Shown: piece by piece, positions 1 to 51,914 of the stretch
Numbering within the stretch: position 1 is the stretch's first letter
Layout: every line of letters starts with the position of its first letter
Source: Gammaproteobacteria bacterium
Lineage (GTDB): Bacteria; Pseudomonadota; Gammaproteobacteria; GRL18
Direction: 5' to 3'
Assembly: GCA_026196615.1 (NCBI GenBank)
Contig: JAPHSW010000210.1
Location: 1 to 51,914 of the forward strand
DNA: 51,914 bases
Program-made: the position numbers and the translations under genes
Notes under the pieces: model-generated
Told to the model about the DNA's origin: nothing
What the model saw: only the letters and a program-made list of their open reading frames with translations
The model's database searches: none

Positions 1-171
1 GGTTTAATCAGAAACTTTATTAGTCTGAATAAACCTATGATGGTAAATCAGGAATTACTCCCGATTTAAAACCATATTATTCAGGTTCAACTATTTATTA
101 TCATTACAATCACTATAAAAATATGATTCCGTAGAGAATGTATTTCTCTATAATTTTATTATTGTTTATAC

Positions 172-280
172 ATCCAACGTTTGACTCTTCATAAATCTGG
201 TTATGTTTTTGCTTTTCGTGCTTAAATTTTTTGCTCAAAACACTACTACGGCATACCCCTCTCAATCGCTACTGTTAAGC
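172..280 (-). repeat. attC-like site, low confidence
   Basis: Six bases after the stop of the lipoprotein gene at 285 the minus strand reads GCTTAAC (280-274), matching the attC core RYYYAAC. About 100 bases on it reads GTTGGAT (178-172), matching GTTRRRY. Spacing and position are right for an integron attC. However, no matching TTAAGC core is visible upstream of the gene at about 1203-1300, where a true cassette should begin. The pairing between the inner boxes is also weak. Confidence 0.3.
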
Positions 281-284
281 CAGA

Positions 285-1202
285 TCATTCGTCTTTTTTT
301 AAATATTCTATCAAAGTTTCTTTTAGAGCTGGGCCAATAGCTTCTTTTATTGCTTTGTACTCAGCTATTCTTTCGTCTAAATCCACTCCAATTTTTCCTG
401 ACTCAGTCACACCATACGTTATTGATATGTAGTCACTGTCTGATGGCAAATACGGTATAAGATCAGATGAATCACAACTTTCATTACAGCCATTAGAACC
501 GACCTCAGATAATTCAATATTTTTCACAGATACCACTCCTTCTCCAACTGATGTTAATTTGGGAAGCCCATTTTTTTCACTTCCAATAGCCTTTAACGAA
601 ACAGCAATTGATAAATTTATTTTCGCAAGCTCTTTATCACTATCTGATTTCTTGGTTATTGCTGTTGTGTTATGGGCAACCACATATGTTGGCTTTATAC
701 CAAAAGAATTACCATACTTGATATAGTCTAAGACAACAATAAAACCCATTTTATTTGTTTTTGGGTTATATCTATATACAAGAGCACATTCATGGCTCTT
801 AAATTCACCCGACATCAATATTACTCTTTGGGAATAACTAGAGTTTGCAGCTTTCTTGAGTTTTTCTAGCTCTTTTGTATTTTTATCCATTTGAAGGTCA
901 AACATTAGCTTTCCAAATGCAGTTGCAATTGGCACTATACCCGGTGCAATCATCACCTTTTGTCCTCCAACTGTACATGCCTTGGTTAAGGCTTTTTCAA
1001 ATTCTGAATTATCTTTCAAATATTCTTCTAATAGTTTTCTCTCTCCAGGATCTTTGATCTCATTAATATCGATTTGAGTGATTACTGATACTTTATTACC
1101 AGTAACTGCACTCAAAGGTGATTTATCAAAGTTTTTCACCGTTAGATGATTACAACCTCCAATTAATACAAACGAACAACCTATTAAAAGTAGTTTATTC
1201 AC
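285..1202 (-). CDS. Lipoprotein of unknown function (305 aa)
   Basis: I do not recognise a family. The N-terminus has a short hydrophobic stretch ending in a lipobox (LIGGC, Cys about residue 17), so the product is probably lipidated and anchored in the envelope. The start codon is GTG, preceded by a purine-rich GGGGGAA about 6 bases upstream. The mature part is soluble, Lys/Glu/Ser-rich and without transmembrane segments, and a Cys pair (CNESC) lies in the C-terminal third. It stands alone between two intergenic gaps in a stretch of minus-strand accessory genes. A candidate attC lies just after its stop, so it may be integron cassette cargo. Confidence 0.7.
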   Translation of the reverse strand: MNKLLLIGCSFVLIGGCNHLTVKNFDKSPLSAVTGNKVSVITQIDINEIKDPGERKLLEEYLKDNSEFEKALTKACTVGGQKVMIAPGIVPIATAFGKLMFDLQMDKNTKELEKLKKAANSSYSQRVILMSGEFKSHECALVYRYNPKTNKMGFIVVLDYIKYGNSFGIKPTYVVAHNTTAITKKSDSDKELAKINLSIAVSLKAIGSEKNGLPKLTSVGEGVVSVKNIELSEVGSNGCNESCDSSDLIPYLPSDSDYISITYGVTESGKIGVDLDERIAEYKAIKEAIGPALKETLIEYLKKDE

Positions 1203-1411
1203 TTTAGTTCCCCCATTAGTTTGTTTTATACTTATAGCAACTCATCATTCATTTCTTTATGAATTCTTTCCATCAAAAATCTAAACATTCTGTGATATTT
1301 TTTTCATCAGAATGCATTGAAAGTTCCTCTGATTCCATCATTAGTTTATGGAAATTCTTTCATATTCAATTGATATAATACTTCCTTTTGAATGGCCTTT
1401 CCTATATTCCA

Positions 1412-1787
1412 TCATTCTTGCATATCGTTCAGTTTAGTCTGCAAAACATCAATAGCAAATGCTTCTTTATTGTCACCTTCTAGAATTGGAATAGCAGCTG
1501 GATTACTTAAAGCCATTAGCTTCACAATTGAATTAATATTTACTTTCTGTCCTTCTGCCTCTTTATGTGCATTTATTGCTTCAGTTAATTCTTCTTGATT
1601 CTTTAGGATGTCGTGGAACTTCATAAATTAACTGTTTCAAGATGTCCAAGTGGATGAAATTTATCTCTTTTACTTCATCAGCTCTTCTAGCTGTAAATTC
1701 AGTTTTTTCTATGGTGGGTTTAATAATGTCTTCATACACTCTTAAAAAATGACCTTTACCATAACCGTCAGCATCACTAATAGGCAT
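1412..1787 (-). pseudogene. TIR/deoxyribosyltransferase-like effector, broken by internal deletion
   Basis: Two short frames together look like one damaged gene. The first (ATG at 1787, stop at 1581) begins MPISDADGYGKGHF, followed by VYEDIIKP and a stretch ending DILKQLIYE. I recognise this as the N-terminus of a nucleoside 2-deoxyribosyltransferase/TIR-like family. The family normally continues with an ICDLSSRNPNV..YELGIRQAF segment that is absent here. The second frame (ATG at 1624, stop at 1412) begins MKFHDILKNQEELTEAIN and resembles the family's C-terminal tail. The junction at about 1616-1624 therefore marks a frame-shifting deletion of the catalytic middle. The first ATG overlaps the end of the upstream membrane-protein gene, so the intact ancestor was probably translated by coupling. 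The family assignment is from memory of the motif. Confidence 0.6.
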
Positions 1788-2571
1788 ATTCCATAGCTGT
1801 CGCAATCCTGTAGAAAAGCACCAATAATGCAAACCCAATACTGAATACTCCGACGGTAATATTCGATGCTGCTAAGAACCTTTTTGAATTACAAACCCCA
1901 CTGGCATTTACTAGTAAACCCAAAAAGAGAACAATCAAAACCAGTTTTCCTACCGTGGCAAACAATGTTATTGCTTTAATCCCCTCTTGCATTGCTGCTT
2001 TATACTCAGGAACGGTGGGCACGAAATATAAAACATAGCCTGGTATTTGAATATATGCGTAAGTAACAAATACAACTAAAATAGGCCATTTAAGTGAATT
2101 AAATAATTGCTCCTTAAATGCTCCTATTGCTAAAAAAATTAGAGTAAAAGATGCGATTAACGCGCTGGGAGTGATATAAAAAAGCTTCCATACAACATTC
2201 TCTTTTTCAATTAGTATCCCTAAAACAAGCATTACGATAAACAATGCCGGGGTAGCCGCATATAAACCATAAAGTATACGATCATTCCATTGAAAGGAGT
2301 TTCCCTTGAAAAGCGAGTACGCACAGATTATCAAAGACATATTTGCTAGTGAGTCTAGTGAAGTTGCGATCCATGCTTTTTCGACAAATACCAATTCATA
2401 GGAATATTTCTTAAGCAACGACAATACCAAAACTAAAAAGAATGTTGCACCCCAAAAAATCAGAGTGGCTTTTAGGTGATTACCGATTTGATCACGATGT
2501 CCTATAGCAACCAATGTTGAAAAAGATAGTACAGCGAGAACCGCCGAAGTGAGTATGTTAAAAACATCCAA
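1777..2571 (-). CDS. Polytopic membrane protein (264 aa), partner of the broken effector
   Basis: The start is a TTG with AGAGG nine bases upstream (2581-2585). About seven or eight hydrophobic segments span the whole protein, for example LTSAVLAVLSFSTLVAI near the N-terminus and VGVFSIGFALLVLFY near the end. There are no obvious catalytic motifs and I recognise no family. Its stop overlaps the ATG of the damaged TIR-like gene by eleven bases, so the two were co-translated. An integral-membrane protein with a TIR-like cytosolic partner recalls sensor/effector pairs of defence systems, but that is inference. With its partner broken, the protein is probably non-functional or an orphan. Confidence 0.65.
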   Translation of the reverse strand: MDVFNILTSAVLAVLSFSTLVAIGHRDQIGNHLKATLIFWGATFFLVLVLSLLKKYSYELVFVEKAWIATSLDSLANMSLIICAYSLFKGNSFQWNDRILYGLYAATPALFIVMLVLGILIEKENVVWKLFYITPSALIASFTLIFLAIGAFKEQLFNSLKWPILVVFVTYAYIQIPGYVLYFVPTVPEYKAAMQEGIKAITLFATVGKLVLIVLFLGLLVNASGVCNSKRFLAASNITVGVFSIGFALLVLFYRIATAMEYAY

Positions 2572-2652
2572 TTATTTCATCCTCTTGAGTAACGTCTACC
2601 CTCATTGTCACACGCCTTTGACGTGTCCTCTGATGGTTTTTTTAGCTGATTA

Positions 2653-4122
2653 TTATTCAAAAACATCGAAAGTTATTTTCTCATCGCTTTCTGATATATC
2701 CTTTATTGACAATCCAGAATCAGAACCATCCCAAAGCAACGTTGAAGGTGTGGTATTGTGTGAAAGGGCTATTCCTTGCACATTATCAAACAAATCACCT
2801 CCATCTCCAGTGTTGTAGTTTCTCTCCAAGTCCAGTTGACCATCCGCTTGTAGCAAACCACATTGGTAATGCTTTGCGGGAGTTCCTCCTTGATATTCAT
2901 TGGAACCAAGCGTATCGCAATGATATACAGCCAGCCCTGAAGATGGTAGATGACTATCAAGCCCTGTTGTATGCCGGTTTTCAATCAAATAATACTCATT
3001 CAAATTATCCGTTTCGTATATATATACAGAGGAGTAATTACCTTGAGCAATTTCGTATTTCTTAGGTGAATTGACTTTTACTCTTTTTGGCCACCCAGCC
3101 AAATCTCTTAAGTACGCAGAAATGGAAGAAGGTGTTTTACCACTATCCAAATGGTTGCCTGAACTCATTAAGCAATAACGTCCCACTCCCGCACTTTTCT
3201 GAAAATCCCCATCACGTTTCCCATAATCGTAGAGATCTGGAAATCTGCATAACATATGCCCACTTTCATGACAAAATGTTCCGATACTTAGTCCATCAGC
3301 ATTGAGACCTAAGCTCGATATTTGATAAAAATTTGATGAATATCCATTACTATTCCAATCTAGCATGTGGTTATGAGGCCATAGCCATCCTTGATATAAA
3401 GTTCGACCAGCATACATAAAGCTTATTGCATCAATTACTCCTTCTCCAAGTGAGTCATATCGGGAAAGATCAATTCCTTGAGCAACTATTTCATTGAGAA
3501 CGTCAACAAAGAATGGTCTATTTACATAGTATTGACGATTCTGAGGAAGCATGATTGGACCCAACACGTCATTTGAGTAGTCCAATTCACCATTTGACAT
3601 ATTTGAAAAGTACTCACGAACTGAACAATAATTACCCTGACTGCTATAACTGTCGTCATTAAGCATCGACTCTACATCAGCTTTAGTTACCTCAGATTTA
3701 ACATCTGCAAACTCAACTATGATGGTAAGACCAATCACCGTTCCTGTTGAAACTCTACGGCCATTAAGCAGCCCATTGTTTGGGCCAAATGTTCTTAACG
3801 TGTCAAATGGTAAAACAGGTGATGGTTCTGGCTGCATAAGAGAAAAACGGCTATCAAACTTTCTCCGTCGAATTTCTGATGACTCCCTTAAATGTCTTTT
3901 TATTTTTTTGGGTGGTTTTCGATCAATCGTTATACGAGATGAAACCAAGTACCCATGTGCTTTTTCAGCAAAACAGAACTCCCCAATATCAGTGTCGTAT
4001 ATTGCGGTGTACCCATCTATCGTTTCACATCTTGAATAGAACTCATCACCATTTACAAGTAGCTCCACGTCTTTCCCGTTTTCTTGGGGGAAAATCAGTT
4101 TTTCGTCGAAAATTGAACTCAT
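2653..4122 (-). CDS. M6-family metallopeptidase without a signal peptide (489 aa)
   Basis: The zinc-binding motif HESGH lies at about residues 282-288 in the context GTFCHESGHMLCRFPDLYDYG, which is typical of M6 (immune inhibitor A-like) metallopeptidases. The first ~90 residues look like the usual M6 propeptide (GDEFYSRCETIDGYTAIYD), followed by a basic linker (KPPKKIKRH, RRRKF) where maturation could occur. The start is supported by GAGGAG five bases upstream of the ATG. M6 enzymes are normally secreted, but no signal peptide or lipobox is visible here, so export would need another route or the enzyme acts inside the cell. It lies among integron cassettes. The short downstream gap (2572-2652) contains a small hairpin (GACACG/CGTGT) but no clear attC. 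Confidence 0.85.
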   Translation of the reverse strand: MSSIFDEKLIFPQENGKDVELLVNGDEFYSRCETIDGYTAIYDTDIGEFCFAEKAHGYLVSSRITIDRKPPKKIKRHLRESSEIRRRKFDSRFSLMQPEPSPVLPFDTLRTFGPNNGLLNGRRVSTGTVIGLTIIVEFADVKSEVTKADVESMLNDDSYSSQGNYCSVREYFSNMSNGELDYSNDVLGPIMLPQNRQYYVNRPFFVDVLNEIVAQGIDLSRYDSLGEGVIDAISFMYAGRTLYQGWLWPHNHMLDWNSNGYSSNFYQISSLGLNADGLSIGTFCHESGHMLCRFPDLYDYGKRDGDFQKSAGVGRYCLMSSGNHLDSGKTPSSISAYLRDLAGWPKRVKVNSPKKYEIAQGNYSSVYIYETDNLNEYYLIENRHTTGLDSHLPSSGLAVYHCDTLGSNEYQGGTPAKHYQCGLLQADGQLDLERNYNTGDGGDLFDNVQGIALSHNTTPSTLLWDGSDSGLSIKDISESDEKITFDVFE

Positions 4123-4195
4123 CTTATTCTCCTCTACCTATATAATTACTATGCCTTGAATTAAGATTACCTGTTACCAAAACTGTAAAGCGAGG

Positions 4196-4242
4196 TATAA
4201 ACGGCACAGCTTTGGGCAATCAGGTGAAGCACCGTGTTATGT
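4196..4242 (-). repeat. Degenerate attC site of the 4245-4778 cassette
   Basis: Three bases after the stop of the lipoprotein gene the minus strand reads ACATAAC (4242-4236). This is the exact complement of the core TTATGT that starts the same cassette at 4812-4806, as expected for an integron cassette. The other end is uncertain. GTTTATA at 4202-4196 is the best candidate and gives a site of only 47 bases with an imperfect stem (ACGG..GCTT on both arms). Confidence 0.45.
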
Positions 4243-4244
4243 GA

Positions 4245-4778
4245 TTAATTATCAATTTGATCAAATGGAAGTATATCTGGGGCATGATATACACCAACAA
4301 GCTTGGGACTTGCATTGCATAATGGCTTGCCAGATGGATTGACAAAATTAGCTTCGGCTTTTGGTGCTTTAATAAATGGCACTAATGCTGCTATAGCTGG
4401 CAATGCAGCCGAAGGATTGGACTCGGTATTAACGCCACTTAAAACGCCTTTATCTAGTGTAACACCAAATTTATTAGTTTCTAGCAGTCCTGGCTCATAC
4501 ACAACAATATTAGGGTTATTGAAATCTGTTCTAGTTGAGAATTTAATTAATTTGTCTGGTGCACAGTCGCTTGGCTCACTTCCCAATTGATTGCCACTTG
4601 ATTTATCAACCAAAACAGTTGTTTTATACAGTTCAATTACGTTAATGGTATTATAAACTAATACTCCTCTAACTTTTGATGTGCCATCTTCTAAAATATC
4701 AGGATTTACAACAGTATATAATTTTCCACTACATCCGGTTACAGCAAACGCACTTATTAAAATTAGTACCATTTTCAA
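4245..4778 (-). CDS. Small cassette-borne lipoprotein (about 177 aa)
   Basis: I choose a TTG start at 4778 because AGGAG (4790-4786) lies seven bases upstream. The longer reading frame from 4817 would run through the neighbouring attC. From this start the protein begins MKMVLILISAFAVTGCSGK, a clear lipoprotein signal with lipobox AVTGC. The mature protein starts with KLYTVVNPDILEDG and has no recognisable domain; a Cys occurs in each half (SDCAPDK, PLCNAS). The gene fills an integron cassette whose two ends carry matching cores (TTATGT at the start, ACATAAC after the stop). Its role is unknown. Small exported proteins are common cassette cargo. Confidence 0.75.
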   Translation of the reverse strand: MKMVLILISAFAVTGCSGKLYTVVNPDILEDGTSKVRGVLVYNTINVIELYKTTVLVDKSSGNQLGSEPSDCAPDKLIKFSTRTDFNNPNIVVYEPGLLETNKFGVTLDKGVLSGVNTESNPSAALPAIAALVPFIKAPKAEANFVNPSGKPLCNASPKLVGVYHAPDILPFDQIDN

Positions 4779-4805
4779 TTTTAATCTCCTTTGGTTTACA
4801 TTTTT

Positions 4806-4898
4806 ACATAACGTCAAAGTTATGGAGCCGAAGCAAGCACAAGCTTTCGGAGGTCCCAGTAGCCCCGAAGGGGCTGCGGCATGAACGCCTTGTTAGGC
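4806..4898 (-). repeat. Integron attC recombination site
   Basis: On the minus strand the site runs from GCCTAAC (4898-4892, partly overlapping the stop codon of the gene at 4898) followed by AAGGCGTTCATG, to GACGTTATGT (core 4812-4806). Both outer cores fit RYYYAAC/GTTRRRY. Between them lies a strong hairpin, AGCCCC-GAA-GGGGCT, at about 4860-4874 and a further palindromic stretch around AAGCTTGTGCTTGCTT. The 93-base length is typical for attC. The orientation places it as the downstream site of the 4898-5278 gene. Confidence 0.85.
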
Positions 4899-5278
4899 TA
4901 GAACACTATACCAACAATGGCATTCGAAAAGTTCATGTGGGCGCACCCGGAAATAATCATATCACCATTGAACTTGATTAGATCATGTGAGGCACTCCAC
5001 TCAAACGCCCCTTTAATGTAGTAGATACCGCTTTGGATATTGACAGAGCATGAGCGACCTACACCAGTAATGTTGCAGGATTGACTAGCAGATGGAAGAT
5101 CGCGAAATTCAATATCCACTTGTACTGTGCCAGTTGAAGTTTTGGGATAGATCTCAAGGTCGATCGCATGCGAGCAATTCGTACCGTTTATGAGTGTGTA
5201 ACTTGACATATTGGAATATGCTGGCGCAGTAACTAATACAACTGCAGAAATTGCAAGATACTTCAAAACATTTTTCAT
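4898..5278 (-). CDS. Small exported protein (126 aa), integron cassette cargo
   Basis: The N-terminus is a classical signal peptide (MKNVLKYLAISAVVLVTAPAYS) with a cleavage site near residue 22. GAGGA lies seven bases upstream of the ATG. The mature domain of about 104 residues has several Cys (NCSHAID, QSCNITGVGRSCSV, SGCAHMNF), probably forming disulfides in the periplasm or outside. I recognise no family. The stop codon lies at the start of an attC, and the cassette begins at about 5370 with TTAGGC, the complement of the attC core GCCTAAC. The boundary of repeat copy 1 coincides with that start. Confidence 0.75.
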   Translation of the reverse strand: MKNVLKYLAISAVVLVTAPAYSNMSSYTLINGTNCSHAIDLEIYPKTSTGTVQVDIEFRDLPSASQSCNITGVGRSCSVNIQSGIYYIKGAFEWSASHDLIKFNGDMIISGCAHMNFSNAIVGIVF

Positions 5279-5364
5279 TCGATTGTCCTCATTGATATGA
5301 GCTTCCCTATTACCATGGCCTTCCTCAAGGACCCTGAGGGCTTGGATTCTAATTCACTGTTGTA

Positions 5365-5371
5365 GCCTAAA
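5365..5371 (-). repeat. Cassette start core fused to repeat copy 1
   Basis: The plus strand reads GCCTAAA, one mismatch from GCCTAAC, the core at the far end of the same cassette. The minus strand therefore reads TTTTAGGC where GTTAGGC would be expected. It aligns base for base with ACTTAAC at 7842-7848 in front of repeat copy 2. This site was probably a recombination point that has since lost its G. Confidence 0.5.
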
Positions 5372-5689
5372 AGTTAAATATACGGAAACATGTATATTGG
5401 ATAAACAAGAGTCTGTATTTCTCAATTAAATTATTATTAATTTTTCTTTAAAAGATCTATTATTTTCAATAAAGAAAAACATTTTAATTTAAAAATATCA
5501 ATTTATAGCAATACTGAATCCTGTTTATCTGAAATAGATTGAATTCAAGGAAACTATCTATTTACAAATATTTATAAATGGATGATACAGGCACTTTTTT
5601 TAATGATAATCTATTATGTAAATTTTTTTCAATGGTGAAAACTACGCTTTAAAAGTAGGATAGATCTGACATTAAATAATATAAGCTTA
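5372..5689. repeat. Unclassified ~320-bp repeat, copy 1
   Basis: This very AT-rich block is a diverged direct duplicate of 7849-8202. Landmarks shared in order are AGTTAAATATAC, ACATGTATATTGGATAAACA, TCTGTATTTCTC, GAATTCAAGGAAACTATCTA, TCAATGGTGAAAACTACGCT and ATAAGCTTA. Copy 1 lacks about 36 bases present in copy 2 near 7930-7970. It contains an imperfect inverted repeat of about 23 bases (around 5399-5421 and 5505-5530) and a smaller dyad around AATAGATTGAATTCA. I find no open reading frame. Its left end coincides with the start of an integron cassette. It could be a MITE-like element, a structured RNA or an attI/attC-like recombination module; the sequence does not decide. Confidence 0.75.
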
Positions 5690-5740
5690 TATTATGTATA
5701 AACAACTCATCTTTAATGAGAATTTTGTTGTGGGTGTCTA

Positions 5741-5885
5741 TAATGTCTTCATCTTTATAACTGAGTTTTACCGCAGTTATCTTGAACTCTTTTCCATATT
5801 GCCAGGTTCGTTTGGGCTTTGTTGTTTTGGGCATTTGTAGACTCCTAGTGTTAGTAGAGAGTGTCTACTTTATCAGGGGAAGTCT
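5741..5885 (-). mobile_element. IS3-type transposase orfA remnant with one IS end
   Basis: The minus strand from ATG 5834 encodes MPKTTKPKRTWQYGKEFKI followed by TAVKLSYKDEDI. I recognise this as the N-terminus of IS3-group OrfA proteins with the usual HTH beginning. After about 31 residues the similarity stops and the frame ends at 5649 inside repeat copy 1. Upstream, around 5858-5885, the minus strand reads CCCCTGATAAAGTAGACACT, which looks like the IS terminal repeat region. The rest of the element, including orfB, is gone. The fragment lies between an attC (5968-6039) and repeat copy 1, so it probably truncated an older cassette. Confidence 0.6.
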
Positions 5886-5967
5886 CGTTCCCAGGAAGAA
5901 TTACACTTCCAGATTCTAAAGGATAGGAGCAAGCAAAATAGTACATGTTGGTTTTGTCCATATTTAA

Positions 5968-6039
5968 ATCTAACGTTTAATATGTGCATCAAAAACAAAG
6001 CGTAGCGTAGTTTTCGTCCAAACGAGCGCCTTGTTAACT
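5968..6039 (-). repeat. Integron attC recombination site
   Basis: The minus strand begins AGTTAAC (6039-6033) followed by AAGGCGCTCG, and ends AAACGTTAGAT (core 5974-5968). The cores fit RYYYAAC/GTTRRRY approximately at one end and exactly at the other. The 72-base site starts eight bases after the stop of the lipoprotein gene at 6047. Its first core, AGTTAAC, is the exact complement of GTTAACT, which begins the same cassette at 6817-6811. Confidence 0.85.
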
Positions 6040-6046
6040 TATTAAT

Positions 6047-6445
6047 CTACTTGTATGTTGAATAAATATCTACACATGTTTCAATTGCACTTGCTCTTGC
6101 TTCTACTAGATCGCCTTCTGAAGCATATACAACTTTAACAGTGTTTTCTGATTTCGCTCCTACTTCTACTGTTTTTGCCAGCGGAATCGAAATATCGCCT
6201 TCTGTCTTATTCTTTGTCTCGTCAGAAATAACACCTAACTCTCTTGCGCAAATAATATAAGCTACACTTTTTTCGTTTAGACAGATTGCAGCCTTTCCAT
6301 TAGAGTAGACATATGCGGTTTTTCCAACACCGCATGATTCGTTTCCGTAAAGATAAGGTTTATTCAGCCAAGAACACCCTGACATAGTAATAGAGAAAAC
6401 GAATGCAGAAATAATTGCCTTTATGTTGTTAATTTTCATAGCCAA
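6047..6445 (-). CDS. Small cassette-borne lipoprotein (132 aa)
   Basis: The signal sequence ends in the lipobox ITMSGC, so the mature protein is a lipoprotein with a Cys-containing soluble domain (ESCGVGK, AAICLNE, IICARELG, ETCVDIY). TTG at 6445 has GGAG six bases upstream, while ATG at 6439 has longer spacing; either start is possible. The gene overlaps the end of the preceding gene (6429-6785) by 17 bases, so the two are translationally coupled in a single two-gene cassette. I recognise no family. Confidence 0.7.
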   Translation of the reverse strand: MAMKINNIKAIISAFVFSITMSGCSWLNKPYLYGNESCGVGKTAYVYSNGKAAICLNEKSVAYIICARELGVISDETKNKTEGDISIPLAKTVEVGAKSENTVKVVYASEGDLVEARASAIETCVDIYSTYK

Positions 6446-6785
6446 AATCTACTCCTTCCTTAACTATCTTTGGTGTTAAATTGGGTTTAACTTTTCTCTG
6501 TTCTTCAGCGCAATCAAATCTTGCTCCTTTCTTTTCTCTGCAATCGTAGTAATTGCCCCATGCTCTATTGTCAGCTACGGGAATAAGATATCCATGAATA
6601 GTTTTTGATGTGTCTTCTTTATTCTTAATTTGCCCTTCAACATTAATTAAATCTCTTTCTGTCATCCTTGCTTGAATTATTGCCTGATCATTGCCAACTT
6701 TTTGAGAATAATAAGTTGCTGACAATCCAATGAGTGACGGTACTGCTGCAACCAATATTGCTTGTTTAAATGTTAATTCTGACAA
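6429..6785 (-). CDS. Small membrane-anchored protein (118 aa), first gene of a two-gene cassette
   Basis: The start is a TTG at 6785 with AAGGAG six bases upstream. A single hydrophobic segment (AILVAAVPSLIGLSATYY, about residues 9-26) acts as membrane anchor. The rest is a charged periplasmic or cytoplasmic domain containing a Cys pair (YYDCREKKGARFDCAEE). It is coupled to the downstream lipoprotein. The pair could form a small envelope complex, for example of the lysis/spanin or toxin-immunity kind, but nothing in the sequence proves this. No family is recognised. Confidence 0.65.
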   Translation of the reverse strand: MSELTFKQAILVAAVPSLIGLSATYYSQKVGNDQAIIQARMTERDLINVEGQIKNKEDTSKTIHGYLIPVADNRAWGNYYDCREKKGARFDCAEEQRKVKPNLTPKIVKEGVDFGYEN

Positions 6786-6810
6786 GATAATCTCCTTATA
6801 ATAAATTTAA

Positions 6811-6866
6811 AGTTAACGCCTCAATCAGCCGCCGCGTTAGCGGTCGGCTGGATTGACTTGTTAAGT
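6811..6866 (-). repeat. Compact integron attC site
   Basis: The minus strand reads ACTTAAC, AAGTCAATC, CAGCCGACCGC, TAACGC, GGCGGCTG, ATTGAGGC, GTTAACT. The outer cores are 6866-6860 and 6817-6811. The inner arms pair well (CAGCCG/CGGCTG and TCAAT/ATTGA), leaving a small loop and a few unpaired bases on one arm, exactly the folded attC layout. The 56-base site overlaps the 3' end of the 6821-7825 gene. Its ACTTAAC core is the complement of the GTTAAGT that starts that cassette at 7848-7842. Confidence 0.9.
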
Positions 6867-7825
6867 CTTTTCTTGGGATATATTTGGATTAAATTATAGG
6901 TAATCCCTCCGATTACCTTAGATAACCTCATAATTTCCAACTCTTCATTCTTTGTTAATGGTGGTATGTATAGAACACCGTCTGCAACCCCCGACGCGGT
7001 TAGGTAGTTTAATAACTGCTCAGTACCACTGCTAAGAATACGCGAGATACCATGGCTCGGGTTTTTGATCTCGATAATCAGCTTTTCTTCATCTCTTTGT
7101 AGAAAGAAGTCCGCATAGTAATTTCTACCATCTTGTTTTCTCGATATCGAATACTCTGGTAAGACATTTATATCTTCAGCGAGGTTGTTAACGAAAGCTG
7201 TTAAGGAACCAATTAACTCTACCTCTGTGATCCTTTGAATTACAGACCCTGATGTTTTATCTGGAACTTCTTTCGAAAACGAGATTAGAAGTTCAACGAC
7301 CCGGTCTATTAGAGGCTTACTTCCTGTGCTTGTCTCTTTAGCAGGTGGTGAGGTCTTAAGTTCATCGTCTTCTTTATCATACGCTCGTTTTTGAACCATT
7401 TGATCAAGTAGTATATTGATAAATGCCGAAATATTTACTATTGCAAGGAAAGCCTCTTGTTCTGAAAAGTAGAGCTTATAATCATGGGTAGACTTGTTCC
7501 TCCACTCTGTTCGATAGTTTGTAAATAACTGGAGCACTCGCTCTTTTAAAACATCATTTTCTTCAAAGTATTTTTCAATTTTATGAGGAGTTATTTTATT
7601 TGGATTACTTCCAGTAATTATCCTGTATGCTTCTTTTAAAGCGCCTTCGAAGGCTTGGTTGCTTCTATAGATAGCGTCATTAAATAAATAGTCATCTCCC
7701 GACTTACCATTTTCATAGTGTCGTTCTGCAATCTCAATATGGCTGACTACACTTGATACCCCTCTATCATCTTCAGACGTAGAAAAATATTCAGCCTTAT
7801 CTTGTAGTAATTTTAATAAGTCCAC
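6821..7825 (-). CDS. HEPN-like plus PD-(D/E)XK nuclease fusion (334 aa), probable defence gene
   Basis: The start is GTG at 7825 with GGAG five bases upstream. The N-terminal half is helical and contains RNKSTH at about residues 108-113, a canonical HEPN RX4H ribonuclease motif, followed by a conserved-looking helix (SEQEAFLAIVNISAFINILL). After a linker (DELKTSPPAKETSTGSK), the C-terminal half carries YYADFFLQ and KLIIEIKNPS (about residues 236-254), matching the D...ExK signature of PD-(D/E)XK nucleases. The domain calls are motif-based. A predicted RNase joined to a predicted nuclease in an integron cassette suggests abortive-infection-type phage defence. The last ~15 residues (KSIQPTANAAAD) are translated attC sequence rather than part of the fold. 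Confidence 0.75.
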   Translation of the reverse strand: MDLLKLLQDKAEYFSTSEDDRGVSSVVSHIEIAERHYENGKSGDDYLFNDAIYRSNQAFEGALKEAYRIITGSNPNKITPHKIEKYFEENDVLKERVLQLFTNYRTEWRNKSTHDYKLYFSEQEAFLAIVNISAFINILLDQMVQKRAYDKEDDELKTSPPAKETSTGSKPLIDRVVELLISFSKEVPDKTSGSVIQRITEVELIGSLTAFVNNLAEDINVLPEYSISRKQDGRNYYADFFLQRDEEKLIIEIKNPSHGISRILSSGTEQLLNYLTASGVADGVLYIPPLTKNEELEIMRLSKVIGGITYNLIQIYPKKRLNKSIQPTANAAAD

Positions 7826-7848
7826 GATAACTCCCTTAGAGACTTAAC

Positions 7849-8202
7849 AGTTAAATATACATGAAACATGTATATTGGATAAACACGATTCTGTATTTCT
7901 CGATTCAATTATTATTAATTTTGCTTTAAAAAAGATACTTTATAATATAAGAAAATCACAAAATAGATATTATTTTCAATAAGTTAAAATTTTTAATTTA
8001 CTAAATATATCAATTTATAGAAATACAGAATCTTGTTTATCAGAAATAGACTGAATTCAAGGAAACTATCTATTAACAAATATTTATCAATGGATGATAC
8101 AAACGTTTTATTTAAATGATAATCTATAATGTAAAATTTTTTCAATGGTGAAAACTACGCTTTAAAAGTAGGATGTATCTGACACAACAAAAAATAAGCT
8201 TA
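7849..8202. repeat. Unclassified ~355-bp repeat, copy 2
   Basis: This is the second, longer copy of the block at 5372-5689. It is bounded on the left by the cassette core ACTTAAC (7842-7848) and on the right by ATAAGCTTA. It contains a nearly perfect inverted repeat: GATAAACACGATTCTGTATT (from about 7879) pairs with the complement of AATACAGAATCTTGTTTATC (ending about 8041), enclosing roughly 120 bases. A short palindrome, ATACATGAAACATGTAT, lies near the left end. No reading frame is visible. The remaining gap up to 8261 shows nothing further. Confidence 0.75.
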
Positions 8203-8261
8203 AGTTTAGAATAAGTACTAAATCTTTTATGAGGAAAATTTTTTGGTTTAAATCTCAGTAT

Positions 8262-9263
8262 TTATCTCAATTGAGTAATACCAACAAAGCTACCATTATT
8301 ATTTTCAGTCAGTTTACGCATTAGTGCAGAGAAGCGGGCCACATTGGTTTCAGTACCTGGGTGGTTAAATAAGACGGGGAATCCTACAGCATTGATTCTG
8401 ACTCGTTTTTTTCCTGAACGATTGGTTTTATTGAGCCTGGCAACCGTGTTGATTAATGACTGGATTGAGCCACGTGAAAAGTCGTCTCCAAAAATGTATA
8501 GAGATATTTGTTTATCGGCTGCATAAAAACTACGGATTGCTCGTGTAATGCCTTCTTCCGGTGATGAGTTTGAAAACGGTTCCCATGATGACAAGCGTTT
8601 TAAAATAGTTCGTCTTCTTCCAGGTGTATCTGGAATCCAACGACCCGAATACTGACTGAACATATAGTCTCCCATATCATTCATGACTTGAATACCTTTG
8701 ACATTAGGATGTATATCTAAAATTTCTTTCATTTTTTTGCGCACCATGGGCCATGCAAAATTTCTCATTGAACCAGAAGTATCAATAATAAAAATCACAT
8801 ATTCACTATCAACACTTATGCCACCCACGGTATTTTCTTTATTTGAAACAGGGGTGTTTTGTTGTAATCGTCTCATTTCTTCCGTTAGTTTTTGACGAGC
8901 ACGACTTAATTTTTCTTCAATAATAGTTTGTGCATTTAAGGTATTCTTAGAGTTTTTAAATTCACCTCGAATTTTATTTAACTCTGATGTTTTGTTTGAT
9001 AGTTGCTCTTGTGATTGTGCTAAAAACTGATCGGTTTGTGCCAATTCATGATGAGTGGTTTTAACTTGACCCTGAATTTTTTCAAGTTGTTGTTCTGTTT
9101 CAATCAGTACTTTTCTCAGATCTGTAGTACTTTCTTCAATAACAATGGGTTGTGATATTTTACTGATCACCAATAGTAAGATAATGGCACCAAATCCACA
9201 GGACACCACATCTAGAAAAGACAGACTAAAGATTTCAATATTTTTACGTTGTGATTTTTTCAT
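8262..9263 (-). CDS. Membrane-anchored vWA protein with TolR-like helix (333 aa)
   Basis: The N-terminus has one helix, FSLSFLDVVSCGFGAIILLL (about residues 12-31). It starts with FLD, as do the proton-conducting helices of TolR/ExbD (PLLD/PLID). A coiled coil follows (about 45-135), then a vWA domain with a complete-looking MIDAS: DTSGS at the first strand, a Thr in GITRAI and Asp in FGDDFS. Metal-dependent ligand binding is therefore plausible, outside the inner membrane. The gene is the last of a co-directional operon and overlaps the preceding vWA gene by four bases (ATGA), indicating near-stoichiometric expression. It is a paralogue of that neighbour but clearly diverged. The function is inferred from architecture and context. 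Confidence 0.85.
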   Translation of the reverse strand: MKKSQRKNIEIFSLSFLDVVSCGFGAIILLLVISKISQPIVIEESTTDLRKVLIETEQQLEKIQGQVKTTHHELAQTDQFLAQSQEQLSNKTSELNKIRGEFKNSKNTLNAQTIIEEKLSRARQKLTEEMRRLQQNTPVSNKENTVGGISVDSEYVIFIIDTSGSMRNFAWPMVRKKMKEILDIHPNVKGIQVMNDMGDYMFSQYSGRWIPDTPGRRRTILKRLSSWEPFSNSSPEEGITRAIRSFYAADKQISLYIFGDDFSRGSIQSLINTVARLNKTNRSGKKRVRINAVGFPVLFNHPGTETNVARFSALMRKLTENNNGSFVGITQLR

Positions 9264-10360
9264 GGCCAGTCACGACTTGGTGTTATAAAGGAACCTTTTG
9301 TATTAATGGCTAGTTTCCAAAAGAGCACTGCAGCCATTGGATCACCTTCCATAGGTAGCAAGATTGTATTTACTGGAATATATTTAGGGATACTTTTTGC
9401 GGCCTTTTCGAACAGTTTTACTCGTTCAAGAGAAGTAATTTTGCTTTTATTTGTTTTACTATTGCCTTGTGTTGGTAAGCCATCGGTGATCAAAATAATA
9501 TTATCAGGCTTTTGGGGTAATTTTTTTATGGCACTAAAGGCTCTTCTTAAATTAGTGCCTTTTTCTGGTACTAATTTTTCTAATTTATTAAACAAGCCAT
9601 TGACCTGAGCTGTATCTGTACTCTTTATCCAGTTAAATGAATTATTTGTAGCTAATGATTGAATATTGGTATTAAAACTGACTACCGCTAATTGACTGTT
9701 TGCAGGTAAGTTCGCAACCATCCATTGCAAGCTATTAATAGCTTGTCGCCATTTTCTTGCGGATCGTTTTACGCTATTTGATAAGTTTCTTTTTACAATG
9801 ATATTGACAATGGTCTCATCCAACATAGAAGCAGAACTATCAATTAAAAATAAAATTCTTTTTCCACCAAGTTTTAAACCAGTTAAATATTGACGATGTC
9901 CATCACCTTCATATTGTCGAACTTTATTACCTGATTCTTTAATCGCTGTTTCAAGTTTCTTTTTCTGCTGGCCTGTTTTTTTATCCATGGCTTTAATGTC
10001 ATTTTGTAATACATTAATGTGATCTTGCAATGCCTGGCTTTGTTGTTGTTCTTTTGTTTTCTTTATTTGTAAATCAGATGTTTCATCATTGATTTGCACA
10101 AATTCTTTTTTTAATCTCTCTATTTCTGCTTGTTTTTCCTCTAAGGTATTTTTCATATTTCTATGATAAATTTTAGCGGCTTTGGTTTCTTCTTTAACTT
10201 TATCAACTTCTGCCGTTAAATCTTCATTTTTTATTTTATTATCAGTAACAATATGGTTGTTAATGATCAGCACTAATAAAACAACAGCACCAAAACCACA
10301 AAACATGATATCTAAAAAAGAGAGGTTAAATGATGAGATACTTTTTTTTGTTTTTTTCAT
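9260..10360 (-). CDS. Membrane-anchored vWA protein with TolR-like helix and long coiled coil (366 aa)
   Basis: The helix FNLSFLDIMFCGFGAVVLLV (about residues 11-30) closely resembles that of the downstream protein, including the Asp expected to carry protons in TolR/ExbD/MotB partners. Residues about 40-150 form a highly charged coiled coil. The vWA domain from about 165 has a full MIDAS: DSSAS, the Thr in EKGTNLR, and TDG in ILITDGLPTQG. The predicted location is the inner membrane with the vWA domain in the periplasm. Adjacency to a MotA/TolQ-type channel gene and the shared Asp helix suggest that the two vWA proteins form the two-subunit core inside a channel pentamer. That assembly is inference by analogy with Tol, Exb, Mot and Zor complexes. 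Confidence 0.85.
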   Translation of the reverse strand: MKKTKKSISSFNLSFLDIMFCGFGAVVLLVLIINNHIVTDNKIKNEDLTAEVDKVKEETKAAKIYHRNMKNTLEEKQAEIERLKKEFVQINDETSDLQIKKTKEQQQSQALQDHINVLQNDIKAMDKKTGQQKKKLETAIKESGNKVRQYEGDGHRQYLTGLKLGGKRILFLIDSSASMLDETIVNIIVKRNLSNSVKRSARKWRQAINSLQWMVANLPANSQLAVVSFNTNIQSLATNNSFNWIKSTDTAQVNGLFNKLEKLVPEKGTNLRRAFSAIKKLPQKPDNIILITDGLPTQGNSKTNKSKITSLERVKLFEKAAKSIPKYIPVNTILLPMEGDPMAAVLFWKLAINTKGSFITPSRDWP

Positions 10361-10455
10361 TCAATAAGTCCTCCTCTTTTTAAATTTGTTTAATAAAATT
10401 TTTATGACAGAGTAGGGTAGTGAATCTTTGTATGTGTCCTATTAAAAGGATCAAT

Positions 10456-11259
10456 TTACAGACTTCTTAAACGTGTGATCAAATTCATATCACAATAACT
10501 TTCTGAGTCTAAAACCAGACGTTCCTGTAGTAATTGTAATTGATGAATAAAAAACATTAATAAAATCGAAATCACTAAGGCAATAAAAGTGGAGTTAAAT
10601 GCCACACCTAATGATTCTGTTACACCGGTGATATCACCTTCCATTGCTCGATTTGCCTGTGATAAAGCATCACCAATACCTCGAACAGTACCAATAAAGC
10701 CCACAGAGGGAATTGCCCAGGCAATATAACGTATAATGGATAATTCTGTTTCTAATCGCTGAGATTCTGACTCACAAACATCTCTCATTGCGGTTGCTGC
10801 ATCATGCACATTGCGTGTTGCGGCAAAGCGTTGTACGGTCACTTTTAAAGCTTTGGGTAGTAAATAATGTTGTATATTGGCTGGTAATTCTGTCAGGCGT
10901 TTCAATAAGAGCTTTGTATCTTCAGGACCAATAGGTAAATCAATCGGTAGTTTCAATAAATCATCATTTAATAATTGATTTTGCTTCCAGGACAAAAAAC
11001 CTTTAAATCCCATAATTGAAAATGCCCAGAACATAAGTATAAAACAAGCCTCTTGTTCATAGTCTCTAACCACCACATAAAAATTTCTTTTTTGTATATA
11101 TGAGCTATCAGCAAGCATCATTTCATGTTCTTGTTGAATAAAACTATCCGCTTGTGGCCTGATAACAGAAATATAGACCGAGTGGACAATGATAAAAGCA
11201 ATGAGCAGGGAAAAAATTTGATAAATTAATTCAGTGGGTATATCTTTTCTACTATTCAT
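10456..11259 (-). CDS. MotA/TolQ/ExbB-family proton channel subunit (about 267 aa)
   Basis: I take ATG 11259 rather than GTG 11271 because the purine run AAAGTGG precedes it. Four hydrophobic regions are visible: about residues 12-35, 70-92, 178-200 and 220-245. The signature segment is IAWAIPSVGFIGTVRGIG followed by GVTESLGVAFNSTFIALVIS. It matches the two helices of TolQ/ExbB that line the proton path (APLLGLLGTVWGI.../GIAEALIATAIGL), with Thr residues in equivalent places. Family members energise TolR, ExbD, MotB or ZorB using the proton gradient. Here no classical ExbD/TolR gene is present, but the two vWA proteins just downstream carry a TolR-like Asp helix and are the likely partners. 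Confidence 0.85.
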   Translation of the reverse strand: MNSRKDIPTELIYQIFSLLIAFIIVHSVYISVIRPQADSFIQQEHEMMLADSSYIQKRNFYVVVRDYEQEACFILMFWAFSIMGFKGFLSWKQNQLLNDDLLKLPIDLPIGPEDTKLLLKRLTELPANIQHYLLPKALKVTVQRFAATRNVHDAATAMRDVCESESQRLETELSIIRYIAWAIPSVGFIGTVRGIGDALSQANRAMEGDITGVTESLGVAFNSTFIALVISILLMFFIHQLQLLQERLVLDSESYCDMNLITRLRSL

Positions 11260-11328
11260 TTTATTGACCACTTTTTTTGATTTTATATTAGGTTTATATT
11301 CGTTTTTTTATTGAAGATTAAATTGTTG

Positions 11329-11583
11329 TTATATATCAACCGGAAATGAAACTGAACTGTCCGCATCTATTTTTTCACTTGGTACAAAGGTCGGAGGCCA
11401 TTGTGTCTGTTGTTTTTCTCTATTGATTTTTTTTGCTCTATCTTCTGATGCAGATGAGCTATTGGTTTGTGTTTCTTTTTCTGCATAAACCATAGCACTA
11501 AATAACAAACTACTTAATAACAAGGTACTTATCACACTCATGACAAAAGAAGATAAAAGACTGTGTATTAATTTATATTTCAT
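11329..11583 (-). CDS. Small exported protein of the vWA operon (84 aa)
   Basis: A hydrophobic signal sequence of about 34 residues (FVMSVISTLLLSSLLFSAMVYA) is followed by a short polar tail rich in Ser, Lys and Gln that ends WPPTFVPSEKIDADSSVSFPVDI. The start codon overlaps the stop of the upstream FHA/PEGA/SUMF gene by four bases (ATGA), so it is translationally coupled. It is too small for a catalytic role and may be an assembly or plug peptide. No family is recognised. Confidence 0.7.
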   Translation of the reverse strand: MKYKLIHSLLSSFVMSVISTLLLSSLLFSAMVYAEKETQTNSSSASEDRAKKINREKQQTQWPPTFVPSEKIDADSSVSFPVDI

Positions 11584-14147
11584 GGTGCACTCCTGGCTAA
11601 TCTAAAACCAATATCCTTGGCTTTCTTTTTACTATAACTTCTATAGCTAAGTCTTAACTCAGTGATTGATGCATCTCGCCAACTTGAATCTCTTACTACT
11701 TTATGTGTTCCTTTTTTTGGACCTGTTGGATTAATAGCTTGTTTATTTTTTGAAAAGCTTGATATGGGTAAACCATAATTGGGTGAATAATAGTCCTGAC
11801 ACCATTCGGAAACATTACCACCCAAATCATAAAAGCCTGCATTGTTTTTTGTAAAAGTGCCAATGGGTGCTGATACTCCATAACTATCATTATAACCTTC
11901 AATCACATTGGCCACATAAGAGCGTGCCGATTCATCAGCAAAATTTCCACTCTTATTCAATGGTGGAAAAGAACCTATCCAGGGATATTTATTTTGGCTA
12001 TTACTTTTAGCGGCTAATGCCCACTCTGCTTCAAAGGGTAAACGATAGCCTGTATTATTTCCTGATAAATTAATCGGCACCATTTGTTGGTTCACCTCTT
12101 TATAATAAGGAGGTAAACCTTCTTTTTTACTAAGCCAATTACTAAATTTAGCGGCTTCATTCCAACTGACATTCACTATCGGTTGGTTTGGAGTATCCAG
12201 TGATAATACTTTCATACCTGAATTATGTGATGCTTTGTATTGCTTAAACTGTTTGTTACTCACTTCTTTATCAGACATGTAATAAGCACGAGTAATTTTC
12301 ACTGTATGTGCTCTTTCATTAGAACCACGTCCAGCTTCATTTTTCTTAGAACCCATAATAAATGATGCTGGTTTAACAAGAATCATTGTTTGGTTAATAC
12401 TATTCGTATAGTTCGATTTATTTTTCTCTAGAGTATTAGTTTTCTTTAAAGAAGGCTGACTTGTGACTTTTTTTATTATTATTGCCTTTGGTTTTGTTTT
12501 TGATAAATTAAAGCTGATATTTTTACTATAGCTACTGGCATTAATGGTTTTCGTTTGTGTTTCATAGCCTTTAGCTTTAACTGTCAATCTGTGTGTTTTT
12601 CCACTTAAATTAAATTTACCTGAGGATTCTTTTTGTTTTCGACCATCTATTATTAATTCAGCCTGAGTTGGTGTGACTGAAATAAACACAAGACCTTTTT
12701 CTGTTTTTAACTCAAATAATTGTTCCTGAGTTTCTTCCGCTTCTAGTTGAATGGTTTTATTTAAATCTTTATATCCAGTCAAACTCAATTGAATTTCATG
12801 ATCTGTATAAGAGCTTAACAGAATTGATTGAGGTGTTTTTCCAATATATTTTCCATTTATACGTAATAGACTGCCAATAGGATTTGAGGATATATTTAAT
12901 TTTCCATCTTTAGGGATCAATTTTTCAATATTTAAATTAAGTGTTTCACCAGAAACAATTTTAATATTTTTTATGATTTCTTTATATTTTTCTTTGCTAA
13001 CTTTAAGTTGATAATCACCAGATATTAATTCAATATCACTGAGTTTTGATTGATCTTTATTACTATAAATAAGCTTTGTATTATCAGTTTTGGAGTAAAT
13101 TTCAACTAAGACATTTTCTGTTTCACTAGTAATAGTTGCATATCCCCAATTGGGCTCTAATTCAAATTTAAAATTCTGTCTTTTGTTTTTACCTTCTACT
13201 TTAATCACTTGTTCAAATTTTTTATATCGTGGATTTTCAATGAGGAGTGTATGCTGACCTTTTTTAATTTCATAGGAAAGCTCTTCATTTAAGTTTGAAT
13301 CATTTCCAAGCAGTACATTATCAATATAAAGTGTATTATTCATTTTTGGATTGATATTAAATTCAATAATACCTGGCTTTTCTTTGAGCACATACGAAAA
13401 TTCATTATTATTTGTATCAATAGCTAATGAGTTATTAATCGTTTTATAATTTTTTTTATTGATTGTTAAATCATATTTACCTTTAATTAATAAAAATCGA
13501 TTATTGATCTTTAGTGTAGGAAATAATCCAGACAATTCAATTTCATCTGCCATTGGTTCTGTACGAATTATAATTGTCTCGGCAAATAAGACAAAGCAAG
13601 CCATCAGTAATAATATAAGCGAAAGCCCTATTAATAATAATTTTTTAGTTTTATTATTTATTGATTTCGGATTATCCTGTGTATTAATTATAGGAAGTAC
13701 ATCCACTTTCTTTTCATTTAATTGATTAGATTGTAAAGGAGGAGGGACAAGCTTAGGAATTTTATTATTTTCTATTGATGTTTTCTCTTCAACTTTGATT
13801 TGGATCTTATCACCAGAAACATTATATGTAATAATTTTATCTTCAATTTGAAGATTATCACCTGATTTTAACCAGACTGATCTATCAATAACTTCATCGT
13901 TATGAAATATTTGAGTTTCATTGCTATTAAATTTTTCTACAGCAGGTTGAAAGAAAATATGACCTTCATCTTCTGCTATATAAGCATAAATCTGTTTCTC
14001 TGTTTTATCATCTGAATTAATTTTCGATATAAATAAATGATTATTTTTCTCGCTATTAGATTGAATTGAAACTTCAAATGGTAATTCATCTGTGGTTAAT
14101 TGTTTCAGTTCATTTTGATCATCATCAATTTCAATAAATCGTTTCAT
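11580..14147 (-). CDS. FHA-like / TM / PEGA-repeat / SUMF-domain protein (about 855 aa)
   Basis: ATG 14147 overlaps the previous stop in an ATGA, so I prefer it to the upstream ATG at 14162. The order is: a cytosolic beta-rich domain (about 1-120) with FHNDEVIDRSVWLKSGDNL, reminiscent of FHA domains; a linker; one TM helix (LLLIGLSLILLLMACFVLF, about 170-190). Several PEGA-type beta repeats follow (for example LNISSNPIGSLLRINGKYIG and VFISVTPTQAELIIDG), ending in a C-terminal SUMF/FGE-sulfatase fold from about 590 (MILVKPASFIMGSKKNEAGR, GFYDLGGNVSEWCQDYY, DIGFRLARS). The active-site Cys pair of true formylglycine enzymes is not visible, since the segment reads KVVRDSSWRDASITELRLSYR, so the domain is more likely a binding module. 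An FHA end would link the machine to cytosolic Ser/Thr phosphorylation. Confidence 0.8.
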   Translation of the reverse strand: MKRFIEIDDDQNELKQLTTDELPFEVSIQSNSEKNNHLFISKINSDDKTEKQIYAYIAEDEGHIFFQPAVEKFNSNETQIFHNDEVIDRSVWLKSGDNLQIEDKIITYNVSGDKIQIKVEEKTSIENNKIPKLVPPPLQSNQLNEKKVDVLPIINTQDNPKSINNKTKKLLLIGLSLILLLMACFVLFAETIIIRTEPMADEIELSGLFPTLKINNRFLLIKGKYDLTINKKNYKTINNSLAIDTNNNEFSYVLKEKPGIIEFNINPKMNNTLYIDNVLLGNDSNLNEELSYEIKKGQHTLLIENPRYKKFEQVIKVEGKNKRQNFKFELEPNWGYATITSETENVLVEIYSKTDNTKLIYSNKDQSKLSDIELISGDYQLKVSKEKYKEIIKNIKIVSGETLNLNIEKLIPKDGKLNISSNPIGSLLRINGKYIGKTPQSILLSSYTDHEIQLSLTGYKDLNKTIQLEAEETQEQLFELKTEKGLVFISVTPTQAELIIDGRKQKESSGKFNLSGKTHRLTVKAKGYETQTKTINASSYSKNISFNLSKTKPKAIIIKKVTSQPSLKKTNTLEKNKSNYTNSINQTMILVKPASFIMGSKKNEAGRGSNERAHTVKITRAYYMSDKEVSNKQFKQYKASHNSGMKVLSLDTPNQPIVNVSWNEAAKFSNWLSKKEGLPPYYKEVNQQMVPINLSGNNTGYRLPFEAEWALAAKSNSQNKYPWIGSFPPLNKSGNFADESARSYVANVIEGYNDSYGVSAPIGTFTKNNAGFYDLGGNVSEWCQDYYSPNYGLPISSFSKNKQAINPTGPKKGTHKVVRDSSWRDASITELRLSYRSYSKKKAKDIGFRLARSAP

Positions 14148-15661
14148 ATTCTTTCTCTGCATTGAACATTGACCAAATACCCTTGATCATTTGCAGTAAT
14201 TTGTATGGTCTTTCTAAAATCTCTATAACCAGCTCTTGTGCCAACGATGGTATATTTACCTGGTCTCAATTGAATTTTCTTTTCTGATATTTTTCCAAAC
14301 TGTGCCACTTTATACATACTAACATCAGTTTTAGTATCAGATAATATTGTTACTTTAATCAGAGTGGATGCTTTTTCAATATTTTTTTCAGCAAGTGTTA
14401 TTTTATTATTAAGCTTGGGTGTTTTTGATGTTGAATAATATATATTTTGTTTTTCTTTAATTTCATTTTTTACAAAATTTAATGCTTTTTTGGATTTTTC
14501 AAATACTTTATCATCTTGTAAACGTTCAGGTTTATTTACTATGTCATCAATCAATTCATTTAAATGACTATATTTTTTAACACGTTCTTTCCCGACTATT
14601 GCTGTACTGCTATTAGAATCAATATTGAGTATTTTCTGGTAGGAATTTTTTGCATTTTCCCATTGCTCATTGGATTCCTGTTTTCTTGCTCTTATTTGTA
14701 ATTGTTTAATATTGAGACTTTTCTTTTCTTCATTAAATCTAAGTTCTAATTCATCAATAATTGGATCATTGGCATTCAAGCTTTTTAAATATTTTATTTT
14801 TGTTTTTACTAATGCGAGATCATAATTATCAAAAGCTTCAAGTACTTGACTTACTGTATTATTAAAATCAAATTCTAATTTTTTTTCTTTTATTTCTGCC
14901 TGTTTTTTATTAATTAGTTTTAACTCAGGTTCTATTTTTATGGCTTTATCTAAGCTTAATATAGCTTCATCAAGAAAATTATTTTTTTCTTGCTCTAGTG
15001 AGTTATTGTATAAAACCATAACTTCATCACGTGACTTTATTCTTTCTAATCCTCTTATGACTCTTTGATCTTCTTCATGAATTGCTTTCGCTTTATTAAA
15101 AGCAATTTCAGATTGTTCTAAATTTCCTTCATTAAGATTGGTTATTGCATCAAGAATTATTTTATTAAAAAAATCCTCTTTTTTTAATAAAGTATCATCA
15201 ATTTGTTTGATTGCTTTTTTATAATCACTTTCAGCTTCACTATAATTTTTTTCTTTAATTTTTTGTATTGCAGATACCTCATAAGCTAACGCTTTATCAA
15301 AGTCTTCTTTTGACCAGATAGACAGTTTATTATTTTCAGCATCAACTTTTTTTAACATCCAATCCAGTTCAATCTTTTCATTAAACTTTATTTCAGGTTT
15401 TGAGTCTGATAATTTTTTTTCTGAATGGGCTATTTGTGAATCAGTTCTTGCTGAATTCTCTTTAATGTTTGATTCTTTTTTAAGTAGGGCAGGGGATTCA
15501 GATTGCCGTATTGGTTCTGGTTTTAAGACTAGAGAAAAAATAATCAAAACCAGGCAAATAATAATACCCACTAAAACAAAAACTAATGTTCCTGAGTGGC
15601 TATTCTCATTATCAGCTTCAGTACTAACTGGTTTAGAAGGCGCTTTTAATACAGTATTCAA
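14144..15661 (-). CDS. Membrane-anchored TPR/coiled-coil protein with C-terminal PEGA-like domain (505 aa)
   Basis: A TM helix (GTLVFVLVGIIICLVLIIFS, about residues 24-43) follows a short cytosolic N-terminus. From about 110 to 400 the protein is helical with TPR-like repeats, for example NYSEAESDYKKAIKQIDD, NFLDEAILSLDKAIKIEPEL and QWENAKNSYQKILNIDSNSS. The last ~75 residues form a PEGA-like beta domain (LRPGKYTIVGTRAGYRDFRK), shared in type with the downstream protein. Most of it is therefore probably periplasmic and acts as a scaffold. Its stop overlaps the next start by four bases. No catalytic motif is seen. Confidence 0.75.
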   Translation of the reverse strand: MNTVLKAPSKPVSTEADNENSHSGTLVFVLVGIIICLVLIIFSLVLKPEPIRQSESPALLKKESNIKENSARTDSQIAHSEKKLSDSKPEIKFNEKIELDWMLKKVDAENNKLSIWSKEDFDKALAYEVSAIQKIKEKNYSEAESDYKKAIKQIDDTLLKKEDFFNKIILDAITNLNEGNLEQSEIAFNKAKAIHEEDQRVIRGLERIKSRDEVMVLYNNSLEQEKNNFLDEAILSLDKAIKIEPELKLINKKQAEIKEKKLEFDFNNTVSQVLEAFDNYDLALVKTKIKYLKSLNANDPIIDELELRFNEEKKSLNIKQLQIRARKQESNEQWENAKNSYQKILNIDSNSSTAIVGKERVKKYSHLNELIDDIVNKPERLQDDKVFEKSKKALNFVKNEIKEKQNIYYSTSKTPKLNNKITLAEKNIEKASTLIKVTILSDTKTDVSMYKVAQFGKISEKKIQLRPGKYTIVGTRAGYRDFRKTIQITANDQGYLVNVQCRERI

Positions 15662-15692
15662 AATAGTATCATTCCAATTTTATTACTAATAT

Positions 15693-16898
15693 TTAAAAGC
15701 CTGTTTCTTTATGATAAATTTCTTTTAATAATTGTTTCCATTTTGCATATTGCTGATCAGCTGAACCTGTTAATTTAGTAGTTTTACCCTCAATATCAAT
15801 AACAATGGGATCAATTTCTGTTGCAAAGGAATCACCTAATTCTTCTAGAGCTTCTTTGTTCATCTCACTTTCTTTACTGGTTTGTATACCACTATAAAGT
15901 GCATATCCGCCACCAGCAATCATGACCGTTCTTAAAGCGCCTGTTCTATCCACCACTTCAGAATTCTTTGATGCTCCTAATGCTATAGCACCAACTATTG
16001 CTGCTATTCCTAAGGCTTTTTGTGTTAATGCTTTATTTTCTATTTCTCTAATTGCTCCTAATTCTTCACTACGATACTTTCTCCAGTTATCATAGCTTTC
16101 CCACATATCGGTATAATAGATATCATAATAATTATTAATTGTATCAACTAGCATTTCATCTCGAGATTTAATTGCATTAATCCTTCCTATCATTGGATCA
16201 TCTGTAGAGGGCAGTTGATTAATTTTATATTGACCATTACTCTCTTTTTTTAAGTAATTAGAATAAATATCTGGTGACATATATTTTGCAAATCTTATTT
16301 GTGATATTTCTTTTATATTTTCAATTTCATTTGGTGTCAGTTTTTGCCTGTATTTAATAATATCATTTGATATTTCATTGTATACATTTTGAAATGTATC
16401 GTGTCTTTCTATTTCTGTTTCTTCACGATCTTCATTTCTAACCATATGGCTATATTCTTTTTCAAACCATTTTTTATTTGTCGCATCAAAAACTTGAATA
16501 TTCAGCTCAATAGTTTCACCATCAGATTCTAATATTTTACCTTTAATGAGTAATTCACTTCCTTCACTTTCCTCAGGTATCACTCGTACATTGCCCCAAT
16601 ATCCTGTACGTTGCATGGTATATTTTAAATGAATCGGCATAAATCGAGCTTCAGAATTTCTTATTTGTTCTGACAGTCCCTTTCTATCATCTTCATCTTC
16701 TGGCAAAACACCGGGATCAAATAATTTTATAGAAACATCAAGCAATTCTTCAGCATTTATTTCTTTCTGAGCCATCATTGGTTTTACTTTATCAGATGCA
16801 GTATATCCATAAGGATTTGGGATAGTTGTGCAAGCATTCAATAAGACTATCAATGAGATAATGACTAATAAATGAATAGTTTGTTTTATTTTTTTCAC
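15693..16898 (-). CDS. Lipoprotein of the vWA operon (401 aa)
   Basis: The signal sequence ends in LLNAC, a lipobox with Cys at about residue 23 followed by TTIPNP. This suggests an outer-membrane or inner-membrane lipoprotein facing the periplasm. The middle contains mixed alpha/beta sequence. Near residues 295-340 there is a glycine/alanine-rich hydrophobic pair (ALGIAAIVGAIALGASK and TVMIAGGGYALYSGIQ) that could insert into a membrane as a hairpin. No known family is recognised. It sits between the small exported protein gene and the TPR gene with gaps of about 30 bases, so it belongs to the same transcript and may tie the inner-membrane motor to the outer membrane. Confidence 0.75.
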   Translation of the reverse strand: MKKIKQTIHLLVIISLIVLLNACTTIPNPYGYTASDKVKPMMAQKEINAEELLDVSIKLFDPGVLPEDEDDRKGLSEQIRNSEARFMPIHLKYTMQRTGYWGNVRVIPEESEGSELLIKGKILESDGETIELNIQVFDATNKKWFEKEYSHMVRNEDREETEIERHDTFQNVYNEISNDIIKYRQKLTPNEIENIKEISQIRFAKYMSPDIYSNYLKKESNGQYKINQLPSTDDPMIGRINAIKSRDEMLVDTINNYYDIYYTDMWESYDNWRKYRSEELGAIREIENKALTQKALGIAAIVGAIALGASKNSEVVDRTGALRTVMIAGGGYALYSGIQTSKESEMNKEALEELGDSFATEIDPIVIDIEGKTTKLTGSADQQYAKWKQLLKEIYHKETGF

Positions 16899-16925
16899 TC
16901 TTCTAGTACTCAGTTGTCGATACTA

Positions 16926-17753
16926 TTATTTAATAGTATTCTGTTTATATCGATAATACTCATCCCAAAGTTTTTCTTTTAACTCTGGGTCTGTTTCTTT
17001 TTCAGCCGCTTCTTTTAATTGTCTGGAAACAATATCATCATCTATATTATCTAATTTTTTTCTTTTATATTCCCTGGAGCTACTACTTTGTTTACCCTTA
17101 CCTTTTGACTGACGAGAGCTTTTACTATTGCTCTGTGTTGTTGAAGACTTTCTATTTTCACTCTCATTTTTTGATCGGCTTTCATTTTGTTCATTGTTAT
17201 CTGATGATTTCTCACTACCAGAAGCTGATGAACTGGCTTGTTCAGTCATTCTAGTTTGACTTGTTTGAGCTATTTTTTCATCTTCTTCTAATAACATTTC
17301 ATCAAAATCACCTAATGCATTCATGAGTTCGTCATCCAGTGATTCAACTTTTTCATCAGAGGTAACATAGGTATTATTATCGAGAGGCTTACTAAGAGTG
17401 CCATTTTTTGAACAAGGTAAATCTTTTAGAAACTTTTCACCATACTGTTCAGCTATCTGAGTGCAATATTCATTAATACGATGAGAAAGATATTCAATAA
17501 AAACAGAATATTCTTTTTGATTATGGAGTAGGGTAGATTTATCTTGATTAAGATCTAAATTGGATAAAGCTTCTTGTGTTTTTCTTCTTGTCGTATCTAA
17601 AGCTTGAATATTTTCACTGAGAGCTTGATAATTATTATTTGGCTGGTTTATTGAATGAGCAGTATGGCTTGCTACCATTATGAAAATAAAGGTCACAAAC
17701 CATGTCACTTTACAAATGATTATTTTCCCTTTCATTTGGTATCCACCATTCAT
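16926..17753 (-). CDS. Exported low-complexity coiled-coil protein (275 aa), first gene of the vWA operon
   Basis: The N-terminus has a hydrophobic signal segment (VTWFVTFIFIMVASHTAHS). ATG at about residue 7 (MKGKIIICK) is an alternative start. A helical domain with two Cys (EYCTQIAEQYGEKFLKDLPC) follows, then an acidic stretch (LLEEDEKIAQ) and a long Ser/Asn/Lys/Gln-rich disordered region (SSSASGSEKSSDNNEQNE and similar, about 165-235). It ends in a charged helix (EAAEKETDPELKEKLWDEYY). The gene heads the operon, downstream of gyrB with about 100 bases between. It may be a flexible periplasmic linker; no family is recognised. Confidence 0.7.
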   Translation of the reverse strand: MNGGYQMKGKIIICKVTWFVTFIFIMVASHTAHSINQPNNNYQALSENIQALDTTRRKTQEALSNLDLNQDKSTLLHNQKEYSVFIEYLSHRINEYCTQIAEQYGEKFLKDLPCSKNGTLSKPLDNNTYVTSDEKVESLDDELMNALGDFDEMLLEEDEKIAQTSQTRMTEQASSSASGSEKSSDNNEQNESRSKNESENRKSSTTQSNSKSSRQSKGKGKQSSSSREYKRKKLDNIDDDIVSRQLKEAAEKETDPELKEKLWDEYYRYKQNTIK

Positions 17754-17852
17754 GAAAAATTGATATTTATTTAATTAGTATAGCCTTATTTTAAGCTTAA
17801 TTAATTTTATCAGTCTATTCCTTAATGAATGATGAATACAAATACAGTAATA

Positions 17853-20309
<2,457 letters not shown>

Positions 20310-20469
20310 TTAAAAACAATCCATTTTATTGATTAAGAAGTTGATTAAATGACTATTATACTCGATATCTCATTAATCTTCCTGTATTTAGTCTTCATTT
20401 AATACAATCATTAATCCACAGTTTATATACAAGTTATACATAAGTTATTAACATTTTATTGGTATCGTT

Positions 20470-21585
20470 CTAATCATGTTCCACGTGAAACAATTTATAA
20501 TCTTCTTTGTTAATAAAATTATATTTTGAAGAATTAGTCGTTGTTACAAATATCTGACTATTGAAGGTATGCAGTATTTTAAATAAGATTGAAAGATTAG
20601 ATTCATCAAGTTCACTATCAATATCATCAAGAAGTAAGATATTATTTTCACGATTATTTTCAAGCTCAATCAAATATCTAAATTGTGCCAAAATAAGACA
20701 GATTATTACGATTTTTTTCTGCCCACGAGACAGAATATCTTTGGCCATATTTTTTTTAAAAGAAATCCTAAGTTCACCTCTATGAGTACCAAAGCGAGTA
20801 AAACCTGCAGATAAATCTTCATTTATTTTTTCTTTAAGATAATCATCATAAGATAAGTCTTTACTCCAACCCCGATAATACTTAAGAACAATTTCATCAG
20901 CTAAAGAAACCGAAAATGATTTTAGGTATTCAAGAAAGTAAGGTGTGATTTTTTTTATCTGATTAACTCTAAAAAGATCTAATTTGGTATTCAACTCTAC
21001 TAGTTGAGGAGTCCAACAATCTAATAATTCAAATTGGTCTTTTGATATAGTCTGATTTAATTTAAATGATTTTGAAAAATTAGATAAAAGATTATTACGA
21101 CTTGAAAGTATTTTTTTATAGGATCGCCAATCAGAAAGAAAATTTGGTTCCACGTGGAACACACCCCAATCGATAAATTTTCTTCTAATCGATGGTCCGG
21201 CATCTAATAACGTAAAACTTTCCGGTGTAATTAAAGCAAGAACAACCAAGTTGGTAACAGCTGATAAAGAATTTATTTTCTTAGAGTTAAGATGGAGAAC
21301 GGGTTGTATTAAATCTTTTGAACGACTAATACCTAAAGTAAAAGAACCTTGATCATCACTGATAAAACGAGAAAAAACAGTACAGGTATTCTCATCATGA
21401 TTAATGAAACTTTTGTATTTTGAACTACGAAAAGTTTTAGATCTCAATAGAAGATAGACAGATTCTAAAATGGTGGTTTTTCCAACACCATTAGAACCAT
21501 AAATAATATTGAAAAAAGGATGAGCCTCTAGAGTATATTCTTTTAAGTTTCGGCCATTGTGGATTTTTAATAATTCCAAAGGCAT
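20470..21585 (-). CDS. recF: DNA replication/repair protein RecF (371 aa)
   Basis: This SMC-like ATPase loads RecA at gaps together with RecOR. Walker A is GSNGVGKTTILES near residue 30, the ABC signature region is LSRGQKKIVIICLILAQF, and Walker B is NILLLDDIDSELD. Length and position between dnaN and gyrB are normal. The gene starts 17 bases after dnaN ends, so they are co-transcribed. Confidence 0.97.
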   Translation of the reverse strand: MPLELLKIHNGRNLKEYTLEAHPFFNIIYGSNGVGKTTILESVYLLLRSKTFRSSKYKSFINHDENTCTVFSRFISDDQGSFTLGISRSKDLIQPVLHLNSKKINSLSAVTNLVVLALITPESFTLLDAGPSIRRKFIDWGVFHVEPNFLSDWRSYKKILSSRNNLLSNFSKSFKLNQTISKDQFELLDCWTPQLVELNTKLDLFRVNQIKKITPYFLEYLKSFSVSLADEIVLKYYRGWSKDLSYDDYLKEKINEDLSAGFTRFGTHRGELRISFKKNMAKDILSRGQKKIVIICLILAQFRYLIELENNRENNILLLDDIDSELDESNLSILFKILHTFNSQIFVTTTNSSKYNFINKEDYKLFHVEHD

Positions 21586-21602
21586 ATAAGACTTACTCTA
21601 AC

Positions 21603-22727
21603 TTAAAGTCGCATTGGCATAACAACATATTTAGCTGCATCATTATTAAGACCAGAAATAAGACAACTGCTATTTGCATCGGTCAAACTTAAAATAACCT
21701 GATCCTCTTTAACGGCATTCAAAGCCTCCACTAGATATCCCACATTAAAACCAATAGAAAATTCTTCACCAGTATATTCTATAGCAAGATGCTCTTCGGC
21801 TTCTTCTTGTTCAGGATTATGAACTACTGCAATAAGATTATTTTCCTGAAATTCAAGACGAGCTGCTTTATATTTTTCAGTAGAAAGAACGGCTATTCGT
21901 GCCAAAGATTGTTTTAGAATATGACGATCAGCAATAATATTCTTGGTACAAAGTTCAGTCGCAGGAATCACACGTTGATAATCAGGAAAACGACCGTCAA
22001 TAAGTTTCGTCGTAAAACTGAGTTGATCAAAAATAATATTCATATGACTTGGTGAAATTGAAACATTCAAAGGCGTTTCAACATCTGATAATAAACGATT
22101 CAGTTCAGTAATTGCCTTACGTGGTACAATAAGCTGTTGGGTAGTATCTTTTGGAATATTGATCAAATTAGCAAGTGAATCAATACAAGCATAAGCCAAA
22201 CGATGGCCATCAGTAGCAATTGATCTCAATTCCTCATTATAAATTTCAAACAATAAACCATTAAGATAATATCTGACATCTTGATTCGCCATAGAAAACT
22301 GAGTTGAATCAATTAAGAATTTTAAATCACGTTGTGAAATACTAAATTCAGATGATGAACTCATTGGATCAAGATTAGGATAATTCTCAGCTGATAGAGT
22401 AATTAAGGTAAAACGACTTTTCTTTGATTTAAGAATAAGTTTATTATCAATTAATTCAAAATTTAAAATAACTCCTGAATCAAGATTTTTACAAATATCA
22501 AAAATCTTTTTTGCAGGTACAGTAAAGTCAAAAGAAAGTGAATCATCTTCAATATCAATCACAGTCGTGATTTCTACTTCCAAATCAGTACCTGTAATCG
22601 TAAATTTACCATCACTGATACTCACTAAAATATTCGAAAGAATGGGTAATGTTTGACGCTTTTCGACGACCCCAATGACGGATTGTATTGCTGGTAAAAG
22701 TTCATCAATACCAATTGAAAATTTCAT
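21603..22727 (-). CDS. dnaN: DNA polymerase III beta sliding clamp (374 aa)
   Basis: The ring-shaped processivity clamp has three repeated domains. Characteristic segments are EKRQTLPILSNILVSI near the start, ATDGHRLAYA in the second domain, IDGRFPDYQRVIP at the domain 2/3 junction, and the C-terminal VMPMRL that helps form the peptide-binding pocket. The normal length and the 52-base spacing from dnaA support co-transcription. Confidence 0.98.
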   Translation of the reverse strand: MKFSIGIDELLPAIQSVIGVVEKRQTLPILSNILVSISDGKFTITGTDLEVEITTVIDIEDDSLSFDFTVPAKKIFDICKNLDSGVILNFELIDNKLILKSKKSRFTLITLSAENYPNLDPMSSSSEFSISQRDLKFLIDSTQFSMANQDVRYYLNGLLFEIYNEELRSIATDGHRLAYACIDSLANLINIPKDTTQQLIVPRKAITELNRLLSDVETPLNVSISPSHMNIIFDQLSFTTKLIDGRFPDYQRVIPATELCTKNIIADRHILKQSLARIAVLSTEKYKAARLEFQENNLIAVVHNPEQEEAEEHLAIEYTGEEFSIGFNVGYLVEALNAVKEDQVILSLTDANSSCLISGLNNDAAKYVVMPMRL

Positions 22728-22779
22728 TAATGAATAATCCTCATAAAAACATTTAATTCAACTTTATTAAAACAAAAAT

Positions 22780-24258
22780 TTAAGATGTCAATTGTCTATG
22801 TAAGTTAGTATAGTCTTCTTCAACAATAACTTCTTCACTTCTTAATTCATCTATTTTTCTACAGGCATATAAAACAGTCGTATGATCACGACCTCCAAAT
22901 GCATCACCAATTTCAGGTAAACTATGATTTGTTAATTGTTTTGCCAATGCCATGGCAACCTGTCTCGGTCTTGCAACAGAACGCGTTCTACGTTTTGAAT
23001 GTAAATCAGCTACACGTATTTTATAATACTCAGCAACAATCTTCTGGATATTTTCAATAGAAACCTGCTTATCTTGTAAAGCAATTAAATCATGTAAAGC
23101 CAACTTAGCAAATTCAACTGAAATTTTTTGTCCTTGAAAACGTGCAGTAGCAATTACTCTTCGTAGTGCACCTTCTAATTCACGGACATTGGAACGAATT
23201 CTTTGAGCAATAAAAAAGGCGACATCCTGTGGTAAATCAATATTTGCCTGGGCTGCCTTTGATAATAAGATAGCAACACGAGTCTCAGTATCAGGTAACT
23301 CAATTGCAACAGTCAGTCCCCAACCAAAGCGAGATTTCAATCGATCTTCTAGACCTGACACTTCTTTAGGAAAGGTATCACAAGTCATAATTAACTGCTT
23401 TTGACCTTCAAGCAAAGCATTAAAAGTATGAAAAAATTCTTCCTGGGTTCTTTCTTTTCCTGCAAAAAACTGGATATCATCAATAAGTAAGACATCAACG
23501 GAGCGATAGAAATTTTTGAATTGATCGATGGTCTTATTTTGTAGTGCTGTAATCATCTCTTGAACGAAACGCTCTGAATGCAAATAAATTACTTTAGAAT
23601 CTGGATTGTCAGACATAATAATATTGCCAAGAGCATGAATCAAATGAGTTTTACCTAAACCAACACCACCGTAGATTAAAAAAGGATTATAGTTATTATT
23701 GCTCGTGCCTTCACTTATCGTTTCTACTATCTGCAAAGAAGCAGCACGGGCCAACATATTACACTTACCTTCAACAAAGGTATCAAAACTCATTTCTTTA
23801 TTTAATGCAGACTGGTATTTTTTAAATCGATTATCATTAATATCAGAATTATTTTTTTGATTTGTATTTTTTAGAGTTGCAGTCACTTGATCAGAAATCG
23901 TACTAAAAGTGCCTCCAGAATTATTAGACGGTGAAGAAACACTGGAATTTCTTTGAGAAGTTTTTTTTGAAATAACGTTATCATTACTGCTTTTCGAATC
24001 AGAAGATTTCTTATTAATAGTCCCCACCTGCATTTCAACCGTAATCAGATCATCCGATAATTTAGAAATAATATTTGAGATGTTAGATAAAAAACGCTTT
24101 TTTACAAAATCGATAACAAATTTATTTGGTGCAAATAGAACAAGTTGTACTTCAGAAACTAATTTTGCCTGGAGGGGTAAAACCCAAATTTTAAATTCTT
24201 GGGCAGGAATTTCTTTTTCAAGAGTTTGTAAACATTTTTCCCAAATATCGAATTTCAT
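22780..24258 (-). CDS. dnaA: Chromosomal replication initiator DnaA (about 492 aa)
   Basis: I choose ATG 24258 ([20 protein letters not shown]), which matches the conserved DnaA N-terminus; the longer frame from 24312 adds a Phe-rich extension unlike the family. Domain I is followed by a Ser/Asn-rich linker (about 95-150). The AAA+ domain has Walker [11 protein letters not shown] and Walker [13 protein letters not shown]. Domain IV carries the DNA-binding helix-turn-helix with [20 protein letters not shown] and [15 protein letters not shown]. It initiates replication at DnaA boxes, two of which lie directly upstream. Confidence 0.97.
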
Positions 24259-24864
24259 AAAAACCAACTTAAAAAAATAAAAAATGAAAAAAAACGGGTG
24301 TTTTTTTAACAAAAAAGCATCTAAAAAAGACTAAAAAAAACTGATTACTCTGTGGATAAGTCTGTTAATAAGTTATCAGGAACTTGGTTAGATAATGTTG
24401 AGAACTGTGTACATTGTATACTATAAAAATTTGATTCACAATTTATCCACACGCAGATCACAAATTACAAAGAAACTTTGAAATCAATTAAGTTTATGAT
24501 TATACAGGATTTAATTAAAGCGCTAACAGAAAACAGTGCCACTAATAATAAAAATAAATAAATATAGATCATTTATATTATTAAAACATTTTTATTTGAA
24601 ACTCTAAAAATTTCAAAATTTAAATTGTTAGGAACATTTTTGAATTTTGAAAAAATAAAAAATTGTTGTTTGTATTTGCAAAGCTGTTTTATTTAAAAAT
24701 ATATTGAATTTAAATATTGACTCTGAAGTGAAGAAAAATGTATAATCGCCTGCTCACAAAAGAGCCTTAATATGAATTTAGAGTTTTACCTTTTTCAAAA
24801 AGAATTAGAGAACTTTTGATTTAAATGCTTTAATTTTAGAAGAAAAAATACCGAGTAATATGCA
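24259..24864. other. oriC: Probable chromosomal replication origin region (oriC)
   Basis: This is the intergenic gap of about 600 bases between divergent dnaA and rpmH. It contains a consensus DnaA box in each orientation, TGTGGATAA at 24351-24359 and TTATCCACA at 24443-24451, with weaker boxes such as TTATCAGG between them. A very AT-rich stretch follows (about 24500-24700, many A/T runs) and is the candidate unwinding element. GATC sites occur at about 24466 and 24569. The rpmH promoter lies at its right end. Confidence 0.8.
24717..24746 (+). promoter_or_regulatory. Sigma70-type promoter for rpmH
   Basis: TTGACT at 24717-24722 and a perfect TATAAT at 24741-24746 are separated by 18 bases. 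The element lies about 120 bases upstream of the rpmH ATG and faces it. Confidence 0.8.
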
Positions 24865-24999
24865 ATGAAAAGAACATTCCAACCAAGTAATTTAAAGCGT
24901 AAGCGTACTCACGGTTTTCGTGCACGTATGGCAACAAAAGCGGGTAGAAAAGTATTAAATGCACGTCGTGCTAAAGGCCGTCACCAGCTAGCTGTATAA
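24865..24999 (+). CDS. rpmH: 50S ribosomal protein L34 (44 aa)
   Basis: The translation starts [20 protein letters not shown] and ends GRHQLAV. It is a full-length, strongly basic L34, the small protein of the large ribosomal subunit. It is the first gene of the rpmH-rnpA-yidD-yidC-mnmE cluster. Confidence 0.98.
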
Positions 25000-25027
25000 T
25001 ATTTACAGTAGATTTTATATGTCTCAA

Positions 25028-25101
25028 AGAGCACATAAACAATCAGATTTCTTTAAGATATCAATAAATCTGGGGATTATCTGAATTTAAGTAAGTGCTC
25101 T
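25028..25101 (+). promoter_or_regulatory. Nested stem-loop between rpmH and rnpA
   Basis: AGAGCAC (25028-25034) pairs with GTGCTCT (25095-25101). Inside it CAGATTT (25044-25050) pairs with AAATCTG (25066-25072). No U-run follows, so it is not a simple terminator. It could stabilise or process the rpmH-rnpA transcript, allowing different levels of the two products. Confidence 0.4.
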
Positions 25102-25197
25102 GACAGAATGTTATTAAAAATGTATTGTAGAAATTTAAAATCAGTGGTTTATTAAGTTAAATTTTTTACGTCCAATAAATAAACTGCTTTAAAATTT

Positions 25198-25572
25198 ATG
25201 TCTGACAATAAAAAAAGCGTTGATCAAAAATTCACTCGCGAACAAAGATTACTCCTTCCCTCAGATTATAAATTTGTATTTAATCAGCCAACACGCTCCT
25301 CAGATAAATTACTAACCATTTTAGCCAAACATAATCAGACTAAAGATCAGGCTCGATTAGGATTAGCTGTAGCAAAGAAATCAGTAAAAACTGCCGTTCA
25401 TAGAAACAGAATTAAACGTCTCACCAGAGAATTTTTTCGTTTAAATCAGGATAAGTTGGCTTGTGCGGATTATGTGATTTTGGTTCGAAATGGTATTGAT
25501 AAAATGGATAACGAAGTGATTACACAATCACTTGCCAAACAGTTTAATTATTTAAGAAAAAAACTAGCGTAA
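25198..25572 (+). CDS. rnpA: Ribonuclease P protein component (124 aa)
   Basis: This is the protein cofactor of the RNase P ribozyme, which matures tRNA 5' ends. The conserved start FTREQRLLLPSDYKFVF and the RNA-binding signature HRNRIKRLTREFFR are present, and length is normal. The short N-terminal extension (MSDNKKSVDQK) is ordinary for gammaproteobacteria. The gene lies about 200 bases after rpmH. Confidence 0.96.
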   Translation: MSDNKKSVDQKFTREQRLLLPSDYKFVFNQPTRSSDKLLTILAKHNQTKDQARLGLAVAKKSVKTAVHRNRIKRLTREFFRLNQDKLACADYVILVRNGIDKMDNEVITQSLAKQFNYLRKKLA

Positions 25573-25734
25573 GAAGATTTTAGTTCTAAGTTTTGAATAA
25601 AATATCCTTAAATAATTATTCATAACAAACAAGCCTTATTCTCTCTAATCTGGTAAAATCCCTTCTTGCGATCGTAACTTGAAAAAAAGCTTGCAAAAAT
25701 GAGTGCATATTGAAGTGGCACAAGGTGTGAGACA

Positions 25735-26001
25735 TTGACTGTTTTTCAGAAAATTGCATTAGGTATCCTGACAGGATACAAATATCTCATCAGCCCAGTA
25801 TTAGGAAACAACTGCCGCTATTTACCCAGTTGCTCCTGTTATACGCATACAGCCATCGAACGTTTTGGTGTGTTGCGAGGGAGTTGGATGGGCTTAAAAC
25901 GGATTCTAAGGTGTCACCCTTTTCATCCTGGGGGACTCGATCCAGTTCCAGAAGTGGATACTGAGAAAAAAACGATTGACTCAACAAATAACACTATTTA
26001 A
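25735..26001 (+). CDS. yidD: Membrane protein insertion efficiency factor YidD (88 aa)
   Basis: This small amphipathic protein assists YidC-dependent insertion. Hallmark motifs are [20 protein letters not shown] and [23 protein letters not shown], with the conserved cysteines. The start is TTG at 25735 with AAGGTG upstream; no upstream in-frame ATG gives a better fit. It precedes yidC by 33 bases. Confidence 0.93.
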
Positions 26002-26034
26002 ATAATCTTTAGAAGATATAGACAAATACAAACT

Positions 26035-27708
26035 ATGGATACACAACGTTTAATTTTATTCGCAGCTTTTATGCTGATTTCAATGTCACTTTGGCAGTCC
26101 TGGCAAATGCAGGTTAATCCTCCACCAACCAGAACCATTAGTGAAGTATCGGGAAACAATGAAAGCCCAGTTGCTACACCTGCGTCTGATTTGCCTTCAG
26201 TACCTGTGACAGCTAATACGGGACAAAATGCTCAAACCGTTAGCACACCTTCTGTTGCAGAAAAAATGAAAAGTGGGCAACGTGTCAGTGTAAAGACTGA
26301 TGTATTTGATCTTGAAATTGATACTATTGGTGGTGATATCAGACGAGTGGCATTATTGGATTATCCAGTGGATGTCAATACTGATCCTAGTCCTGTTGTC
26401 CTAATGAACGATAAGTCAGGTTTATTTTTTATTAGTCAAACAGGCCTATTAGCTTCTTCAAAAGACAGCAATTATGCGCCTGATCATAATGTCAGTTATA
26501 AAATTGATAAATTAAGTTATGAGTTGGGTAAAGAATCAGAATTAAAAGTCCCTTTAACCTGGACTTCTGAAGATGGTTTATTTACTTTGACTAAGATTTA
26601 TACTTTTTATCCAGGTAAATATAAGATTGATGTTGAGCATAAGATGACTAATAACTCAGATATCGCCTGGCAAGGTCATTTGTATCGCCAATTACAAAGG
26701 ACAAATGTTGAACAAGCCAGTATGTTTTTACACACTTATACCGGTGGTATGATTTCTAAAGAAGTAGATGGATTTGAAAAAATTGATTTTCCTGAAATGG
26801 CGGAAGTTAATTTAAGTCGAGCCAATACCGGTGGTTGGGTTTCAATGATCCAACATTATTTTATGGGTGCCTGGATACCACCACAAAATAGTCAAGAAAA
26901 TTACTATACACGTGTATCAAATAAAAATACTTCTGATCCTCATTACATTATTGGTAGCATTTCACCTTCACAACTTGTTAATCCAAAATCAACCATAGCA
27001 TTAAAAGATGTTCTTTTTGTTGGGCCTAAATTACAAACGCATATTAACGAATTAGCACCTGGTCTTGATAGTACAGTTGATTATGGTTTCTTATCAGTTA
27101 TAGCACATCCGATTTATTGGTTATTGGATCAAATTCAGAATGTGGTTAATAATTGGGGTTGGTCAATTATTTTCTTAACTATAATTATTAAGGCTCTATT
27201 TTATAAGTTATCTGCAGCCTCTTATAAATCAATGGCGCATATGCGTAAAGTAACGCCACGCCTCAAGGCTATTCAGGAACAATTTAAAGATAACTCCGCT
27301 GAGAAAAATAAGGCAATGATGGAGTTGTATAAGAAAGAGAAAATTAATCCTTTGGGTGGTTGTTTGCCAATTCTTGTACAGATACCCGTCTTCATTGCTT
27401 TGTACTGGGTTTTATTAGAAAGTGTCGAATTGCGTCAGGCTGATTTCATGCTTTGGCTAAATAATTTGTCAGCACCTGATCCTTATTATGTATTGCCATT
27501 GATTATGGGTGTTTCAATGTTTGTTCAGCAAAAATTGAATCCAGCACCAATGGATCCTGTTCAAGCAAAAGTCATGATGATGTTACCCATTATCTTTACT
27601 GTATTTTTTGCTTTCTTCCCTTCAGGACTGGTTTTATATTGGGTTGTAAATAACTTGTTGTCTATTGCACAACAATGGTATATCACTCGCTCAATTGAGA
27701 ATGCCTAA
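26035..27708 (+). CDS. yidC: Membrane protein insertase YidC (557 aa)
   Basis: It inserts and folds inner-membrane proteins. The N-terminal TM segment ([18 protein letters not shown]) is followed by the large periplasmic beta domain of the Gram-negative type. The conserved five-TM core comes after it: [16 protein letters not shown], then the cytosolic coiled coil with [20 protein letters not shown], and the final [20 protein letters not shown]. Length is normal. The last eight bases overlap the preferred mnmE start. Confidence 0.98.
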
Positions 27709-29086
27709 TCCATCTGATTCTGCGGTCACTGCTATTACTACGATCGCTGCACTAGCTACCGCCCCTGGTCGAGGGGGCGTTGGTATCATTCGTTTATCCG
27801 GCCCAAAATCTTTGTCGATTGTTGAAAAAATTATTCAGCAAACCCCAAAACCTCGTTATGCACATTACCTCCCATTTTTTGATGAAAATGATCAAGAAAT
27901 AGATGCGGGTATTGTTTTATATTTCCCTGGACCTAATTCATTTACGGGAGAAGATGTTGTTGAGTTACAGGGGCATGGTGGTCCAATTGTTATGGACATG
28001 CTGTTACAACGCGCCTTTACTTTAGGAGCAGAAGCAGCAAAGCCAGGTGAATTCAGTGAAAGAGCTTTTTTAAATGATAAATTAGATTTAGCTCAGGCAG
28101 AAGCCATTGCTGATTTAATTGATGCCAGCAGCGAACAAGCCGCACGTTCTGCTTTACGTTCTCTTCAAGGTGATTTTTCAAAATTAATCCATGAACAAGT
28201 GGAAGCTCTGATCAGATTGAGAATTTATGTTGAAGCCGCCATTGATTTTCCTGAAGAAGAAATTGATTTTTTATCAGATGGTAAAGTTGAAAATGATACT
28301 CAAACCATATTGTCTGATTTACAAAATATTCTTATAAAAGCAGAACAAGGCTGCTTAATGAGAGAAGGCATGAGTGTGGCTATTGCTGGACAACCGAATG
28401 CAGGAAAATCCAGTTTACTCAATGCACTTTCTGGAAAAGAATCAGCAATTGTCACCGATATTGCTGGCACAACAAGAGATGTTTTAAAAGAAGAAATTAA
28501 TATTGATGGTATGCCTTTACATATTATTGATACAGCTGGTTTGCGTGAAAGTGATTGTGAAGTCGAAAAAATTGGTATTGAGAGAGCATGGAATGTGATT
28601 GAAAATGCTGATCAGATATTATTAGTGGTTGATGAAAATACTATTGATGATGCATCCAGCATTGAAATTAATAAACAACTACTAGAACAGTTCCCCGATT
28701 CAATCGATATTACATTGATACATAATAAAATTGATAGAACCAATAAAGAGCCTGAAATTATTAAAGGTGAACATAGGACTCAAATTTATTTGTCAGCCAA
28801 AGAAAACCAGGGCATAGAATTACTCAAAGAGCATTTAAAACAATGCATGGGTTATCAAAGTGCAGGGGAAGGCAGTTTTATGGCAAGACGCCGACATCTT
28901 GAGGCTATCAATAAAGGCATTCTATCAGTTGAAAATGGTTTGTCACAATTGCAGGAATTTTCTGCCGGAGAACTTTTAGCAGAAGAACTACGCCAAGCTC
29001 AAAATTATCTCTCAGAGATAACGGGTGAATTCACATCAGATGATCTGTTAGGCAGGATTTTTACAAGCTTTTGTATTGGAAAATAA
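27701..29086 (+). CDS. mnmE: tRNA modification GTPase MnmE (461 aa)
   Basis: With MnmG it installs carboxymethylaminomethyl groups on wobble U34 of tRNAs. I prefer ATG 27701, which overlaps the yidC stop and gives MPNPSDSAV, over the upstream frame. The N-terminal folate-binding domain has [16 protein letters not shown] and [10 protein letters not shown]. The G domain shows [30 protein letters not shown] and NKID, and the C-terminal tail ends FCIGK, the catalytic Cys motif. Confidence 0.97.
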
Positions 29087-29134
29087 CTTAATTTGTTTTT
29101 CATCAAATTACATGTTTTTATAAAATAAGAACTT

Positions 29135-29926
29135 TTATTTCTTTGAGAAATTACTTGGTGGTTTGCCTAAATTTCGTCTGAACATAGCGACAAAAGCACT
29201 GGGGCTTTGATATCCTAATTCAAATGCAATTCGTGTCACAGATTGTCCTTGTTCAAGCCTTTCAATAGCTTCAAGCAAACGTAATTGTCTACGCCACTGG
29301 CCAAATGTCATATTGGTTTCCTGATGAAATAATCTTGCTAAAGTACGAGCACTTGTATTGGAAATCACAGATAATTCTTCAAGGCTTCTATTATCTGATG
29401 GCTCTGAAATTAAATGATCAATCACTCGTTTAAGACGTTTTTCTTGGGTAATAGGTAAATGCAAATTAGTCTGCTTAAGGTTTTTCATTTGATCTATAAT
29501 GACTTGCATCAGTCGTTGTTCAGCTCCCTTGGCTGAATAAGCATTTCCTATTTCAATAGCACTTTCAAGTAATGATTTTAATAACGATGACATATGAACA
29601 ACACTGCAGTTAATCGGTAAATCATTGATAGCTGAAGGATCAATGAAGAGAGTTAAAATATTCACTGAGTCAATTGCAATTACTTCATGTTTTATATTGG
29701 GTGGTACCCAAACTGCTTGATCGGTTGGTACTAGCCACGCACCTTGTGTACTCACAATTCTCACTATACCTTTACGGGCATATAAAAGTTGTCCCCTTGG
29801 ATGAGAGTGTAAAGAAATGTGATGTGCACCTTCAATCGTAATATCCATTGAAATAACAGGCAAATTTGCATCAATAATATAGCCTAATTGTGTTGGTGAA
29901 ATTTCTGTCAGTTTCTCTATATTCAT
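29135..29926 (-). CDS. AraC-family transcriptional regulator with cupin domain (263 aa)
   Basis: The N-terminal half is a cupin-like sensor (HHISLHSHPRGQLLYARKG, QAVWVPPNIKHEV). The C-terminal half has two helix-turn-helix motifs typical of AraC/XylS proteins: LEELSVISNTSARTLARLFH and VTRIAFELGYQSPSAFVAMF. It diverges from the carrier gene at 30005 across a gap of 78 bases, so it probably controls that gene and itself. The effector is unknown. Confidence 0.9.
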   Translation of the reverse strand: MNIEKLTEISPTQLGYIIDANLPVISMDITIEGAHHISLHSHPRGQLLYARKGIVRIVSTQGAWLVPTDQAVWVPPNIKHEVIAIDSVNILTLFIDPSAINDLPINCSVVHMSSLLKSLLESAIEIGNAYSAKGAEQRLMQVIIDQMKNLKQTNLHLPITQEKRLKRVIDHLISEPSDNRSLEELSVISNTSARTLARLFHQETNMTFGQWRRQLRLLEAIERLEQGQSVTRIAFELGYQSPSAFVAMFRRNLGKPPSNFSKK

Positions 29927-30004
29927 TGTCTTATTATAGATAAATTGTCACTTATAAAAAAAGGATAATGAATCTATCATTATTAATAGTTTGTATAAAT
30001 ACCC

Positions 30005-31426
30005 ATGTTTAAAAAAATAAAGATACATAGACAAAGCATAGTCATTCCAAAAATTTCTACGAATGTATTAATTTTCTTCCTCATGATTATTTCTATAGCG
30101 ATTATTTTATTTTTATCTTCATCGTTTTTAACTGAATATGAATTAAAAATCTCAGTATTGCTTATGTTTGTTATTTCTTGTTGGGCAACAGGAGTTATTC
30201 CAGAACATATTACTGCATTACTCTTCTTTTTTAGTTCCATAATTTTTTCACTTGCACCTACTGAAGTTGTATTCTCTGGTTTCACATCTGCTGTATTTTG
30301 GCTGGTTTTTTCAGGTCTTATTATTGGAATTGCTATTAATGAAACAGGTTTAGGAAAACGATTTGCAAATAAAATTGTGAAACATATTGAAGGAAGTTAT
30401 TTAAGAATCATTTCGGGTATGGTTGTTATAGGTGTTATTTTTAGCTTTTTGATGCCTTCTGCAATGGGAAGGATTGTTTTATTAATCCCTATTGCGCTTG
30501 GTATTGCAGATCATTTTGGTTTTTCTCCTGGTTCAAATGGCCGAACAGCGATTATCTTAGCGATGATTTTTGGAACCTTTATTCCTGCATTTGGAATTTT
30601 GCCAGCAAATGTTGCTAATATGATTCTTGTTGGTCTTGCAGACAATCAATTAGAAATCTCTTTTTTATATGGTGAATATTTTTTACTCCACTTTCCGATT
30701 TTAGGATTATTGAAAGCAGTTATCATCATTTTGTTGTTGGTATGGATTTACCCTGATTCTCCACCCAGTAAACAGTATAGAGAATTATCATCAGATAGAT
30801 TATTATCAAAAGATGAATCAATACTTTTAACATTGATTGCTCTTTTATTGATTTTATGGGGAAGTGATTTTTTGCATCATATTTCACCTGCCTGGGTTGC
30901 AATGGGTGGAGCAATATTCTTATTATTTCCAGGAATAAATATTGTTAATCAAAAAAATTTTCAAGAAAAAATTAATATTAATTCACTTTTGTTTGTTGCT
31001 GCTATTTTAGGATTTGGTGGTGTGATTAATTCATCAGGTTTTGGTGATGTTTTAGCACAAAGCTTTTTATCCACATTGTCTCTAGAAAAAGGAGACAATT
31101 TCTTTAATTTTATATTACTGAGTTTTGTAGCAGCAATATTAGCTTTTATTACTACTTTGCCAGGAGTACCTACTGTATTAACCCCTTTATCAACTCAGCT
31201 ATCACAGGCAACAGGCTTACCATTAGAAAGTGTTTTGATGACTCAGGTTATTGGTTTTTCGACAGTGATTTTCCCCTATCAAGCACCTCCAATTTTAGTG
31301 GGCTTACAGATGGCAGGAGAAAACATTTCTATAGCGATTAAATTTTGCCTTTGGTTAACCTTTTTAAGTTTAGTTATTTTGATACCTATAAACTATATCT
31401 GGTGGAAATATCTCAATTATATCTAG
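30005..31426 (+). CDS. SLC13/DASS-type anion transporter (473 aa)
   Basis: Twelve or so hydrophobic segments run through the protein, with the internal repeat features of the DASS family. These include WATGVIPEHITALLFFFSS, FWLVFSGLIIGIAINETGLG, FLMPSAMGRIVLLIPIAL and, in the second half, TTLPGVPTVLTPLSTQLSQ. Family members take up dicarboxylates, sulfate or related anions with sodium. The substrate cannot be read from the sequence. Divergence from an AraC regulator suggests substrate-induced expression. Confidence 0.8.
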   Translation: MFKKIKIHRQSIVIPKISTNVLIFFLMIISIAIILFLSSSFLTEYELKISVLLMFVISCWATGVIPEHITALLFFFSSIIFSLAPTEVVFSGFTSAVFWLVFSGLIIGIAINETGLGKRFANKIVKHIEGSYLRIISGMVVIGVIFSFLMPSAMGRIVLLIPIALGIADHFGFSPGSNGRTAIILAMIFGTFIPAFGILPANVANMILVGLADNQLEISFLYGEYFLLHFPILGLLKAVIIILLLVWIYPDSPPSKQYRELSSDRLLSKDESILLTLIALLLILWGSDFLHHISPAWVAMGGAIFLLFPGINIVNQKNFQEKININSLLFVAAILGFGGVINSSGFGDVLAQSFLSTLSLEKGDNFFNFILLSFVAAILAFITTLPGVPTVLTPLSTQLSQATGLPLESVLMTQVIGFSTVIFPYQAPPILVGLQMAGENISIAIKFCLWLTFLSLVILIPINYIWWKYLNYI

Positions 31427-31484
31427 ATACTAAGTAGAGCTTATTTTGATTATCAATAAGTGATTGTATACTACTTATAAAATT

Positions 31485-31931
31485 TTACTTCTCTCGGTAT
31501 TTTTTATGACAATCTTTGCATGACTGACCAATGTCTCGCAATAACTCTGTTGCTTGTTCCTTTTTACCTTGTTCAATTAATGAAACGAGTTGTCCAGAAA
31601 ACTTTACCAGAGCATCTGCTTTTTCATTAAAATCAGGCTTGTTTTCCCAAAGGGATTCCTTAGCATCAGTTTCACCAAAATCAGAGCCTTCTGGGAAACC
31701 AGTAGAAACCATTTTTGCCATATTATTTAAGCCTTGAGCTTGAGGCAACCATTGATCAGGTTGAGTAATTCTTCCTGCAGATAGTAGTTTTAAGGATTTA
31801 TAGTGCATAGAGATGGTTTCCATCATATTTTGTCGATACTTAATGACATCATCTGACTCATCTTCTGAAAAGACAGCATAAGAATAAAAAATTGAACAAC
31901 AAAAAATAACCATAGAAATAGTATGTTTCAT
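31485..31931 (-). CDS. Cytochrome c' family protein (148 aa)
   Basis: A signal peptide (MVIFCCSIFYSYAVFS) is followed by a four-helix-bundle-like sequence with haem-attachment motif CKDCH near the C-terminus (GQSCKDCHKKYREK), the placement typical of cytochrome c'. These periplasmic haem proteins bind NO and similar ligands and may protect against nitrosative stress. The gene stands alone and converges with the transporter gene; the gap between them has only weak dyad symmetry. Confidence 0.88.
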   Translation of the reverse strand: MKHTISMVIFCCSIFYSYAVFSEDESDDVIKYRQNMMETISMHYKSLKLLSAGRITQPDQWLPQAQGLNNMAKMVSTGFPEGSDFGETDAKESLWENKPDFNEKADALVKFSGQLVSLIEQGKKEQATELLRDIGQSCKDCHKKYREK

Positions 31932-32187
31932 AAATTACCTATATGTGAATTATTTTGAAAAAAAAGTTCTGAGCCAATTGATTCCCTATCTTATTTTAGT
32001 TTGTTTATAGTATCAATCGTTGATTAAAACATTCTGGATTTGATATTTGTAATGTAATGATTGAAGAAAATCTAAGTATTGTTCTAAAATGAATCTATTA
32101 GAACAAATAAAACCATCTCTTATAAAAATTTAAATTATCAATACTAAGAGTGGACATTAATTGGACAGTTAAATACAAAATCAAACA

Positions 32188-32610
32188 ATGAAAAATAAAA
32201 CCAGATTATCCATTACTGAAGCTATCAATCTTTCAGGTGTTTCAAGAAGTCAATTCTACTCAAAGTATATTAATAAAGGCCGGATATCAAAATTACGTGA
32301 TGAAAATAATAAAGTTTATATTGATTCTTCTGAGCTTTTCAGGGTATTTCCAAATAGTGTAATTGATGATGCTAATACAGATTGTTGTCCTAAATTAAAA
32401 ATATTAGAACAGCAATACATATTAATAAAACAGGAAAATACTTACCTAAAAGAACAGCTTGAACATTATAAATTACTTGAAAAACGAGGCTATGAACGTG
32501 AAATTGGTTTGCAATCAACAATAAAGCACTACCAAAGATCATTACCGAATCCTGATACAGAACAGAAAAAAGATAAAAAGAAACAGAAGAAAACAAAAAA
32601 GAAAAAATAA
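32188..32610 (+). CDS. HTH protein with coiled coil and lysine tail (140 aa), plasmid-type
   Basis: The N-terminus is an excisionase/MerR-like helix-turn-helix (SITEAINLSGVSRSQFYSKY) followed by a short wing (DENNKVYIDSSELFRVF). A coiled coil follows (ILIKQENTYLKEQLEHYKLL), and the C-terminus is a long basic run (KKDKKKQKKTKKKK) that could bind DNA non-specifically. Similar small proteins are common next to plasmid replication or mobilisation genes, but no such partner is present here. A plasmid-derived remnant or a stand-alone regulator are both possible. Confidence 0.7.
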   Translation: MKNKTRLSITEAINLSGVSRSQFYSKYINKGRISKLRDENNKVYIDSSELFRVFPNSVIDDANTDCCPKLKILEQQYILIKQENTYLKEQLEHYKLLEKRGYEREIGLQSTIKHYQRSLPNPDTEQKKDKKKQKKTKKKK

Positions 32611-32684
32611 ACACATCGATAAATTGTATTGAGTCAGAGCTAACCTGGTATTTCTAAAAATTAGCATTCGACATAATCTGATAA

Positions 32685-33100
32685 TTAATAAGAATTTGAC
32701 AAACAGGACTTACTCAATAAAAGGCGTTTTTCTCCTACCTTGAGAGACGGGGAACGATGAACCAGGCCTGCATTTTTATTTCCTTTCCATAATTCACCTT
32801 TCATCAGTGCCATATCACAATTTTTCAGGTGCTGTATATCTTTAACATTCTGATATATACCAGATCCTTCATCAGGAAGGCTATTGTTTCCTGTGCTGAG
32901 CTTGGTACGATGAACCGTATATTCAATTCAGTAGCACTTCCCAGATAGGGAGTGATCAAACGATAAGGTACTTTATCTACATGAAACCATGGACACATTG
33001 TTCGGTCTAGAACAGTTAAACACAGCCTTGCCTGTTTCAGATCAAAACTTATATTTGAGTGATTTTTCGGGATGATATCTATTGGTTTTATGGTGGTCAT
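32685..33100 (-). pseudogene. DUF1826-family gene, frameshifted
   Basis: The first frame (ATG 33100) gives ARLCLTVLDRTMCPWFHVDK and PYRLITPYLGSATE, which match the DUF1826 core. At about 32930 the reading frame is lost: the family-like sequence resumes in another frame as EYTVHRTKLSTGNNSLPDEG, continues through GIYQNVKDIQHLKNCDMALM, and ends LVHRSPSLKVGEKRLLLS at a stop at 32685. One small deletion near TEW/EYT explains it. The N-terminus is also shorter than usual. DUF1826 proteins are typically encoded with Zur and COG0523 GTPases, consistent with the divergent zur gene next door. Confidence 0.75.
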
Positions 33101-33149
33101 TTCTTCTACCTAGTGAATTAACAACTAACGGTGTAATAAAAATATCTAT

Positions 33150-33171
33150 ATGATATGATATAATGTATCAT
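33150..33171. promoter_or_regulatory. Candidate Zur operator upstream of zur
   Basis: The AT-rich dyad ATGATA-N10-TATCAT (33150-33171) lies in the 190-base gap between the divergent DUF1826 pseudogene and zur. It shares the core TATAATGT with the candidate at 35381-35412. Fit to the known proteobacterial Zur motif is partial. Confidence 0.45.
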
Positions 33172-33290
33172 TTGTATTTAACGGAGCCAGTTGTGATGTG
33201 ATAAAAGTTAAAAATCATGTAGATCACTGATCAACTCAAGGTGCAGGTGAGCTAAGCCTATAGTCAATAAAATCCATTTGAGGAAATAAA

Positions 33291-33752
33291 ATGCATAAAA
33301 TACAGGCCATAATTGAATATGCAGAAAAACACTGCAAAGAACACGGTGCCCGTCTGACCGATAAACGTAAGCAGATCCTCACTGGCTTGTTGCAGTCAGA
33401 AAGAGCTTTGTCTGCTTATGAACTGGTGGAATATTGTAAAAGTGAATTTGGTGAAAAAATCCCGGCAATGTCTGTTTATCGTATTCTGGACTTTCTTCAA
33501 GATGAGCAATTGGTACACAAACTCAATCTGGCCAATAAATATGTCGCATGTGCTCATATTACCTGTAATCATGACCATGAAGTACCGCAGTTTTTAATTT
33601 GTGATAATTGCCAAAAAGTTAAAGAAATCAGCATCAATAAGTCAACAATTGATACCTTACAACGCAATGTAGAAAAAGTGGGCTTCCATTTGGTCAGCCC
33701 TCAACTGGAAATGAACTGCATTTGCGAACAATGCTTGAATAAAGCGGCTTAA
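33291..33752 (+). CDS. zur: Zinc uptake regulator, Fur family (153 aa)
   Basis: The N-terminal winged helix (ARLTDKRKQILTGLLQSERA, PAMSVYRILDFLQDEQLVHK) and the C-terminal dimerisation domain fit the Fur superfamily. Two CxxC pairs (CDNC and CEQC) form the structural zinc site, and the regulatory zinc ligands are suggested by HITCNHDHE. The neighbours (COG0523 GTPase, znuA, znuB) point to Zur rather than Fur or PerR. GAGG lies eight bases upstream of the ATG. Confidence 0.9.
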   Translation: MHKIQAIIEYAEKHCKEHGARLTDKRKQILTGLLQSERALSAYELVEYCKSEFGEKIPAMSVYRILDFLQDEQLVHKLNLANKYVACAHITCNHDHEVPQFLICDNCQKVKEISINKSTIDTLQRNVEKVGFHLVSPQLEMNCICEQCLNKAA

Positions 33753-33771
33753 ATTAAACAAAGAAACTCAA

Positions 33772-34173
33772 ATGAAAAATATATTAGCAATTTCTGATAA
33801 ATTAGCCATTAGTTTGTCATTCCTTTGTACACTACATTGTCTAGTTTTGCCACTGGCCTTAGTCTTGATGCCATCATTGGCTATTTTACCTTTTGAAGAT
33901 GAAGCCTTTCATCAGGGATTGCTCATAGCAGTAATACCCATAAGTACCTTTGCGCTGACGATGGGGTGCAAAAAGCACAAACGTTACCGCCTATTATTAC
34001 TCGGTGGCATAGGTTTATGTATCTTAATCACGTCTGCAATTTTAGGACATGATTCACTTGGTGAAACTTGGGAAAAAACACTTACTGTGATTGGGGCTTG
34101 TCTCATTGCATTGGGACATGTCTGGAATTATCGTTTATGCCAACGTCAAAAAGATTGTGGTTGTCATGAATAA
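33772..34173 (+). CDS. MerC-domain membrane protein (133 aa)
   Basis: Four hydrophobic helices are seen, with the MerC signature CTLHCLVLPLALVLMPSL in the first two; a Cys/His-rich tail (CQRQKDCGCHE) is available for metal binding. Outside mercury operons, MerC-domain proteins are often found beside zur and COG0523 genes, where a role in zinc or other metal transport is assumed. It lies 19 bases after zur, in one operon. Confidence 0.85.
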   Translation: MKNILAISDKLAISLSFLCTLHCLVLPLALVLMPSLAILPFEDEAFHQGLLIAVIPISTFALTMGCKKHKRYRLLLLGGIGLCILITSAILGHDSLGETWEKTLTVIGACLIALGHVWNYRLCQRQKDCGCHE

Positions 34174-34214
34174 AAATGTCAATAATCAATTTCTTATCAG
34201 GGAATGTATTCTTA

Positions 34215-35219
34215 ATGAATGATAAACAGACGAAATTTGTCCCGGTGCCAACCAATATCATAACCGGATTTTTAGGCGCGGGAAAAACATCTGTTATTTT
34301 GCATCTGATCAAGAATAAACCTGCAGATGAACGTTGGGCTGTCCTGATCAATGAATTTGGTGAGATTGGTGTCGATGGTAGTTTGGTTGGAGGTCAGTAC
34401 TCAGAGAAGCAAGGCGTGTTTATTCGAGAAGTTCCCGGTGGCTGTATGTGTTGTGCAGCAAGCTTACCCATGCAAATTGCTTTGAACTTACTGCTCTCTC
34501 AAGCAAAACCTGACCGCTTGTTGATTGAGCCAACGGGACTTGGCCATCCTAAAGAAGTCTTACAGGTGCTTTCAGGCGAACATTACCAGGAAATACTATC
34601 CTTACAAAAAACACTAACCTTGGTTGATGCACGAAAACTATTGGATGAGCGTTATACAACCCATGAGACATTTAATCAGCAAATAGCGATGGCGGATACT
34701 GTTATCGGTAATAAGCTGGATTTATATCAAGATGAAGACAAAACACGGTTAACTGCTTATGTTAAAGAACAAGGCCAACCTCATGCAAAAATCATCTTTT
34801 CACAACAGGGTAAAATCACCATTTCGGAGTTAGAAGGAGCAATATCGAATCACTTTTTCAACCCGCATTATCACCATCACACAAGTGAAGAAAGGGCACT
34901 AGCTTCAGATATGCCAATACCTGAATGCGGTTTCATTAAAGCCATTAATGAAGGAGAAGGGTTTAAAAGTGTTGGCTGGCGATTTTCATCAGATAAAATA
35001 TTCAATTACAGTCAATTATTGACATTCTTAAGTGGGCTCAGTGTTGAAAGATTGAAAGCTGTGTTTATCACCGAAGTGGGGATATTCGGCTACAATCTCA
35101 CAACAGATACACTAACAGAAGTGGAACTTGATGATTGTCTGGAAAGCCGTATTGAAATCATTTCAGATCTTTTTAATGACTCTCTTGAAACACAGTTAAT
35201 GGATTGTATGGAAGTCTGA
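34215..35219 (+). CDS. COG0523/CobW-family GTPase, probable zinc metallochaperone (about 334 aa)
   Basis: ATG 34215 (MNDKQTKFVPVPTNIITGF) has AGGGA upstream and fits the family better than ATG 34176. The G1 motif is GFLGAGKTSVI. The metal-binding CxCC motif is PGGCMCCAA, and the guanine-specificity motif reads NKLD in VIGNKLDLYQ. A His stretch (HYHHHT) and the C-terminal CobW domain follow. Family members deliver metal to client proteins under zinc limitation. It directly follows the MerC gene. Confidence 0.9.
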   Translation: MNDKQTKFVPVPTNIITGFLGAGKTSVILHLIKNKPADERWAVLINEFGEIGVDGSLVGGQYSEKQGVFIREVPGGCMCCAASLPMQIALNLLLSQAKPDRLLIEPTGLGHPKEVLQVLSGEHYQEILSLQKTLTLVDARKLLDERYTTHETFNQQIAMADTVIGNKLDLYQDEDKTRLTAYVKEQGQPHAKIIFSQQGKITISELEGAISNHFFNPHYHHHTSEERALASDMPIPECGFIKAINEGEGFKSVGWRFSSDKIFNYSQLLTFLSGLSVERLKAVFITEVGIFGYNLTTDTLTEVELDDCLESRIEIISDLFNDSLETQLMDCMEV

Positions 35220-35380
35220 ACGTTTAATTGTAATAACAGAATGAATTGCTGCTTTTATAAAGTATACGTTAGCATGGAATTAGTGTTCACTGTAGAAATT
35301 GAGATTAGTTGAAAAATTCTCTATTCAGCTTTGATTGATGTTTTTTTAGTCATTAGTTATCTTGTAATGATAATGAAACT

Positions 35381-35412
35381 TGTTATTATATATAATGTTA
35401 TTTTATACAGTA
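35381..35412. promoter_or_regulatory. Candidate Zur operator/promoter before the zinc-uptake genes
   Basis: TGTTATTATATATAATGTTA (35381-35400) is followed by TTTTATACAG. AATGTTAT-TT-TATA resembles one and a half sites of the Zur consensus. It lies about 60-80 bases upstream of the gene at 35460. The rest of the 240-base gap from 35220 shows no gene. Confidence 0.45.
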
Positions 35413-35459
35413 TTAATATTGGCACAGTCAATCTTGATTAAAATGTGTACTAGTAATAA

Positions 35460-35744
35460 ATGAAGCGTCATAGAAACAACCTATTATATTCTTTATTGAT
35501 AAGTATTCTCTTGCTTATTGGGCAATTGAGTGTGCTTGTTCATGCTGAAGAACATCCTTTTCATGATTCCCATGAATCTTGTGGTGTTTTTGTTGCTGCA
35601 GAACATGTAGACAGTACTCTTGATTCTGGACAAATCACTTTACCTGCCATAATAAATGATACTGCAGATGTTTGTTTTATCATTTCTAAACTATCTGCTT
35701 CACTGAGTGTTTATCAAGCTCGAGCTCCACCTTTTTATTCGTAA
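35460..35744 (+). CDS. DUF2946-like small exported protein (94 aa)
   Basis: A signal/TM segment (LLYSLLISILLLIGQLSVLV) is followed by a His-rich stretch (AEEHPFHDSHESCGVF) and a tail ending VYQARAPPFYS, the RAPP ending being typical of DUF2946 proteins. It may bind metal in the periplasm. It heads the probable zinc-uptake operon. Confidence 0.7.
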   Translation: MKRHRNNLLYSLLISILLLIGQLSVLVHAEEHPFHDSHESCGVFVAAEHVDSTLDSGQITLPAIINDTADVCFIISKLSASLSVYQARAPPFYS

Positions 35745-35819
35745 TCCCCTACAAATTAATTCATCGTTATAAATACCGATTATTTGTAACTAATTTTCTA
35801 GATTACGGAAGAAATACTC

Positions 35820-37205
35820 ATGCGTAAAAAATTTATTGTGGCTGCAACAATTGCAGCCATGTCAAACATTAGCCCTGCGTGGTCCAATAGTGATATTGAT
35901 GCTCTCAAAAAACAAGTTGAAGCATTAAAGAAAGACTATGAACAACGTATTAATTCATTAGAAACAAGATTAAAAAAATCGGAAGAAAAAGCACTATTAG
36001 CGCAACAAAAAGTGGATCAAGTGGCTGATACTGTTGAAAAAACAAAATCTACTTCAAAGACAGGAAGTAATAATTTTAATCCTGAGATCAGTGTAATTCT
36101 TGATGGCCGTTATGCTGACTTTGAAAATGATTCAGATGATTATGAAATCCCCGGTTTTATGTTAGGTAATGAAGCGGGTTTAGGCGAAGATGGCTTTTCA
36201 ATTGGTCATACAGAAATCTCACTTAGTGCAAATATTGATGATCAGTTTTATGGTAAAGCGACGTTAGCAATTCATGAACATGATGGTGAAACCGAAACTG
36301 AACTGGAAGAAGCTTATGTTCAAACCATGGGTCTAGGGAATGGGCTGACTATAAAAGCTGGACGCTTTTTTTCTGCCATTGGTTATTTAAATGAACAACA
36401 TGAACATTCATGGGATTTTGCAGATGCTCCTTTAATTTATCGTGGCTTATTTGGAAATCGACTTCGTGATGATGGGTTACAAGTAACTTATGTTGCACCA
36501 ACTGATTTATTCCTGCAAGTTGGTAGTGAATTATTTCGTGGTGATCGGTTTCCAGGAGGAGGGGATCATGATGGTGTTGGTGCGTGGACTGCTTTTGCTA
36601 ATATTGGTGGAGATATTGGTATAGAACACAGCTGGCAGCTTGGTTTTAATCACTGGCGTCAAAATGATGTTGATGATCGTACCAGTGATGGTCACAGTCA
36701 TGGAGGTGGTATAGCTGAAACACCATCATTTACTGGAGATAGTAAGATCAACTCATTGGATCTGGTCTATAAATGGGCTCCCAATGGCAATCCAGATAGA
36801 CGCAATTTTAAATTCCAGTTTGAATATTTTGATCGTCGTGAAGATGGCAATATTACAATGCTTAATAGTGGGCCACCAGAAGAAATGTCAACTTATGATG
36901 GTCAGCAGGATGGTTGGTATGCTCAGGCTGTTTATCAATTTAAGCCTCATTGGAGAACAGGTATTCGTTACGATCGACTCAGTAGCAATAATAAAGGTTC
37001 AGATTATGATGTTTTAGTTGAAGCAGGCTTGGATGATGAAGGACATACTCCTGAACGTTATAGTGCAATGCTAGAATGGTTGCCCAGTGAATACAGTCGG
37101 ATAAGATTACAATTTAATCATGATGATTCTTATAAAGACTCAGATAATCAGCTCTTTTTACAATATACCTTTAGTTTGGGTAGCCATGGTGCACACCAAT
37201 TTTAG
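35820..37205 (+). CDS. Outer-membrane porin of the zinc cluster (461 aa)
   Basis: The signal peptide (MRKKFIVAATIAAMSNISPA) precedes a periplasmic coiled coil (about residues 28-75, DALKKQVEALKKDYEQRI) and then a beta-barrel with alternating aromatic and polar residues (FYGKATLAIHEHDGETETEL, AGRFFSAIGYLNEQHEHSWD). The last residues (LFLQYTFSLGSHGAHQF) resemble a barrel end. His/Asp/Glu-rich loops (TSDGHSHGGG) suit metal passage. I place it as a porin-like channel that lets zinc cross the outer membrane, co-transcribed with znuA (11-base gap). The substrate is inferred from context only. Confidence 0.75.
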   Translation: MRKKFIVAATIAAMSNISPAWSNSDIDALKKQVEALKKDYEQRINSLETRLKKSEEKALLAQQKVDQVADTVEKTKSTSKTGSNNFNPEISVILDGRYADFENDSDDYEIPGFMLGNEAGLGEDGFSIGHTEISLSANIDDQFYGKATLAIHEHDGETETELEEAYVQTMGLGNGLTIKAGRFFSAIGYLNEQHEHSWDFADAPLIYRGLFGNRLRDDGLQVTYVAPTDLFLQVGSELFRGDRFPGGGDHDGVGAWTAFANIGGDIGIEHSWQLGFNHWRQNDVDDRTSDGHSHGGGIAETPSFTGDSKINSLDLVYKWAPNGNPDRRNFKFQFEYFDRREDGNITMLNSGPPEEMSTYDGQQDGWYAQAVYQFKPHWRTGIRYDRLSSNNKGSDYDVLVEAGLDDEGHTPERYSAMLEWLPSEYSRIRLQFNHDDSYKDSDNQLFLQYTFSLGSHGAHQF

Positions 37206-37216
37206 GAGGTTTAGAA

Positions 37217-38116
37217 ATGTTTTATCAATTAAAAAATCGTCTATTGGTGATGCTCGTTTTAGTTATTAGTTCGGGAAATAGCTATTCAGAAATTAATGTT
37301 TTTGCTTGTGAGCCTGAATGGGCATCATTAGTGAAGACTTTAGGTGGCAATAAGGTCAGTGTTTTCAGTGCAACAACAGCATTACAGGATCCACATCATA
37401 TACAAGCTCGTCCGAGCTTAATAGCAAAAGCTCGTCGTGCAGATCTTCTGGCTTGTACCGGAGCTGAATTAGAAGTGGGTTGGTTGCCCCTATTACTAAG
37501 AAAATCTGGTAACGGCAAGATTATGCCTGATAAGTCTGGTTATTTTATGAGTTCAGATCATGTCACTTTATTGGAAAAGCCAAAATTGCTGGATCGTAGT
37601 CAAGGGGATGTTCATGCTGATGGTAATCCACATATTCACCTTGATCCACATAGAATTACTCAGGTCGCTAAAGCTTTGTTTAATACTTTAAGCAGTATTG
37701 ATCCAGATAATCATGATTATTATCAAAAAAACTGGATGAATTTTAAAGATACGTGGACAAAAGCAATTAAAAAATGGGAATTACAAAGTCAATCATTAAG
37801 TGGCAAAAAAATTGTTGTTAATCACAATAGTTGGGTTTATCTTGAAGACTGGTTAAATTTAAAACGAGTGGCAACATTAGAACCAAAACCAGGTATAGCA
37901 CCAAGCAGTACACACCTGGCACAGGTTTTATCTCAATTGAAACAAAATCAGGCAGATATGATCCTTTATGCAACTTATCAGGATAGTAAAGCGGTTCACT
38001 GGTTGGAGGAAAAAACTAATATTCCTGTCGTTGCATTACCTTTCAGTGTCAGTAATGATGAGACCTTGTTTCAGTGGTATGAAAAAATCATAAATCAGCT
38101 CATGAGTATTAAATAA
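37217..38116 (+). CDS. znuA: Zinc ABC transporter substrate-binding protein ZnuA-like (299 aa)
   Basis: This is a periplasmic cluster A-I metal-binding protein with a signal sequence. The typical His ligands appear in LQDPHHIQARPSLI, HADGNPHIHLDPHRITQ and KIVVNHNSWVYLEDWL; a C-terminal Asp/Glu would complete the site. The long His-rich loop of ZnuA is short here. GGAGG lies directly upstream. Its stop overlaps the start of the permease gene. Confidence 0.88.
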   Translation: MFYQLKNRLLVMLVLVISSGNSYSEINVFACEPEWASLVKTLGGNKVSVFSATTALQDPHHIQARPSLIAKARRADLLACTGAELEVGWLPLLLRKSGNGKIMPDKSGYFMSSDHVTLLEKPKLLDRSQGDVHADGNPHIHLDPHRITQVAKALFNTLSSIDPDNHDYYQKNWMNFKDTWTKAIKKWELQSQSLSGKKIVVNHNSWVYLEDWLNLKRVATLEPKPGIAPSSTHLAQVLSQLKQNQADMILYATYQDSKAVHWLEEKTNIPVVALPFSVSNDETLFQWYEKIINQLMSIK

Positions 38117-38889
38117 TGAGTTTTGATGGAATGACGTTTAGTATCCTTGGACCAGCTTTTATAGCTGGTCTTCTTGTTGTTGCTACTCATGTACCACTAG
38201 GACAAGAAGTACTCAAGCGAGGTATTATTTTCATCGATTTAGCTATTGCACAAATTGCTGGATTGGGTGTTATTTTATCCCATCAACTGGGTTGGGAGTC
38301 ACATGGATGGGCAGTGCAATTAGCTGCATTAAGTAGTGCACTAATTGGTGCCTGGATTTTAAGTTTGATGGAGAAATTCTGGGGCTCAATTCAAGAAGCA
38401 CTGATTGGCGTGATATTTATTTTATCAGCAACGGCGAGTATTTTATTGTTGGCAAACAATCCTCAGGGAGGTGAGCACCTCAAAGAATTATTAGTTGGGC
38501 AAATTCTATGGGTTACCTGGGAGCAACTTATTCCAATGGCTTTAATGAGTATAGCAATATTAATTGCGTGGTTTAAGTTCAGACAATATTGTCATCGTAT
38601 GGGATTTTATTTGATTTTTGCTATGGCTATCACCAGTTCGGTTCAATTGGTTGGTGTTTATCTGGTTTTTGCAAGTCTTATCATTCCAGCTATTGCAAGT
38701 AATAATTATAAAGAGAAACCAGCATTATTTATTGGCTACATTGTGGGTGTTTTGGGATATGGCTTAGGATTGATATTTTCTTCAATAATCGATTTACCAA
38801 GTGGTGCAGTTATTGTCTGGGGTATTGCTATTGTTTCATTATTACCACAGTTTATTTTCAAGAAAAAACAGCTATTTCAAAAATCTTAG
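38116..38889 (+). CDS. znuB: Zinc ABC transporter permease ZnuB-like (257 aa)
   Basis: About eight TM segments show the ABC-3 permease pattern. It begins FSILGPAFIAGLLVVATHVP with GQEVLKRGIIFIDLAIAQIA (the EAA-like coupling region), and later has VYLVFASLIIPAIASNNY. It overlaps znuA by one base. The ATPase partner ZnuC is not encoded in this window, so the transporter must use an ATPase made elsewhere or is incomplete. Confidence 0.88.
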   Translation: MSFDGMTFSILGPAFIAGLLVVATHVPLGQEVLKRGIIFIDLAIAQIAGLGVILSHQLGWESHGWAVQLAALSSALIGAWILSLMEKFWGSIQEALIGVIFILSATASILLLANNPQGGEHLKELLVGQILWVTWEQLIPMALMSIAILIAWFKFRQYCHRMGFYLIFAMAITSSVQLVGVYLVFASLIIPAIASNNYKEKPALFIGYIVGVLGYGLGLIFSSIIDLPSGAVIVWGIAIVSLLPQFIFKKKQLFQKS

Positions 38890-38995
38890 CTTTAGATAAT
38901 TAAGTTAACACGCACTTATAGTTTATTTATTTCATTGTTATTGCGGCTTTAAATGAGAGTAGATATTTATCCCCATTAAAGCTATAAATATAATA

Positions 38996-40693
38996 ATGAA
39001 ATATTCAAACTATCAAATCCTCATTCTTATTTTTACTCTTTTTTGTATCAATGTGAGTTTTGCAGAACAGCTCCTATTAACAGAAGAAGAAAAAAAATGG
39101 TTGCAACAACATCCTGTCATACGCATTGCTTTTGATAAAAACTCCCCACCGTTTGAATGGCAAAATCAAAAAGGTATATACCAGGGTATTTCGGTAGATA
39201 TGATTGGATTAATTGAGAAGCAGCTGAATATAAAATTTGAACGAGTTGAATCAAAAAATTGGACAAAAATATTAGAGGATTTTAAAGCTGGAAAAATTGA
39301 TGTATTGCCTGCAATAGCAAAAAATGAAAAAAAAGAACTTTTCATGAATTTCACTAAAACACATATCAGTGTACCAGGAGTTATTATATCATCAAAAAAA
39401 TTTAGTGGTATCAGTGACTTATATGGAAAAAAAGTAGGTGTTGTGCGAGATTATATTTGGGATGATATCGTGAGTGAGCATGATGATGAAGTAGATATTG
39501 TTCGATTTGAAAGCACTCAAATGGGCATAGAAATGGCTGTATTGGGCGGTATTGATGCCATGGTCAGTGATTTGGCTTCGGTCAGTTATATTATAAATAA
39601 AGAGGCAATCAGTAATTTACAAGTTGTTCCAGTTAAGCGTGAACAAAAGAAAAATTTAGAATTAGCTACAGGTGTAAGAAAAGATTGGCCAATATTTCAA
39701 AGCATTTTACAAAAAGCAATTGATAGTCTGGAACAGGAAAAAACAAAGAATATCTATGATAAATGGATTCAACTCAAAAAAGTGTCATTTTGGCAAGCCA
39801 GCCAATTTAGAAATTTTGTCTTGATCTTAGTCTTAGTGATTATAGGTATTTTTTCATTAATACTATTATGGAATCGCTCTTTGAAGTTACAAGTTGCACG
39901 ACGTTCCGAACAATTAGATAAAGCAAATAACCAATTAATTCATGCTGAGAAAATGGAATCCATTGGTCGTTTGTCTGCTGGTGTTGCCCATGAAGTGAAA
40001 AATCCATTAGCCATATTACAAATGAGTGTGGATTATTTAAAAGGGGAAAAAAATGATGAAACGATTAGCACTATTTTAGATGATATGGATGATGCTATTA
40101 TCAGAGCTGATAGAGTCATAAAAGGCTTACTAGATTTTTCCAGAGAAAAAGAATTGCAAGTGATTCAGGGTAATATCAATGAAGTAATTGAACAATCATT
40201 AAAATTAGTGAGTCATGAACTTAAACATCGTAATATTCAATTAAAAACAGACTTATCAAATGATTTACCTGAATTAGGAATGGATAGAAATCGTTTGCAG
40301 CAAGTATTTATTAATTTATTTATGAATGCAGCTCATGCCATTAGTTCTTCAGATAATAAATTATCAGAAATTTATGTGAGTTCGAGTTTGTCTGAAATTA
40401 ATGATCATCAACTGCTTGACGATAGTGAGGGGATTTTTCATCAACATGAGCCAGTTTTGATTATTACTATTTTAGATACAGGGACTGGTTTAGATGAAAA
40501 AAGTGAAAATGAGGTCTTCGAACCTTTTTTTACAACGAAACCATTAGGTGAAGGAACAGGTTTAGGTTTATCAGTTTCAAAAACAATCATTGGTCTTCAT
40601 CATGGTATGATTACTATGAAAAACAGAAGGGACATTGAGAAGGGTGTTGAAGTGAAAATTTATTTTGTGATTAAAGGAACAAAAAGTACATGA
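38996..40693 (+). CDS. Histidine kinase with periplasmic solute-binding sensor domain (565 aa)
   Basis: A signal peptide is followed by an SBP-bac-3 type domain (about 27-255: VIRIAFDKNSPPFEW, GISVDMIGLIEKQL). One TM helix follows (FVLILVLVIIGIFSLILLW, about 273-292). HisKA contains phosphoacceptor His 332 in VAHEVKNPLAILQM, and HATPase carries the N box (NLFMNAAHAI), G1 (LDTGTGLD) and G2 (GEGTGLGLSVSK). It probably senses a small ligand in the periplasm. It overlaps the downstream receiver gene by four bases (ATGA). Confidence 0.92.
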   Translation: MKYSNYQILILIFTLFCINVSFAEQLLLTEEEKKWLQQHPVIRIAFDKNSPPFEWQNQKGIYQGISVDMIGLIEKQLNIKFERVESKNWTKILEDFKAGKIDVLPAIAKNEKKELFMNFTKTHISVPGVIISSKKFSGISDLYGKKVGVVRDYIWDDIVSEHDDEVDIVRFESTQMGIEMAVLGGIDAMVSDLASVSYIINKEAISNLQVVPVKREQKKNLELATGVRKDWPIFQSILQKAIDSLEQEKTKNIYDKWIQLKKVSFWQASQFRNFVLILVLVIIGIFSLILLWNRSLKLQVARRSEQLDKANNQLIHAEKMESIGRLSAGVAHEVKNPLAILQMSVDYLKGEKNDETISTILDDMDDAIIRADRVIKGLLDFSREKELQVIQGNINEVIEQSLKLVSHELKHRNIQLKTDLSNDLPELGMDRNRLQQVFINLFMNAAHAISSSDNKLSEIYVSSSLSEINDHQLLDDSEGIFHQHEPVLIITILDTGTGLDEKSENEVFEPFFTTKPLGEGTGLGLSVSKTIIGLHHGMITMKNRRDIEKGVEVKIYFVIKGTKST

Positions 40694-41061
40694 CAAAAAA
40701 AATATTAGTTGTTGATGATGAAGTTGTATTAACAAAAATGGTCAAAATGAATCTGGAAAGAACAGGTAATTATGAAGTTCAAACAGTCAATGAGGGTCTC
40801 AAAGCTTTACAGGTAGCACGAGAATTTAGACCGGATTTGATCTTTATGGATGTCATGATGCCAGATATGAGTGGTGATGAAGTGATTGCTGAAATTCGTG
40901 AAGATCCAAATCTTTCAACAATTCCTTATGTTTTTATGACAGCTATTGTTAGTAAAACAGAAACAGAAGAAATGGGCAGTACTATTGGTGGTAATGAGTT
41001 TTTAGCAAAGCCTGTTAAAACTGAAGAATTAATTAAAACAATAGAACGTATACTTGGTTAA
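40690..41061 (+). CDS. Stand-alone response-regulator receiver (123 aa)
   Basis: This is a CheY-like domain with acidic pocket DD at residues 9-10, phosphoacceptor Asp 54 in LIFMDVMMPD, Thr/Ala switch in VFMTAIV and Lys in FLAKPVK. There is no output domain, so it works by protein contact. It is coupled to the kinase gene upstream. Confidence 0.92.
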   Translation: MTKKILVVDDEVVLTKMVKMNLERTGNYEVQTVNEGLKALQVAREFRPDLIFMDVMMPDMSGDEVIAEIREDPNLSTIPYVFMTAIVSKTETEEMGSTIGGNEFLAKPVKTEELIKTIERILG

Positions 41062-41332
41062 ACAATCAACTGAAAACAATTGGTTGGTTTATATGATTTT
41101 GTGTAGTGATAAAACACTTTACACAGGCATTACGACTGATATCGAAAAACGCTTTGCTCAGCATGAAAATAAAAAAGGAGCAAAGTATTTTTATGGACGT
41201 TCACCAGAAAAAGTAGTTTATCTGGAAGAAGGTTATGATCGTAGTACAGCCAGTAAACGAGAGTATGAAATTAAAAAATATTCTCGAATAAAAAAAATGT
41301 CATTGATTGAGAGCTATACATTAGAGCTTTAA
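41054..41332 (+). CDS. GIY-YIG nuclease-family protein (92 aa)
   Basis: The core WLVYMILCSDKTLYTGITTD matches the GIY-YIG motif of the YhbQ/UPF0213 group, with Arg in IEKRFAQHE, and RSPEKVVYLEEGYDRSTASK as the rest of the small domain. The start is a TTG at 41054 overlapping the receiver stop. Likely a structure-specific nuclease in DNA maintenance; the exact role is not known. Confidence 0.88.
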   Translation: MVKQSTENNWLVYMILCSDKTLYTGITTDIEKRFAQHENKKGAKYFYGRSPEKVVYLEEGYDRSTASKREYEIKKYSRIKKMSLIESYTLEL

Positions 41333-41398
41333 GTTAGAACTTTTTATTAGAATAAGAGTTAGAGATTTGATCCATCTTTCTGAAAAAAATCTAAATGT

Positions 41399-43450
41399 TT
41401 AAGTTTTGAATTTTTTTACATCTGAAATGAATTGAAGTATTAAGGATTGTTTGTTTTTACTGGCATAGCGTATTTGAATATAGTTATCGATAATATTTAG
41501 AATATTTAATTTCTGTTTAGGAAATTTCTTGATGGCTTTTTGTTTGATAGCCTCTGGACCTTCACTGAGTTGTAGTGACATTCCCGCATAATTTAATTTT
41601 TCAATAAATTTTGAATAATTTTTATACACGATATCTTTTTGTTGATGATTACGATAAATGTGAATGATCTGAAATATAATAATCAAGCCGGTTATACTGC
41701 CAATGAGTAAGAAGAGTAATGTTTCCCAGCCAGTAGTAAACCCCATTAGTTTTAATAATAAATTTTGTTTGGTTTGATCGTAACCTAGTATCCAGTTATT
41801 CCAGTTGTTTTTTAAATTATCCATAGATTGTTTTAGCTGCTGACTAAAATTATATAGGGCTGTTTTTTGTTGTGCAGATAGCTTTGGTAAATCGGGTAAA
41901 TTAAGTGAAGAAAAACTAAGTCGTTCAAGATTTGTTTGAAAAATATCAGGCTCGATACGATGAGGTGGAATCATAGCTGTGGGATCTAATCTTATCCAGC
42001 CATCTTCTTCCAACCAAACTTCAGCCCATGCATGTGCGTTTGATTGTCGGACGATATAATAATTGCCGACATTATTTTTCTCAATTCCCTGATAACCAGT
42101 AACGACACGAGCGGGAATACCTGCTGCACGCATAAGTAAAACAAAACTACTGGCATAATGTTCACAAAATCCCCGCTTTTCATCAAATAGAAATTGATCG
42201 CTGGGGTTATCGATCATGGCATTAGGCTGTTTAGTATAAAAGAAAGGCTTATTCTTGAAATAATTTAAGCCAGTTGAAACTATTTCTTTCTTGGAGGTAA
42301 AAGAATTTTGCCATGTTTTACCCAGTTGATAGGTTTTGGGATTACTGGTTTTGGGAAAAATTAAAGCATCTTGAAGTTCTGTTTTAATCACAGGGTGAAG
42401 CTTAAACTCAGTAGTAGAAAGTACTTGATATTGAGTTAATTGATGAATATTGGTTTTATTGAGTAGTTGTAAATCAGAACTTAGATAATTCCCACGAATA
42501 GTATCGCCATTTACACGAGTGGGCATTTCAAGGGCAAATAACCATTTTTTCTTGTGAGGTTCCAGTGTGATGGTATATGCAATGGAATCACTGGTATGTG
42601 TGATAATATCTTCAAATTTTCTGCCATGTAACTGAGAGTTTAAAGATAATTGTTTTTTTTGAGACCATAAAAATCCATCAGTTTCACTGAGTACAGGGCC
42701 GCGCCAATAGAGTTTGTTGGCTGATGGTGGAGGACCCAGAAAATTGACACGAAAAGCAATTTCATCTGAACTGGCTAAATCGGTGACACTGCCGGGATAC
42801 ATTTTGTCAGACAAACCGGTAGTGCTTGATTGGCCATTTTCTGGCAAACTCCATAAGGGGCCAGGTATGCGGGGGAAAAATAAAAATAATATGATAGCAA
42901 TTGGTAAAGCTTTGAGAAATAGGCGTCCAATGAGGTAAAAATTGTCAAGCAAAGGGAGTGACTTTTGTGGTCGACGATTAAAAGCACTTAGCATTAATGT
43001 GAGTAAGATAATGTTGATAAGAATAAACAAGGTAAGAATAAGATCTTGTGAATGTAAAAAATAAATTACTAAAATAAAATAAGACAGAAATAAAATGACA
43101 AAAATATTTCGTCTATCCTGCTCATTTTTAATTTCTAGTAACTTTAAGCAAATCATCATTGAAAGCAGACTTAATGAGGCTTGTTGAGAAAAGGTAATGC
43201 CATAATTCATTATAAGAATTACCAATGAAATTAAGAGCAAAATGAACTGAATAAATTTCCCTGGTCGGGGAATAATTCCAAGTGTGTGAAGTGTAAACCA
43301 TAGTAATACGAAAATAATATAAAGAAAAAAAGAAACTGAAACAGATGAAAGATGAGGAACTAAAATAATAAATAAAATAATAGGTAATAGAGTATGAAGC
43401 CCTATGGTGTTTTTGAGTAATTTCTCACGAATAAAACTAAACATTATCAA
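41399..43450 (-). CDS. TgpA-type transglutaminase-like membrane protein (683 aa)
   Basis: The N-terminal ~200 residues carry several TM helices (DUF3488 region). A periplasmic transglutaminase domain follows with the catalytic Cys in KRGFCEHYASSFVLLMRAAG, His in SNAHAWAEVWL and Asp in IRLDPTAMI. A TM helix (GWETLLFLLIGSITGLIIIF) and a C-terminal cytosolic domain (DUF4129-like) follow. It overlaps the upstream DUF58 gene by 14 bases. TgpA proteins act on periplasmic or cell-envelope targets and are essential in Pseudomonas. Confidence 0.9.
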   Translation of the reverse strand: MIMFSFIREKLLKNTIGLHTLLPIILFIILVPHLSSVSVSFFLYIIFVLLWFTLHTLGIIPRPGKFIQFILLLISLVILIMNYGITFSQQASLSLLSMMICLKLLEIKNEQDRRNIFVILFLSYFILVIYFLHSQDLILTLFILINIILLTLMLSAFNRRPQKSLPLLDNFYLIGRLFLKALPIAIILFLFFPRIPGPLWSLPENGQSSTTGLSDKMYPGSVTDLASSDEIAFRVNFLGPPPSANKLYWRGPVLSETDGFLWSQKKQLSLNSQLHGRKFEDIITHTSDSIAYTITLEPHKKKWLFALEMPTRVNGDTIRGNYLSSDLQLLNKTNIHQLTQYQVLSTTEFKLHPVIKTELQDALIFPKTSNPKTYQLGKTWQNSFTSKKEIVSTGLNYFKNKPFFYTKQPNAMIDNPSDQFLFDEKRGFCEHYASSFVLLMRAAGIPARVVTGYQGIEKNNVGNYYIVRQSNAHAWAEVWLEEDGWIRLDPTAMIPPHRIEPDIFQTNLERLSFSSLNLPDLPKLSAQQKTALYNFSQQLKQSMDNLKNNWNNWILGYDQTKQNLLLKLMGFTTGWETLLFLLIGSITGLIIIFQIIHIYRNHQQKDIVYKNYSKFIEKLNYAGMSLQLSEGPEAIKQKAIKKFPKQKLNILNIIDNYIQIRYASKNKQSLILQFISDVKKFKT

Positions 43451-44444
43451 CCTGATACATTGCCAGTTCCCTGAGACATTGATGATGGTGTACTTGTCCC
43501 CGACTGATGTTTATGGTTTTGTTGGGTAATATTAAACCGTATCGATCACCTTGCTCTTCAGCATCAATGACTAATCGACATAATTGACGTAATTTATTTT
43601 CAGTATCCCCACTGAACTCATTCCAATCTAGCCAATATTCGTGATTATTACCGCCAGTGAATGTTTTACTTAGCATACCTTGTTCACGTGCATAGGCTTT
43701 CCAATGAATATGTTTTAAAGACTCACCCTTTTGATAACTTTTAAAACCACTAAAATCATCAAAGCCACGACCTTTTATACCTTGTCCTTCACTATTGGTT
43801 CCGTTTAAAGGTTTATGAGAAAACTTATTTTCTGGGTTTGGATAAATGACGGCATCGTTATTGAGCTGAATATTAGTCCATGCTCGAAAAAGACCAAGAG
43901 GATAACGAGTTGATATGGTTAAAGGAGGGAGTTCAAATATTCCACGCTGAGTGGTTGGACTGTTTAATTGTAAAAGTGATGTTTCATCAAAGGGTACATC
44001 GGTTATTTCTTTCAGAAAAACTTCATTAGATTGAGTCTGTTGATGTGAAAATTGTATAGCAATTGAATATTTAGTTAAATTTTTCTTTTTGCTCATCGAT
44101 TTGTTGGCTAATTGATCTGTTGATTGACTAATTATTAGTGGCAAACTTAAATTTTGAAAACAAAAAACAGGTTTAACATGAGCAATAGAAAATTGCAGAT
44201 CTAATAAGTTTTGTTGTGTCATATGCATTGAAATAAGACCAACACCTGCCATTAAAAAAGTACAGAAAAAAACCAGAGAATTATTAAAATTAATGGCAGC
44301 TGAAAGCATCAAAAAAATCATAACCGCATAAATAATACCTTCTTTGGTTGGTAAAATATAAATACTATTTGATTTTAGTACGGTTGAATCTTTGCGAGAT
44401 ACACGTTTGAGCAACCAGTGTTGTAATTTGGTTAATAGTTTCAT
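43437..44444 (-). CDS. DUF58 domain protein (335 aa)
   Basis: Two adjacent TM helices near residues 34-75 (IIYAVMIFLMLSAAINFN, LVFFCTFLMAGVGLISMH) are followed by a soluble domain. It contains the hallmark YQKGESLKHIHWKAYAR and a preceding RGFDDFSGF. DUF58 proteins usually accompany MoxR ATPases and TgpA in one operon, but no MoxR gene lies upstream here (44445-44664 is non-coding). Confidence 0.88.
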   Translation of the reverse strand: MKLLTKLQHWLLKRVSRKDSTVLKSNSIYILPTKEGIIYAVMIFLMLSAAINFNNSLVFFCTFLMAGVGLISMHMTQQNLLDLQFSIAHVKPVFCFQNLSLPLIISQSTDQLANKSMSKKKNLTKYSIAIQFSHQQTQSNEVFLKEITDVPFDETSLLQLNSPTTQRGIFELPPLTISTRYPLGLFRAWTNIQLNNDAVIYPNPENKFSHKPLNGTNSEGQGIKGRGFDDFSGFKSYQKGESLKHIHWKAYAREQGMLSKTFTGGNNHEYWLDWNEFSGDTENKLRQLCRLVIDAEEQGDRYGLILPNKTINISRGQVHHHQCLRELAMYQVDNV

Positions 44445-44622
44445 TTCAATTTTATAAATTATTAATCAGTGTTCTTTATATAAAATAATAGAATGAATAA
44501 GATATTAAGGGAAGTGCAAATAGAACTAAATCAGAAATAGATGTTTTGAATAAAAAAAATCTTGTAGATACCTCATCTTACTTCTAAAGAGGAAAAGTGG
44601 CTTATGAAGTAGTGAAATAAGT

Positions 44623-44651
44623 AAAAGAGGTCAAAATATTTAACCTCTTTT
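44623..44651. terminator. Bidirectional-looking intrinsic terminator
   Basis: AAAAGAGGT (44623-44631) and ACCTCTTTT (44643-44651) form a perfect 9-base inverted repeat around a short loop, with T-rich ends on both strands. It lies 13 bases after the stop of the exported-protein gene at 44665, whose transcription it probably ends. Confidence 0.75.
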
Positions 44652-44664
44652 GCTTTTCTGGAGT

Positions 44665-45033
44665 TTATTGTAAATGATACTCGCCAGCAGTTTCATTATA
44701 AATGAATGTTTCACGACCTTTTAATTTTCCTGAAGCGGTTGGGTTGCTTGCTATGTATTCATTAACACTGCCCATGCTTGCAATATCAGCTTGTTTGAAA
44801 TCTTCTGGATTAACATATTGTTCATATTCAGTGCTCCATACTGAATTTTTTTCTGAGTTATCACCATAACTTAATATACCCACCTGTGTACTTGTTTGAA
44901 CTGCAGCCTGGCTGTAAATATTAGATGACTCTTCATAAATGAGATTAGATAAAGAATTGTCAGCCTGAACTGAACCAGTGAAGGTAATAGAAGCGAATAA
45001 AGCTGAAGTTAATAAAGTGTTTAAAGTTTTCAT
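44665..45033 (-). CDS. Small exported protein (122 aa), unknown
   Basis: A good signal peptide (MKTLNTLLTSALFASITFTG, cleaved near VQA-DN) precedes a mature part of about 97 residues, rich in Ser, Glu and Tyr, with no Cys and no TM helices. I recognise no family. It is monocistronic, with a strong terminator just after it and a gap of about 280 bases before the divergent FecR gene. Confidence 0.7.
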   Translation of the reverse strand: MKTLNTLLTSALFASITFTGSVQADNSLSNLIYEESSNIYSQAAVQTSTQVGILSYGDNSEKNSVWSTEYEQYVNPEDFKQADIASMGSVNEYIASNPTASGKLKGRETFIYNETAGEYHLQ

Positions 45034-45312
45034 AATCGTATTTCCTTTTTTGAGTTTCTTAATGTTTTTATTAAGTATGGGTTTAGTTTAAAGGAAAATT
45101 ATTTTTGATCTGTTCGTATTGCTACGTGAAAAAATTCGGATAGTACCTAATTAGCAGTTAGTTTTAGGTAATAGTATTTAAGTATTATTAAACATAATAA
45201 GTTATTAAAAGATTTTTTTTAATATTGTTCTATACTTTCTTATATAAAAATCCAAATAATAAAAATAAATACCTTCTTTTTCTAAGGTTTAATGGATCTA
45301 TAGGAAAAATCA

Positions 45313-46968
45313 ATGACTGATAACTTAATATATTTTCGTTTTATTCTTATAGCACTTCTTTCTGTTTTTATGTTGCAATTCAATTCAGCACAGGCAAGTG
45401 ACTGGATTTACACGACAGTTAAAGGAGATAGTCTCTGGAACTTGAGTGAAAAACATTTAGACAAAGTCACTCGTTATGCTCAACTAAAAAAAATTAATGG
45501 TATTAAGGCGCCAAGAATTATGCAACCTGGCACACAGATACGGATACCAATGAAATGGATACGAAGTAATTCCGTGCCTGCAGAAATAGTTTCAGTGGAA
45601 GGTAGTGCAGAGCTTTTTCAAGTGAATGGCAATGTAATACAAGAATCTCTTCCCGGCACTTTGATTTATTTGGGTGATAGACTTAAATCTGGACATGATA
45701 GCTCCGTAGCAGTGAAATTTGCAGATAATTCAATTCTGACTTTACACAGTGACAGTGTGATTCGATTTGATCATTTAACTGCTCATGGTGTAACAGGGAT
45801 GGTAGATTCTCGTCTTCATTTACTGGAAGGTCGTATGGATACACGAGTGATACCTGCCAAAGGGCCGGGATCACGTTTTGAAATAAAGACACCTTCGGCG
45901 ATTAGTGCGGTACGGGGTACTGAATATCGAGCATCGGTAGAAACTGAGTTACAAAGCTCAAATATTGAGGTACTCAAAGGTAAGGTGGCAGTGAGTGGTG
46001 CCCAGAAAAAACAATTAATTAAAGCTGGTTATGGAACACAGGTTGCAGCAGGTAAAGCACCGTTACCGCCACAAAAATTGTTAGCTGCACCTAAACTTAA
46101 TGTTATTGATGAGACGATTCGAAATATTCAATCTATTATTTCCTGGGAACCTGTAGAAGGTGCTTTGCAGTATCGCATTGAGCTTGCCTCTGAAAACCAT
46201 TTTAATACCATATTATGGCAACAGTCTGGAAGTCATATACGAGCTGCTTTACCTGATTTACCCGATGCACGATATTTTATTCGAGTGCGAGCTGTGGATA
46301 AGCTAGGACTTGAAGGGAATAGTACAGTACAGACTATTTTGATTGATGCACGTCCTCAACCACCTATTCAGCTTAAGCCAGCAGAAGGTGATGTGTTACG
46401 GGGTAAAATACCAAAATTGCAATGGACTGGCTCTTCAGAAGCAAATACCTATCGCTTAGAAATTGCTTCAGATGGTGACTTTAATCAACTGCTTCTAAAG
46501 CAGGATGGTATTAATGAAACTCATTTTTCTCCTTCTGAACTCTCAGAAACGGGCCAATATTTCTGGCGTCTCACAAGTATTGCAACTAATGGAGAAATCG
46601 GTCCTGTTGGCACTACCCGTTCTTACGAAATTAAACCGATTCCCGATAAAGTGGATCCTGAAATGAAAACAGCTGATGATGGTCAATTTGTGGCCACCTG
46701 GCACTCAGGTGGGCCAGAACTGACGTATCAGGTACAACTGGCATACAATAAAGAATTCAGTGATTTAGAGTTTGATAAGATGACTGATAAACCTGAAATT
46801 AGCTTTGCACCAGTCAGTGGTCAGGTGCGTTATCTACGAGTAAGGGCAATAGAATCAGATGGTTATCAAGGTCCATGGGGTGCGAGCCAACAAGTAGCTC
46901 CATTACCTGATGAGACTCTCTGGTTGATCCCTGCACTGGGTGTTTTCGGCTTTATTCTACTATTGTAA
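45313..46968 (+). CDS. LysM/FecR-domain envelope protein with fibronectin-like repeats (551 aa)
   Basis: A signal peptide (ends NSAQAS) is followed by a LysM domain (WIYTTVKGDSLWNLSEKHLD ... MQPGTQIRIP, about 31-75). A FecR domain comes next (about 95-235: LKSGHDSSVAVKFADNSILT, FEIKTPSAISAVRGTEYR), then three fibronectin-III-like repeats (ISWEPVEGALQYRIELAS, PKLQWTGSSEANTYRLEIAS, and a third near 430-520). A C-terminal hydrophobic stretch (LIPALGVFGFILLL) may anchor it. LysM suggests peptidoglycan binding. It is followed at once by a CHASE2-EAL gene, so the two may act as an envelope sensor pair. Confidence 0.85.
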   Translation: MTDNLIYFRFILIALLSVFMLQFNSAQASDWIYTTVKGDSLWNLSEKHLDKVTRYAQLKKINGIKAPRIMQPGTQIRIPMKWIRSNSVPAEIVSVEGSAELFQVNGNVIQESLPGTLIYLGDRLKSGHDSSVAVKFADNSILTLHSDSVIRFDHLTAHGVTGMVDSRLHLLEGRMDTRVIPAKGPGSRFEIKTPSAISAVRGTEYRASVETELQSSNIEVLKGKVAVSGAQKKQLIKAGYGTQVAAGKAPLPPQKLLAAPKLNVIDETIRNIQSIISWEPVEGALQYRIELASENHFNTILWQQSGSHIRAALPDLPDARYFIRVRAVDKLGLEGNSTVQTILIDARPQPPIQLKPAEGDVLRGKIPKLQWTGSSEANTYRLEIASDGDFNQLLLKQDGINETHFSPSELSETGQYFWRLTSIATNGEIGPVGTTRSYEIKPIPDKVDPEMKTADDGQFVATWHSGGPELTYQVQLAYNKEFSDLEFDKMTDKPEISFAPVSGQVRYLRVRAIESDGYQGPWGASQQVAPLPDETLWLIPALGVFGFILLL

Positions 46969-46972
46969 GCCC

Positions 46973-49441
46973 GTGAAAATTTCTGAACGACAGAGTTCTT
47001 TTCTATACGGCAGTTTTCTGACGATTGTTCTGGTGGTTGGTGGTTTCTTCTTGTCTAAAAGTAGTACTCTGGAACGACTGGATTTAGTCCTCTACGATGT
47101 TTTTTTACCCCTACAGAATAATCATATGAGTCAACAGGTGGCGGTGGTTGCTGTTGATGATGTCAGTATTCAGGCCCTGGGTCGTTGGCCATGGCCTCGT
47201 CGATATCATGCACAATTATTAGACCGTTTAACAGCTATGGGCGCTCGTTCTGTAGGGATTGATATGATTTTTTCTGAAGCTCAAAAGGATGATCCTGATG
47301 CTGATCTTTTATTTACTCAAGCACTAACTCGCAATGGTAAAACAGTATTGCCTGTGGCACCAATGCAACTGACTCCACTTGATCCGATTACTGAAATTTT
47401 ACCTATAGTTGAATTTGCTTCTGCAGCTAGTGCAATAGGCCATGTAGATGTTGAACTGGATATTGATGGCCTATGTCGGCGATTTTTTTTATATGCCGGA
47501 TTAGGTGATGCACATTGGCCTGCTTTTTCATTGGCAATGATACAGGCAGGTGGTGATAAAATTGAAATTGAAGCAAATAAAATAGTATTAAAAAATACTA
47601 GCACCAGCTGGTTGCGTCAGAATGCCATGATGATCCCTTATGCTCAACGTGGAGAACACCCCAAAATTATATCTTATGTTGATGTGCTTCAAGATAGGGT
47701 ATCTAAATCTGATATTAACAATAAGTACATACTTGTAGGCGCGACAGCTACGGGCTTAGGTGATGTGATATCAACACCCGCTTCTCGTTCACATGAACGT
47801 ATGCCTGGAGTTGAACTAAATGCCCATATTCTTAATGGCTTGATACAAAATATTAATATTTATGAATTGTCAGAACAATATCAAGTTGCATTAACAACTG
47901 CTTTGATTGTGTTAACTTGCTTGTTTGTATTAATGCTGCCTTTACGCTCTGGTCTGCTGACGATGATAATGGCTTTATTAATAATATTGGCCGTTTCAAT
48001 TACATTTATGGTTATCTGGCAACTTTGGTTTCCTCCGGCTGTGGCGTTATTGATGAGTGTTTTGGTCTGGCCTCTTTGGAGTGGTTGGCAGTTAGGTGTG
48101 GAAAGTCGTTTAAGACAAAAGCTATTGTTGCGTTTGGAAAATCAAGCTTTACATCATATGGCAACAGGTTTACCTAACCACTACATGTTGGAAGATAAGT
48201 TGCGCTTATTGAATACCGATGAGTCTTTATCATCAAATATGGCTGCCCTCATTGTTTTGCATATTAATTGGCCGGGTTCTGCAAGTGTCGTTTTGGGCAG
48301 GCCAATGGCAGATACTACCCTGAAAATAATCAGTGAACGATTACATGCTGTGGTAGAAGGTGATAATTTTATTGCCCATTTGAATGGTGATGATTTTGCT
48401 ATTTTGTTAACAAACCTTAAGGACAGTATCACAGTAAAAGAAGCCGCGATAAATTTATTAGATAAGTTACAGTTGCCACTTGTAGATGGCAATCAGCAAT
48501 TTCTTTTGGCGCCTCAAATTGGAGTGAGTACCTTGACATCAGGTGGTGATGCAGGAACCTTATTACGTAATGCCTATGCTGCAATGTTTAAATCACGTAT
48601 TGATAATGCTGAACACTTATGTATTTATTCAGCAGATATAGGACAACAACTGGAAGTACGTTCACAGTTGGAACAAGCGTTGATTTATGCACTGGAGCGT
48701 AATGAATTTGAAGTTTATTACCAACCACAAATCAATGCAATTACGGGACAAATTGTTGGTGTTGAAGCATTATTACGCTGGAATAATCCAATTCTGGGCT
48801 GGATTGGACCGGATTCATTTATTCCAATAGCAGAACATGTTGGCTTAATTAAGAATATAGGCCATTGGGTATTAGAAACGGCTTGTCATCAACTCAATGA
48901 GTGGAATGTTATGGGATTGGGTGCCTTACGTTTAGCAGTAAATGTATCACCTCTGCAATTTGTTGATCCAACACTACACACCAAGGTTCGGGCAATTATA
49001 GGAAAAACTGATATAGTTGCAAATAAACTGGAACTGGAAATTACAGAAAGCTCATTGATGTTTGATCTTGATAATGCAGTAAATATCATGAGTCGAATTA
49101 AGCAAGAAGGTATTGAGTTGGCAATTGATGATTTTGGAACAGGTTATTCATCATTGAGTAACTTACGACATTTTCCTTTGGATCGTCTAAAAATTGATCA
49201 GGCTTTTACACGTGAAATAGGAAAAAATAGTGATGCGACTGAAATTACGTTAACAATTCTGGCAATGGCTAAACATCTAAATTTAGATGTAATTGCTGAA
49301 GGTATAGAAACTAATGAACAAGCGGAATTTTTACGTAAACATGGTTGTGATGAGTTTCAGGGTTTTTTATTCAGCAAAGCAATATCGGCAAAAGATTTAA
49401 CGACTCTTTTGAAAACAGGTATTGATATGAGCCTTTTTTAA
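46973..49441 (+). CDS. CHASE2-GGDEF-EAL protein, probable c-di-GMP phosphodiesterase (about 822 aa)
   Basis: I prefer GTG 46973 just after the FecR gene; another GTG at 46940 would overlap it. A CHASE2 sensor (about 20-320, VAVVAVDDVSIQALGRWPWP) is followed by three TM helices (about 310-385). The GGDEF domain has its signature replaced by NGDDF (IAHLNGDDFAILL), so cyclase activity is doubtful. The EAL domain is intact by motif: EALLRW, NVSPLQF, ELEITESS, IDDFGTGYSS and AEGIETNEQA. Net c-di-GMP degradation is therefore likely, controlled by a periplasmic signal. Confidence 0.88.
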   Translation: MKISERQSSFLYGSFLTIVLVVGGFFLSKSSTLERLDLVLYDVFLPLQNNHMSQQVAVVAVDDVSIQALGRWPWPRRYHAQLLDRLTAMGARSVGIDMIFSEAQKDDPDADLLFTQALTRNGKTVLPVAPMQLTPLDPITEILPIVEFASAASAIGHVDVELDIDGLCRRFFLYAGLGDAHWPAFSLAMIQAGGDKIEIEANKIVLKNTSTSWLRQNAMMIPYAQRGEHPKIISYVDVLQDRVSKSDINNKYILVGATATGLGDVISTPASRSHERMPGVELNAHILNGLIQNINIYELSEQYQVALTTALIVLTCLFVLMLPLRSGLLTMIMALLIILAVSITFMVIWQLWFPPAVALLMSVLVWPLWSGWQLGVESRLRQKLLLRLENQALHHMATGLPNHYMLEDKLRLLNTDESLSSNMAALIVLHINWPGSASVVLGRPMADTTLKIISERLHAVVEGDNFIAHLNGDDFAILLTNLKDSITVKEAAINLLDKLQLPLVDGNQQFLLAPQIGVSTLTSGGDAGTLLRNAYAAMFKSRIDNAEHLCIYSADIGQQLEVRSQLEQALIYALERNEFEVYYQPQINAITGQIVGVEALLRWNNPILGWIGPDSFIPIAEHVGLIKNIGHWVLETACHQLNEWNVMGLGALRLAVNVSPLQFVDPTLHTKVRAIIGKTDIVANKLELEITESSLMFDLDNAVNIMSRIKQEGIELAIDDFGTGYSSLSNLRHFPLDRLKIDQAFTREIGKNSDATEITLTILAMAKHLNLDVIAEGIETNEQAEFLRKHGCDEFQGFLFSKAISAKDLTTLLKTGIDMSLF

Positions 49442-49510
49442 GTCATTTCTGTTTTGAAAATCGATTACAAGTAACTTTGATAAACAGCTATGATAAATAA
49501 CTATGAATTC

Positions 49511-51913
49511 TCATGTGTTTTTCAATAAACGGATAAAATTATCAGCTGTTATGGGTTTGCTGAAAAGATAACCTTGTGCATAGTCACAGTTTAATTGTTT
49601 TAGATAATCCAGTTGCTCCTGTGTTTCTACACCTTCAGCTACTACTTTAAGATTGAGACCATGTGACATGGCAATTGTTGCATTGATTAGTGCACGATCT
49701 GCCGGATCAACTGAAATATCACGAATAAAACTCTGATCAATTTTCAAGATATTGAATGGATAGCTTCGAAGGTAACTGAGTGATGAATAACCTGTACCAA
49801 AATCATCCATGGAAATATTGATTCCCATGGATGATAGGTCTCCCAGAGATTTATTAATATAATCATGGCCACTCATTAATACACCTTCGGTAATTTCCAA
49901 ATCCAGATGGCAAGCATCAACTCCAGTCTGTTCCAATAGCTGACGTATATTGTCCACGAGTCCTGGATCTCTAAATTGTCGTGGAGAAAGATTAATGGCT
50001 ATCCGAAAATCAGTTGAATGTTGTTGCCAATCTGTTACCTGCTGCAACGCTTGTTCCAGAATATATTGACCCAGCTTGATAATTAGGCCAGATTTTTCGG
50101 CAACGGGAATAAACTCAGCTGGTGAAACATTACCAAGAAGAGGGTTTGTCCAGCGCATTAATGCTTCTGCCCCCATGAGTTTGCCAGTACTGACCTCCAT
50201 TTGAGGCTGATAAACAACTGAAAATTCTTCCCTCTCTAATGCACCAAGCATCTGCTCTTCCAAGGTTAACCTTCTTGTTATCTCGCGATTCATTTCTTCA
50301 GTGAAAAAAGAATAGGTATTTCTCCCTCGGTCTTTGGCGTGATACATGGCAGTATCTGCATTACGTAGAAGTTCAGAAGTGTTAATACCATCTTCAGGGT
50401 AGAGTGCTATACCTATGCTAGCTGTTAATATGAGATCTCTGTCATTGATTTGGAAAGCTGCTCTAAAGCTATCGAGTATATTGGATGCGACAATTTGGGC
50501 ATGATCCGGGGTTTTTATTCCTCCTAGCAGTAGCAAAAACTCATCACCACCAAGTCGACCAACAGTATCACCGCTTCGAATCTCATGGAGCAATCTTGCA
50601 GATGCTTCTATCAATAGTTTATCACCAGTTTCATGACCCAGAGAATCATTGACTTTCTTGAAGTCATCCAGATCCATAAATAATACTGCTACATGTTCGC
50701 TGTTTCTTTTGGCTTCATTGATTAATTGGGAAAGACGATCCAGACAAAGAAAACGATTGGGTAAATCGGTCAGACTGTCAAAATGTGCCTGGTGAATGAT
50801 TTTTTCTTCTTGTATTTTATGCTGTGTGATATCTTCCTTGACGCCTACATAGTGTTCCACCATCCCTGATGGACTTAATACTGGTGCGATTTGTGCGTGT
50901 TCCCAAAAGAGATCACCATTCTTTTTCTTGTTTTGAAAGTCACCTTGCCATGATTCACCTTTGGTTAATGATTCCCACAACTCACGATATATTGATGAAG
51001 AGGTGTTACCCGATTTCAGTATGCGTGGATTTTGCCCTCTTACTTCCGCCATACTGTAGCCGGTAATATGTTCAAAAGTACCATTAACATACTCAATTTT
51101 ACCTTGAGGGTTGGTGATCATTACAGAAACAGGACTTTGCTCGATAGCCTGAATGAGGGTTCGAACCTTTTCTTCCGCTTGTTTTCGACTGGATATATCA
51201 TGAACAATTGAATACAGAGCTTTTTTCTTGTTCCAATGAATGGGGCCAGAGTACACTTCCACATCCTTTATATCACCATTGGCAAGCTGATGTTTGAATA
51301 TAAAATGATCATTTTTCTGCTGATTGGCATACTCCATCTCAAGATGAATTTGCTCATCGGACAATATATTAATATCAGATATTTTTAAACTTAATAACTG
51401 ATCTCTATTATATCCATAGAATTTTTCAGCTGCTCGGTTGGCTTCGATGATAGATCCATCATTTGGGTCAATGATGAGCTCAACACATTTGTTTCCTGAG
51501 AAAAGTTCTTTGAAATCCTGCTCACTCTGGAGCAGTGACAGTTCCGCTAATTTATGCTGAGTAATATCAACATGTGTTCCGATAAAACGAATAATTTCCC
51601 CACTTGATTCATGCTGAACTCCAAAACCTCGTGAAAGAATATCTATCCAATGTCCATCTTTATGGTGCATTCTGTATTCAAGTTCATATTTGGAAATTTT
51701 TCTATTCAAGTAGCTATCAATAACTTGCTTAGCATGCTCAATATCATCTGGGTGAACCAATTGCTCCCATGTGGCGAATTTATTTTCTAACTCATTTTCT
51801 GCATATCCCAGCATTGACTTCCAGCGTGATGAATAATCAACTGTGTTAGTTAGTAAATCCCAGTCCCATAAGCCTTCATTAGCACCACGCATGGCAAGTG
51901 AAAAACGTTCCTC
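49511..51913 (-). CDS. PAS-GGDEF-EAL protein, partial at the window edge
   Basis: The frame continues beyond ATG 51892 to the window end (EERFSLAMRGANEGLWDWDL), so the 5' end is missing. At least three PAS/PAC modules are visible: NEGLWDWDLL with GTHVDITQHK, then FKELFSGNKC with YSIVHDISSRKQ, then AIEQSPVSVMITNPQGKIEY with YVGVKEDITQHK. The GGDEF domain is intact (VGRLGGDEFLLLLGG), and the EAL domain has EALMRW, NLSPRQF, DLEITEGVL, MDDFGTGYSS and AEGVETQEQ. Both synthesis and breakdown of c-di-GMP are possible. It converges with the CHASE2 gene across a gap of 69 bases. Confidence 0.9.
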   Translation of the reverse strand, partial: EERFSLAMRGANEGLWDWDLLTNTVDYSSRWKSMLGYAENELENKFATWEQLVHPDDIEHAKQVIDSYLNRKISKYELEYRMHHKDGHWIDILSRGFGVQHESSGEIIRFIGTHVDITQHKLAELSLLQSEQDFKELFSGNKCVELIIDPNDGSIIEANRAAEKFYGYNRDQLLSLKISDINILSDEQIHLEMEYANQQKNDHFIFKHQLANGDIKDVEVYSGPIHWNKKKALYSIVHDISSRKQAEEKVRTLIQAIEQSPVSVMITNPQGKIEYVNGTFEHITGYSMAEVRGQNPRILKSGNTSSSIYRELWESLTKGESWQGDFQNKKKNGDLFWEHAQIAPVLSPSGMVEHYVGVKEDITQHKIQEEKIIHQAHFDSLTDLPNRFLCLDRLSQLINEAKRNSEHVAVLFMDLDDFKKVNDSLGHETGDKLLIEASARLLHEIRSGDTVGRLGGDEFLLLLGGIKTPDHAQIVASNILDSFRAAFQINDRDLILTASIGIALYPEDGINTSELLRNADTAMYHAKDRGRNTYSFFTEEMNREITRRLTLEEQMLGALEREEFSVVYQPQMEVSTGKLMGAEALMRWTNPLLGNVSPAEFIPVAEKSGLIIKLGQYILEQALQQVTDWQQHSTDFRIAINLSPRQFRDPGLVDNIRQLLEQTGVDACHLDLEITEGVLMSGHDYINKSLGDLSSMGINISMDDFGTGYSSLSYLRSYPFNILKIDQSFIRDISVDPADRALINATIAMSHGLNLKVVAEGVETQEQLDYLKQLNCDYAQGYLFSKPITADNFIRLLKNT

Positions 51914-51914
51914 A

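Follow-up and report, generated by a model that had tools for sequence, protein, structure and literature searches.

A conserved eight-gene set pairing two different vWA proteins with a TolQ-like protein: a probable ion-driven envelope motor and a small secreted protein with an Asp-Ile tail

Results

Two tandem vWA genes lie within a conserved gene set

The window, that is, the whole stretch of 51,914 nucleotides that was analysed, carries two tandem genes on the minus strand, vWA_B and vWA_A, whose reading frames overlap by 4 bases. On sequence comparison, this pair is placed within a conserved eight-gene operon, in which the upstream neighbours run in the same direction and encode, in turn, a TolQ-like protein, an 84 aa protein, an 860 aa protein, a TPR protein, a 401 aa protein and a 275 aa protein. 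The features are listed below by window position.

8262..9263, minus strand: vWA_B, 333 aa, with an N-terminal transmembrane helix carrying Asp18, a coiled coil and a vWA domain
9162..9230, minus strand: pore-type helix segment of vWA_B, residues 12-34 (Asp18 codon at 9210-9212)
9260..10360, minus strand: vWA_A, 366 aa, laid out as vWA_B, with a complete MIDAS and a C-terminal WP
10262..10330, minus strand: pore-type helix segment of vWA_A, residues 11-33 (Asp17 codon at 10310-10312)
10456..11271, minus strand: TolQ/ExbB/MotA-family protein (PF01618), 271 aa, the likelier start being the ATG at codon 5
11329..11583, minus strand: small secreted protein, 84 aa, with a signal-like N-terminus, a variable middle and a conserved C-terminal tail
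11332..11391, minus strand: tail of the small protein, its last 20 residues, ending in FPVDI-stop
11580..14162, minus strand: FGE-fold protein, 860 aa, with one membrane helix, PEGA repeats and a C-terminal FGE-like domain
14144..15661, minus strand: membrane-anchored TPR protein, 505 aa, with a weak C-terminal PEGA match
15693..16898, minus strand: conserved lipoprotein-like protein, 401 aa, with a lipobox LNAC read by eye
16926..17753, minus strand: secreted-type low-complexity protein, 275 aa, the first gene of the set

Related loci were taken from genome contigs, and the best 80 of at least 568 confirmed loci were compared; these belong to Gammaproteobacteria, Desulfobacterota-type bacteria and one Planctomycetota bin. 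One carrier locus, L094, comes from Geothermobacter hydrogeniphilus HR-1, a harmless bacterium that can be cultivated. The other seven genes were all present in 36 loci of the best 80 of at least 568, and their order was the same in 36/36. Clustering of the best 80 of at least 568 loci gave no gene family downstream of vWA_B in more than 5 of the 80. The 401 aa lipoprotein-like protein had no Pfam match.

Two further genes of the window were noted by eye. The one directly upstream of the gene set (17853-20273) resembles DNA gyrase subunit B, and another (2653-4122) encodes a secreted-type, metalloprotease-like protein with an HESGH motif.

The two vWA proteins share an N-terminal segment, a coiled coil and a metal site

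An earlier note on this DNA had described two tandem genes with a nearly identical N-terminal segment. This was confirmed: within the first 40 residues, the pattern SFLDxxxCGFGAxxLLxxI matched exactly, as SFLDIMFCGFGAVVLLVLI in vWA_A and SFLDVVSCGFGAIILLLVI in vWA_B. The shared segment is more than chance, because vWA_A and vWA_B orthologues elsewhere keep it. The coiled coil that had been read after the segment was borne out by the AlphaFold2 model of vWA_B (mean pLDDT 75.0, pTM 0.51), in which residues 16-136 form a single helix, its start being of low confidence (pLDDT 41-76 for residues 1-30). Compared with solved structures, the model matched the vWA domains of Rpn10, CLCA1 and the integrin alpha1 I domain (best E 2.7e-6). 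Pfam VWA_2 matched vWA_A above the cut-off of 27 (1.1e-8, 36.1 bits) and vWA_B below it (1.3e-4, 23 bits).

Both domains had also been credited with a complete MIDAS. This held for all five residues of vWA_A (D174, S176, S178, T269 and D293), which were fixed across every readable copy. In vWA_B, D161, S163, S165 and D260 were conserved, and the Thr position, read by eye as S234, was Ser in 78/80 copies, Gly in one and a gap in one; the word complete is therefore slightly generous for vWA_B. The spacing from the helix Asp to the MIDAS was 142-145 residues in vWA_B (32 rows) and 153-157 in vWA_A (29 rows), a constancy that is as expected for measured rods.

The helix Asp is invariant and the two copies form an old pair

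Invariance of the Asp among homologues had been set as a check in the earlier note. Among the best 80 of at least 568 loci, Asp17 of vWA_A was Asp in 72/72 readable copies, a count that leaves out 7 of 79 copies without an N-terminus, and Asp18 of vWA_B was Asp in 80/80 copies. The Asp was also present in both vWA frames of a distant family, f70; there the Cys of CGFGA is sometimes lost, so that it is the Asp that stays constant, rather than the Cys.

The further check, that genomes always carry both copies, was likewise borne out. Both copies were found as separate frames in 111/119 TolQ-family loci, for which a TolQ relative scoring 200 bits or more was required and no frame was counted as both A and B. 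Leaving out copies with the same TolQ sequence (some contigs are shared between samples), the pair was found in 101 of the 108 distinct loci. Seven of the eight loci without a full pair are interrupted by an end of their own stretch of sequence. The eighth (L206, genome G621) has TolQ alone: the relative is strong (E 1e-98), and no vWA, FGE or tail gene was found in 13.5 kb of sequence. In an even phylum sample of 398 genomes, 20 matched vWA_B, of which four (G314, G141, G300 and G414) matched in the coiled coil only and were dropped. A second vWA copy was present in 15 of the 16 true vWA_B genomes, and the sixteenth match is cut at the contig start.

A tree of 36 vWA_A and 36 vWA_B sequences, drawn from every second of the 72 loci having both N-termini, placed A and B on opposite sides of one branch (SH-aLRT 100). 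The pair is old, because the tree splits A and B at this one fully supported branch, and as far as these sequences tell it is ancient and near obligate. The two genes overlap or abut in most loci.

The pairing bears on whether A and B work together or apart. Two separate motors might exist, with A-A and B-B homodimers in TolQ rings of their own that are used alternately: both chains keep the Asp and the vWA metal residues, one TolQ gene could supply two axles, and the dimer state of AglQ/AglS in Myxococcus xanthus, an older two-copy case, is given as unknown in PMC9389320. Such a division is hard to square with near-obligate pairing of genes that mostly overlap or abut, with stalk lengths that differ by a constant 11-13 residues, or with an A/B divergence that predates the split of the sampled genomes. 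We therefore hold two motors to be improbable and favour a single axle containing both chains.

A TolQ-family protein with two invariant pore threonines

The TolQ-like protein encoded directly upstream of vWA_A matched PF01618 at 8.1e-16 (58.4 bits, cut-off 22.9). In a profile alignment to 8odt_A that is weak overall (E 0.014), its Thr195 and Thr228 align with T145 and T178 of TolQ. Both positions were Thr in 65/65 sequences among the best 80 of at least 568 loci, and both pore Thr were kept in 14/14 of the separate phylum sample, family f70 included. A TolQ ring with two Asp helices would likely make an ion-driven motor of the 5:2 type. TolQR, ExbBD and MotAB likewise combine a TolQ-family ring protein with an Asp helix. 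Their axle chains carry an ExbD or OmpA-type periplasmic domain, whereas the two axle chains encoded in the window differ from each other and bear vWA heads on long rods.

The helix had been called TolR/ExbD-like in the earlier note. The part of this claim that stands is the position of the Asp, which lies in an N-terminal helix and whose register fits a two-row ExbD profile; homology was undetectable by sequence. Neither vWA_A nor vWA_B matched the Pfam profile of ExbD (PF02472) up to E 1. Comparison with the two-row profile, made from two of the genome's four ExbD genes, set Asp on Asp at a probability of 0.5%, and comparison with a single ExbD row put the Asp out of register at 0.04%. Because of these values, and with no PF02472 match, homology to ExbD/TolR is not claimed. 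The window's contig holds no ExbD gene, all four of the genome lying on other contigs.

Zorya defence was also considered and rejected, as ZorA matches were weak (2.4e-4 and 0.75) and ZorB gave none.

The FGE-fold protein is membrane anchored and possibly non-catalytic

The 860 aa protein matched PEGA (4.4e-32) and FGE-sulfatase (6.1e-39) in Pfam, and its model comprises a membrane helix at residues 179-193, many beta domains and an FGE-like end. A fold search with the FGE-like domain gave FGE enzymes and PvdO as the best matches, with PorK lower in the list. Cys occupied at least half of 33 rows at only two columns, positions 674 and 788, and the C-terminal SSWRD stretch contained no conserved Cys in the 33 rows. 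The FGE-like domain may be non-catalytic.

An FGE-fold protein beside a ring-and-rod motor recalls type IX secretion or gliding motors of the GldLM/GldK kind. That system combines a 5:2 motor bearing a long periplasmic rod with a partner of FGE fold that lacks the catalytic Cys, and PorK provides a precedent for the FGE fold as the structural hub of a motor-linked ring (PMC12421860). The FGE-like domain matched the GldK model at 3.5e-33 and PorK chains at 4.2e-27. The GldK score of 115.5 bits is far from the cut-off of 350, and on this ground the type IX identity was rejected; FGE enzymes score as well as PorK or better, and the parallel is loose because these scores cannot separate PorK-like from enzyme-like FGE domains. 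Moreover, no GldM, GldN or Sov family was matched by the eight proteins. PorK belongs to an outer-membrane ring, in contrast to the FGE domain here, which is carried on an inner-membrane-anchored PEGA rod. A motor of this kind is thus very improbable at the window's locus.

The N-terminus of the FGE protein would be cytoplasmic and FHA-like. Among 29 relatives, this part gave FHA matches in 7 and YscD-type matches in 8, and its profile matches solved FHA domains weakly (E 0.0026); the window's own N-terminus, taken alone, had no FHA match.

Kinase and FHA domains occur in some relatives

In a sequence search of the best 80 of at least 568 loci, a Ser/Thr kinase domain was fused to the TPR protein in 4/80. 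Pfam confirmed the fused kinase in L089, L204 and L227, with L109 under the cut-off, and found no kinase domain in the TPR protein of the window. A gene of about 470 aa stood between TolQ and vWA_A in 15/80 loci (best 80 of at least 568); its relative in L022 carries an FHA domain (5.2e-12) and that in L102 has no Pfam match. The TPR-fused kinase of some relatives, together with the cytoplasmic FHA-type domains, suggests control by phosphorylation.

The same domains could point to a sensor instead of a force machine, in which the state of the envelope is passed through the ring to cytoplasmic FHA and kinase parts. The 4/80 fused kinases and those of L204 and L227 would fit such a role, as would the FHA and YscD-type N-termini of the FGE protein and the PP2C and FHA genes of related one-copy TolQ-vWA loci. 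Most loci, and the window, are without a kinase, and the invariant ion-path residues speak for ion-driven work. We consider a sensor unlikely and retain the ion-driven motor as the working interpretation.

Weaker TolQ relatives in L216, L217 and L218 adjoin FHA and PP2C genes. In L216 (2122-5883), just one vWA protein occurs, whose Asp helix is similar (SMSALDLFASAMGA), together with a trypsin-FHA protein; possibly this one-copy locus is an outgroup to the A/B pair.

The small secreted protein ends in an invariant Asp-Ile

Apart from its end, the small gene is variable in both length and sequence. A gene with a PxDI-stop tail was found no more than 1.5 kb behind a complete FGE gene in 94 of 95 distinct loci, and the end was Asp-Ile in 94/94; in the remaining locus (L211), the tail gene lies farther behind the FGE gene. 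Among the best 80 of at least 568 loci, the 56 with FGE and TolQ had Ile, Asp and Pro at -1, -2 and -4 in 56/56, and Pro at -17 also in 56/56. The search pattern demanded Pro at -4 and an acidic-hydrophobic end, with Glu and other hydrophobics allowed, so the invariance of this Pro is partly built in, while Asp and Ile were free to vary. One other frame fitted the pattern in the 95 distinct loci (L071).

The tail gene was present in 14/14 loci of the phylum sample. In the class sample, 27 loci have a strong TolQ match, and all of them but L206 (26) carry the tail gene; among loci with weaker TolQ relatives it was found in 0/8. Of the 26, 24 were found by the main search and two (L205 and L207) have TolQ behind the vWA pair. 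Since the small gene follows the FGE gene even where TolQ has moved, as in these two loci, FGE is its fixed neighbour. In family f70 (12 loci), the small frame, counted from the first possible start, has 49 to 87 codons and seems to encode a signal peptide plus a tail of about 15 residues, for example SIQLNSAASFPVDI.

The FPVDI-stop DNA pattern gave 12 matches in 10 of 24 genomes. Ten of these were inside operons, and the other two (G000 and G007) close no reading frame. The single in-frame match in the window's genome is the tail of the small protein. Four of 14 operon carriers had no match, their contigs being cut before the small gene. The pattern was absent from 10 relatives without the operon (0 matches), and the reversed pattern gave 0 matches in the 24 genomes.

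A possible partner for the vWA heads

We propose, by analogy, that the tail Asp with the free C-terminus may be the ligand of a vWA MIDAS. The C-terminal Asp-Val of fibrinogen gamma, the end of its AGDV sequence, binds a MIDAS, which makes the tail a natural candidate: in integrin alphaIIb-beta3, these last two residues bind the MIDAS and, via water, the neighbouring metal, with the free carboxylate close to the latter, so that a C-terminal Asp-aliphatic end with Asp on the MIDAS metal is common to that complex and to the proposal (PMC4813479). The likeness serves as an analogy for a candidate ligand. A fuller version would be a motor with its own peptide ligand, whose Asp-Ile docks to the vWA MIDAS in an integrin-like, proton-driven and force-sensitive grip of the ion-driven rods on a tether; we offer it tentatively, as a doubtful possibility. 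MIDAS bonds in Mdn1, for comparison, may reportedly strengthen under load.

The tail could instead serve elsewhere, by binding the PEGA/FGE protein, by acting as an export, cleavage or sorting tag, or as a released peptide signal. The fixed neighbour of the small gene in L205 and L207 is FGE, not TolQ or vWA, and protein tails are a frequent site of protease or sorting tags. Against these readings, in the genomes tested the tail was seen only with this gene set (FPVDI-stop in none of the 10 relatives without the operon), and an invariant acidic residue beside MIDAS heads has an obvious candidate partner in them. These other roles, taken together, come close to an even chance.

The tail-bearing protein is a concrete candidate, and one that can be synthesized, for the thing gripped by the vWA heads, and it can serve to pick out the gene set in genomes. 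At 50-120 residues, such small proteins are encoded by genes that gene callers may miss.

Discussion

PMC12204202 (Mol Biol Evol 2025, msaf138) has already predicted such an arrangement, in which vWA proteins occur in heterologous pairs next to tolQ-like genes and have an Asp helix like that of TolR/ExbD. It describes this TPH-vWA family, with AlphaFold3 models showing a Thr ring, as having an unknown function. That family and the window have in common paired vWA proteins, an adjacent tolQ-like gene, no adjacent tolR/exbD, the Asp helix and the Thr ring; membership is judged here by described features, the exemplar of PMC12204202 being from Idiomarina. The reading given in the earlier note is therefore a rediscovery, and its asymmetric heterodimer, set against the homodimers of Tol and Mot, does not survive as a novelty. 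The main text of PMC12204202 contains no FGE, formylglycine, PEGA, kinase or small tail gene. Searches of open-licence PMC papers gave, by title, no envelope-motor paper for the tail, and no paper at all for the accessory genes. Novelty for a specialist seems to lie in the gene set as an operon, and chiefly in its tail gene. In M. xanthus, AglR-AglQ-AglS also joins one MotA-like protein to two MotB-like Asp-helix proteins; unlike the window's pair, AglQ and AglS are described with TolR-like peptidoglycan-binding domains and no vWA heads (PMC9389320).

Gene content and order, the conservation of the Asp, Thr, MIDAS and tail residues, and the obligate pairing were established here. We consider that the operon probably encodes an inner-membrane, ion-driven motor of the 5:2 type, with a heteromeric vWA_A/vWA_B axle whose heads would exert a pull on some partner in the periplasm or outer membrane. 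The TolQ-family protein would form the ring, presumably a pentamer, around an axle of one vWA_A and one vWA_B helix, each with its ion-binding Asp. The axle chains would continue as rigid coiled coils of fixed length, about 15 nm at 1.5 angstrom per residue, and these rods would hold both vWA heads far out in the periplasm. The PEGA-repeat protein may be a second membrane-anchored rod that brings its FGE-like domain about as far out, while the small secreted, TPR and lipoprotein-like proteins would make up the rest of the periplasmic side. Driven by ion flow, the axle would turn or rock, and the heads would thereby pull the partner through the MIDAS metal. In this scheme, we infer the motor's stoichiometry, ion flow, movement, partner and function in the cell.

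Drawings of a 5:2 motor normally show an axle of two identical chains. With an old and obligate pair of unlike chains, it becomes possible to test whether these motors can be mechanically asymmetric.

Two minor observations concern vWA_A. Its frame closes with WP-stop in 79/79 frames among the best 80 of at least 568 loci, and also in 14 phylum-sample frames, which is the second conserved C-terminus of the gene set. At the other end, in most vWA_A frames of family f70 (L143, L144, L145 and L148-L154) the Asp helix is not preceded by an ATG or by a usable GTG/TTG, and translation may begin at a conserved Leu codon, which is CTG where read.
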